Shown here piece by piece: positions 1 to 36,594 of a stretch of 36,594 nt of DNA. The translations under genes and the position numbers were made by a program. The stretch's first letter is position 1. The number at the start of each line of letters is the position of its first letter. Source of the stretch: a virus. The DNA lies in the IMG/VR virus record IMGVR_UViG_3300033149_002552, positions 1 through 36,594 of that record. One strand, 5' to 3'. Under the pieces are notes generated by a model. It made no database searches and was not told the origin of the DNA. It saw only the letters and a list, made by a program, of their open reading frames with translations.

Positions 1-114
1 CGCTCATTCCACGGGCCTCGGAGTAGCTTCACGTTCCCTGCTTCCGCTTGCGCGGCCAGCGGCTTAGCCCGCGTGATCTTGTCCCCTCGTGGCCGGATAC
101 CCTTAGCGTCTAGT
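1..114. repeat. Terminal overlap, left copy (identical to 36481-36594)
   Basis: The first 114 bases are identical to the last 114 bases of the window, and the terminase reading frame is continuous across the join 36480/1. The repeat lies inside a gene, so a contig overlap of a circular or circularly permuted genome is more likely than a biological terminal repeat. Confidence 0.97.
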
Positions 115-1244
115 CCTGCCAGCTTCGTAACCAGCCTCCACGTCTCTTTCTTGCCCGCTGACGCCGGTTCTGTCTCCCATCGTATCATGTAGGGCACTGT
201 GGATAATTGCGCGTCCTGTCTCGATGTTCCCAGAAATAGCTTATCCTGAGCGGCTGGCCCCACTTGATCTGCCATGCAGTCAGTCACATAGTAAATACTC
301 CCGACCCTACGCATCTTCACGCCCGCGGTGCTGTCAGGATTATCACCCTTCATCGACTTGGCTGTTGCCGCAAAGTCCCAGAAGCGACACTCAACACCTC
401 CGTCAGGCACTATATCCACGATCTCGAACCATCCCCGATTGAACACCTTTCCCGCCGCCGGTCTGATTATCCAGTTGCCGCCCAGTAGTCTCTCTCGATC
501 TACCAGGGGAAGAGCCATTAGGTTGGCGATGTACCCCGGGTCCTTCTTTAGCAGCGCCGGATTGTCTTCGACCTTTGCCGGTATGAATGTGAAGCTCTTT
601 GGCGGGATGTCGGGGTATTGCTCCCCTGCTTCCTCTGCCGAATCGAACCATACCAGCCGGTTCTCTATTCGTACAAACCAGCGCAACACCCCCGCCCGTT
701 CCGGTATGGCGAACCCCGTGTCCTGGTTAATCCACCAGGCTACCAATTCAGCTACAAAGCTGTCAGGGTCAGGATTAACCGTGGCCCGAATGTAAGGCCG
801 CACCCCGCACGTTGAGCGGTTCCGTGATAGCATGTACCAGAACTGTGCCTCAGTGAAGTGCTCCAACTGATCAAAGCCGATAAACGGGATCTGTGCACCC
901 TGCCAGTCGAGGCGGTTCTTCTCGTACTGCATGTGAGCGAACTTAACCCGCGCCCCACTCGGAAAGCGCCACTGCATCGTACTCAGCCGGGGATCTCCCC
1001 CGACCACTGGGTATATCTCTCCGGCCCCATCCCACAATCCACCCTCTTGCGTGATCTGCGGGTAGGTGCGCCGGAAGATGACCGCGCCGTATCTTGGGTT
1101 GTCAATGTGCCTTAACGATTCTAGCAGCAGGCCGAATGTTTTTCCGCCCCCAGCCGCGCCGCCGTAAATGCAGATGTCAGCCGGTGTCGCTAGGAATTGC
1201 TCCTGTGGCCCCTTCTGTGGCCTGATCGTCTTGCTGTCTGCCAT
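1..1244 (-). CDS. terL: Terminase large subunit, N-terminal part (gene crosses the circular join)
   Basis: ATPase/nuclease motor that packages DNA through the portal. The ATG lies at 1244-1242 and the frame is open to base 1. It continues in frame at 36480 to a TAA at 36359-36357, giving 455 residues for the whole gene, a normal TerL length. Visible motifs: Walker A GGAAGGGKT (residues 28-36), a Walker B-like segment IPFIGFDQLEHF, and an acidic FWDFAA segment suited to the start of the C-terminal RNase H-like nuclease. The start overlaps the end of terS by 68 bp and the stop lies one base before the portal ATG, the usual terS-terL-portal order. Motifs and context agree; the exact TerL subfamily cannot be assigned by eye. 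Confidence 0.93.
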   Translation of the reverse strand, partial: MADSKTIRPQKGPQEQFLATPADICIYGGAAGGGKTFGLLLESLRHIDNPRYGAVIFRRTYPQITQEGGLWDGAGEIYPVVGGDPRLSTMQWRFPSGARVKFAHMQYEKNRLDWQGAQIPFIGFDQLEHFTEAQFWYMLSRNRSTCGVRPYIRATVNPDPDSFVAELVAWWINQDTGFAIPERAGVLRWFVRIENRLVWFDSAEEAGEQYPDIPPKSFTFIPAKVEDNPALLKKDPGYIANLMALPLVDRERLLGGNWIIRPAAGKVFNRGWFEIVDIVPDGGVECRFWDFAATAKSMKGDNPDSTAGVKMRRVGSIYYVTDCMADQVGPAAQDKLFLGTSRQDAQLSTVPYMIRWETEPASAGKKETWRLVTKLAGLDAKGIRPRGDKITRAKPLAAQAEAGNVKLLRGPWNE

Positions 1245-1743
1245 TGTCGGGAATGTACACTCCTACGCCGAGGAGCGCCTTGCCGTCAGTGGTCACATCC
1301 AGCCGCCCCTTGCGCCCGCCCGTCTCTTTCGCCAGGTCGTCAAGCGCCGCCCTGTACTCACTGATAATCGGGGCATTGAATCGCTCAATGTCTACGCGCT
1401 CAGCGTCTGGCCCTGAGCCGATTTGCTTCACGTCTGGGAGCCATACGTTGTGATAGACGCCGTCCTCGCCCCGCTCATAAAGCTGATCCTCTAGGAGGCC
1501 TGCGAGCTTCTTTAGTTTCACCACGCGCTCATGGTCTAGGGCAAGGCCGCTTTGCATGATCTCTTCGGCCCGCTCATTCTTGCGATTCTCTAGTTCTGCG
1601 TCGTAGGCTTCGGCTCGCTCCTGCCAGCCGTAACGAGTTGACCAGGCGGCCAGGGTCCCGAATGATTGCGTAGGCGTTTGAGTTTGTTCGCCTTCGTTAT
1701 TGTATTGTGCGTGAAGGGCACGCAAAGACCGCCCAGGCCCCAT
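1177..1743 (-). CDS. terS: Terminase small subunit
   Basis: DNA-recognition subunit of the packaging terminase. Evidence is mainly position, directly upstream of and overlapping terL, plus form: an N-terminal segment of HTH character (RSLRALHAQYN, then SFGTLAAWSTRYGWQERAEAYD) followed by long charged helices that would suit the oligomerisation core, and a flexible C terminus. The reading frame opens at 1830 (217 residues), but that start would overlap the upstream gene by 74 bp. The ATG at 1743 (188 residues) puts the HTH at the very N terminus and removes that overlap, although the GAGG before it is very close. The start is therefore uncertain. Confidence 0.75.
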   Translation of the reverse strand: MGPGRSLRALHAQYNNEGEQTQTPTQSFGTLAAWSTRYGWQERAEAYDAELENRKNERAEEIMQSGLALDHERVVKLKKLAGLLEDQLYERGEDGVYHNVWLPDVKQIGSGPDAERVDIERFNAPIISEYRAALDDLAKETGGRKGRLDVTTDGKALLGVGVYIPDNGRQQDDQATEGATGAIPSDTG

Positions 1744-1756
1744 CCTCAGATAATCG

Positions 1757-2014
1757 TTACATCCCAGAACTGCCCGCCTTGACTCGTTTCTTTGCCTTTG
1801 TCCTGCTAACGGTTCTATGCTCACTGTCATCTGGCTCGATTATCATCCTGAACGTCTTATCTGCGTAGTACATCGCTACCAGTAAGAGAGCGTTCGCCTC
1901 GCTCTTCGGAAGCTCGATGGTCATCTGGCCCGTATCGTTGCCCAGCTTGATCGGGTGTCTCTGGGTTGACGAAAGTGAGGCTATGAACTCAATACGGTCA
2001 AGGACTTCGGCCAT
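1757..2014 (-). CDS. Hypothetical protein, first gene of the late operon
   Basis: An 85-residue protein of unknown function. It has a good ribosome site (AGGAAAGGA) before the ATG at 2014. It is the first gene after the late promoter (2117-2146) and its terminator (2035-2070). The first half looks like a small beta-rich domain (IKLGNDTGQMTIELPKSEAN) and the C terminus is basic (SRTKAKKRVKAG). Its place before terS suggests a packaging accessory or late regulator, but nothing in the sequence proves it. Confidence 0.65.
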   Translation of the reverse strand: MAEVLDRIEFIASLSSTQRHPIKLGNDTGQMTIELPKSEANALLLVAMYYADKTFRMIIEPDDSEHRTVSRTKAKKRVKAGSSGM

Positions 2015-2034
2015 GCTGTCCTTTCCTGAAATGC

Positions 2035-2070
2035 AAAAAGCGCCGACAGGCCATTACAGCCTGTCGGCGC
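2035..2070 (-). terminator. Rho-independent terminator directly downstream of the late promoter
   Basis: Perfect 11-bp stem (2040-2050 with 2060-2070, arm GCGCCGACAGG), 9-base loop, then five T residues on the minus strand (2039-2035). It lies about 40 bases downstream of the predicted late transcription start and before the first late gene, so it would stop late transcription after about 75 nt unless it is overridden. Confidence 0.88.
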
Positions 2071-2116
2071 TCATCCCGACCATTTCGCGTCCACGATGTA
2101 GATTGCTTACGCTGTC

Positions 2117-2146
2117 ATTATACCACAGAAGCTACCCGATTGTCAA
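2117..2146 (-). promoter_or_regulatory. Near-consensus sigma70-type promoter for the late operon
   Basis: On the minus strand: TTGACA (2146-2141), 18-bp spacer, TATAAT (2122-2117), with an extended -10 TGG just upstream. Both hexamers are perfect. The predicted start is near 2110, inside the gap between the methyltransferase stop and the terminator. It shares TTGACA-N18-TATAAT and a GTGGTATAATG core with the promoter at 17806-17835. Confidence 0.85.
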
Positions 2147-2167
2147 GGCGCGCTATAATCCAGCTTG

Positions 2168-3043
2168 TCAAGCAGGTATCATCAATGGCGGTTGCGTCTC
2201 TCTTACACGTACCCGCCCTAGTCGTACCTCCTCAGTCATCGCCTCAAATCCCAGGTATTGCCGCCCTGTGAGTACCGCTGCTACTGCAGTAGACGCCCGC
2301 CCCATGAAGGGATCAAGGATAATGTCGCCCGTCACACTCACTATCTTGATGATCTGCCCCACCAGGTCAATCGGCTTCCCTGTCGGATGTCGCTCCTCAG
2401 TCTTGCCCGCTCGATTGATACGCTTCACGGCAAATATGAGTTCATAGCGACTAGGGGCAAGAGCGTCGCTTCCTACGAGGCAGGCTACGTTCGCAGGGTG
2501 ATTGCCTTGGCCGCTGTATTGATAGTCTTGGAATCGCTTGCTGCCCGAGCGGAAATGGCGGCCAGGAGTTAGAGAATGTCGTTTCGCTTGCCCCGCCTTA
2601 TTGCCCGAGATAGTTCCGCTCGGATAATGACACTTCGCGTCATCAAGTTCCATCAGCCGCGTATCCTTGCTCAGGAAGTACACCAAATCATAGCTCCGCT
2701 TCAATCGCCGAACGTGTACCGGCCTCCCGTTGCCCCATATCCAGAAGCCAACCTCCAGCACCTGCCAGCCAGCGGCCAGGACGTCCGGTATTCGTTCGTG
2801 TGCTACACGAGGCGCAATGGTGAAGGCCAGAAAGCCGCCGCTCTTCGTGACTCTGTAAAGCTCCTGCCAGATTGCAGGGTCGGGCCAGATGTCCCAGGGA
2901 CAGAGGTCTGCATTGAGACTCACCTGGTAAGGCGGGTCTGTCACAACGGCGTCTATGTAACCATCGGGCAAGTCTCGAAGAAGCGGCAGACAATCCCCGC
3001 AGTAGATTCCATTCTCAGGCGTACCATTCGGGCCAGGCTTCAC
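2168..3043 (-). CDS. DNA methyltransferase, N4/N6 amino class
   Basis: S-adenosylmethionine-dependent DNA methyltransferase, probably modifying adenine-N6 or cytosine-N4. The catalytic DPPY is at residues 36-39, after a GDCLPLLRDLP segment. The AdoMet-binding motif DPFMGRAST (244-252) comes near the C terminus, preceded by HPTGKP. This order (catalytic motif first) is the beta arrangement of the N6_N4_Mtase family. The AdoMet motif has R where F-x-G-x-G usually has the second G, a small deviation. The GTG start at 3043 overlaps the preceding TGA. No restriction enzyme is adjacent, so it is likely an orphan enzyme for protection or regulation. Last gene of the early operon. Confidence 0.88.
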   Translation of the reverse strand: MKPGPNGTPENGIYCGDCLPLLRDLPDGYIDAVVTDPPYQVSLNADLCPWDIWPDPAIWQELYRVTKSGGFLAFTIAPRVAHERIPDVLAAGWQVLEVGFWIWGNGRPVHVRRLKRSYDLVYFLSKDTRLMELDDAKCHYPSGTISGNKAGQAKRHSLTPGRHFRSGSKRFQDYQYSGQGNHPANVACLVGSDALAPSRYELIFAVKRINRAGKTEERHPTGKPIDLVGQIIKIVSVTGDIILDPFMGRASTAVAAVLTGRQYLGFEAMTEEVRLGRVRVRETQPPLMIPA

Positions 3044-3252
3044 GTAGCCTCCAGCTTGTCAAGTAGGCACTGCTGCATCAATTCCTTGTCGAAATGCCAG
3101 GCGTTGTCATGCTCACACTGCCCACACTCAACCCACCCCGTCATGCCCCGAAAATGAACCTTGAGCTGTGGCAGAGGATCACAGCGCAAGCCATGTTCTG
3201 TGACTGTGCCGATCACCGCCCCGCATCGCTCGCACTTCCAATCCTTGTCCAC
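3040..3252 (-). CDS. Small zinc-ribbon protein
   Basis: A 70-residue protein with two metal-binding pairs, CERC near the N terminus and CGQC in the middle, with further Cys/His (CEHDNAWHF, QQC). It looks like a zinc ribbon. It is translationally coupled to the methyltransferase (GTGA overlap) and is the first gene after the terminator at 3271-3302 and the promoter at 3318-3346. Function unknown; a nucleic-acid-binding or transcription-factor role is possible. Confidence 0.7.
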   Translation of the reverse strand: MDKDWKCERCGAVIGTVTEHGLRCDPLPQLKVHFRGMTGWVECGQCEHDNAWHFDKELMQQCLLDKLEAT

Positions 3253-3270
3253 GCATCACCTCCTACACGC

Positions 3271-3302
3271 AAAAAACGCCAGAGACAGGAGTCCCCGGCG
3301 TT
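3271..3302 (-). terminator. Rho-independent terminator upstream of the zinc-ribbon/methyltransferase pair
   Basis: 12-bp stem (3302-3291 with 3286-3275, including two G-U pairs), 4-base loop TCCT, and six T residues on the minus strand, two of them in the stem. It begins about 10 bases after the predicted start of the promoter at 3318-3346. Confidence 0.8.
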
Positions 3303-3317
3303 CTAGGTTACACTGGT

Positions 3318-3346
3318 ATGATACAGGAAAGGGGAGGGGAAGTCAA
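3318..3346 (-). promoter_or_regulatory. Probable promoter reading into the terminator and methyltransferase genes
   Basis: Minus strand TTGACT (3346-3341), 17-bp spacer, TATCAT (3323-3318). The spacer is a C/T-rich tract whose complement is G-rich. The predicted start is near 3311, so the RNA would fold almost at once into the terminator hairpin at 3302-3275. Confidence 0.55.
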
Positions 3347-3430
3347 GTGGGGTAGGGGGGATACTGGCAGGCGTCGGGAGAGTATTTGATTTAACGCTTA
3401 ACAAGTAAAATACTCCCCACCCCCCTACCC
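3331..3430. other. Structured intergenic DNA: G4 motif and nested inverted repeats
   Basis: The gap 3303-3522 holds no convincing gene. On the + strand, four runs of four or more G occur in 30 bases (3331-3360). GGGTAGGGGGG (3350-3360) is exactly inverted at 3420-3430, and inside that pair GGGAGAGTATTT (3376-3387) pairs with AAATACTCCCC (3408-3418) except for one extra base. The short A/T-rich centre carries TTAACGCTTAAC. It could be a regulatory RNA structure, a protein-binding site or a secondary replication site. Confidence 0.6.
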
Positions 3431-3522
3431 GCTCGACATAACCCCCCTGTGTAGGGTGTGCTGTGTGTGCTGTCCTGTGCTGATACACAGCGAACTCAGC
3501 GACTCGCAGACACCGGAAGGGG

Positions 3523-4107
3523 TCATTCAATCGCCGCCAGGATGACGCCCGCGGGTCGGGTCAACCGCCAGCCGTCCCGCTTATTGGCAGGATTGCGCCA
3601 CACGGCCCACTTACCACGGATAAGTAGCTCTCGGAACATCTTGATTTCATCGCGTGAATAACCCTTTTCCTCCAGGTCACGGGCCGCCGTGCTCTGTTCT
3701 GCGTCCCGCACAAACTGACACATTCTCCGGTGGGCGCGGTCTACTGGACGGTCAACCTCATCTGGGGGAGCGGCGTTGACCAAAACATATCTCTGGCTGG
3801 GATCACCGATCACCCCGTCTCGATCCAGATCCACTCCCGACCTCTCTTCGGCTTCCCACAGCAGCACGTCCCAATTCTGTAGAATCCACGTTCCGAGCGT
3901 CACCCCCAAGAACATGAACGCGGCCCACGTCCACGGCCACCAGACTTCCCAGATGACGCTGACTCCCAGAACGGCAAATCCCGTCAGGAGAAGCCCCGTC
4001 ACCAGGGAGATCAGGAGCGGGATTGTAACGCTCTCCACGATAGGACGTGGCTTGTCGGGTTCCGGCTGCTTGTACGTGGTGACAATCTCTGAACTTTTCC
4101 GCGTCAC
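3523..4107 (-). CDS. Two-pass membrane protein with an EF-hand-like loop
   Basis: A 194-residue protein. Two hydrophobic segments (about residues 28-50 and 58-77, the second rich in Trp) anchor it. They are followed by DLDRDGVIGD, which matches the calcium-binding loop of EF-hands in its D-x-D-x-D-G pattern. The C-terminal 90 residues look cytosolic and helical, ending in a small module that could be a winged helix (YSRDEIKMFRELLIRGK, WRLTRPAGVIL). The GTG start overlaps the upstream TGA (GTGA). A membrane-linked sensor or regulator is possible; this is inference. Confidence 0.7.
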   Translation of the reverse strand: MTRKSSEIVTTYKQPEPDKPRPIVESVTIPLLISLVTGLLLTGFAVLGVSVIWEVWWPWTWAAFMFLGVTLGTWILQNWDVLLWEAEERSGVDLDRDGVIGDPSQRYVLVNAAPPDEVDRPVDRAHRRMCQFVRDAEQSTAARDLEEKGYSRDEIKMFRELLIRGKWAVWRNPANKRDGWRLTRPAGVILAAIE

Positions 4108-4319
4108 CGCCCCTCCCTCCGCGCCATGCCCAACGCTACCAGTCCAATCACCACCAGCAGCGCGGCCAAGTCGTGGCTTTCTGCTGGCATACCTACGGCC
4201 CCCGAGGTCACTTCACCAAGGCCCACGGCCCCACTCACGTAGAGTGATCCTAGTGCTGCGACCATGGCTATGAATCCTAACGTCCACCCGCATCCGCTAC
4301 CGCCGCTTCTGTTTCTCAT
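4104..4319 (-). CDS. Small two-pass membrane protein
   Basis: A 71-residue protein with hydrophobic spans near residues 11-30 and 49-65, a Gly/Ser-rich N terminus and a basic C terminus (MARREGR). The ATG at 4319 follows GGAGGAGAG; a TTG 15 bases upstream is a weaker option. It is coupled by GTGA overlap to the next membrane gene. No family recognised. Confidence 0.65.
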   Translation of the reverse strand: MRNRSGGSGCGWTLGFIAMVAALGSLYVSGAVGLGEVTSGAVGMPAESHDLAALLVVIGLVALGMARREGR

Positions 4320-4360
4320 CTCTCCTCCAATCAAGAATCCCGTGCGTTAGGTTGGTATCA

Positions 4361-4744
4361 TCACAACAGCTTCCCTTGCACCGGCTCTCTGCTCCGCCGC
4401 ATCCGATCCCGCATCTCTCGCGCCACTAGAAAGCATCCGGTCGGGCGTACCGTTTCCGCGAATGCCCGTCTGAGGTCATCGTCTGGCGATTCGAGAGGGA
4501 CCCCCTTCTCCTGGAGTTTCGCCAGTATCGCGCCCTCGCTCTTTAGCTCGCTTAGTGCATACTCCAGCGCCCGTCCTATCTGGCCGTTGCCCAGTATCAT
4601 GCCTTTGTCTTGCGCGGCTTCGATTTTGGCCTGTAATGCTGACAGTGCCTCTATGCGTTCCGCCGGTGGTAACGTCGCGATCTCGTTTATGCGCCGATCA
4701 CGCTCACATACCAGGTCGTACACGTCTGTGCCCGCATGTATCAC
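4361..4744 (-). CDS. Hypothetical helical protein
   Basis: A 127-residue, mostly alpha-helical, charged protein (for example LPPAERIEALSALQAKIEAAQ and ALSELKSEGAILAKLQ) with a basic C terminus (REMRDRMRRSREP). The chosen start is a GTG at 4744 that overlaps the upstream TGA and follows GGGGAGGGAG; an in-frame GTG at 4768 would overlap the upstream gene more. No recognised domain. Confidence 0.65.
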   Translation of the reverse strand: MIHAGTDVYDLVCERDRRINEIATLPPAERIEALSALQAKIEAAQDKGMILGNGQIGRALEYALSELKSEGAILAKLQEKGVPLESPDDDLRRAFAETVRPTGCFLVAREMRDRMRRSREPVQGKLL

Positions 4745-4851
4745 CACTCCCTCCCCACCCTTCTCCACAGCCAGTCCATCCAGCGCGGCAGGGGTAGCAG
4801 CGCGTAGAGCGTGGACAGGCGCGGACGGCCTCGAAGGTAGATGATCTTCAC
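4741..4851 (-). CDS. 36-residue basic, Trp-rich peptide
   Basis: Short gene between the PAPS-reductase-like gene and the next helical protein, coupled to both by GTGA overlaps (GTG at 4851-4849; TGA at 4743-4741). The peptide is basic and rich in Trp and Leu (LPRWMDWLWRRVGREW), so it may associate with membrane or nucleic acid. The coupling pattern matches the rest of the operon, the main reason to accept it. Confidence 0.5.
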   Translation of the reverse strand: MKIIYLRGRPRLSTLYALLPLPRWMDWLWRRVGREW

Positions 4852-5657
4852 CCCGTCACCCCCGTCTCGCTGAATCGCGGCCTGTGCTCGAATAGCTCCA
4901 TTTGCGCCCGTGCCCTTGCCAACAATCCTCCGATACTCTGGCGTGCCGTCCACCGATGTCCGATTTCGGCCTCCACGTCCGCCGCTTCCCGCGCCAACTC
5001 AGGATGAATACGACAGAAATTGAGTACCTCGGCGCGTCGGGCCATGATGCAACACCAACAGCCGCACCGCGTGGCGTAGTTGTAGACGGGATTCGGCAGG
5101 ATACCGTGAGCGCGTAGGTACTCCCAGACTTCTCGTTCAGTCCAACGTAACACCGGCCTGCAAATCGGAATCGTCGTCTTATCACCCTTCGGATCAAACC
5201 AAGCCTTGTTCGCTCGGCTCTTCGACTCCTCGGCCCGCGTGCCCTCGATTGACACGGGATTCTCGAACTCCCGCTGGTAGTACAAGAGAGGATACCGCTT
5301 CAGGTAAGTCGTGCAATATCGATACCGTGGCGCGGGCCACCTGCCACGGAGCCGAACTAACTCGTACATGCTGCTCCCCCCTGAGAGTTCTTCTCTCGGC
5401 TCTCCGTTGCGCTTCGGTGGGAATGGCCGATCGCCGGCGCGTATGCGATCAATGGACACGCCCAGCTCTCGCTCGATGTAATTCAGGTATTCCAACGTTT
5501 CCGGCCACTCCACGCCGGTGTCCGCAAACACCACTTGAAGCCGTTCGCGCGGAAGATTTTCCAGCGACCACAATAGCGTCGCCGTGCTATCCTTCCCGCC
5601 GCTGTAGCTGACAATGTATGTCTCGAATGGCCGAAGCTCTGCAGGAATCCCGCTCAC
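4848..5657 (-). CDS. PAPS-reductase-family (PP-loop) protein
   Basis: A 269-residue member of the phosphoadenosine-phosphosulfate reductase/DndC-like PP-loop ATPase group. The P-loop SGGKDS is at residues 19-24, and family-type segments follow: VVFADTGVEWPET, RYCTTYLKRYP (Cys about 115), IEGTRAEESKSR and ICRPVLRWTEREVW. A Cys cluster RCGCWCC (about 198-203) and Cys 215 could bind an iron-sulfur cluster. The frame is open far upstream, but the GTG at 5657 overlaps the preceding TGA and starts just before the domain. Phage homologues are common and their substrate is mostly unknown; sulfur or nucleotide modification of nucleic acid is possible. No DndB/D/E genes are adjacent. Confidence 0.85.
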   Translation of the reverse strand: MSGIPAELRPFETYIVSYSGGKDSTATLLWSLENLPRERLQVVFADTGVEWPETLEYLNYIERELGVSIDRIRAGDRPFPPKRNGEPREELSGGSSMYELVRLRGRWPAPRYRYCTTYLKRYPLLYYQREFENPVSIEGTRAEESKSRANKAWFDPKGDKTTIPICRPVLRWTEREVWEYLRAHGILPNPVYNYATRCGCWCCIMARRAEVLNFCRIHPELAREAADVEAEIGHRWTARQSIGGLLARARAQMELFEHRPRFSETGVTG

Positions 5658-5893
5658 CCCGTCACCCCCACGTACACCGCCCCAGCCGCGAACTCCCCCT
5701 CCTCGATCACCGGCAGCCCGTTCCACGTCTCGGCGAACGGGTCCGCCATGAACACCGCTTCTGGCTCGCTGTCGTGCTTGCGCTGCCATGCCTGGTATGC
5801 AGTGAGCACGGCGGTCTGTGCGGCTTCCTGCTCCGTCTGCTTCTTGTCCGCTACGATTGTTGCGCCTTCGACCGTGTGCCATTTAGCTGCCAT
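5654..5893 (-). CDS. Hypothetical protein
   Basis: A 79-residue protein from ATG 5893 (MAAKWHTVEGATIVADKKQ). Helical middle (QEAAQTAVLTAYQAWQRKHD) and acidic C-terminal half (GLPVIEEGEFAAG). It overlaps the ABA-sandwich gene by 11 bases upstream and the PAPS-reductase-like gene by 4 bases downstream. A longer frame to 6019 would overlap the upstream gene heavily and is not favoured. Confidence 0.6.
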   Translation of the reverse strand: MAAKWHTVEGATIVADKKQTEQEAAQTAVLTAYQAWQRKHDSEPEAVFMADPFAETWNGLPVIEEGEFAAGAVYVGVTG

Positions 5894-6392
5894 TGGTTGC
5901 TTTCTTGCGCCTCTTGATTTCTCTCTGAATAACGCTCTGCACTTTGTGGACTTCATCAGCCAGAACGTTGAGCCAGGCGTCCATCTCAAATAAGTCGGCC
6001 AGTTCGCCAGAAGGCTCATTCTCGATTATTCTGTGAAGCTCGTCACGTAGACGATCCATTGCCACCCACCTTGTTAAGTCACTCATCGGCGGCCTCTCCG
6101 ATTCGAGAGCACGGGCGGCGGCCAACATGCGAGCTTCGCGCTCAGTCTCTGCCACCCCCAGCCCTTCCCTTCCGTCGTAATGCCTCACGGTGGCAGATAT
6201 GGCGTCCTCCACGAGATCCTCAACACACCACATCCACCCCTTCGCCCGCATTGCGTCGACAACATCCATCATCTGCCCGGCATCTTCGAAGGGATTCCAG
6301 AGGGCCAGTGCAGCAGCTCCTAGATTCGTGTGTGATATTGTCCACCCCATCGCCCGCTCTGCCAGTATCCGTCGCATCCGTTCAAGCTCCAT
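5883..6392 (-). CDS. Phage ABA-sandwich domain protein
   Basis: A 169-residue protein whose N-terminal half resembles the small phage ABA-sandwich family: a helix with a conserved MGW, then WNPFEDAGQMMDVVDAMRAKGW and, further on, VAETEREARMLAAARALE. Members are widespread in phages of many hosts and have no firm function. The C-terminal third is a charged helical extension (IQREIKRRKKATNGS). ATG 6392 follows GGAGGAGAAC; ATG 6410 is also possible. Confidence 0.65.
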   Translation of the reverse strand: MELERMRRILAERAMGWTISHTNLGAAALALWNPFEDAGQMMDVVDAMRAKGWMWCVEDLVEDAISATVRHYDGREGLGVAETEREARMLAAARALESERPPMSDLTRWVAMDRLRDELHRIIENEPSGELADLFEMDAWLNVLADEVHKVQSVIQREIKRRKKATNGS

Positions 6393-6516
6393 GTTCTCCT
6401 CCGTTTCCATCTGGCCCACCTCTCCAGAAGGGTGCTCAGGCCGTGCGATTTGCCCTTTTGAAGGCGCTCAGGCCGTTGAATTGTGACCTTGTTGAAACCA
6501 AGGGTACATTTACCCC

Positions 6517-6900
6517 TTAATTTCGGCAGAAGCGATCCTGTAGCCGCTTGGCCCTCTCCCGCATGGCCTCAGTGACAACTATCTTTGGATGCTTTCGCAG
6601 CCACGCCCGAACGTCACGCGCCTCTGTGGAAAACGGCTTGTCAGGATTCAAGCCCTTGATCCCCTTGAACACCCTGATATTCCTGTCCATCATTTCGCGC
6701 GTGAAATAACCCGCCTCAAAGTCACTTGTCTTCTTGGCGATCTTCCGCTGCGTGATAAGCCACTGAGGGACAATGAAGTCCCCTGAGTTCTGGCGCTTAC
6801 AGACAGACTCATCGGCGAACCAACGTTTCCCCCGCTCTTCGTCAAGCGGGCAGATTGAGGCCTCGCATGTCTCGTATCTCGGACACGTCGCCTGACTCAT
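6517..6900 (-). CDS. Cys-containing hypothetical protein
   Basis: A 127-residue protein. The N terminus has spaced cysteines (TCPRYETCEASICPLDEE, then ESVCKRQ), consistent with metal binding. The rest is basic and helical, ending RAKRLQDRFCRN. ATGA overlap with the upstream zinc-finger gene indicates coupling. Function unknown; the layout suggests a nucleic-acid-binding accessory. Confidence 0.65.
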   Translation of the reverse strand: MSQATCPRYETCEASICPLDEERGKRWFADESVCKRQNSGDFIVPQWLITQRKIAKKTSDFEAGYFTREMMDRNIRVFKGIKGLNPDKPFSTEARDVRAWLRKHPKIVVTEAMRERAKRLQDRFCRN

Positions 6901-7130
6901 CGTTCCGCCACTCTCTGCACCAACCGCGCCTCTAGGCTCAGGCTACTGGCGATCATAGCGACTAGATCATCAAGGGGGATCTCCTCGTTGCCGCCTCCTG
7001 TGCCTCGGCAAACGGGACAGTCAACCGGCATCGAGTCTTCGTCATCCTGTTTCCGCCCCGTTCCCTTGCAGCGCGGACACTGGCGAACTATACAGACCAT
7101 GACCTTGTGAGCTACTTGTTTTCGTACCAC
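6897..7130 (-). CDS. DnaJ-type zinc-finger protein
   Basis: A 77-residue protein with the paired repeats CPRCKGTG and CPVCRGTG, the CxxCxGxG signature of the DnaJ central zinc domain. There is no J domain, so it is a stand-alone zinc module, as found in many small phage proteins. The GTG start at 7130 lies 8 bases after AGGAGG. It overlaps the end of the small membrane gene upstream and is coupled (ATGA) to the gene downstream. Possible roles are RNA/DNA binding or protein folding. Confidence 0.75.
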   Translation of the reverse strand: MVRKQVAHKVMVCIVRQCPRCKGTGRKQDDEDSMPVDCPVCRGTGGGNEEIPLDDLVAMIASSLSLEARLVQRVAER

Positions 7131-7252
7131 TTTTCTTCCCTCCTCGATATGCGCGAGCTCTGCATTGACGCCGCAATCACCGCAATCAGCAGAAGCCCTG
7201 CTGCAAACACCACTCCGAATGTAATCCCTACTTTAACCACTGCCTCTTCCAC
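7112..7252 (-). CDS. 46-residue single-pass membrane peptide
   Basis: Small gene in what would otherwise be an empty stretch. GTG start at 7252 preceded by TTGGAGGTTATC (good ribosome site). One hydrophobic segment (about residues 8-29, FGVVFAAGLLLIAVIAA) and a charged C-terminal tail (SRISRREEKWYENK). It overlaps the zinc-finger gene by 19 bases, and its 3' end carries that gene's ribosome site. No family can be named for so short a protein. Confidence 0.6.
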   Translation of the reverse strand: MEEAVVKVGITFGVVFAAGLLLIAVIAASMQSSRISRREEKWYENK

Positions 7253-7319
7253 GATAACCTCCAATGATTCCGCGTGGTCTACCCGGGGACACCAGCCAGG
7301 CCACGCTATGACAATACGA

Positions 7320-7787
7320 TCAACTACCTGCTAGGCTATCACCCCCCTTCCCTCTTCCCATCGCCGCGCACCGTTTGCAGAGGCCGGAGGTGTTCTTGTC
7401 CGTGATCGGCTCATCGCAATCATCACCACCGCACGTCCGGCCCTGGGAGTACGCTCTCGATTCTTGCCTCCAGCCAGCATACCAGCGCTTTCGGCCATAC
7501 CGCGCCTTCCGCTCTCTCGTTTTCGCGTTGCCTGCTTCGAGGCGCTCTCTCCACTCCTGGTATGCCGCACGTCGCTCGATTGTCCAGCCGATCATGCACG
7601 GACAGTCGGGCGCGGTGCACGTGGCGCAGTCCCAGTAGCCGCCCGCCAGTACGCATGGGAGAGAGTCCGCGTCAGGGCAGGACGCACAGAAGGCACCGGC
7701 GTACTGACAGAGACGGACGCGCTTGACGACCTCCGGCGGCTTCGGGGCGGCCCGTACCACAGCAGCGGCTTCGGCGTCAGCGTTCAT
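7320..7787 (-). CDS. Cys-rich zinc-binding protein
   Basis: A 155-residue protein from ATG 7787, which overlaps the upstream stop as ATGA. It has two Cys clusters: CQYAGAFCASCPDADSLPC plus CATCTAPDCPC in the N-terminal half, and CGGDDCDEP...GLCKRC at the C terminus, the latter resembling the recognition-type zinc fingers of phage regulators. A basic helical linker separates them (KTRERKARYGRKRW). Function unknown, but it is a candidate transcription factor or antiterminator. Confidence 0.68.
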   Translation of the reverse strand: MNADAEAAAVVRAAPKPPEVVKRVRLCQYAGAFCASCPDADSLPCVLAGGYWDCATCTAPDCPCMIGWTIERRAAYQEWRERLEAGNAKTRERKARYGRKRWYAGWRQESRAYSQGRTCGGDDCDEPITDKNTSGLCKRCAAMGRGKGGDSLAGS

Positions 7788-8089
7788 GCGTCGGCCTCCA
7801 GTGCGTCGGCTATGGTACGCATAATATCGCCCCACCGTGATATGCCCCATTGGTCTAGGTCACCAGCCAGCACTCGCCACGGAGCGCCAGGGGCCAGGTT
7901 ATCGGCGGCAACGTCTAGCGCTGCCTCAATGCGTCGCAGCCGATTAAGCTCAGCCTCTACCCCTGCCAGACAATCATCAATATCAGCGGGTAGCCACGTC
8001 AGCGCAACCCATCCCAGGCAAAGGCGCAAGCCGAACCCCTTGTACCAGTAGAACCCACCCCAGCGACCTATTGATAGCATGAATGTCAT
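7784..8089 (-). CDS. Hypothetical protein
   Basis: A 101-residue protein. Its N terminus is aromatic and partly hydrophobic (GGFYWYKGFGLRLCLGWVAL, about residues 11-30). The remainder is helical and acidic (LAGVEAELNRLRRIEAALDV; WGDIMRTIADALEADA). It is coupled on both sides by ATGA overlaps. No family recognised. Confidence 0.6.
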   Translation of the reverse strand: MTFMLSIGRWGGFYWYKGFGLRLCLGWVALTWLPADIDDCLAGVEAELNRLRRIEAALDVAADNLAPGAPWRVLAGDLDQWGISRWGDIMRTIADALEADA

Positions 8090-8574
8090 TTCGCCCCCTT
8101 CCCAAACTCATCCAGTTCGACCAGTGCGTCCCATAGGGGTCGCAGCGGAGCCACGCTATCCCCTGCCCGCCGAATCTGGAGCCTGTACCTGACCGGCTCA
8201 TTGAGCTGGCTCTCTCTATTGCTCTGCTTGTAATACAGACCGTCGCCATTGTCACCTTGATAAGCCGCGTGACGTGGGTCAGGATCGCCGCCGCCCAAGA
8301 AGATCGGCACGGGGACCCGCTCAATAATCATGGCCGCCGCGCTCTTGACGGCTATCAGCTTTCGTATCCAGGCGTCGCGTAGGGTTAGCTCGGATTCGAG
8401 TTCTAGGCACCGCTTTTCCGGCTCCGTGAATCCCTCGATGATCTTCTCTAGTTCCTTTTCCAGCGTGATCACCCGCTCTCGGGAAGCTATAAGCTCGGAT
8501 TGCGGGACCCATTGGTTCACAACTGTGAAGTCAGCAAACGTTACCTTGATGCCTTCGAGTACCTTGTCCATCAA
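8086..8574 (-). CDS. Hypothetical protein with coiled coil
   Basis: A 162-residue protein with a likely coiled coil at about residues 28-60 (ASRERVITLEKELEKIIEG, ELESELTLRD), then a Gly/Asp/Pro-rich stretch (FLGGGDPDPRHAAYQGDNGD) and a short C-terminal domain. It sits between the lytic transglycosylase and another small gene, coupled by 4-base overlaps. Function unknown. Confidence 0.62.
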   Translation of the reverse strand: MMDKVLEGIKVTFADFTVVNQWVPQSELIASRERVITLEKELEKIIEGFTEPEKRCLELESELTLRDAWIRKLIAVKSAAAMIIERVPVPIFLGGGDPDPRHAAYQGDNGDGLYYKQSNRESQLNEPVRYRLQIRRAGDSVAPLRPLWDALVELDEFGKGAK

Positions 8575-9011
8575 TACCTTCCCCCGCTGATAAATCGCGC
8601 GTATGCCTTAGTCTCTTCGGGCAGATGCTTGAACCATGCGTACCCGTGCGCTTTCGTCAGCTTGTCCACGTTGGCAGGGCCATAGTTGTACGCAGCTAAC
8701 GCCCTCCGATAGCCGCCGTACCGCTCCAATAGTTCCGCCATGTACCCCGCTGACAATTCGAGGTTGCCCTTCACGTCCGTCGTCGCTTCCGGCCAGTATT
8801 TCGGATTCATCTGGCCTAGACCCAGGCAGCCGCTTTTCGGATTGACGGCGTCGGGGTCGAACCTGGATTCGGCGTAGATTTGGCGATAGTACATCAAGGG
8901 GTCAAGGCCGTGTGATCTGGCCGCCGCTCCGATTGCGTGGATGATAACCACGCTGGCGGGCGAGCCTGCGAGCATCGTTGTGATTGCCTGGAGCATTGCG
9001 GTGTCAGTCAT
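8571..9011 (-). CDS. Lytic transglycosylase (SLT domain)
   Basis: Peptidoglycan-cleaving enzyme of the soluble lytic transglycosylase fold. The catalytic glutamate is in YAESRFDPDAVNP (E48), followed by GLGQMNP (64-70, the usual GLMQ motif) and RALAAYNYGP (about 103-112). At 146 residues it is little more than the catalytic domain. No signal peptide is evident, so it would need a holin to reach the wall. It lies in the early operon, away from the holin cluster at 21.2-22.0 kb, and may be an endolysin or a virion-associated wall enzyme. Confidence 0.88.
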   Translation of the reverse strand: MTDTAMLQAITTMLAGSPASVVIIHAIGAAARSHGLDPLMYYRQIYAESRFDPDAVNPKSGCLGLGQMNPKYWPEATTDVKGNLELSAGYMAELLERYGGYRRALAAYNYGPANVDKLTKAHGYAWFKHLPEETKAYARFISGGRY

Positions 9012-9222
9012 TGGCGGTTGCCTCAGCTTTGCGAATGAATTCAGCGTAACACGCCTTATGCCACGTCGTTCTGACTAGATGTGGAAATGGCACCTGGTCG
9101 CAATGACAAACCTCTTCCGTCCACAGCAAATCCACTAGGGCAACCGTGGCGCAATTACGGCCACAGCCAGGACAATTGTTATTCCAATCATGATCGATGC
9201 TTCGCCCCCATTTCTCATCCAC
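9004..9222 (-). CDS. Small Cys-rich protein
   Basis: A 72-residue protein with CPGCGRNC in the first third, then CHCDQ and a His/Cys pair (WHKACYAEF), consistent with a small zinc-binding fold. The GTG start at 9222 follows GGAGAGTGAAAC. It lies between the glycoside hydrolase and the transglycosylase, with an 8-base overlap into the latter. Function unknown. Confidence 0.62.
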   Translation of the reverse strand: MDEKWGRSIDHDWNNNCPGCGRNCATVALVDLLWTEEVCHCDQVPFPHLVRTTWHKACYAEFIRKAEATAND

Positions 9223-9225
9223 GTT

Positions 9226-10131
9226 TCACTCTCCTTCCGCCGCTTCCTCACCAGGCGAAAACGACTCATAGAACGGAACGTACAGCCTGTACACCGGCGC
9301 TTGCGGCTCAGGCGTCGGTTGCGGCGCGACGGTCGGCGTCACAGTCGGCACAGTTGCCAGCGCCGCGTATGTCCTGCCTAGATCCGTCATCACCGGCGTG
9401 TCACCGTCCCACACATAGAGCGACGTTCGCGGCCATTCACCATTCGGCAGGCCCGCGTAGAAGACGGCATATCGATCGACACGCTCATTGGCATCGAGCC
9501 ACAGCGTCATCTCTGTCAGCGTGTCCGCGTCCAGGTGGTCAAGCTGGCCGTATTCCGTCACCCAGCACTCCATACCTGGCGTCGCGTCTAGCCAGGCCTC
9601 GAGCTCGGATCGCCAGTCAGGGGAGAAGTTGGTATAGAGGTGGACGTGATACCCTGCAATTTCCTCTTCAGGCCAGCACCCTCGTTGGGCGTGCCACTCC
9701 TGCCGGAACGCTGCCAGCCGCCCCAGGCTAGGCGTAATCCAGCCGCCTATGATGGGCTTCCCCGACGGGTCGCCCTCCTTGATGACGCCCACCATACCGG
9801 CGTATTGCGTTACGGCGTCAACGGTGCTGATACCGTTGTGGTGTGGCTCGTTGCCTATGAGCCAGTACCCGCCTACGTAGCCACGGCCCGTGATGATCTG
9901 GACTCGTTGAATCTGCCAGAGTGCGCCGGTGAGCCCGTGGTAGAACATCGGCACCCATCCGGGCGTATCTCGTTCGCCCGCTCTCCACGTGTAGAACCAG
10001 TCAGCCCCCTGCTCCTGCATGATCTGAGCCACGCCGGGAACGTTATTGCCGCCGGGACCAGCTATGCCGCGCCCATCTGCCAGGGAGACGGTCGGGAGTA
10101 GTAGTATCGCCAGTAGTATCAGCTTTTTCAT
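9226..10131 (-). CDS. Secreted clan GH-A-like glycoside hydrolase with Pro/Thr linker
   Basis: A 301-residue exported enzyme. A clean signal peptide (MKKLILLAILLLPTVSLA) is followed by a TIM-barrel-like domain with GNEPH (E95, probable acid/base), HVHLY (162-166) and WVTEYG (E193, probable nucleophile). These spacings match Asl1-like/clan GH-A hydrolases. After about residue 262 comes a Thr/Pro/Val linker and a tail VYRLYVPFYES, like the C-terminal tails common in Chloroflexota exported proteins. It would act outside the host membrane on a glycan. It is unusual for a phage operon enzyme to carry a classical signal peptide; it could aid lysis, degrade capsule or be a host-derived gene. Confidence 0.75.
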   Translation of the reverse strand: MKKLILLAILLLPTVSLADGRGIAGPGGNNVPGVAQIMQEQGADWFYTWRAGERDTPGWVPMFYHGLTGALWQIQRVQIITGRGYVGGYWLIGNEPHHNGISTVDAVTQYAGMVGVIKEGDPSGKPIIGGWITPSLGRLAAFRQEWHAQRGCWPEEEIAGYHVHLYTNFSPDWRSELEAWLDATPGMECWVTEYGQLDHLDADTLTEMTLWLDANERVDRYAVFYAGLPNGEWPRTSLYVWDGDTPVMTDLGRTYAALATVPTVTPTVAPQPTPEPQAPVYRLYVPFYESFSPGEEAAEGE

Positions 10132-10340
10132 CGTTCCTCCAACTTCTCAGGCTCAATGTAGAACTCGCCCGCCGTCACTTTTTGGCCGCCCACGCTCAGC
10201 CGCACCTTGCGCCGTCGCTTCGGTCGTGCCGCCTTCTCGGACTTTGCCTGCTGGCCTGAGATCCACTTCGCGGCCAGGGGGTAATCGTTCTGCAGGGCGT
10301 AGAGGACAACGGCGGTGAGTTCGTCATCAAGGCGTGTCAT
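10128..10340 (-). CDS. Hypothetical basic protein
   Basis: A 70-residue protein. The N-terminal half is helical (LDDELTAVVLYALQNDYPLAAKW), followed by a strongly basic stretch (KSEKAARPKRRRKVRLS) and a short beta-like tail. ATG 10340 follows GGGAGAACG. It overlaps the glycosidase start (ATGA). It could bind nucleic acid; no family recognised. Confidence 0.6.
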   Translation of the reverse strand: MTRLDDELTAVVLYALQNDYPLAAKWISGQQAKSEKAARPKRRRKVRLSVGGQKVTAGEFYIEPEKLEER

Positions 10341-10566
10341 CGTTCTCCCTCGCTGGTTCCCATTCGACCATATTCAGATCGAGCGCGACCTGTCGTATCA
10401 TGTTTCCCAATTCCGCCGCCTGGAGCCTCGTTTTCACGGCAGTCAATCCCCCGCCCCTGTTTGCCTCTCGTATCCGATCGCACTTCTGAGCCGCCGCGCC
10501 TAGATTGCGGATCGCCTGGTGCCAGAGCGCAAACCACTTCCGGTTGAACTTCCGTGCGGTTGGCAT
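10327..10566 (-). CDS. Hypothetical helical protein
   Basis: A 79-residue protein from the ATG at 10566, whose A is also the last base of the upstream TAA. Charged helices (FNRKWFALWHQAIRNLGAAA; RLQAAELGNMIRQVALDLN). The frame is open further upstream but would overlap the membrane gene. Function unknown. Confidence 0.58.
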   Translation of the reverse strand: MPTARKFNRKWFALWHQAIRNLGAAAQKCDRIREANRGGGLTAVKTRLQAAELGNMIRQVALDLNMVEWEPARENDDTP

Positions 10567-10859
10567 TAGTCTATCTCCGACATGTGGCGGTCGTATGATC
10601 CCACGTACCAGACGGCGATGGGTAGACCGACTGCGACTATGCAAGCTAGGAGGGTCCAAAACGCTTCGCGCGCCGTGGCGACGCTATCCGTGAACACGGC
10701 CAGGGCGACGCCTGCCAGGATGATGAGCATCCCGACGGCGACCTGCACGATGGTGAAGGGAGAGCCTTGGAAGCGGCGACTGTGATCCCAGGAATCGAGT
10801 ATCAGCGCGTAGATGGTGCCGGCTACCAGGGTGAGGAGGCCGACTGTCAGAGTGTTCAC
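10566..10859 (-). CDS. Small membrane protein, three predicted spans
   Basis: A 97-residue protein from GTG 10859 (GTGA overlap with the upstream stop). Hydrophobic segments near residues 3-21 (LTVGLLTLVAGTIYALIL), 37-56 (IVQVAVGMLIILAGVALAVF) and 68-86 (WTLLACIVAVGLPIAVWYV). No lysis or transport motif is visible. It could act at the membrane during infection or superinfection exclusion. Confidence 0.65.
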   Translation of the reverse strand: MNTLTVGLLTLVAGTIYALILDSWDHSRRFQGSPFTIVQVAVGMLIILAGVALAVFTDSVATAREAFWTLLACIVAVGLPIAVWYVGSYDRHMSEID

Positions 10860-11287
10860 GATGTGGCCTCCTTGATTGCGGCCCTGGCGAGACCTAACGC
10901 AGTGACAAGGCAAGCATCGCCTTCATCCGTGCTGGCGCCTACCGTCTCTACGTCAAGTATGGCGTTAGCTAGCCGCTCGATCTGCGCGTCCTTGGCCTGG
11001 ATGATGTCCCGATATGGCGTTACCTCTCCGTCGCCAGTGGCGGCGCGGGCCAGCTTGTGTATGCCCTGCAAGGGCTCGTCATATGCCACGGTATTGAGCA
11101 CGGCCAGGGCCAGATCCTCAAGTTGCGCCTCGACGTCCTGGATGGTCTGCTCGTAGCGGAGACGATTGCGGGCAAAGACGATCCAGCCAGGACGATTCTC
11201 GTCTCGATATGTTTCTGGGTGTGCCAAAATATCCTCTGCCGACTCTTTCCAAACCTTGCGCTCATAATCTGTCAACGGTTCTACCAT
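10856..11287 (-). CDS. Hypothetical protein
   Basis: A 143-residue protein from the ATG at 11287, whose A is shared with the upstream TGA, with GGAGAGGGGGGAG before it. Helical; one region (ERKVWKESAEDILAHPETY) resembles short motifs in other phage hypotheticals, and the C-terminal half looks like a coiled helix (IIQAKDAQIERLANAILDVE). Function unknown. Confidence 0.6.
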   Translation of the reverse strand: MVEPLTDYERKVWKESAEDILAHPETYRDENRPGWIVFARNRLRYEQTIQDVEAQLEDLALAVLNTVAYDEPLQGIHKLARAATGDGEVTPYRDIIQAKDAQIERLANAILDVETVGASTDEGDACLVTALGLARAAIKEATS

Positions 11288-11682
11288 CACTCCCCCCTCT
11301 CCATAAGCAGCGGTTGCAATTCCCGCCCGTGCTCTCTCTCCCATGCCCGCCTCAGATGCCCGTCCCGCTCGAATATCCGCACGGCCCGTGATCTGAGCAC
11401 GGCGCGTACCATTTCTAGCTCTGCCTCAGTCTGGATCATGAAGTAGCCGCCGTGTCTACCCTCGACGCTGGCCCCTATCAGCTCTCCGTCTGCGACTAGG
11501 AGTTCGATTGCCTTGCGGACGGCTCTCGTATTGGTTCTCAGTCTGGCTGCCAGTTCCTTGGAGGTGATCGCGGCTCCCTGGCCGCGACATTCCAGGAGTT
11601 CGGTCAGGACGCGGGCCTTGAGCGTTGCATCTGCGGCAGCGAGGGAGTAGTAGGTGAACAGATCGCATTGAGTGGTGATCAT
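11287..11682 (-). CDS. Winged-helix DNA-binding protein
   Basis: A 131-residue protein from ATG 11682. Residues about 22-70 (VLTELLECRGQG, ITSKELAARLRTNTRAVRKA, IELLVADGELIGA) form a helix-turn-helix followed by a wing (EGRHGGYFMI), as in small winged-helix regulators and phage replication-linked HTH proteins. The C terminus is a basic helix. It lies three genes downstream of the replication initiator, so roles in replication or early gene control are both plausible. Confidence 0.72.
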   Translation of the reverse strand: MITTQCDLFTYYSLAAADATLKARVLTELLECRGQGAAITSKELAARLRTNTRAVRKAIELLVADGELIGASVEGRHGGYFMIQTEAELEMVRAVLRSRAVRIFERDGHLRRAWEREHGRELQPLLMERGE

Positions 11683-11683
11683 G

Positions 11684-11929
11684 TTATTGCCTCTTCGCAA
11701 GGACTGCATCATACGGCTCTCCTGGATACTGCGCGCGGCATGTCGCCATCGCCTCTTTTTCCGTCCGGGCCTCAACGAAGCGGCACTCATTCGTGACAAC
11801 CTCAACGTCAACGCGCCAACGCCGGATAGGGCCGAGCTTCTCCTCCTCTTTCGCTTGCGCCTCAAAGAGTCTGTTCTGCTTGCGGATCGCGTTCGCTTCC
11901 GCGCTTCCGAATACAAGTGTTGCGCTCAC
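11684..11929 (-). CDS. Hypothetical protein
   Basis: An 81-residue protein from GTG 11929 (GTGA overlap with the zinc-binding gene). A charged helix in the first half (AEANAIRKQNRLFEAQAKEE) precedes a small alpha/beta part (RWRVDVEVVTNECRFVEA). It may pair with its neighbours in the replication block, but there is no direct evidence. Confidence 0.58.
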   Translation of the reverse strand: MSATLVFGSAEANAIRKQNRLFEAQAKEEEKLGPIRRWRVDVEVVTNECRFVEARTEKEAMATCRAQYPGEPYDAVLAKRQ

Positions 11930-12168
11930 ATCGCCTCCTGGTTACACTCTGGGCATGGCACGCTCTTGCCGAACCAACGGTGCCACGCTGGGAACGGGAA
12001 CCGGATGAATCGCGCCCCGCCGCATATCTGGCACATACCACGCCTTCCCTGCTGAAATCGTACCCGCTCAATGCTCTCGTACTCGATGGGACTGGCAGTC
12101 GTGGTCAGGTCTACGCCCCTTCGTCTGAGCCTGTCCAGTTCGTTCCGTGCCTCGTTGTAGGTTGGCAT
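11926..12168 (-). CDS. Small zinc-finger protein next to the replication initiator
   Basis: An 80-residue protein. A helical N terminus (NEARNELDRLRRRGVDL) is followed by CQICGGARF and CPEC near the end, one treble-clef or ribbon-type zinc site. Its ATG overlaps the stop of the replication initiator (TAATG), so the two are co-translated. Such small partners of DnaD-like proteins can be helicase-loader remnants; this is only inference. Confidence 0.65.
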   Translation of the reverse strand: MPTYNEARNELDRLRRRGVDLTTTASPIEYESIERVRFQQGRRGMCQICGGARFIRFPFPAWHRWFGKSVPCPECNQEAM

Positions 12169-12974
12169 TATCCTGGCTCCAATTCTGCCACGTGCTGCTC
12201 ATATTCCTGGGGCGTGTACCATTTGCTCTCAGACGGCTTCGGCGGCGATATTCCCTGCTCCAGCATTGAGATCGCAAGCCCAGGGGGATTATTGACCTTC
12301 TTCCCTCGCTTCTTGATCTCAGAACACCAGGCGATCACGTGGGCGGAGGGGTGTTCCTGAGACAGTTCTTGGGCCATAGGCGCACTGATTCCCAGATCGA
12401 GAAGCGATTGCAACGCTTTTTTGCCGTTTTCCGAAACAGCAGCAGCATCGCGCGTCGTTTCCGCGCGCTCTGTCTCTGCTTCTGCTGCTGCATCTGCTCT
12501 GCTCTCTTCTGCATCTGCTCTGCTCTCTTCTGCTCTGCTCTGCTCTAGGGCCGTTTCTGGCCGTTTCGCACTCGTTACAGCCTCGTTACAATCCGTTACA
12601 GCCTCGTTACTCTCTTCGGCCTTGCGTGCGCGGTGTCGTTGCACTCTCTCTGCAACGGCCTCGGGTGAATCGCTAGGTGATCGGCGGTGGTGCTTGGCGT
12701 AGTTGGTCACGTACAGGACGCCGTCCCGCTCATCAATCATGCCTCGCTCCGTGAAGGCCGCAATAGCTTCGGTGAACTCGCTCAGCTCGCAGCGGATACG
12801 CCAGGCCGTTCGTTCTAGCTCGTCAAGCTGGCCGGTTTCCTTGCCGCCGTCCTTGTGATCCAGGCGTCCGGCTAATTGGAGTAGGGCGTCGAATATGCCA
12901 CGGTGCGCCCAGGAGAGGGAGCCGGTGTCGGGACTGTCGAGACCCTTGGTGTAGAGTTTGACCCAGGTTTTCAT
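12168..12974 (-). CDS. Replication initiator, DnaD-like/phage replisome-organizer type
   Basis: A 268-residue protein. The N-terminal domain (about 1-95: MKTWVKLYTKGLDSPD, SWAHRGIFDALLQLAGRLDH, a middle HTH-like region, then LYVTNYAKHHR) matches the layout of phage replisome-organizer winged helices. A low-complexity linker (about 110-180; repeated NEAVT and EESRADA units) leads to a C-terminal helical domain (ALQSLLDLGISAPMAQELSQ, PPGLAISMLEQG) like the DnaD/helicase-recruiting region. The linker DNA contains phased iterons (12551-12610) and 21-bp repeats (12490-12547), as the origin of lambda lies in gene O. It would bind the origin and recruit host helicase; no phage polymerase or helicase is present. 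Confidence 0.75.
   Translation of the reverse strand: MKTWVKLYTKGLDSPDTGSLSWAHRGIFDALLQLAGRLDHKDGGKETGQLDELERTAWRIRCELSEFTEAIAAFTERGMIDERDGVLYVTNYAKHHRRSPSDSPEAVAERVQRHRARKAEESNEAVTDCNEAVTSAKRPETALEQSRAEESRADAEESRADAAAEAETERAETTRDAAAVSENGKKALQSLLDLGISAPMAQELSQEHPSAHVIAWCSEIKKRGKKVNNPPGLAISMLEQGISPPKPSESKWYTPQEYEQHVAELEPG
12490..12547. repeat. 21-bp tandem repeats and TGCTC array inside the initiator gene
   Basis: Two exact 21-bp copies (12490-12510 and 12511-12531, GCATCTGCTCTGCTCTCTTCT at its core) followed by three GCTCT/TGCTC units to about 12546. The + strand is almost all pyrimidine. On the minus strand it encodes the repeated EESRADA linker of the initiator. It lies beside the iteron array. 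Confidence 0.85.
12551..12610. repeat. Six helically phased iterons; candidate replication origin
   Basis: On the + strand, YCGTTWC occurs at 12551, 12561, 12572, 12583, 12593 and 12604: two CCGTTTC then four YCGTTAC. Start-to-start distances are 10, 11, 11, 10 and 11 bp, one helical turn each. A related TCGTTGC follows at 12636, three turns further on. The array lies in the linker-coding part of the replication initiator gene, the position of the lambda origin within gene O. Confidence 0.7.
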
Positions 12975-13057
12975 TCTGCCTCACTGTTGGTTATCCTGTT
13001 AAGCGGGCGCGGGGCCGGTCTCAACTCCGGCTTGGCACTATTCGCCGTAGTCTCCAT
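12971..13057 (-). CDS. Possible 28-residue leader peptide upstream of the initiator
   Basis: ATG at 13057, and a TGA that overlaps the initiator ATG as ATGA, the coupling pattern used across this operon. The frame is open further upstream past position 13100. The peptide (METTANSAKPELRPAPRPLN at its start) is Pro/Arg-rich and of unknown function. There is no clear ribosome site, so it is doubtful. Confidence 0.3.
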   Translation of the reverse strand: METTANSAKPELRPAPRPLNRITNSEAE

Positions 13058-13618
13058 CGTGTCTACGGTTTTCGCTCGGGCTTCCGACTCAACTCCAGGC
13101 TTCAACTGGATCCACGCCCGCGCCCTATGGGACGGAGCAGGACTCGAACCTGCTAACGGGGGATTGTGCTACCAGCCACCTAACCCCGCCTATCCGCCGG
13201 GTTCTCTGATAGTCATTCCCCGGCGGTGGGCACGCCACGCCTCACCCGTCCCTCGATTGCCCACCCCTGCCCCCTTCTGTGTGAGCTCACCATGCCCCCT
13301 AGCCCCAGACCGTTTGCATGGCTCCCGCGCTATCATCTGCCCTCAGTGGCCCGTCCTGGTCGCCCAATCCACATTGCCGTCAGACTGGATGCTCTGGCAA
13401 TCGCTATCGAGGCAAGCTGACGGTCTGCCATAATCCAGCAATTGCGGCCACATCGCAGGTTTGCCCAGGTCACATCGTTCTGAGGGGCATGGGAGCCAGC
13501 CACCCAACTGGCCCCCATGCCGAAAGGAGAAGTCGCGCCCGGTCGCCGTCTAAACCGTGTCTCTGCTGGCCTTGCGCCAAGTGTGTACCTGGCCGTCACG
13601 AACGACCGCGCGCTTCTC
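12975..13618 (-). other. Gene-poor gap before the replication initiator
   Basis: About 640 bases with no convincing gene on either strand. Frames on the minus strand (for example 13333-13599, and short peptides near 13200-13270) lack good ribosome sites and show no domain. The gap contains the tRNA-like segment at 13130-13199, an interrupted inverted repeat CCGTAG/CTACGG near 13045-13068 and a partial direct repeat CTCAACTCC (13019 and 13088). A leader RNA, regulatory RNA or decayed gene would all fit. Confidence 0.5.
13130..13199 (-). other. tRNA-like 3' half (T-arm and acceptor), not a canonical tRNA
   Basis: On the minus strand GCAGG-TTCGAGT-CCTGC (13153-13137) is a perfect T-arm. It is followed by TCCGTCC, which pairs with CGGCGGA at 13199-13193 in six of seven positions (one G-U, end mismatch). 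The middle cannot form a proper anticodon arm with T33, and the D-stem is poor. It may be a tRNA relic, a tRNA mimic or an old attachment core. Confidence 0.4.
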
Positions 13619-14806
13619 CTACCCCATAGCCAACTCCGGTTGCTCTGCTTTTTCCTCAGCCTCTATCTGCGAGTCAACCCACTTGCGAACCTGCTTGATT
13701 GCGTCCGTCCCGCTTCCCGCGTAGTCAGAGATATGCTCGACTCCGAGGGCTTCATGAACCTCCTCATCGGATAGACCCAAGCCGTCGTGCATCACGCCCC
13801 AAAAGGACTCGCGGGTGCTCTTCTGCTCAACCCAGTGCTTACCGTTGCCGTTGGTGGTAGGCTTCTTCTTCGTGGGAGCCTTCTTCGGCTTCGTGACCGT
13901 CTCCTGGGCCTCTCCCTCAGTCCCGTTGCCCCCCCCGATGTCTTCCTCATCGAGTATTTCGCCGGTGGTGACATCGACGACCTCTCCCTCGATGATGACG
14001 GTTGGAACGACTTCTGCAGGAGCGGAAAGGGCGGGGTAGCTGGCCTTCTTCATAGTCTCGATCTTGGCCCGCACCCAATCGCCGTCAGGCTCAATGGAGA
14101 GAAGCCAACTCTTGCGCCTGACCCTCTTTCCGCCTTCCCCCGGCGTGGAGATGTACTCTAGTCGCCGCCGGATCACCAGGGGCATCCCTGCCAGTCGTCC
14201 GCCGCCAGTTCTCTTTATCCCCCTCAACTGCTCATCGAGGTGATAGATGTCATTGATGGAGGTGGTATGGAGCGTGAGATAGGCCAGTCGTGCCAGCTCC
14301 TTGATAATCACCCGCAACCTACCCTCCTGCGAGCACTTGATAGGCTCTTGCTTCTTGCCCGCCAAGTAAGGCACCATCTGACCGCCCTTGCACGTCATGG
14401 CTACGCCCTGACATGGCACCCGCTCGCCAGTGTCAGTGGAGAGTCCGCCGTACACCAGCGGGCGTCCCGTCGCCGGGTCAATGGCGTAATGCACAAATCC
14501 CTCACCGGTTCGTGGATTCCTGTTACACCGGTGCACAAGCGCTCCCGTGACGTATGCCTCGTTCCAGGCCTCCCAGACTCTGTCCAAGTCATCGAAGGGG
14601 ATGAGCACATTAAGCAGCCTTGGCGTTTTCCCGTACGCTTTGAGGAACGCCTCTGCCGCTTCCTCTTCTCCCTCTTTGAACGTCACTCGAAAGTAGGTCA
14701 GGTCTTTGCCGATCACCCGCTTGTCCGTGGACTTGGGCGCTCCCTTGCGGATGTTGCCGATTTCCGGGAAGCTCGGCTCCCTGTTGGTCAATCCATTGAT
14801 AGGCAT
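13619..14806 (-). CDS. Probable recombination directionality factor, phiC31 gp3-like
   Basis: A 395-residue protein. The N-terminal 280 residues (MPINGLTNREPSFPEIGNIR; TPRLLNVLIPFDDLDRVWEA; GALVHRCNRNP; later CQGVAMTCKGGQ and TTSINDIYHLDEQL) resemble the gp3-like family, often annotated as hydrolase or metal-binding protein, which includes the phiC31 excision factor. Such a factor would bind the serine integrase and switch it to excision. A Lys/Thr/Gly linker (about 290-335) precedes a C-terminal helical domain (LGLSDEEVHEALGVEHISDY). ATG 14806 follows AAGGAG. It is in the lytic operon, opposite to the integrase, as the model requires. The assignment is from memory of the family. Confidence 0.55.
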   Translation of the reverse strand: MPINGLTNREPSFPEIGNIRKGAPKSTDKRVIGKDLTYFRVTFKEGEEEAAEAFLKAYGKTPRLLNVLIPFDDLDRVWEAWNEAYVTGALVHRCNRNPRTGEGFVHYAIDPATGRPLVYGGLSTDTGERVPCQGVAMTCKGGQMVPYLAGKKQEPIKCSQEGRLRVIIKELARLAYLTLHTTSINDIYHLDEQLRGIKRTGGGRLAGMPLVIRRRLEYISTPGEGGKRVRRKSWLLSIEPDGDWVRAKIETMKKASYPALSAPAEVVPTVIIEGEVVDVTTGEILDEEDIGGGNGTEGEAQETVTKPKKAPTKKKPTTNGNGKHWVEQKSTRESFWGVMHDGLGLSDEEVHEALGVEHISDYAGSGTDAIKQVRKWVDSQIEAEEKAEQPELAMG

Positions 14807-15092
14807 TATCTTCTCCTTCTCCAAATAAGTCTAACAAGTCCGTTGCAATCTCTTCGGGTGTTAGCTCCGTGAATCCGCTCAACTGAGGGAAAACGCGCTG
14901 TAACTCTAACCCCTCCATGAAAGACTGCTGCGCGCGTAGCTCAACCGTCGTTTGCCGGATGAATCCCCTGTGATCGTGGTTCCGGCCACACACGACGTGT
15001 AGGCCGTTGTAGTCGTGGATCTCAAGCAGATGCCCCTCACACTGTGCGCAACAGTAGGCGCGTAGGAGCAAGCGATTGAATAGGGCGGTCAT
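14610..15092 (-). CDS. Zinc-finger-like protein overlapping the RDF-like gene
   Basis: A 160-residue frame. The first 95 residues look real: a Cys pair CCAQCEGH, then VVCGRNHDHRGFIR, a C2HC-like site, and a helical part ending in an acidic EELTP-type region. The last 66 residues overlap the start of the RDF-like gene by 197 bp, are Gly/Gln/Arg-rich and look like out-of-frame coding. Either the overlap is true or a frameshift has removed the stop. Function unknown. Confidence 0.6.
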   Translation of the reverse strand: MTALFNRLLLRAYCCAQCEGHLLEIHDYNGLHVVCGRNHDHRGFIRQTTVELRAQQSFMEGLELQRVFPQLSGFTELTPEEIATDLLDLFGEGEDNAYQWIDQQGAELPGNRQHPQGSAQVHGQAGDRQRPDLLSSDVQRGRRGSGRGVPQSVRENAKAA

Positions 15093-15298
15093 TTCGCCGC
15101 CTCCTCCAACTCATCCGGCAGGTATCCCCCAGGGGCGTTGCATCGCTTCTGCAATTCCTTGTGAGTCTCGGGAAACATCATCCGCAGCTGGGCCGCGTTG
15201 TCCGTGTCCGCCTGTCGCATGGCCGCCATGATTAGGGCGTAGAAGGGATGGTGCTCAGCCGATATGGCCTGACTTCTGAGGTAGTCGTATCTGCTCAT
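15089..15298 (-). CDS. Small conserved phage protein
   Basis: A 69-residue protein from ATG 15298 (after the upstream TAG), coupled by ATGA overlap to the zinc-finger-like gene. The pattern HPFYALIMAAMRQADTDNA, then LRMMFPETHKEL and NAPGGYLPDE is one that recurs in phage small proteins, so it is probably conserved. No function is known to me. Confidence 0.68.
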   Translation of the reverse strand: MSRYDYLRSQAISAEHHPFYALIMAAMRQADTDNAAQLRMMFPETHKELQKRCNAPGGYLPDELEEAAK

Positions 15299-15300
15299 GG

Positions 15301-16119
15301 CTACAGTCCCTCCGAGAATGTGAGCAGCGCCGTCCGCGCCCTGACTTCCGCCATTGAGTAGCGCCACTCCAAGTCGGCGAGTTTCACGGCCAGCTTTGCG
15401 CGGCCTAGTTCGAGGACAATGGCCGCCTCGTCCTCTTCGAATTCGGCTACTTTGATTCTGCGGTCGCTGATCTGTGGCATTCCTGCAAGCTGAGCTTCAA
15501 GCTGCTTCTGCGCCCAGTCTTTGTTAGACCGCCCCGTTACGGGATCTTTTGGGTCGATATGTTCCCATAGCTCCACCCCAAGGACGGTCTTCAAGGTGGA
15601 TAACTCTCTGTCCAATCTTGCCAGCACCCTCTTCACTCCTCGATGATTCCCCTCGATGATGTTGAGCGTACTTAGAGCGTCGGCCAGGATTGCCTTCGCA
15701 CTGTGGGCATAGTCCAGCGTGTTCCCCATCAAAGCCTTTGTCAGTGATTCCGAGTTGGTCGGTAGGGCGCACGTGTGCGCAAAGCCAGGCTTGAACGCCT
15801 CGATCATCTCTCCTAGCTTCTCGGTCGTTTTAATCGCCTGTGAATTACAGTCCTCGCCACAGTTCGGGCAAAGACCCATCAGACGGAATCCGTCGTAGTC
15901 GCGCGGCTCTACCGTGAACCGTAGATCTCCCAGGCTGAGGATTACGTGGTCGTTGTCGGATACAACCGTGCCCCCATCGGGCGCGGTGCCGAACGTGTCA
16001 AAGAAAAGCTCTGCCGCCGCGTTGTACAGCTCCTGCGCATTATCCGCGTCGGCCTGATCCCGCCTGTTGCTCTCGATCTCCCATGCCTCCGCCGCTCTCT
16101 CTCTCAATGCTGCTGTCAT
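15301..16119 (-). CDS. Hypothetical protein with Cys/His site
   Basis: A 272-residue protein with a helical N terminus, then a beta-rich stretch (DNDHVILSLGDLRFTVEPRD), a Cys group (CPNCGEDCNSQ, later HTC) that could bind zinc, and a long helical C-terminal half (RALLA-type helices, LAVKLADLEWRYSMAEVRA). The middle region (LADALSTLNIIEGNHRGVK) is also helical. It lies just upstream of the conserved 69-residue gene. It may be a DNA-binding early protein, but I do not recognise the family. Confidence 0.62.
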   Translation of the reverse strand: MTAALRERAAEAWEIESNRRDQADADNAQELYNAAAELFFDTFGTAPDGGTVVSDNDHVILSLGDLRFTVEPRDYDGFRLMGLCPNCGEDCNSQAIKTTEKLGEMIEAFKPGFAHTCALPTNSESLTKALMGNTLDYAHSAKAILADALSTLNIIEGNHRGVKRVLARLDRELSTLKTVLGVELWEHIDPKDPVTGRSNKDWAQKQLEAQLAGMPQISDRRIKVAEFEEDEAAIVLELGRAKLAVKLADLEWRYSMAEVRARTALLTFSEGL

Positions 16120-16146
16120 CGTTCGTCTTCTCCCTTTCGCTAGGTG

Positions 16147-16410
16147 CTACCTCTTGACCAGTTCAAAGTGGGGTGGTCGTACCGGCTCGTCTCCGTGTCG
16201 CTCCTCCTCCCTTGTCAGCCAGCCGTCGTAATCGCTGAGGGCTGCCAGTGCGTCTCGTGCGATCTTCTTCAGCTTGGCGTTCTTCTCTTTCAGCGTGGCG
16301 ATCTCGCTCCTGAGTTCCGCTTCCCGGTCTTCCCGGTCACGATCTTCCATCACACTCAGCGGGTGGGCGCTGGGGGGTGAGTCGTAATAGCGGCTGTTGC
16401 GATCCATCAT
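16147..16410 (-). CDS. Coiled-coil hypothetical protein
   Basis: An 87-residue, highly charged protein with a clear coiled coil from about residue 22 to 60 (DREDREAELRSEIATLKEKN, AKLKKIARDALAALSD). Two adjacent ATG codons start it; the first overlaps the stop of the membrane microprotein upstream (ATGATG). Likely an oligomer-forming partner of a neighbour. Confidence 0.62.
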   Translation of the reverse strand: MMDRNSRYYDSPPSAHPLSVMEDRDREDREAELRSEIATLKEKNAKLKKIARDALAALSDYDGWLTREEERHGDEPVRPPHFELVKR

Positions 16411-16490
16411 GCACCCCCTGCCAGCCAGAGGATCACCAGGATGATCCCGAATCCGATCCTAATCACGTTGGTGCATTTCTCTACGTCCAT
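16407..16490 (-). CDS. 27-residue membrane microprotein
   Basis: ATG at 16490 after AAGGGAGAAGAGC, stop TGA overlapping the next ATG. One hydrophobic span (IRIGFGIILVILWLAGGA, about residues 10-27). A good ribosome site and exact coupling to the coiled-coil gene support it despite its size. Confidence 0.55.
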   Translation of the reverse strand: MDVEKCTNVIRIGFGIILVILWLAGGA

Positions 16491-16641
16491 GCTCTTCTCC
16501 CTTCACGCTACTTTCAACCTACTTCTATTGACTATCCCCTGCCCGTGTGTCATACTGTCAGCAGACGAGCCGGGGGCACACACGATAATTGCCAGGGCCT
16601 GGGCGTGTCTGGAGCGGCGGGTGGTGACCGCCGCTCTCTTG

Positions 16642-16752
16642 CTACCTACGTCTCGCCGTCAACCCGATCAACAATCCTATCGCCACTCCGACTATGAGCG
16701 CCGTTCCCGAGGCCGCTATGATCACAATGCGTGTCACTGATTGCTCGATCAT
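16642..16752 (-). CDS. 36-residue single-pass membrane peptide
   Basis: ATG at 16752, preceded by GAGGAGAGAGCAC. One hydrophobic helix (about residues 8-30: RIVIIAASGTALIVGVAIGL) and a basic end (TARRR). It lies within the 3' part of the 75-residue gene in another frame (107-base overlap). The ribosome site and membrane character suggest it is real, and the overlapping part of the other frame looks less protein-like. Confidence 0.5.
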   Translation of the reverse strand: MIEQSVTRIVIIAASGTALIVGVAIGLLIGLTARRR

Positions 16753-16873
16753 GTGCTCTCTCCTCTTCCAGTTCAAGCCGTATAAACTCTACCAGCAAGG
16801 GCGTGGCCGCTTTGAGCGCCTCCCTCTTGGATGCGAAGCGCAAGCCCCCCCGCTCTCGTAGGGTGAAGGTCAT
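16646..16873 (-). CDS. Small hypothetical protein in the early operon
   Basis: A 75-residue frame from the ATG at 16873, coupled (ATGA) to the Cro-like gene. The first half (LRFASKREALKAATPLLVEF, then RLELEEERAHDRA) is a convincing helical protein. The second half (HCDHSGLGNGAHSRSGDR) lies opposite the frame of the membrane peptide at 16642-16752 and is composition-poor. Function unknown. Confidence 0.5.
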   Translation of the reverse strand: MTFTLRERGGLRFASKREALKAATPLLVEFIRLELEEERAHDRAISDTHCDHSGLGNGAHSRSGDRIVDRVDGET

Positions 16874-17103
16874 GCCGGGGACTCCGTGGGCTGCCCGAGG
16901 ATAGCGAATGCTTCCTGTGCGTTGTCCGGCCAGGAGAGCGCGGCCTTGATGCGGGCTACTTCATCGGGCGTAGGAATCATGCGCCCCGTCTCAAAGCGGC
17001 TGATGTCTGTGCGGGGAATGCCGGTAGCCTCCGCAAGCTGTGCCTGACTCATTCCCCTTGATGCTCTCAGGGTTCGTATCTGTTTTCCGAGTGCTGTTGT
17101 CAT
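16870..17103 (-). CDS. Cro-like XRE-family HTH regulator
   Basis: A 77-residue protein, essentially one XRE helix-turn-helix domain (IRTLRASRGMSQAQLAEATG, PRTDISRFETGRMIPTPDEV). It is the first gene of the leftward operon, diverges from the repressor gene and shares its control region (17104-17282), the standard cro/cI layout. ATG 17103 follows GAGAGG. It probably represses the + strand repressor promoter and fine-tunes its own. The stop overlaps the next ATG. Confidence 0.82.
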   Translation of the reverse strand: MTTALGKQIRTLRASRGMSQAQLAEATGIPRTDISRFETGRMIPTPDEVARIKAALSWPDNAQEAFAILGQPTESPA

Positions 17104-17184
17104 TCGCAAGTCCTCTCCGCGTTATCCGCTTGATTTGCTTTCGGTGTGAGATAAAAAAGAGAACCGCAAGCATATCCTACGCCT

Positions 17185-17212
17185 ATTGTAGCACATTCTG
17201 GCGCAAAGTCAA
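17185..17212 (-). promoter_or_regulatory. Early leftward promoter
   Basis: Minus strand TTGACT (17212-17207), 16-bp spacer, TACAAT (17190-17185) with an extended -10 TGC. It is positioned to drive the Cro-like gene and the whole early operon, with a leader of about 75 nt. Its -10 lies inside the operator-like site 17184-17196. Confidence 0.75.
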
Positions 17213-17252
17213 TAGCCTAATCTTAAAATTCGCTGGAAAATCCTGCAATATG

Positions 17253-17261
17253 TGGTACAAT
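17253..17261 (+). promoter_or_regulatory. Repressor promoter (extended -10 TGGTACAAT)
   Basis: Extended -10 with a poor -35 (CTGGAA at about 17233), typical of a promoter needing activation or relying on the extended -10. It points to the repressor gene. The predicted start near 17268 leaves the ATG at 17262 outside the message and favours the TTG start at 17283. Confidence 0.6.
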
Positions 17262-17282
17262 ATGATTACGGGGGAGAGGCGA

Positions 17283-17606
17283 TTGAATCGACAGGAAATG
17301 GGCAGGAAGTTACGCCAGCTTCGGAGATTGCGCGACATGTCTCAGGCTGATGTGGGGGGAGCCTTCGGGGTGAGCCGCGCAGCCATTTCTGATATGGAGC
17401 GTGGGATCACCAAGATAGACATACCGGACTTGGAGAAGCTCTGCAAGATACTGGACGTGTCTATCCTGCAATTCATGCCTATCAACGCGCCGGTAACGCC
17501 CGACGAAGACGCCCTCATCATGCACTACCGCCAGATACCAGACGACCGGAAGGACCTGGTACTCGATGTAGTGCGAACCATAGCAGCACGGAGTCAGGAA
17601 TCCTGA
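17283..17606 (+). CDS. Phage repressor, XRE-type, without peptidase domain
   Basis: A 107-residue HTH protein (helix-turn-helix about residues 20-41: SQADVGGAFGVSRAAISDME; then DIPDLEKLCKILDVS) with a short C-terminal helical part (DRKDLVLDVVRTIAARS). It probably maintains lysogeny. There is no S24/LexA-type peptidase, so it cannot be inactivated by RecA-stimulated self-cleavage. The frame opens at 17040, but the -10 at 17256 and the strong GGGGGAGAGG before TTG 17283 favour the short form; ATG 17298 is an alternative. Its 3' end is overlapped by a minus-strand ORF. Confidence 0.8.
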   Translation: MNRQEMGRKLRQLRRLRDMSQADVGGAFGVSRAAISDMERGITKIDIPDLEKLCKILDVSILQFMPINAPVTPDEDALIMHYRQIPDDRKDLVLDVVRTIAARSQES

Positions 17607-17689
17607 GAGAGAAGGACTTGGAGTTGGTCGCAGATCCACTCTAACAGATGCAGGATTGTGGCCAGTAGGGCACGATCTCGGGACATCAT
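17594..17689 (-). CDS. Possible 31-residue peptide, second ORF of the antisense transcript
   Basis: ATG-ATG start at 17689 preceded by TAGGAGTTGCC, a good ribosome site. Peptide amphipathic (LLATILHLLEWICDQLQVLL). It overlaps the repressor 3' end by 13 bases on the opposite strand and is the second of two short ORFs behind the promoter at 17806-17835. Confidence 0.4.
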   Translation of the reverse strand: MMSRDRALLATILHLLEWICDQLQVLLSQDS

Positions 17690-17703
17690 GGCAACTCCTA
17701 TGC

Positions 17704-17799
17704 CTAGTACGGCTTGTGGCGATTGATAGTAAGACGCAGGCTGGCGGCGATTGTTGCGGCATTGTCTGACGAAACTGTGACAACGGTCACAGAACGCAT
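17704..17799 (-). CDS. Possible 31-residue leaderless peptide
   Basis: ATG at 17799, exactly where transcription from the promoter 17806-17835 is predicted to start, so the message would be leaderless. The peptide (MRSVTVVTVSSDNAATIAAS at its start) has no known relatives that I recognise. Its coding region contains the palindrome 17775-17792. Confidence 0.4.
   Translation of the reverse strand: MRSVTVVTVSSDNAATIAASLRLTINRHKPY
17775..17792. promoter_or_regulatory. Perfect palindrome, matches CRP/FNR-type consensus
   Basis: CTGTGAC-AACG-GTCACAG. It contains TGTGA-N6-TCACA, the textbook CRP-family core. It lies about 8-25 bases downstream of the predicted start of the leftward promoter, and about 60 bases upstream of the membrane-anchored zinc-domain gene on the + strand. 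Confidence 0.6.
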
Positions 17800-17805
17800 G
17801 TTCGC

Positions 17806-17835
17806 ATTATACCACGGCAATCATTAGCGTGTCAA
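17806..17835 (-). promoter_or_regulatory. Strong leftward promoter antisense to the repressor
   Basis: Minus strand TTGACA (17835-17830), 18-bp spacer, TATAAT (17811-17806) with extended -10 TGG. Predicted +1 at 17799, which is the A of an ATG. It would transcribe two micro-ORFs and then run antisense through the repressor gene. Confidence 0.78.
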
Positions 17836-17852
17836 TATGGAAAGGAATCCCC

Positions 17853-18338
17853 GTGAAGAAGAAGCTCCTCATCGGTTGTGGCGGTGGCTTTTTCGCGTGC
17901 GTTCTGATCAGTATCATTATCGGTCTGTCTCAAGACACGCCCTCAAACACAGATATAACCAGCACGCCCCGGCCAACGATTACGCAGAAGTCAGTAGACC
18001 CGACGCTAACTACGTACACTCCCTGGCCGACGCCGACGCCGTCACTTACCCCGACACTGACGCACACACCAAAGCCAACGCATACCCCAGAGCCGACGCA
18101 CGCTCCAACGGAGACGCCGACGATCACTCCGAGCAGAACCCCACGCCCCACATACACGCCACGCCCAACCAACACGCCCGTTCCCTGTCCCTACATCGGA
18201 AACAGCAACTCCAAGAAGTTCCACCATCACTGGTGCAACTCAGTAGACGACATGAAGGACAGTCACAAGGTCTGTTTCCAGACGCGCGAGGAAGCGGTCG
18301 CAGCGGGTTATGAGCCTTGCGGGAACTGCAAGCCATGA
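17853..18338 (+). CDS. Membrane-anchored protein with Thr/Pro stalk and Ada-like zinc domain
   Basis: A 161-residue protein. A short basic start (KKK) precedes a hydrophobic anchor (about residues 5-24). A Thr/Pro-rich stalk (about 30-111) of the type common in Chloroflexota surface proteins follows. The C-terminal 50 residues (YIGNSNSKKFHHHWCNS, VCFQTREEAVAAGYEPCGNC) match the small Ada-type metal-binding module found at the ends of nucleases and surface proteins (C128, C156, C159 and His). The GTG at 17853 follows AAAGGA; an earlier GTG (17829) falls in the opposing promoter. It is expressed from the lysogeny side, so it is a candidate lysogenic-conversion protein. Its stop overlaps the next ATG. 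Confidence 0.72.
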   Translation: MKKKLLIGCGGGFFACVLISIIIGLSQDTPSNTDITSTPRPTITQKSVDPTLTTYTPWPTPTPSLTPTLTHTPKPTHTPEPTHAPTETPTITPSRTPRPTYTPRPTNTPVPCPYIGNSNSKKFHHHWCNSVDDMKDSHKVCFQTREEAVAAGYEPCGNCKP

Positions 18339-18469
18339 ATCCCACCCGCTGGGCCAACGTCCGCTACGTCGCCACTCTAATCCTGGCCGTAGCCCTGGCC
18401 GCGATCCCCGCCGCCTTTGCCCTGGGTGCAGCCTGGACGGTGCTCAGATGGGCGGCGGGCTTGCCGTGA
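18335..18469 (+). CDS. 44-residue membrane peptide coupled to the zinc-domain protein and integrase
   Basis: ATG at 18335 overlaps the upstream TGA (ATGA), and its TGA overlaps a GTG for the integrase (GTGA). One strong hydrophobic segment (about residues 12-36, VATLILAVALAAIPAAFALG). The precise coupling on both sides makes it credible. It may be an anchor partner of the zinc-domain protein or a small exclusion factor. Confidence 0.6.
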   Translation: MNPTRWANVRYVATLILAVALAAIPAAFALGAAWTVLRWAAGLP

Positions 18470-19989
18470 CGTACATCCGTGACGACTGCCCCCTACCCCC
18501 TGGCTCCTCCATCTACGCCTACCTCCGCGTCTCCGGAGAGGATCAGGCCGAGCGTGGCACGCCGATCGCAGGACAGAGGCAGGAGCTAGAGCGATACATC
18601 CAGGCTCACGGCCTGGTACTCGCTCACATCCCCTTCATCGACGAAGCCCGATCCGGCTCCTCCACGGCTGGACGAGATGCTTTCATGCACATGATCCAGG
18701 CAGCCCATAACGATCACCGCGCCGACGGGGTGGTATTCTGGTCGTGGGCTCGCTTCGCACGTGACGAGACCGACGCGCACTTCTACAAGGCCGATCTGAG
18801 ACGCCACGGTCTCGCCGTTTGGAGTCTCACCGACGACGTGCCCAGCGGCGAGTTCGAGTATGTCTTTGAGGCGATGATTCACTGGAAGGACGCTCAGTAC
18901 ATCCAGCAGCTATCGCGCAACATCCGCCGCGGCATCCATCTGCTCGCTCAGCAAGGATACGCGCACGGCGGCTTTCCTCCACGTGGCTACTTGGCTGAGG
19001 AGTTGGAGATCGAGGTCGAAGGGAAGCGCAAGAGGGTACGACGGTGGATCCCGGATCCTGAACTGGCACCACGTGTCCGGAAGGCGTGGGGGATGCGAGC
19101 GACCGGCAGCACCTACAGGGAGATACACGAGGCAACGCGCCTCTTCCGTGGCGTCGGCTGCTATAGCTCCCTTTTTTCTTGCGAGACGTACCGAGGCATC
19201 CGCTACTGTGGCAAAACGAGAGTGGAAGACGCTCACGAGGCCCTATGCACTCCGGAGCAGTGGGACGCGGTCCAAAAACGACGGCGACGCGGCGGGCCAC
19301 GACCGAAAGAGAGACGCGAAACGACACGCCCGAATAGCACGTTCATCCTCACCGGCTTGCTCAGGTGTGGCGTTTGCGGCGGGCCGATGGTCGGGTCCAC
19401 GGATAGGCCGCACTCCCGAGACGGCAACACCCACGGCGAGTACCGGTATTACATCTGCTCTCGAAAGAAGGCTCAGTATTCGGCTTGCCCGTCGTCGAAG
19501 ATGAGCGCGCGGGTCATCGAGGACGCGGTCATTGAGGTGCTCACGGAGCAGGTGCTAGAGCCGGATCACATGGTAGCACTCTGCGAGGATGCGCGGGACA
19601 GACTGAGCGAGACGCACACCGACCTGCAATCGGAGCACGACCGGCTGGTGAAGGCAACCGCGGCGGCGGACACGCGGCTCAATCGAGTGCTGGACGCCAT
19701 AGAGGAGCGGGGCTTCTGCGGGTCACTGCAGAAGCGCCTTGACCAACGAGAGGCAGAAGCGGCGCAACTGAGGAGCGAACTGCGAGACCTGGAACGAGAG
19801 ATAGAGTCACGGACTGTCGGAGTAACGACAGAGGAACTGCGCGGAATTGTCGAAGGGCTGAGGGAGAGGTTGCGGAAGCCACCGAGATCCAGCTTGGTGA
19901 GACGCGCCCTGGGTCTCTTCGTCTCGGAGATCACAGTCACCCGCGAGGGAGGTGTTATCTCCTACTCTTTCCCTACGTCGGTCTTTTGA
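18466..19989 (+). CDS. int: Large serine recombinase (integrase)
   Basis: A 507-residue site-specific recombinase that would insert and excise the phage. Resolvase domain about 14-155: catalytic serine in YLRVSGEDQ (S23), then DEARSGSS and WSWARFARD. Recombinase domain about 165-290 with GGFPPRGYL. Zinc ribbon with C301/C304 (CGVCGGPM) and C331/C341 (YICSRKKAQYSAC). A coiled-coil insertion (about 380-450) is where directionality factors act in this family. The GTG at 18466 overlaps the previous TGA; an in-frame ATG at 18448 is equally possible. The gene 3' end is half of a 52-bp palindrome, the candidate attP. Confidence 0.92.
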   Translation: MTYIRDDCPLPPGSSIYAYLRVSGEDQAERGTPIAGQRQELERYIQAHGLVLAHIPFIDEARSGSSTAGRDAFMHMIQAAHNDHRADGVVFWSWARFARDETDAHFYKADLRRHGLAVWSLTDDVPSGEFEYVFEAMIHWKDAQYIQQLSRNIRRGIHLLAQQGYAHGGFPPRGYLAEELEIEVEGKRKRVRRWIPDPELAPRVRKAWGMRATGSTYREIHEATRLFRGVGCYSSLFSCETYRGIRYCGKTRVEDAHEALCTPEQWDAVQKRRRRGGPRPKERRETTRPNSTFILTGLLRCGVCGGPMVGSTDRPHSRDGNTHGEYRYYICSRKKAQYSACPSSKMSARVIEDAVIEVLTEQVLEPDHMVALCEDARDRLSETHTDLQSEHDRLVKATAAADTRLNRVLDAIEERGFCGSLQKRLDQREAEAAQLRSELRDLEREIESRTVGVTTEELRGIVEGLRERLRKPPRSSLVRRALGLFVSEITVTREGGVISYSFPTSVF

Positions 19990-20027
19990 GCGACACCCCT
20001 CCAGGGGCGCTGTTCAAAAGACCGACG
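19976..20027. other. attP: Candidate attP: 52-bp interrupted palindrome at the integrase 3' end
   Basis: 14-bp perfect arms, CGTCGGTCTTTTGA (19976-19989) and its inverse TCAAAAGACCGACG (20014-20027), with an inner CCCC-TCCA-GGGG. The centre is CC (20001-20002), a non-palindromic dinucleotide. Size, symmetry and position next to the gene fit attP of large serine recombinases. The left arm includes the integrase stop codon. There is no T-run, so it is not a typical terminator. Confidence 0.55.
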
Positions 20028-20055
20028 GACGATCATAGATACGAGTTCCGCTTGT

Positions 20056-20088
20056 AGGGCCACGAGGCGATCCGTGGCCCTCGGTCTA
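20056..20088 (+). terminator. Hairpin after the integrase gene, weak terminator
   Basis: AGGGCCACG (20056-20064) pairs with CGTGGCCCT (20073-20081) across an 8-base loop. It is followed by CGGTCTATT, only moderately T-rich. Likely the end of the repressor-integrase transcript, though the tail is weak. Confidence 0.5.
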
Positions 20089-20227
20089 TTATGGGCGTTT
20101 CTCTGAGCCTGTCAAGCAGGCGGCAGGGGGGGGCCAAAACAGCTCCCACTTTACAGTAATATCCGTAAATATATCCCCATAACGGAAATGTATAGTAAAC
20201 TCGTAGCAAAACTCGTGTCCTTGGCTA

Positions 20228-20256
20228 TTGACAAATGTATAGCAATATGCTATACT
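20228..20256 (+). promoter_or_regulatory. Promoter overlapped by a 19-bp palindromic operator
   Basis: TTGACA (20228-20233), 17-bp spacer, TATACT (20251-20256). GTATAGCA-ATA-TGCTATAC (20237-20255) is perfectly symmetric and fills the spacer and most of the -10, so a bound protein would block the polymerase. A half-site-like ATGTATAG repeats at about 20187. It drives the genes at 20299 and 20712. Confidence 0.78.
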
Positions 20257-20298
20257 GTAGTCAGGAATGAGGGGCACGGAAACACAAGGAGACAGCAG

Positions 20299-20652
20299 AT
20301 GAACATCCAGAGAAAACTCAGTAACGGAAACTGGACGGACGCAGAAGACGCCGACTACTACATCAGCAAGGCGCTAGACAGAGAGCCGATGCAAGCCCCA
20401 TGGTTCAATCGAGAGCCTCTCACAGACAAGGCCCAGGTGCTGGATTATCTGGCTAACGGCGAAACCCTCAAATACGATGATGAGTGGTACGAAATGTTGA
20501 GAGACGCAGACGCAGCGAAGTGGCAGCCGAAACCGCGCCGAGTCATAGAGATGGTACGATGCGATTGTGGGCACAGCGTCCCGGCAGGCATGGTAATGTC
20601 ATCCTCGCAGGGAACTTGCTGCCCAGACTGCTACGACCTGATGAGCGACTAA
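20299..20652 (+). CDS. Hypothetical protein with C-terminal zinc ribbon
   Basis: A 117-residue protein from ATG 20299, after AAGGAGACAGCAG. The N-terminal two thirds are acidic and helical (TDAEDADYYISKALDREPMQ; VLDYLANGETLKYDDEWYEM). The C terminus has CDCGHSVPAGM...GTCCPDCYDLMSD, a small ribbon seen at the ends of other phage proteins. Expressed from the operator-controlled promoter just upstream. Function unknown; could be an early regulator or anti-host protein. Confidence 0.7.
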   Translation: MNIQRKLSNGNWTDAEDADYYISKALDREPMQAPWFNREPLTDKAQVLDYLANGETLKYDDEWYEMLRDADAAKWQPKPRRVIEMVRCDCGHSVPAGMVMSSSQGTCCPDCYDLMSD

Positions 20653-20711
20653 CCGCCACCAGCGGAACCCAATAACGGGAACCATCGCAGGGACATCCAT
20701 AGGAGGGAATC

Positions 20712-21107
20712 ATGCCAAAACGACAGGTGAACATCAGGGTCAGCGACGGGACATGGGAGAAGCTCCGCTCACTCACGGGGCGATACGGGACTCAGGCAGA
20801 GGCAGTGGCGGTGGCGATTGATAGGCTGTATCAGGCAGAGATCACAGAGGAGGAGACGGTGGACTGGACGAAACGAGTTGGAGAGCTGCAACAGTTGGCA
20901 CGGGATTTCCACAACAACGGGTCTAATGGCACGACGGTGGACGACTACCCCACGCCAGAGGCATACGTAGACGACCTGGTGACGTGGATTATCCAGTGCC
21001 AGGATGTCACGCCAGAGTCGGACGGGCTAGAGATCAGCGAGGGGCCGAACACGCTGGACAAGGACGACATCCGCGTCATCCGCGATGAGCTAGAGCGATA
21101 CGTCTAG
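20712..21107 (+). CDS. Ribbon-helix-helix regulator-like protein
   Basis: A 131-residue protein. Residues 1-40 (KRQVNIRVSDGTWEKLRSLT, GTQAEAVAVAIDRLYQ) fit a ribbon-helix-helix DNA-binding fold with the beta strand QVNIRV. The rest is acidic and may be a partner-binding domain. ATG follows AGGAGGGAATC. It may bind the 19-bp palindrome upstream. No toxin gene is adjacent, so a toxin-antitoxin pair is not supported. Confidence 0.68.
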   Translation: MPKRQVNIRVSDGTWEKLRSLTGRYGTQAEAVAVAIDRLYQAEITEEETVDWTKRVGELQQLARDFHNNGSNGTTVDDYPTPEAYVDDLVTWIIQCQDVTPESDGLEISEGPNTLDKDDIRVIRDELERYV

Positions 21108-21164
21108 CAAGGGAAAGCACGGCCCCAGCCGCGCAACCGGGACCGTGCCCAAGGAGGGAGAGAG

Positions 21165-21200
21165 CCTGGCGGGGCGTCTCAGCACCCGCCAGGTCTTGTT
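21165..21200 (+). terminator. Terminator for the rightward pair; also sits at the end of the late operon
   Basis: CCTGGCGGG (21165-21173) pairs with CCCGCCAGG (21185-21193), followed by TCTTGTT on the + strand. A second, imperfect hairpin (GCACGG at 21118-21123 with CCGTGC at 21144-21149) precedes it. It lies between the convergent 20712 gene and the last late gene (stop at 21199). Confidence 0.65.
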
Positions 21201-21516
21201 ATGTGTTCAAGCCCAGGTACTTTTTCCCGAAATCGTTCACGAAGTTTGCGCCCCGTCCGATGAGCAACCCCGTGTTGACCACTCCGAACCATGCCGGATT
21301 AGCGACCGCTCCCAGCATGTCCCTGAGCAGGTCGGCATTGTAGGCAAACGCGAACGTCAGGCCTACCACCGCTGATATGTATTTCAGCGGCTTGATGGTA
21401 TCCAGCGTGGGCCATTTCTTTTTCGCCAGATCAATCCACGAGGCAAAAAAGTATTCCGTGAAAGCCTCGGCCAGGAAGGCCAGGGCCAGTACTACCAGGT
21501 ACGGTTTTAGATCCAT
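21199..21516 (-). CDS. Holin-like membrane protein
   Basis: A 105-residue protein with two or three hydrophobic spans (about residues 4-27, 44-63 and a weaker one near 75-90), a short start and a charged end (GKKYLGLNT). It has a very strong ribosome site (GGAGGTGACAG). It is the last gene of the late operon, after an XhlA-like protein and a lipoprotein, as expected for a holin that permeabilises the membrane. Holins are poorly conserved, so the call rests on size, topology and context. Confidence 0.65.
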   Translation of the reverse strand: MDLKPYLVVLALAFLAEAFTEYFFASWIDLAKKKWPTLDTIKPLKYISAVVGLTFAFAYNADLLRDMLGAVANPAWFGVVNTGLLIGRGANFVNDFGKKYLGLNT

Positions 21517-21534
21517 TCTGTCACCTCCAAGTGT

Positions 21535-21735
21535 CTAAACCTTCACAATCATCGGCAGTTCCAGCCACGCGTCGGCGCATGGAGTGCCCCAATCTGGCGG
21601 AACCGAAACCTCCGTCGGCCAGAAGACCGGCTCAGGATTGCAGGTCGCCGTCGACGTAGGCCCAGGCGTAGGCGTCGGATAACAGGCCACGAGGCAGAGA
21701 AGCGCAAGCAAAAGAGGCGCAGCGAGTCTCCTCAC
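21535..21735 (-). CDS. Small Thr/Pro-rich lipoprotein in the lysis cassette
   Basis: A 66-residue protein from GTG 21735 (GTGA overlap with the XhlA-like gene). Signal peptide with lipobox LVAC (LLLALLCLVAC, Cys 18), then YPTPTPGPTSTATC, a second Cys near residue 53 and a tail LELPMIVKV resembling Chloroflexota C-terminal tails. Its place suits an Rz1-like spanin partner, but its topology (extracytoplasmic lipoprotein in a probable monoderm) could mean another role. Confidence 0.6.
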   Translation of the reverse strand: MRRLAAPLLLALLCLVACYPTPTPGPTSTATCNPEPVFWPTEVSVPPDWGTPCADAWLELPMIVKV

Positions 21736-21995
21736 TTCTGCGTCCCCAGGACGGTGGCGGCTATACTTCCGATTATGATCCCCACGCGCTCGATCCACCT
21801 GTCCTGTCTCGCGCTGCTTTTGAGCGTGGAGGTTTCCGTTTCTAGGACAGTGACGCGGTTGCCCATCCCCTCCCTCTCCTTGTCGCCGTTGTCAAGTCGC
21901 TGGCAAATAGTAGCCATCTTTTTGTTCATGCTTGCGACGGTCGTGTCGATTCTGATCAGCATGTCGTGGTCGGTGAGGTCTGGTTGTGCTGTCAT
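21732..21995 (-). CDS. XhlA-like lysis protein
   Basis: An 87-residue protein: charged N-terminal helix (DHDMLIRIDTTVASMNKKMA), coiled coil (VTVLETETSTLKSSA) and a C-terminal hydrophobic anchor (VGIIIGSIAATVLG, about 71-84). This is the layout of phage XhlA/hemolysin-related lysis accessories that sit next to a holin. The TGA overlaps the GTG of the lipoprotein. Confidence 0.72.
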   Translation of the reverse strand: MTAQPDLTDHDMLIRIDTTVASMNKKMATICQRLDNGDKEREGMGNRVTVLETETSTLKSSARQDRWIERVGIIIGSIAATVLGTQK

Positions 21996-22004
21996 TGAGT
22001 GCTC

Positions 22005-22517
22005 CTATGCCTGAATTGCTAGGACTGCCAGTTGTCTCATCATGATGGTCACCGTGTCCGTCCCTATCAAGCGCCGCCCTTGAAACGTGACGGTATGATT
22101 CCCTGCCGCTACGCCGGTGAATTGGCCGAGAATTGCAATTGGCGTCATCCGAGAGGCGGGCGCGCCGATATATCCCGTCGAATTGCCGCTAGTGGTCCCG
22201 TCCATCCGCGTGCGCATTTCCACCACTGAGTTGCGCGCCACGTTGGTATTGAACCGCGCGCGGCCTATGCAAATCAACGTTGCAGTCTTTCCCGTTGGCA
22301 CGGTCACGGAGACCGATATGTTAGGATCATTTTCAAAGACGGTCGCCGCCGCCGAGATCGCCCAGTTTGCCGCGCTTGCATCAAAGCCGACGTCGTACAG
22401 GATTAGCCCGTCCAGGATAGCGTCAGCAACCCCACCTTCAGCTGTCTCCAAGTGCGAGAGCCGCGCCTGGAGTGCCGCTATCTCTTCTAGCAGCCGCTCC
22501 TCGATCAAGCTAGACAT
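22005..22517 (-). CDS. Distal tail protein, probable fibre or tip component
   Basis: A 170-residue protein from ATG 22517, overlapping the previous stop by 8 bases. An N-terminal coiled coil (IEERLLEEIAALQARLSHLE) is followed by a beta-rich, Gly/Thr-rich domain (about 60-160), suggesting a trimeric adhesin with a short stalk. It is the last structural gene before lysis, the usual place of host-recognition proteins. No specific family recognised. Confidence 0.58.
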   Translation of the reverse strand: MSSLIEERLLEEIAALQARLSHLETAEGGVADAILDGLILYDVGFDASAANWAISAAATVFENDPNISVSVTVPTGKTATLICIGRARFNTNVARNSVVEMRTRMDGTTSGNSTGYIGAPASRMTPIAILGQFTGVAAGNHTVTFQGRRLIGTDTVTIMMRQLAVLAIQA

Positions 22518-23574
22518 TCTCCATACCCACCTTCCAGGTAGTGCCTTTCTCGGAAACGTTGACACCGACTTCCATCGCCTTGACCGTGCCCTCGTAATCC
22601 AGGAACTTGGCCGTGCAGAGGTCGCCCAGGAAGTAATCCTTGCCGAACATGCAGCCCGCGATCTGTATCACGTCGAAAGTCAGCCGTTGGCGTGGCTTGC
22701 CTTCGTCCAGGACAATGTCCCCCACGTCGTCCAGTCCATCGTCGGGCGTGTTTCGCGCGTCTTTGAATGACTCGATCCGATTGATGGGAGAATCGTCAAT
22801 CAGGCTTGCATCCGTGCGCCAGGACGTTGTCCGATCCGTGCCTGCTCCCTGGCCAGCTACCAGCACCGCGTTGACCTCGTTAGAGCGGGGATAGTAGAGC
22901 CGTGGCCGCGCCATGTTGCCGCGCTCCAGGGTGAAGATAACGGAGGCGCTCCGATCCGTCCCGAGCTGCCCGTTGTACCAGCGGAACTCATACGTTGCCG
23001 CGCCGGTGCCAACTACGGCAAAGTCACCGCCTCCGATACGGGCTATGTCCTGACAGACTGAGAGTACTTTCTTCCGAGAACGACTCAGCTTGATCGTGTT
23101 GCCCGTGGTTGCATCGGCCTGCATACTGAGGTCTGCGATAGCGCGAGCCCCCGCGCCTGGCCCGCACTGCTCGTTCACCCAGGCCTTGCAGATGGTCTCA
23201 GCTTTGCCCGACTTGCGCCCGCCGGATGAGCCCGCGGCCGCTTCCACGATGCGCCTGTCCAGCAGGTGGTTATACCCTGGCCCGCTGGACTCGAACATAA
23301 GCGCGCCCTTCTCTGTCACATAGTAGTCGGGGTTCCGGTGAAAGGCCTCGAACTCCTTCCGCCAGTCGATGCCATGCTCCAGGTCACGCCACCAGAACTC
23401 GAGCTGACCATCAAGAGCGAAGGACGCACACTTGGCGTCGTTCCCATCCAGGCGTAGAGCATAGGCCCCCTTCGTGTTCACTCGTTGCACGAACGAGAAC
23501 CCCGCGAAATGGTCTATGATTTCGGACAGTGAGCCGTCAGCCTTTTTGAGCCGGATTTGCCACAGAACGCTCAT
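22510..23574 (-). CDS. Tail hub/baseplate-type protein (Gp37-like)
   Basis: A 354-residue protein. It resembles the siphovirus ReqiPepy6 Gp37-like group: beta-rich N terminus (WQIRLKKADGSLSEIIDHF), the motif SGPGYNHLLDRRIVE, then a region with LSRSRKKVLSVCQDIARIGG and alternating strands. Such proteins cap the tail after Dit, near the tip. It lies after the collar-domain protein and before the fibre-like gene. The exact role in the tip is inferred. Confidence 0.7.
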   Translation of the reverse strand: MSVLWQIRLKKADGSLSEIIDHFAGFSFVQRVNTKGAYALRLDGNDAKCASFALDGQLEFWWRDLEHGIDWRKEFEAFHRNPDYYVTEKGALMFESSGPGYNHLLDRRIVEAAAGSSGGRKSGKAETICKAWVNEQCGPGAGARAIADLSMQADATTGNTIKLSRSRKKVLSVCQDIARIGGGDFAVVGTGAATYEFRWYNGQLGTDRSASVIFTLERGNMARPRLYYPRSNEVNAVLVAGQGAGTDRTTSWRTDASLIDDSPINRIESFKDARNTPDDGLDDVGDIVLDEGKPRQRLTFDVIQIAGCMFGKDYFLGDLCTAKFLDYEGTVKAMEVGVNVSEKGTTWKVGMENV

Positions 23575-23577
23575 CGG

Positions 23578-24852
23578 TTAGGTTATCCTCTGGATGTAGC
23601 ATAGTGCATACCACGGCGGCATGATGTCCTGAGAAGCAGAGCCGCCAGAACCGGTGACGCCCAAAGAAACCGGTATATCAGCCGCTGTCGCCACTAAACA
23701 GTCCTCGTCTGAGCCGCTTGTTACTCCCTGGGCAGACTGCCGCACGACTGCTAAGCTCCCCGGCCCATGCGTGTGCGCCAGGTTCTTCCACGTATTCCCA
23801 CCCGATGCATCCGGATTCTGATAGCCACCGCCCGAGCCCGCGCCATACACGAAGCGGTTACGGAGATTCGGCGTGCCATTCGTACCGTCGCAGAGCTGCC
23901 AGTTTGCAGGGATATCCACTACCGCGCCAGACCAGATGATGATCCCGCCCACGGGGATATTGCCGCCTGGCAGGTTACTATTCACCCAGCCCTTCGTGGC
24001 TATGTCCGCGTCGGCGCTTGGATCCGCGACCTGCGCCCGTCCGCTGCCGTCACGAACCATCATCTTGCTGGCAGTCGGAGCAGAGACCGCGCCGTGAGCC
24101 GTGGTCAGGTTAATGTGAGCATCAAGCTCGGCCTGCGTTGCCATGTCCGCCCCGCACTTAACCGCCGTCGCCGCCCCGTCCGCTAGCTCATTCGTGTCTA
24201 TCCCGCCGGCCTTCACCCTGAGCGCGTCGGCGTTGGTCTCAATTGTGCTGTCATCCACGTTCACACTGAGAGCAGAACCCGCGCCGCCTGATAGGCCGTC
24301 ACCGGCGATGGAAGCGTCTAGCATGTTCTCGTCCACTTTCGTGGCGAAATGACAGAAAGCCCGCTCATCGGTCAAGCCGCTGATGTTGCCTGCGTCGTCT
24401 ACCACGAACTGCGCGAGGGAGATCTCCCAGACGGTGTTGTCAGTCTGAGTCAAAGCGGGGGGATCTGCCTGCGTGCCCTGCTTCACCGCCAGACGCGTTG
24501 TGTACTGAGTGCCTACGCCGCCCGTCCAGTCACACCGCAAGATGACGCGGTCTTTTCGAGTCGTACCGCCCGCCGCACTTGCCACGGTGAGGCGGTTGGA
24601 AACCGTATTCCAATGCCCCTTCCCCTTGATGCAAGCCGCGCCGGTGTCAACGTCCACCTTGTTAACCACATCCGGGTCGGTGACCTCTAGCTCATTCCAG
24701 ACCTCGGGAAGGACACCCTCAGACGCGCCGCTCATCTGGGCAAAGACCATCTCCCACCATTGATCCCACTCTGCGGACGTGTAGGGCCGTCCGTCTCCTA
24801 CCTGCGGGCCCGGGTCAGTTGTGTCAGGCCACGGAAAGCTTAATTCGGCCAA
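23578..24852 (-). CDS. Tail protein with collar domain
   Basis: A 424-residue protein from TTG 24852, preceded by AGGAGGTGGCAAA. The C-terminal third is a tail-collar domain (PVGGIIIWSGAVVDIPANWQ; CDGTNGTPNLRNRFVYGAGS; DIMPPWYALCYIQ). Upstream are beta-rich, Asp/Thr/Ala-rich repeats (NVDDSTIETNADALRVKAGG; DGSGRAQV). Collar domains usually cap a fibre or bind receptor or assembly chaperone. The frame is open upstream to 24987 but would overlap the Dit gene. Confidence 0.82.
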   Translation of the reverse strand: MAELSFPWPDTTDPGPQVGDGRPYTSAEWDQWWEMVFAQMSGASEGVLPEVWNELEVTDPDVVNKVDVDTGAACIKGKGHWNTVSNRLTVASAAGGTTRKDRVILRCDWTGGVGTQYTTRLAVKQGTQADPPALTQTDNTVWEISLAQFVVDDAGNISGLTDERAFCHFATKVDENMLDASIAGDGLSGGAGSALSVNVDDSTIETNADALRVKAGGIDTNELADGAATAVKCGADMATQAELDAHINLTTAHGAVSAPTASKMMVRDGSGRAQVADPSADADIATKGWVNSNLPGGNIPVGGIIIWSGAVVDIPANWQLCDGTNGTPNLRNRFVYGAGSGGGYQNPDASGGNTWKNLAHTHGPGSLAVVRQSAQGVTSGSDEDCLVATAADIPVSLGVTGSGGSASQDIMPPWYALCYIQRIT

Positions 24853-24863
24853 TTTGCCACCTC

Positions 24864-25757
24864 CTAGATGCCAAGATACCTCGTATTGAACTGGATGCTC
24901 ACCTGCGAATTGCTGGTGCCGCCGGTGAACGTAATGTGAAGCGTGTTCTGTCCGCCCATCGCCTCGCAGTGGGGAGCGATATGCCACGTTGCTATGTCCG
25001 AGTCCGTGGTCAGATCGGCGACGTCCGTATTGTCCGTACTACTCTCGACCGTCTTCTCCCCATAGATCAGGTCAATCGTAACCGTTTCGCCCGCTGCGAT
25101 GGTGTGCCCGTCGAAGTCTAATTTCTCATCGGTGGTCTCGTTTTCGATGAGCAAATCTGTGCACGGGCCAACGACGGTGATTATCGGGTAGACCTCCCAC
25201 GTGCCGGTGTATTGTTTCGTCTCTGTTACATCCACGGAGCCTGCACCGAACCCAGCAGGGAAGGCCAGGGGGAACGACCAGAGACTGGAGCCGCTAGGCA
25301 CGCTGTAGCCCCACAAGATAGCGGTCGGGTCGTAGAACTCAGGATTCTTGGAGGCTATCAATTGCACGGCGTAGGCCTCTGTGACGCCCCGCTGTAGAGG
25401 CATGGTCAGTCCGGCCATGTAGCGTACATTGAGCCGCCGCGTGTCACCAGTTGGGAGTACCGCGTCCAGGTGAAGAGGATCTCCTGTGGGCGCGTTAAAC
25501 ATCTGGATAAGCGCCTGTCTAGCGGCCCAGGACTCATCGGACTCATAGTCGCTCTCTAGTCGCAACGTCACCACGCGAGGGGAAAGTTTGGCGTGTGTCT
25601 GCGTCGCCCCGTGCTGGTGGGGTCCCGAGATGTGAGTCCGCTGCACGGGAGCCATGCCCAGGCCGTCATGCTGTACCACGCACAGGTGGGCGGGGTAGTA
25701 GAGCGGAACGGAATCGCCCGCGTCGTTTCGGATTGTGAACTTCTCTCTCGTTGGCAT
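24864..25757 (-). CDS. Distal tail protein (Dit-like)
   Basis: A 297-residue phage tail family protein, placed directly after the tape measure. N-terminal segment about 40-135 (RVVTLRLESDYESDESWAAR; LNVRYMAGLTMPLQRGVTEA) fits Dit proteins, followed by AVQLIASKNPEFYDP, a recurring motif, and a galectin-like C-terminal beta domain (about 170-297; YPIITVVGPCTDLLIENETT). It would form the ring at the tail tip to which the hub attaches. Confidence 0.82.
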   Translation of the reverse strand: MPTREKFTIRNDAGDSVPLYYPAHLCVVQHDGLGMAPVQRTHISGPHQHGATQTHAKLSPRVVTLRLESDYESDESWAARQALIQMFNAPTGDPLHLDAVLPTGDTRRLNVRYMAGLTMPLQRGVTEAYAVQLIASKNPEFYDPTAILWGYSVPSGSSLWSFPLAFPAGFGAGSVDVTETKQYTGTWEVYPIITVVGPCTDLLIENETTDEKLDFDGHTIAAGETVTIDLIYGEKTVESSTDNTDVADLTTDSDIATWHIAPHCEAMGGQNTLHITFTGGTSNSQVSIQFNTRYLGI

Positions 25758-25759
25758 TG

Positions 25760-27778
25760 CTATACCGCCATTTGTAGTAGTTTCACGGTGTCTTTGAGAG
25801 TGGCTTCGCTCTCAGACTTGGCATATGTCACCCCGCCCAAGTTTATAATGGTCGTATCGCCTTCGGCCCTCTTGGGGTCAAAGAAGTCAGGTCTCCACGT
25901 CTCCATGTAACCTCCCATGAAGCCCGTTGGTTTCTCTCCTGCCGTCTTCTCGCCTATCGTGGGAGCCACGAAGCCCGTACCCTTGCCGCCGATTTGTGTT
26001 AGCTGCTTGGCTATGTCAACGACTTCCGACTTCATCTCCTTCGTCGCTTCCAACAGGGACACGAACTTCGGAAGCTCCTCAGACGTCAATTGTCTCATGG
26101 CGCTAGAGATGCCCCTCAGGCCATACTCAAACGGCGTCGGAGAGCCAGGAGTCAGCCAGTCGGGTATACTGATTCTGTCCAGCCAATCCTTGAGCTTTTT
26201 CAGCTTGTCAGTCACCCAGCCGATGGCCTTCTTCACTCCATCAAGCCCGCCCGCCAGCTTGTCCATTTTCCCCTTGAGTCCGTCAACCAGAGGGGCCACG
26301 CTGTCATTGACCAGATCGTATAGCTTCCCGAACCATTCCCACACGGTTTTGAGGGCTGGTTGTAGAACGTTCTGCCAGAGTCCAGCTAGAGCGGTCACAG
26401 CCAGGGTCAGGGCCACGTCCATGATGTCTGCTACAAGCCGAAAGACGGGCAAGAGGTATTCGTCTATGAAAGCCCATACATCCTTGATAGCTGGCAGAAG
26501 CGTTTCACTCCAGAACGTTGTCAGAGTGGCAAGCGCTTCGGTCAACGTCTCTTGCAGCCAGGTTTTTAGGGTCTCGAATATCGGTTCTAGTTTCTGCTCC
26601 CAGACTTCGGTGAGCAGCGTCCGCATCCCCATAAAGTCGGTTTCCCAGGCTTTCGCCAGGAGTGCCACGGCGGCCCCAATCGCTGCGATGGGGATTAGGA
26701 CAGGGGCCAGAGCTGTGATTGTCGCCACTGCTGCCGTTGCTGCCCCAGCGGCCCAGGTGACGAAAGCGGGCACGACGGTGACAAGTAGCATGGTAGCAAG
26801 CCCAGCCAGGATGGGAGTAAGGTTATCCTGGATGAATCCCCAAATCGCCACGAAAGTCGGTTGCAGGTCAGTCTTCCAGTAATCGACCATGGCCGTGATT
26901 GCCGGTAGAAGCTGGTCATTCCAGAATGACGTCAGCTTGCCGATTGCCTCGGGGAGCTTCTCCTTGATCCACGTCTCCACATCCGGCCCGTACTTGGTCG
27001 CCAAGTCTCCAAAGACGCTCATCACCTTGTCCATGATCGGCAAGAACGCCCGCCCTAGAAGGTCTTTCAAGTTCGCGGCGGTCGCCTGGATCCGAGCCAT
27101 TGACGCGGCGGAGGTGTCGCCTTGCTCTCCGACTTTCGCCATGGTGATAGCGGCTTGCTCCATAGTGGCCGTCATGAAGGCTTCTTCGCGCGTCAGGCCC
27201 TCCGTGGCCGCCATTAGCTCTTCTATGCGGCCTCTAACTTTACCGCTGCTTATTCCAAAAGAGTCTAATCTTGGAATTGAGGTATTCGCGAGGAGAAGTG
27301 CAAAGTTTTCCATGCTCGACGTCGCATCTTCACCCATGGCGCTGCCCAACTGCGTGGCGACTTCGGCCAGATTCGCGGCTTCCTCTGCACTGGAGGCCAG
27401 CCCCATCGCCATGAACTTGTTACCGGCCTGCATCAAGTCTGCGTCACTGACCATGCTGCGTGTAGCTTCTCGGAGGCTGTCCAGCGCGGTCACACCATCG
27501 GTGCCGATAGACTCTGCCAGCTTGTCGAAGGTCCCGCGCACCTGGTCAACTTTGGCAGAGTCAATCGCCAACTTGGTGATACCGGCCACAAGCACAGTCA
27601 CGCCAGCGGCAGCCCCGACCATACCTACCTTCAGGGCTGTACCCAGGCCCGTCCTGATCTTCTTGCCAACCTTCTTGGCCCAGGTCTCGGTGTCTGTCTC
27701 GCTCTTTTTGAGTGTCTTGTCCAGACCCTTGCGGTCGCCAGTTAGGTATACAACCGCGTCAGCGAGTTTTATGCTCAA
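25760..27778 (-). CDS. Tape measure protein
   Basis: A 672-residue protein, the longest on the map. It starts with LADAVVYLTGDRKGLDKTLK and a coiled stretch, then a hydrophobic segment (VGMVGAAAGVTVLVAGI). A long helical core with SIPRLDSFGISSGKVRGRIE follows, and hydrophobic helices about 315-375. Repeated Trp-containing helices (FWSETLLPAIKDVWAFIDEY) end it. It fixes tail length and is injected with DNA. The TTG start overlaps the TGA of the chaperone extension (TTGA). Confidence 0.9.
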   Translation of the reverse strand: MSIKLADAVVYLTGDRKGLDKTLKKSETDTETWAKKVGKKIRTGLGTALKVGMVGAAAGVTVLVAGITKLAIDSAKVDQVRGTFDKLAESIGTDGVTALDSLREATRSMVSDADLMQAGNKFMAMGLASSAEEAANLAEVATQLGSAMGEDATSSMENFALLLANTSIPRLDSFGISSGKVRGRIEELMAATEGLTREEAFMTATMEQAAITMAKVGEQGDTSAASMARIQATAANLKDLLGRAFLPIMDKVMSVFGDLATKYGPDVETWIKEKLPEAIGKLTSFWNDQLLPAITAMVDYWKTDLQPTFVAIWGFIQDNLTPILAGLATMLLVTVVPAFVTWAAGAATAAVATITALAPVLIPIAAIGAAVALLAKAWETDFMGMRTLLTEVWEQKLEPIFETLKTWLQETLTEALATLTTFWSETLLPAIKDVWAFIDEYLLPVFRLVADIMDVALTLAVTALAGLWQNVLQPALKTVWEWFGKLYDLVNDSVAPLVDGLKGKMDKLAGGLDGVKKAIGWVTDKLKKLKDWLDRISIPDWLTPGSPTPFEYGLRGISSAMRQLTSEELPKFVSLLEATKEMKSEVVDIAKQLTQIGGKGTGFVAPTIGEKTAGEKPTGFMGGYMETWRPDFFDPKRAEGDTTIINLGGVTYAKSESEATLKDTVKLLQMAV

Positions 27779-28060
27779 AGTTTCACTCCCATCGTGCCCA
27801 GCATTGTATCAGCGCTCACCTGCCTCCGCCTCGTTCCCCGTCCCATCATCTCTGCGTATGCGTTCATGATCTGCACGGCCAGGACGCGCGACTCCCAGCG
27901 TTTGCGCCTGACGTAGCTGCGTTCTAGCAGCGACAGGGTAAGCGGGTCAAACTCATCATCCCACCGGCCCCAGGCGTGTAAGGCTAGCTCTGCTCTGTCG
28001 GTTCGCTCTTCGAGCCAAGACTCATCAAGCCCCCGAGCTTGCCCACTAGCCCCCCAAAAG
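27775..28060 (-). CDS. Tail assembly chaperone, -1 frameshift extension
   Basis: The -1 frame of the chaperone gene is open from the slippery run to the TGA that overlaps the tape measure start. It encodes about 90 residues (for example WLEERTDRAELALHAWGRWD, then SLLERSYVRRKRWESRVLAV) with no start codon near its beginning. Candidate slip sites are TTTTGGGGGGC (28059-28049) and CGGGGGC (about 28035-28029). This is the lambda G/GT arrangement. The shift itself is inferred. Confidence 0.7.
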
Positions 28061-28397
28061 GGTAGGCGAGGCCCAGCACCTTCGTGAAGGCCTCCAAGAT
28101 TTCGGAGTCATAGATCGAGTTCTCGATCTTCTTGCGAGCCTTTTTCAGTGGCGGCGAGTAGTCGAAGAGCAAGTCTATCAGCGTGTCCATAGAGCCGATG
28201 AACATACCGCTGAGAGAACGGACCAAACCGGCCAGGTCTTGCAGGTTGGTTATGTCCGCGTCTGGCCCGTTCTCCAGAAGATTAGCCAGCTCGCTGAACG
28301 GCGCGTCCAGCTTCTTGCGCCACTCTGCGTTTTTGCGCGTCGGTAGCTCCTCGATGGTGTATGCCACGCCTCCGAGTTGCACTACTATGCTTCGCAT
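27984..28397 (-). CDS. Tail assembly chaperone (gpG-like)
   Basis: A 137-residue protein between the major tail protein and the tape measure, the standard place of the tail chaperone. Mainly helical with acidic patches (LEELPTRKNAEWRKKL-type start; FSELANLLENGPDADI) and a Gly-rich end (PFGGLVGKLGGLMSLG). ATG 28397 follows GGGGGAGAG. Its last quarter contains the slippery sequence for the extended product, so both a short and a long form are expected. Confidence 0.75.
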   Translation of the reverse strand: MRSIVVQLGGVAYTIEELPTRKNAEWRKKLDAPFSELANLLENGPDADITNLQDLAGLVRSLSGMFIGSMDTLIDLLFDYSPPLKKARKKIENSIYDSEILEAFTKVLGLAYPFGGLVGKLGGLMSLGSKSEPTEQS

Positions 28398-28411
28398 CTC
28401 TCCCCCTTATG

Positions 28412-29023
28412 CTAGACTGTGAACGCTGCGGTCACTCTCTGGAACTTGAACAACTGGCTGCCGACTGACTGGCTTATGTCGGCCAGGGCCTTCACCTGGA
28501 GAGGAACGCCAGGGCTGGCGTCCTTGGCGAACTCCAACGCCCCATTGATCTTGCCCGTGCCGCGATAGATGAATACGCGGACAGGGAACGAGTTGCCCGA
28601 GCTGTCGGTGTACGTGCCTTCGAAGCCCCAGGCGCGGACGGTCAAGTCCTGGTCGCCACCCACGTCTAGCTCATCCATGCCCACCTGGTCTCCAGCGGCG
28701 GCGGTCTCCGTGACAGCACCCTCCATCGCCAGGTGCATGTAGTCAGAGGTGATCTCGGCAAGCGTGGTCTCTAGCGCCAGGCTTTCCGCGCTCTTGACCC
28801 GTTTCACCGGCGTCAACGCCTCCATGATCTCGCGGTCGAACTCCTCGAAGTCGTACAGACACGAAAGCGGCGTGTCGCTATCCGTTGACCCAAGACGTGC
28901 CCAGTTTCCTCCCCAGGCGTCACCCAGGTCGATGGAGTTCTCATCAGGGAACGATTCCCCCTCCGGTGCGTACCAGCACACCACGGGGCCGGTCAATATG
29001 TTTGCTACTGTTGGATTTGGCAT
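28412..29023 (-). CDS. Major tail protein (tail tube)
   Basis: A 203-residue beta-rich protein (MPNPTVANILTGPVVCWYAP; then ETTLAEITSDYMHLAMEGAV; VFIYRGTGKINGALEF), in the tube-protein position between tail terminator and chaperone. The size is right for a siphovirus tube subunit. It has a strong ribosome site (TAGGAGGCAAACACA). Length and context are the main basis. Confidence 0.8.
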   Translation of the reverse strand: MPNPTVANILTGPVVCWYAPEGESFPDENSIDLGDAWGGNWARLGSTDSDTPLSCLYDFEEFDREIMEALTPVKRVKSAESLALETTLAEITSDYMHLAMEGAVTETAAAGDQVGMDELDVGGDQDLTVRAWGFEGTYTDSSGNSFPVRVFIYRGTGKINGALEFAKDASPGVPLQVKALADISQSVGSQLFKFQRVTAAFTV

Positions 29024-29035
29024 TGTGTTTGCCTC

Positions 29036-29425
29036 CTAGTTATTTGCTACGTGAATCCTGTAATACGTTAGTACGAAAGGCCAGTCTGTTTCCTCTTCCA
29101 GCGTTGTCCCAAGCGCCTCGATCTGTGCCCAGCGAATGGTGCCGCCGCGTGCGCCCTGCAACGCATCGAAGAGGGCGCGATAGACTGCGTTTGCGGCCAC
29201 GTCGCCGGCCGCGTAGCACTTGAACTGCACGGAAGGCAATATGAGCACGTCCTCCTGAGTTCGCATATCGCCGCCGCGCGTCTTGAAGCAGACGCAACCG
29301 CCGTCACTAGGCTTGTACCCAGGCGGCGGCGTGTCCGTCTCTGCGTGTATTCGTGTGCCGGTCAGTGCCGTTAGACTGGCCTGGGCCAGCAGGTAGTCAC
29401 AGATGGCCTTGCCTACGTCTCTCAC
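29036..29425 (-). CDS. Tail terminator (DUF3168-like)
   Basis: A 129-residue protein of the size and pattern of tail terminator/minor tail proteins: helical start (VGKAICDYLLAQASLTALTG), beta strands with PSVQFKCYAAGDVAANAVYR, and end VLTYYRIHV. The GTG start overlaps the upstream TGA. It caps the tube and helps join it to the neck. Confidence 0.7.
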   Translation of the reverse strand: MRDVGKAICDYLLAQASLTALTGTRIHAETDTPPPGYKPSDGGCVCFKTRGGDMRTQEDVLILPSVQFKCYAAGDVAANAVYRALFDALQGARGGTIRWAQIEALGTTLEEETDWPFVLTYYRIHVANN

Positions 29426-29826
29426 AATCCCCTCGCTATCGGTTTGATCACGTTCTCCGCGTCGTCCGTCACTTGCTCCAAGGCCCGGTAGAGGAACGAG
29501 TTGGTCATCTCCTGATATATCGAGTACTCAGCCCCCGCGCACACGGCTGCTTTTGCGTTGTGTGGCAGCTTCACCTTGGGAGCCATGCGAGCGTCGGGGT
29601 TCTTCATGGCCGCGCCGGTGCTGGCCTCCTGGTAGTCGTCTTTGTCAGGAGCGACAACGTAGACCGTGCCCATCATGAATCCGGTATCGACCTGGCCGTT
29701 GTCGCGGATGTTGATCCGCGCTTGGCCCTTGATCTGCTGGGCAAGCGCGGACAACGCCTCATCCGTGGCGCGGTCCAAAACCAGGAGCACATCATCCTCG
29801 TACCAGTCCACCTTGGCGTCAGCCAT
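29422..29826 (-). CDS. HK97 gp10-like neck/tail-completion protein
   Basis: A 134-residue protein with the gp10-like layout: helix LDRATDEALSALAQQIKGQA, then VDTGFMMGTVYVVAPD and AEYSIYQEMTNSFLYRALEQ. Between head closure and tail terminator genes, as usual. ATGA-like overlap at 29422-29425 with the next gene. Confidence 0.75.
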   Translation of the reverse strand: MADAKVDWYEDDVLLVLDRATDEALSALAQQIKGQARINIRDNGQVDTGFMMGTVYVVAPDKDDYQEASTGAAMKNPDARMAPKVKLPHNAKAAVCAGAEYSIYQEMTNSFLYRALEQVTDDAENVIKPIARGL

Positions 29827-30176
29827 TAGTCGATCCTGAAAGCCGCGATCGTCACGTCCGTAACGGCAGAGAAGTCTACATAGACATAACCCTCGTCGTC
29901 TCCCGACGGCTGATTGAAGTGGGCCGGTTTGAATGGCCCGATCATCTTGTCGCCGGTCGTGGCTGGCACGGTGATGGTCTGATCAGCGACTGCCAGGCCG
30001 CCGATGGTGATAGGCGTCACGATAGTAACCGTGATCTCAGCCCCATTGGTGTTCTTCACCTGGACGAAGGTCGCGCCGTCGTTGCTGATCTTCTCGCCGT
30101 CAGCATTGGCCGCCTCGTAGGACGGCGTGATGCCTGCGACGGCGATGTCCTGTACACTCAAAACGGTTCTCGCCAT
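29826..30176 (-). CDS. Small beta-rich virion protein
   Basis: A 116-residue protein with SVQDIAVAGITPSYEAANAD, TFVQVKNTNGAEITVTIVTP and a GPFKPAHFNQP motif, ending VTDVTIAAFRID. This compact beta pattern is common among phage neck-region or decoration proteins of unknown precise role. It lies between head closure and gp10-like genes. Its ATG sits four bases after the upstream stop. Confidence 0.65.
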   Translation of the reverse strand: MARTVLSVQDIAVAGITPSYEAANADGEKISNDGATFVQVKNTNGAEITVTIVTPITIGGLAVADQTITVPATTGDKMIGPFKPAHFNQPSGDDEGYVYVDFSAVTDVTIAAFRID

Positions 30177-30179
30177 GCT

Positions 30180-30575
30180 CTATTCCTCGCTTCCGTCTGT
30201 CACCAGTTGCAGATTGAGTACCAGCCCGCTCGGGCCTCGTTCCGGATCTCCCAGCATCTCGAACGTCAAGGCCGTGTCTAGCTCTTCGCCGTGCCGGTGC
30301 GTGATCCTCAGCCTGTCCAGGTTGCTCAGGTCGGTGTCAATCGGCAGCCGCACAACGGCGTCTACCAGCACAACCTGCGTGCCGGCCATGGCCTCTTTTT
30401 CAACCGTGTCATCATAGCCACAGGCCATAGAGGGACTCTCCAGCCATTGCACCGTGGGCCGGTTATAGTCGTCCGTGCCGGTTTCGTCGCGCGTCACTAT
30501 CGCGCACGTGTCCATCATGGCATCGCCCTGAGCGCCCCGCATCCGTGTTAGCTCTGTGGTTGTGAAGACACGCAT
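30180..30575 (-). CDS. Head closure (stopper) protein
   Basis: A 131-residue protein in the head closure slot, after the connector. It has DTCAIVTRDETGTDDYNRPT and VVLVDAVVRLPIDTDLSNLD, the pattern of SPP1 gp16/head-tail joining proteins. Adjacent genes overlap by one base or are spaced by a few bases. Confidence 0.72.
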   Translation of the reverse strand: MRVFTTTELTRMRGAQGDAMMDTCAIVTRDETGTDDYNRPTVQWLESPSMACGYDDTVEKEAMAGTQVVLVDAVVRLPIDTDLSNLDRLRITHRHGEELDTALTFEMLGDPERGPSGLVLNLQLVTDGSEE

Positions 30576-31012
30576 TAGCTACCCTCTGGCAGATTGCCGA
30601 TCCAACTCTGCGTCCCCGATCCTTCGTCCGGCCAGGGGAAGACCTCCACCGACTTGGCTTTGCGCCGTGCTCGATAGGAACGGGCTCGTTGCTGGTATTG
30701 CTCTACCACCTGCGACCGGCTATACTGGCCGCCGTCGGCTCGGAAGTCGAAGTCCTGAGCCACGACGGCGGCCTTCTCATCCCAGATGTCAGCGGCGGCG
30801 GCATTGAGGTCATACGTTGGGATCCAACTGTCGTTGGCGTCCTGCGTAGGTGGCTCCGTGGAGGTGTCCCAGGTGTACGGGACCTCTCCGCGCTCATCGA
30901 GCAGTGGATACCGTTCGATGTAATCCGCCAGGGCGTCGTCGTCGTACGTGGTATCATCCGGCTCGTTGACCATACGTCGAAGCCGTGCAACCTCTGCCGC
31001 CGTCGCTGCCAT
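30575..31012 (-). CDS. Head-tail connector/adaptor
   Basis: A 145-residue helical protein (AEVARLRRMVNEPDDTTYDD; DALADYIERYPLLDERGEVP; DLNAAAADIWDEKAAVVAQD), the pattern of gp6/gp15-type adaptors, in the position between the capsid genes and head closure. It would bind under the portal. Confidence 0.75.
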   Translation of the reverse strand: MAATAAEVARLRRMVNEPDDTTYDDDALADYIERYPLLDERGEVPYTWDTSTEPPTQDANDSWIPTYDLNAAAADIWDEKAAVVAQDFDFRADGGQYSRSQVVEQYQQRARSYRARRKAKSVEVFPWPDEGSGTQSWIGNLPEGS

Positions 31013-31021
31013 GTGAACCTC

Positions 31022-31504
31022 CTACTTCGCCAGGCCGATCACGGTGATAGTGATGGGGTTGCTGTTGGCCAGCGTGGCATAGAGCCGCGTGTAGGCCCCG
31101 ACGTTGTATTTCTGCACCATCTCATTGGCGTCCGCCACATTGGCCGACACTATCGCTGCCCCGTCCGCCCAGTTAGAGCCGTCGTTGCTGTACTGGAGCT
31201 TGATAGTGACCGTGTTGGTCGTCCCCTGGTCGATCACGTAGTGGAGGTCAAGCGCCTCGTAGTTCATCAATTTGTACTCTTCGCTAGCCCCCGACGCTGT
31301 GATTGTGTCAGACGTCCAGAGGTAGATAGGCCACTTGCTATTGTCGGTCGAGTGCGGCCAGGAAGCCACGGGCGTGGTGAATGCGCTCGCCTTAGAGCCT
31401 GGAACTTCTGGACTGCCAAACATCACCAGCACGGTGGCCATGAGCACGCAGAGCACAATCGCAACCTGAGCTAGTTTCCTTCGTCCGTCCATTTTGATTT
31501 TCAT
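31022..31504 (-). CDS. Protein with N-terminal signal/anchor next to the capsid gene
   Basis: A 160-residue protein. A basic start (KIKMDGRRK) precedes a hydrophobic segment (LAQVAIVLCVLMATVLVMFG, about 11-30). The rest is a beta-rich domain (LDLHYVIDQGTTNTVTIKLQ; YSNDGSNW), like small Ig or carbohydrate-binding folds. A strong ribosome site (GGGAGGTAAACCAGA) precedes ATG 31504. Its slot between capsid and connector is often used by decoration proteins, but a signal sequence is unexpected there; it may be exported or membrane-held. Confidence 0.65.
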   Translation of the reverse strand: MKIKMDGRRKLAQVAIVLCVLMATVLVMFGSPEVPGSKASAFTTPVASWPHSTDNSKWPIYLWTSDTITASGASEEYKLMNYEALDLHYVIDQGTTNTVTIKLQYSNDGSNWADGAAIVSANVADANEMVQKYNVGAYTRLYATLANSNPITITVIGLAK

Positions 31505-31530
31505 TCTGGTTTACCTCCCAGATTTCTTGC

Positions 31531-31557
31531 GCTGCCCTGACACTAGGCCAGAGCAGC
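31531..31557 (-). other. Hairpin after the capsid gene
   Basis: GCTGCTCTG (31557-31549) pairs with CAGGGCAGC (31539-31531) with one G-U. There is no T-run, so it is more likely to stabilise the capsid message than to end transcription. Confidence 0.4.
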
Positions 31558-31583
31558 ATACATGTTACAGTTTGAGCCTATGC

Positions 31584-32546
31584 TTACGCCGCTGGCACCA
31601 ACACTCCAAAGGGATACCGGCTGGCCTCAACCTGCTGCATCCGGTTGATGGGATTGGGAACCTGCCAGGCGATCCGCATCACACATCGCAATGCGACCAT
31701 GTCCTGTTGTGCCAGGTTGTACACGATGGCGCCTTGTGCGTCCTGGATCACGGCCTCGGTCAGGATTTTCCACGTCATGTCCTGACGCATGGTATAGAGC
31801 AACTTGGTGAAGTCGCCGGTGATCAGGTGCACGAGTGTGTCGTCGAAAGCCCCGTTGAGAGGGAACTCGATAGGCGCGCCGTCTAGCTCGTAGCGCGTCC
31901 CGTCCTGCATCGAACGCTTGAAGATAGGCTGCTGGTTGTCGTCACGCACGCCGCGCAGTTTCGCCTTGAAACTGACTGCCGCGATGTTGCCCGTCACCAT
32001 GAACCCATCGTCCTCGACCTTGGAAATGACCCCGCCCTCGCTCAGGAGGTCGTCGTAAAGGTCGGTACCGACGGTGCCGATGGTCACGGTATTGGCCGCT
32101 GCGATAGCCGCTGCCACCAGGTCAGTGGGCCAGGCGGCAGGGGCATTGGTTCCGTGCATGACAGCCGCGTCGAAGACTACGCCCATAGCCTCGGCAATCA
32201 GGGGCTTGACCTCTCCCCAGATGTCATAGTCCGCGTCGTCCAGCACAGCCTCGGGGATCGGAACGATGCACGCGATCTCCTCGGCATTGAAGTACTTGTT
32301 GGCCCACTCTGCCAGAGTCGTCTGCTTGAGGCCGCCCGCAGCCGATGTAGAACCAGCCACGAAGTAGGCCGTGGGCAGTGCAGATAGAACCGGTAGCCGC
32401 GTCTGGTTGCGAGCCATGTCAGGAGCCCGCTTGCCCAGCTTCATGATGGTCGAAGCCTTGGGGAGCTCCTGGATGATCTCCTTGGAAACTTCCTCAGGGA
32501 TCAAGGCTGCCGCATCGTTCCTCGAAATTACACTGTTGTAAGGCAT
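31584..32546 (-). CDS. Major capsid protein, HK97 fold
   Basis: A 320-residue capsid protein. N-terminal arm (ALIPEEVSKEIIQELPKAST), then PVLSALPTAYFVAG, a long spine-helix region with EEIACIVPIPEAVLDDADYD, and GVVFDAAVMHGTNAPAAWP. The C-terminal part (TGDFTKLLYTMRQDMTWKIL; DMVALRCVMRIAWQVPNP) is highly typical of this group. It follows the scaffold and has no protease gene nearby. Confidence 0.9.
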   Translation of the reverse strand: MPYNSVISRNDAAALIPEEVSKEIIQELPKASTIMKLGKRAPDMARNQTRLPVLSALPTAYFVAGSTSAAGGLKQTTLAEWANKYFNAEEIACIVPIPEAVLDDADYDIWGEVKPLIAEAMGVVFDAAVMHGTNAPAAWPTDLVAAAIAAANTVTIGTVGTDLYDDLLSEGGVISKVEDDGFMVTGNIAAVSFKAKLRGVRDDNQQPIFKRSMQDGTRYELDGAPIEFPLNGAFDDTLVHLITGDFTKLLYTMRQDMTWKILTEAVIQDAQGAIVYNLAQQDMVALRCVMRIAWQVPNPINRMQQVEASRYPFGVLVPAA

Positions 32547-32561
32547 TTCTGTTACCTCCGC

Positions 32562-33107
32562 TTATCTTCCGGCGGCTGCTCGAATGAACTCATTCATGCC
32601 AGTCTTGCCGCCACCGGTTTGACCCGCGCCGTTTCCTGCATTGCCTTTGGCGACGGGCTTCTGTTTGAATAGCTCAGGGAAGTCCTTTTTCAACGTGTCC
32701 CAGTTCACGTTACCGCGACTGTCGAAGGCTCCTACCTCCTGAGCCGCGATGTAGGCCAGCTTCGCGTTGGAGCAGCCGATCTCCGGCTTGCCCGCTTCCG
32801 CGTAGAAGTCGGCCCTCTGATTTGCGGCATCCAATTTGCCTGCCACTTCCTCTAGTGCCTTCTGAGCCTCGGACCCCTTGTCCAGCTTCTTGGCTGCGTC
32901 CTGCAACTGTGAAGCGAGGTCTTTGCGCTGGTCTCTCTCAGAACTCAGCGCGCTTCTCAGGCCCTTGATGTGGCTGTCTGCCAGTGCTTTCACTTCGTCG
33001 CTCTGTGCTTCCAGGAACGCCTCCCAGGTTTGCGTCTCGTTCCCCTGGTCGTTGCTCTGGTTGCCGTTGTTCTCTTTGCCGTCGTTACCGTCGTTTTTGT
33101 CTGGCAT
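32562..33107 (-). CDS. Capsid scaffolding protein
   Basis: A 181-residue protein from ATG 33107 after GGGAGG. Asn/Asp/Gly-rich start (PDKNDGNDGKENNGNQSND), a helical coiled middle (LRSALSSERDQRKDLASQLQ; KALEEVAGKLDAANQRADFY) and a Gly-rich tail with a C-terminal helix (GMNEFIRAAAGR). This arrangement and the position right before the capsid gene are typical. It lies just after a strong terminator (33151-33197). Confidence 0.82.
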   Translation of the reverse strand: MPDKNDGNDGKENNGNQSNDQGNETQTWEAFLEAQSDEVKALADSHIKGLRSALSSERDQRKDLASQLQDAAKKLDKGSEAQKALEEVAGKLDAANQRADFYAEAGKPEIGCSNAKLAYIAAQEVGAFDSRGNVNWDTLKKDFPELFKQKPVAKGNAGNGAGQTGGGKTGMNEFIRAAAGR

Positions 33108-33150
33108 TGTCTGAGCCTCCCGCTCTAGTTGGGCATCTCGCCCGTAAACG

Positions 33151-33197
33151 AAAAAACGCCTCAATTGGTTGGCGCTCTGGGCGCTCCAATTGAGGCG
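33151..33197 (-). terminator. Strong terminator inside the head operon
   Basis: A perfect 12-bp stem (CGCCTCAATTGG at 33197-33186 with its complement at 33168-33157), 17-base loop with an inner GCGC pair, and six T residues on the minus strand (33156-33151). It lies between two genes read in the same direction, upstream of scaffold and capsid. No promoter is evident between it and the scaffold. Confidence 0.88.
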
Positions 33198-33234
33198 GTC
33201 TAGCCGCTCTTATTCGGTTGTCAGCGTGGGGCGG

Positions 33235-33729
33235 TTACTTCCGATACTCCGATAGGTCTATCAGAGTCTTGGCCCCCCGTCGCTGTATTTCGATCAGGTC
33301 ACGTACTGGGTGAAAGCGGAAGAGGAGCTTGTCGGTATGCGGCTCTCGGATTTCGACCCACTTGTCCAATTCGGCTATCCGCTCCCTGACGTCAGATGCT
33401 CGAATCCTTAACGGAAAGAGCCTCGGCCCTATTGTCACTACAGGGGCGCGCACCCCAAAGTCGTAGGTTCCCCCATCCCTAGACTCATCCACGGGCATAG
33501 TCTTTGAGACTGTCTTTCCAGGGACTATCACGCATTGTCCCCCGATGGAATCGTGAAGCTCCTGTAAAAGCTCTTCCGGTATCAATCCTGGTCTTGTATT
33601 TGCATCCACGGCCATTAACGACTCATCCGCGACAGAAGGGGAAGCAAGGGCTTCTCGGCGCTCTTCCCTACGCTCTCTGTCCGTTTTCTCGCATATCTTC
33701 TGCAAAAACGTATCGGGTGATAATATCAT
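33235..33729 (-). CDS. Hypothetical protein of the head region
   Basis: A 164-residue protein from ATG 33729 (ATGA overlap with the head morphogenesis gene). Charged start (LQKICEKTDRERREERREAL), then a beta-rich middle (GGQCVIVPGKTVSKTMPVDE; GTYDFGVRAPVVTIGPRLFP), and LFRFHPVRDLIEIQRRGAKT at the end. The frame is open upstream, but that overlaps the previous gene. Its role in the head is unknown. Confidence 0.62.
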   Translation of the reverse strand: MILSPDTFLQKICEKTDRERREERREALASPSVADESLMAVDANTRPGLIPEELLQELHDSIGGQCVIVPGKTVSKTMPVDESRDGGTYDFGVRAPVVTIGPRLFPLRIRASDVRERIAELDKWVEIREPHTDKLLFRFHPVRDLIEIQRRGAKTLIDLSEYRK

Positions 33730-34724
33730 GCCTTCACCAACTCCCTCAGCGGCGTGGGCGTAACGCTGTCCCCCCACGTCGCGTCCTTCCTCACCGTCAC
33801 CAGGTCGGCCAGCCCGAACTTCCCATCCCGCCAGGCCGCGTACTTTCCCGGCCCGAGTATTTGTAGCTGCGTCTCTTCGGGCTGCTTGGCGAACCATGCA
33901 GGCCCCTTCTCGAATTGCAGAGACGGGAGACCACGGACTTTAGGCACCGTTGAACATCTTCCATTTGGGTGATCCCTGAGCGCGTCTCTGTTCCGATAGA
34001 ACTCACCCTCTGCCATGAGACATGCAGCACACGTCCGACCATCGTGAGCCACGATCCGATAGTAACCATCCACGACGCCACTGTGCTCATACTGCATCCT
34101 CTCAGATTCACGGTACGCTCGGATCTGCTCCGTCCGCAAGATGGTCAGCGCCCGATCCAATCCACTGGCCATACCCTCTCGCATGTATCGCGCCGTCTTC
34201 GTCGGATTCCACCCGAGAGCCGTCCCGTTAATCAGTGCCTCTGTCAGGCCGTCCACCGCGTCAGGCCAGGACTGCCTGAGCAGCGTGTTGAGCGGCGAGC
34301 CGTCACCGGCTAGGCCTACCATCGTTTCAATCGCTGCCACTGGGAGCCGGTCAAAGAAGGCTCCGACGCCGGTCTCGTAGCTCAGTTGTGTAAGTGTAGC
34401 GGCGTGCCGGATTCCCAACGCGCCCCACTCTCGCTGTTTGTCTGCGATGAGCGTTCCTGCGTAGCCAGTGTAGCTCCCGACTTCCTCTTGCAACTGAGCC
34501 GTCAATAGCTGATAGCGCCGCATCCTGTAGAGTTTCGCCTCACTGATTGCCCGGCCTGCGACTCGCTCTTCCTCGAACTGACTTGCCAGAGCCGCTATCT
34601 GTGCGTCTAGCTTGTGCTCAATCTGTAGCCAGCGTCCGGCCATGTCCTGCATCTGTTGGGCTTCACGGAGTAGCAGGGCCTGCTTGAACTCTCGGGCGAC
34701 TACGACGACGGTAGGATCAGCCAC
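33726..34724 (-). CDS. Phage head morphogenesis protein (SPP1 gp7/Mu F-like)
   Basis: A 332-residue minor head protein. A helical N-terminal half leads to the domain with NPTKTARYMREGMASGLDRA, RTEQIRAYRESERMQYEHSG and a metal-like site DGRTCAACLMAEGEFY, DHPNGRCSTVP. Proteins of this family associate with the portal and can be injected with DNA. GTG 34724 overlaps the upstream gene by 8 bases. Context after the portal is right. Confidence 0.85.
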   Translation of the reverse strand: MADPTVVVVAREFKQALLLREAQQMQDMAGRWLQIEHKLDAQIAALASQFEEERVAGRAISEAKLYRMRRYQLLTAQLQEEVGSYTGYAGTLIADKQREWGALGIRHAATLTQLSYETGVGAFFDRLPVAAIETMVGLAGDGSPLNTLLRQSWPDAVDGLTEALINGTALGWNPTKTARYMREGMASGLDRALTILRTEQIRAYRESERMQYEHSGVVDGYYRIVAHDGRTCAACLMAEGEFYRNRDALRDHPNGRCSTVPKVRGLPSLQFEKGPAWFAKQPEETQLQILGPGKYAAWRDGKFGLADLVTVRKDATWGDSVTPTPLRELVKA

Positions 34725-35019
34725 GCTTCCCTCGCTTGATTCCCAGACCATAGGCCCGTCGCATGATGCTGGCTAGTACAATCAGGCTCGACCCCATTGC
34801 TGCTATCGTCTTCGCGCTCTTAATCCCCAACGCCTGGTAGAACATGGTCTGCCAGGCCATGACGGCCTGAGCTATCATGTCCCACTCTGAGTTAGGCTCG
34901 CTGACCAATGCGTCATTCTCTTCGTTACTCAGGGAGTCCATAAGGCGCTGAATTGTAGCCTCAGCCGTGATCCCCTTCTTCTTGCGCAGTCGCCGTCCCT
35001 GTCCCGATTTATTCCCCAT
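34717..35019 (-). CDS. Small hypothetical protein between portal and head morphogenesis genes
   Basis: A 100-residue protein: basic start (GQGRRLRKKKG), helical centre (EATIQRLMDSLSNEENDALV) and a hydrophobic C-terminal helix (SAKTIAAMGSSLIVLASIMR) with a basic tail. It overlaps the portal end by 11 bases. Unknown role, possibly an assembly accessory. Confidence 0.6.
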   Translation of the reverse strand: MGNKSGQGRRLRKKKGITAEATIQRLMDSLSNEENDALVSEPNSEWDMIAQAVMAWQTMFYQALGIKSAKTIAAMGSSLIVLASIMRRAYGLGIKRGKRG

Positions 35020-36355
35020 CGTCGCCCCCTTGGTCGAATTGCCGTTGCGCTGTCAAGAGAGCTTCTGCCAACGAAGTCTTAGCCGCTGCCGCTTCTGCTT
35101 TCTTGTCGGAGTCCATCTGCTCGATCTGTTTCTCGCTCCAACCCTCTGTCCTGAGCACCGTTCTGAGCGGGATCCCCGCCCTTACGCTGGCCTCTCTGAC
35201 TTGCGCTTGCGTGAACGGCTGGACGGTGCGCGGGTCGTCATAGATTGCCTTGATGCTCTGCGCTGGGGTGCTCTGTCCCTCTAACTGTAGGAGGAAGGCG
35301 GCCAACTGCTGCCACGTGGCTGCTAAAAACTCAATGATGTCAGTGCACTTCTTGTTGAGAGGGGCCTCCATTGCAATCAGGGCCTCACCGGAAGGGACGT
35401 TCCCACTTGCAGAGAAAAAGTAGTGTTTCGGGGTTTCCGTAATAGCCGCCATCGCGCTAGCCTTCTTGTCAATGACTTCCTGGTAACCCCGCAGGTCTGA
35501 GGCGTCCAATTGCCCCACGCTGGCCGCTTGTCCCGTTCCATCCCCGCCCGGAATCCACCAATTGATGAAGGGCGCGTTTTTCAGGTTGCCGGGGTCGTCT
35601 TGGCTGATAATATACCGCTGCTTGAACGCTCCGAACTCTGCCACAACCATCAAGTCGGCAGCCAGCTTGTTAATCGCGTCCTGGAGAGGAATCGCGTCCT
35701 CGAGCTCGCTCTTAGTTACGCGGAACTCACGCCGGAAGTGGAAGACCGGTATTACGCCGAAGGGGTTAGGGGCGCTTTCCTCTTCCGTCGGGACAAACGC
35801 CTTGTAGCTCCTGACTTGCTTGGCGCTCTTGCGGGAGATGTAATATTCCAACCGGTCAGGGTAGTACAGCGTCAATCTCTTCTTGCCCTCTTCGTCATCC
35901 CACCACTTGGCAGCAAAGCGAGGCTTCTGCGGATTCTCTCCGTGATAGAACACATGACATCGGCGCGGGTCATTGTAGTACGCCTCAGTCTCTCCGTCGG
36001 CGTCCTTCCAAGCCACGACAAAAGCCTCGCCGGTTATCAAGGCGGACTTGTGAATGGCGTTGTCTCCCAGCTTTAGGCCGGTCTGAATATAGAGGTTATT
36101 GAGAGCCTCAGTAGCCACGTCATCCTCCGCCACGTCAAAGCGTAGCAGATTCAGCCGGTGCGCCACAGCGTTAATCACCACCGCACACCAGTTTTCGGTA
36201 AAATTGACATTGACGTGCTTGAAAACTTCCTTGAGCCGCTTGGTGCTATACCTCAGGGGGTGATTGCCGTCGTAGTAGTCCCAGAGGGCCGTATAGAGAG
36301 TCCCCTTTGCCGTGAGTGCCTCTACCGCTTTTTGTAGGTCGCTCTTGATTGCCAT
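35009..36355 (-). CDS. Portal protein (SPP1 gp6-like)
   Basis: A 448-residue portal that forms the head vertex ring and motor dock. Family pattern: YYDGNHPLRYSTKRLKEVF start, NWCAVVINAVAHRLN, RRCHVFYHGENPQKPRFAAK, VIPVFHFRREF, LQDAINKLAADLMVVAEFGA, later SASGNVPSGEALIAMEAPLN. It starts two bases after the terL stop. The C terminus is acidic (GGDDGE). Confidence 0.92.
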   Translation of the reverse strand: MAIKSDLQKAVEALTAKGTLYTALWDYYDGNHPLRYSTKRLKEVFKHVNVNFTENWCAVVINAVAHRLNLLRFDVAEDDVATEALNNLYIQTGLKLGDNAIHKSALITGEAFVVAWKDADGETEAYYNDPRRCHVFYHGENPQKPRFAAKWWDDEEGKKRLTLYYPDRLEYYISRKSAKQVRSYKAFVPTEEESAPNPFGVIPVFHFRREFRVTKSELEDAIPLQDAINKLAADLMVVAEFGAFKQRYIISQDDPGNLKNAPFINWWIPGGDGTGQAASVGQLDASDLRGYQEVIDKKASAMAAITETPKHYFFSASGNVPSGEALIAMEAPLNKKCTDIIEFLAATWQQLAAFLLQLEGQSTPAQSIKAIYDDPRTVQPFTQAQVREASVRAGIPLRTVLRTEGWSEKQIEQMDSDKKAEAAAAKTSLAEALLTAQRQFDQGGDDGE

Positions 36356-36356
36356 G

Positions 36357-36594
36357 TTACCCCTGCCAACCTCGCGCCTTGCGACTTCGCCTTGGCGCTA
36401 GCTCGTTGAACGCTCCCGCCGTTGCGTCCATAATGTCATCGTGTGGCCCGTCCGGTACGCTGTGCATGTGCTGCAACCATCGCTCATTCCACGGGCCTCG
36501 GAGTAGCTTCACGTTCCCTGCTTCCGCTTGCGCGGCCAGCGGCTTAGCCCGCGTGATCTTGTCCCCTCGTGGCCGGATACCCTTAGCGTCTAGT
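36357..36594 (-). CDS. terL: Terminase large subunit, C-terminal part (continuation across the circular join)
   Basis: This is the 3' end of the gene whose start is at 1244. Bases 36481-36594 duplicate bases 1-114, so only 36357-36480 add new coding sequence. The segment ends with a basic tail (PRRSRKARGWQG) and a TAA at 36359-36357, one base before the portal start. A conserved-looking HDDIMDATAGAF motif falls here; an acidic DD/DA motif near the C terminus is typical of the TerL nuclease. The gene looks split only because the circular genome was cut inside it. Confidence 0.92.
   Translation of the reverse strand, partial: LDAKGIRPRGDKITRAKPLAAQAEAGNVKLLRGPWNERWLQHMHSVPDGPHDDIMDATAGAFNELAPRRSRKARGWQG
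36481..36594. repeat. Terminal overlap, right copy (identical to 1-114)
   Basis: Right-hand copy of the 114-bp overlap. Removing it leaves a 36,480-bp circle with an intact terminase gene. Confidence 0.97.

Follow-up and report, generated by a model that had tools for sequence, protein, structure and literature searches.

An array of short iterons spaced by one helical turn inside a phage initiator gene very probably forms the phage's replication start site

Replication origins that lie inside the gene of their own initiator are already known, from a few laboratory phages. Rep2009 of Tuc2009 and ORF13 of TP901-1 bind repeats located in their own genes, and these repeats act as the origin (PMC8965321); the Tuc2009 record annotates orf16 with the words "contains origin of replication". 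SPP1 gp38 binds oriL inside gene 38 (PMC6316719), and no complementation in trans is possible for ORF20 of 80alpha, which suggests an embedded origin (PMC5499656); a rep_origin of 80alpha is annotated in DQ517338. In lambda, the iterons are inverted repeats of 19 bp that adjoin an AT-rich region (PMC7466680), and those of RepA_N initiators and of PLE RepA are longer, semi-palindromic repeats that converge on a poly-A tract (PMC7145576). For most uncultured phages the origin has not been mapped, as neither GC skew nor homology is very informative about it.

In this work we analysed a viral sequence of 36,594 nucleotides (IMG/VR record IMGVR_UViG_3300033149_002552; this whole stretch of DNA is called the window below), in which the initial annotation had described a phased iteron array and proposed a lambda-type origin. 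We consider it highly likely that the array is the iteron part of an origin embedded in the linker-coding part of the phage's own initiator gene, and it very probably forms the replication start site of this phage. An origin inside the initiator gene, as proposed, is the most likely reading, given the constraint on the array at the DNA level and its placement in that gene. The features of the locus are given below; slots are positions on a ruler whose origin is the first GTAACG (GTAGCG in the relative L003).

12168-12974, minus strand: initiator gene (replisome-organiser-like, 268 amino acids) with the array in its linker; open reading frame with PHROG and Phage_rep_org_N matches.
12612-12974, minus strand: N-terminal domain, residues 1-121, a winged helix according to an AlphaFold2 model and structure matches.
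12615-12665, minus strand: basic helix after the wing, residues 104-120, including AVAERVQRHRARK; candidate specificity element, from the conservation of R110 and R115.
12636-12642, minus strand: degenerate upstream site GCAACGA (TCGTTGC on the plus strand) at slot -32, three turns off; GAAACG occupies slot -32 in L002, L349 and L351.
12604-12610, minus strand: iteron at slot 0, GTAACGA; kept in L002, L349 and L351, GTAGCG in L003.
12593-12599, minus strand: iteron at slot +11, GTAACGG; from the motif search and the ruler applied to relatives.
12583-12589, minus strand: iteron at slot +21, GTAACGA; from the motif search and the ruler applied to relatives.
12572-12578, minus strand: iteron at slot +32, GTAACGA; each of the four close relatives with this motif has GTAACG here.
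12561-12567, minus strand: iteron at slot +43, GAAACGG; GAAACG in L003 too.
12551-12557, minus strand: iteron at slot +53, GAAACGG; from the motif search and the ruler applied to relatives.
12467-12546, minus strand: purine-rich tandem (AGAGCAGAGCAG.., period 21 and 5), candidate region for opening or loading, scored 115 by Tandem Repeats Finder.
12171-12407, minus strand: C-terminal region, presumed to recruit the replisome; without visible relation to the C-termini of relatives.

The array consists of six copies of YCGTTWC that start on the plus strand at 12551, 12561, 12572, 12583, 12593 and 12604 and read GWAACGR on the coding (minus) strand; the steps of 10, 11, 11, 10 and 11 bp reported for them are confirmed. 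The seventh-like site noticed three turns further on is also present: TCGTTGC occupies 12636-12642, at a distance of 32 bp from the first complete site. The window contains 27 copies of YCGTTWC in total, against 14.6 expected (standard deviation 3.7; maximum 22 in 100 shuffles). Nowhere in the window outside the array does G[AT]AACG form a one-turn chain longer than a single site, and the longest chain in 100 first-order Markov windows was one or two sites.

The open reading frame at 12168-12974 (minus strand), whose linker contains the array as claimed, matches the PHROG for DnaD-like helicase loaders with an E-value of 1.2e-8. Matches to Phage_rep_org_N (PF09681) have E-values of 0.0029 for the whole protein and 0.00056 for the N-domain, both below the gathering score (20.3 bits for the N-domain alone, with a cut-off of 23.3); PF09681 is matched at E <= 0.001 by 21 of the 55 family members, and the NCBIfam match of the N-domain is also below its cut-off. 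The initiator has no RepA_N match in Pfam and no O-family match in Pfam or PHROGs, and one of six relatives shows a weak match to an O-like PHROG (E 0.0042). The AlphaFold2 model of the N-domain, made with 55 family members, has a pLDDT of 92 and predicts a winged helix with a basic helix behind it. The best solved structures for this model are the plasmid replication initiators 5kbj, 4pql, 4pt7 and 4pta (Z 8.8-9.3, about 10-12% identity to the N-domain), matches that give support at the level of the fold only, because ORC2 winged helices score nearly as high; the named viral structural matches are mainly "replisome organizer". A full-length model with six relatives had a pLDDT of 51 and was left unused. 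We conclude that the gene encodes an initiator of the replisome-organiser type, whose DNA-binding N-domain is predicted to be a winged helix. R110 and R115 are nearly invariant in the 55 sequences, and the pattern R[VQA]..[HYF]R is found in 94 of the 108 genes with at least three GTAACG or CGTTAC as opposed to 5 of the 32 with none, counts that ignore kinship. The basic helix (residues 104-120) is nominated as the candidate reader of the motif.

The array is flanked by the winged-helix part of the gene on one side and by the purine-rich tandem on the other. The coding strand of the tandem is 75-82% purine, with an A+T content of 40-47% in a genome of about 42% A+T; a classical AT-rich unwinding element is missing, since the A+T content of the tract is no higher than that of the genome. 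Of 152 family genes, 141 have a higher purine content in the linker after the array than in the N-domain. A change of GC skew near 12.5 kb, which had been suggested as a check, was looked for and is absent: the detrended cumulative skew has no extremum there, and its minimum, at 16.9 kb, lies at the gene-strand switch. The third-position G-C skew of minus-strand genes is 0.078 to the left of 12.5 kb and 0.001 to the right, a direction that fits a bidirectional origin in a comparison where arms and gene classes are confounded. The 114-bp direct terminal repeat behind the 36,480-bp circle on which the skew was to be followed is real.

Among the other readings, the one that survives best is that the array is an operator, by which the initiator or another phage regulator controls the transcription of its own operon, the origin being elsewhere; we regard it as unlikely. 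The same anatomy is an origin in Tuc2009 (PMC8965321). The array is situated within the coding region, 365-425 nt from the initiator start codon, where an intragenic array could be a roadblock, but it is not at the promoter. Winged-helix proteins are often repressors and the sequence matches to the domain profile are mostly transcription regulators, whereas the best structural matches are replication initiators, and an operator would leave without a role the purine-rich tandem that usually accompanies the array.

A role of the array in partitioning the phage as a plasmid prophage, as a centromere-like or incompatibility site, is very unlikely. Partition proteins of the winged-helix type do bind short arrays with helical phasing, but the window encodes a recombination-directionality-like protein and a large serine recombinase, which suggest integration. 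In addition, neither a partition ATPase nor a filament protein was recognised among the open reading frames tested, and throughout the family the array lies within an initiator gene.

The recombinase gene lies at 18310-19989 (plus strand) and that of the Gp3-like recombination-directionality-factor protein at 13619-14824 (minus strand), and they plausibly form an integrase/excision pair. Two runs of 18-bp tandem repeats occupy 18060-18178, just before the recombinase start codon. A tRNA-like relic with a good T-arm (GCAGGTTCGAGTCCTGC) is located at 13131-13190 (minus strand), where ARAGORN calls no tRNA and the Rfam score, 14.6 bits, is sub-threshold; it is possibly the trace of an old attachment site. 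Rfam finds nothing at 11.5-13.7 kb. The window also carries, on the minus strand, a DNA methylase gene (2168-3043), a PAPS-reductase-like gene (4848-5882) and a glycosyl-hydrolase-like gene (9226-10131).

The codons of the initiator gene do not explain the array, as had already been argued. When synonymous codons were permuted within the gene, protein and codon usage being fixed, a chain of at least four sites arose in 2 of 20,000 permutations and a chain of six in none. The six sites are in codon frames 1, 0, 1, 0, 2 and 0, so that all three frames are used and no amino-acid repeat accounts for the array. A 21-bp in-frame near-duplication within it (NEAVTDC/NEAVTSA) may have built part of the array; it leaves the last two sites and the -32 site unaccounted for.

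A protein-only search yielded two relatives, L002 and L003, and a profile search added L349, L351, L352 and the distant L354; no protein relatives were found in annotated phages at an E-value of 1e-3, nor in bacterial genomes. The N-domains of the six relatives are 52-64% identical and the C-termini 9-24%. As the N-domains are alike and the C-termini are not visibly related, the array marks the joint beyond which the C-terminal domains differ. The same phased array, which the initial annotation had advised seeking in relatives' initiator genes, was found in L002, L003, L349 and L351: slots 0, 11, 21, 32, 43 and 53 are mostly filled in these four genes (at least five of six letters matching within one base, which is the case for 0.7% of positions by background rate), and each contains an exact chain of four GTAACG, matched by none of 300 codon permutations. 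In L002, L349 and L351 an inverted CGTTAC stands beside an empty slot. The encoded residues differ among the four genes while the DNA sites and their phase persist, the opposite of the case that would have spoken against an origin, in which the amino-acid repeat is kept and the DNA motif lost. In L352 (1501-2376), GTAACG is absent and every copy is switched to GTCACA with the phase kept, four copies being spaced by 11, 11 and 21 bp, a chain matched by none of 300 permutations. The array is constrained at the DNA level. That it is a by-product of the linker protein, produced by slippage and in-frame duplication of the NEAVT codons and devoid of DNA function, is extremely unlikely: the 21-bp near-duplication does make part of the array and the adjoining purine tract is a tandem of the slippage type, but this reading is contradicted by the use of three codon frames and the outcome of the 20,000 permutations, by sites that stay while residues change, by the existence of inverted copies and of arrays on the non-coding strand, and by the concerted motif change in L352.

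Two further observations were made on the relatives. L352 lacks the RV.RHR pattern after the wing. In L002 the initiator gene is directly followed by an IstB/DnaC-like ATPase gene, as would be the case for a loader; among the window open reading frames tested, none was recognised as a helicase loader.

The breadth of the GTAACG class was assessed with a scan of 2.9 million viral contigs, blind to protein, for three GTAACG at 10-11 bp, which gave at least 120 loci. Among the matches listed, the array is inside an initiator-family open reading frame in 78 of 120 loci, which is not a count of independent events because several matches are near-identical phages. Counted in codons from where the winged helix ends, the array starts between -2 and +20 in 70 of these 78, and at +31 in one more. 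The family was defined with the profile of the window N-domain, iterated on the open reading frames of the collected loci, which gave 178 open reading frames; the iteration was made partly on motif-selected loci, and the domain region used excludes the array. With the scrambled control motif GATACG, 2 of 120 loci were in family open reading frames, both initiator-like and with the repeat at the same place in the linker. GATACG occurs every 12 bp at this linker position in the initiator-like genes L244 3685-4293 and L344 7207-8100, and shows a peak at 10-bp spacing in viral contigs. When gaps were left free (0-30 bp), family open reading frames accounted for 26 of 112 loci, with spacings nearly all of 10-13 and 20-24 bp. 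Over all family genes, spacings are confined almost wholly to 9-12 and 20-24 bp, the counts being 108 for 10 bp, 141 for 11, 89 for 12 and 18 for 21, with almost none at 13-19.

Once near-duplicates are removed, at least three GTAACG or CGTTAC are present in the linker of 108 of 153 family genes, a share that is inflated because many loci were motif-selected. In a motif-blind set of 37 Phage_rep_org_N genes, about six have at least three GTAACG; therefore GTAACG is one class and is not universal. Most of the other genes of this set show no significant iteron by our test, and nearly all have a purine-rich tandem. Of 118 phased GTAACG arrays in bacterial genomes, only 19 lie within family genes, so that the motif by itself is no proof of an origin. 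DUF1376 genes from one bacterial order gave a single match, too few for use. Phased GTAACG/CGTTAC arrays were also seen outside family genes in Bacteroidales genome contigs (L356, L407, L454, L457 and others), several of them in one assembly, and L067 has GTAACG on both strands at 11 bp (2996-3060) with no long open reading frame covering them.

From these sequences we infer that the window initiator would bind the array cooperatively and that replication would start here. In the mechanism that we propose, the N-domain would bind one GWAACGR per helical turn, and six (or seven) initiators would therefore line up on one face of the DNA over about 60 bp, where they would probably touch one another; the linker and the C-terminal domain would bring in the helicase loader or the helicase, and the duplex would open at or beside the adjoining purine-rich tandem. 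Binding on one face, once per turn, is the most likely mode, and is supported by the phasing, the co-location and the concerted motif change; helicase loading and duplex opening are steps that we infer. The N-domain and the GTAACG array behind it might constitute a single portable initiator-plus-origin cassette, present in a very wide set of phages, a proposition that we find evenly balanced. Because the array sits at the joint, the C-terminal domains could be exchanged without separating the DNA-reading domain from its sites.

In the open papers that we searched, we found no description of the breadth of the GTAACG class or of its co-inheritance with the N-domain; an earlier mention is possible. 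What would interest specialists is this breadth, together with the concerted motif change and with an N-domain and array that stay stable as C-terminal domains change. The rule that a short motif repeated once per turn directly after a winged helix marks an origin would predict origin, initiator and iteron together in many phages, and could be checked with one protein and one short duplex. The relatives in which the whole array has gone from GTAACG to GTCACA or to another motif offer a natural experiment on the co-evolution of initiators and their sites.

The comparison with known systems places this locus as follows. RepA_N plasmid initiators and PLE RepA, which bind iterons, resemble the modelled N-domain in its winged-helix fold (Z about 9, with ORC2 winged helices scoring about the same), and their iterons are longer and semi-palindromic, unlike the short direct sites of the window (PMC7145576). 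Of the proposed lambda-type origin, the position in the middle of the initiator gene holds, as in ori-lambda, where iterons also lie beside a compositionally skewed tract; the initiator family, the type of iteron and the AT-rich tract differ, since the window has direct 6-7-mers at each turn, no AT-rich tract and no O-family match. The lambda label is thus an analogy, because lambda iterons are 19-bp inverted repeats by an AT-rich region, and one site per turn, if true, would make a one-faced initiator filament, an origin geometry unlike that of lambda. 80alpha ORF20 and SPP1 gp38 with oriL are replisome organisers whose genes contain the origin (PMC5499656, PMC6316719), and the window protein is probably of this kind. 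The window protein differs from 80alpha ORF20, whose C-terminal family is Phg_2220_C, and from the SPP1-type oriL/oriR (PMC6316719) in having a purine-rich tract and no AT-rich unwinding region by the direct repeats. No one-turn hexamer array was found in 80alpha or TP901-1 by the test used for the window, and the window-family profile matches none of the initiators of Tuc2009, TP901-1, r1t and 80alpha, which makes the likeness to proven origins one of anatomy and not of homology. This anatomy is that of Tuc2009 orf16 and of r1t ORF11, an origin by similarity: their motifs differ from that of the window, being CAACCA in Tuc2009 and GGAACC in r1t, and in both genes, as here, the motif recurs in the linker, four times at exactly 11 bp, and is followed by a purine-rich tandem.
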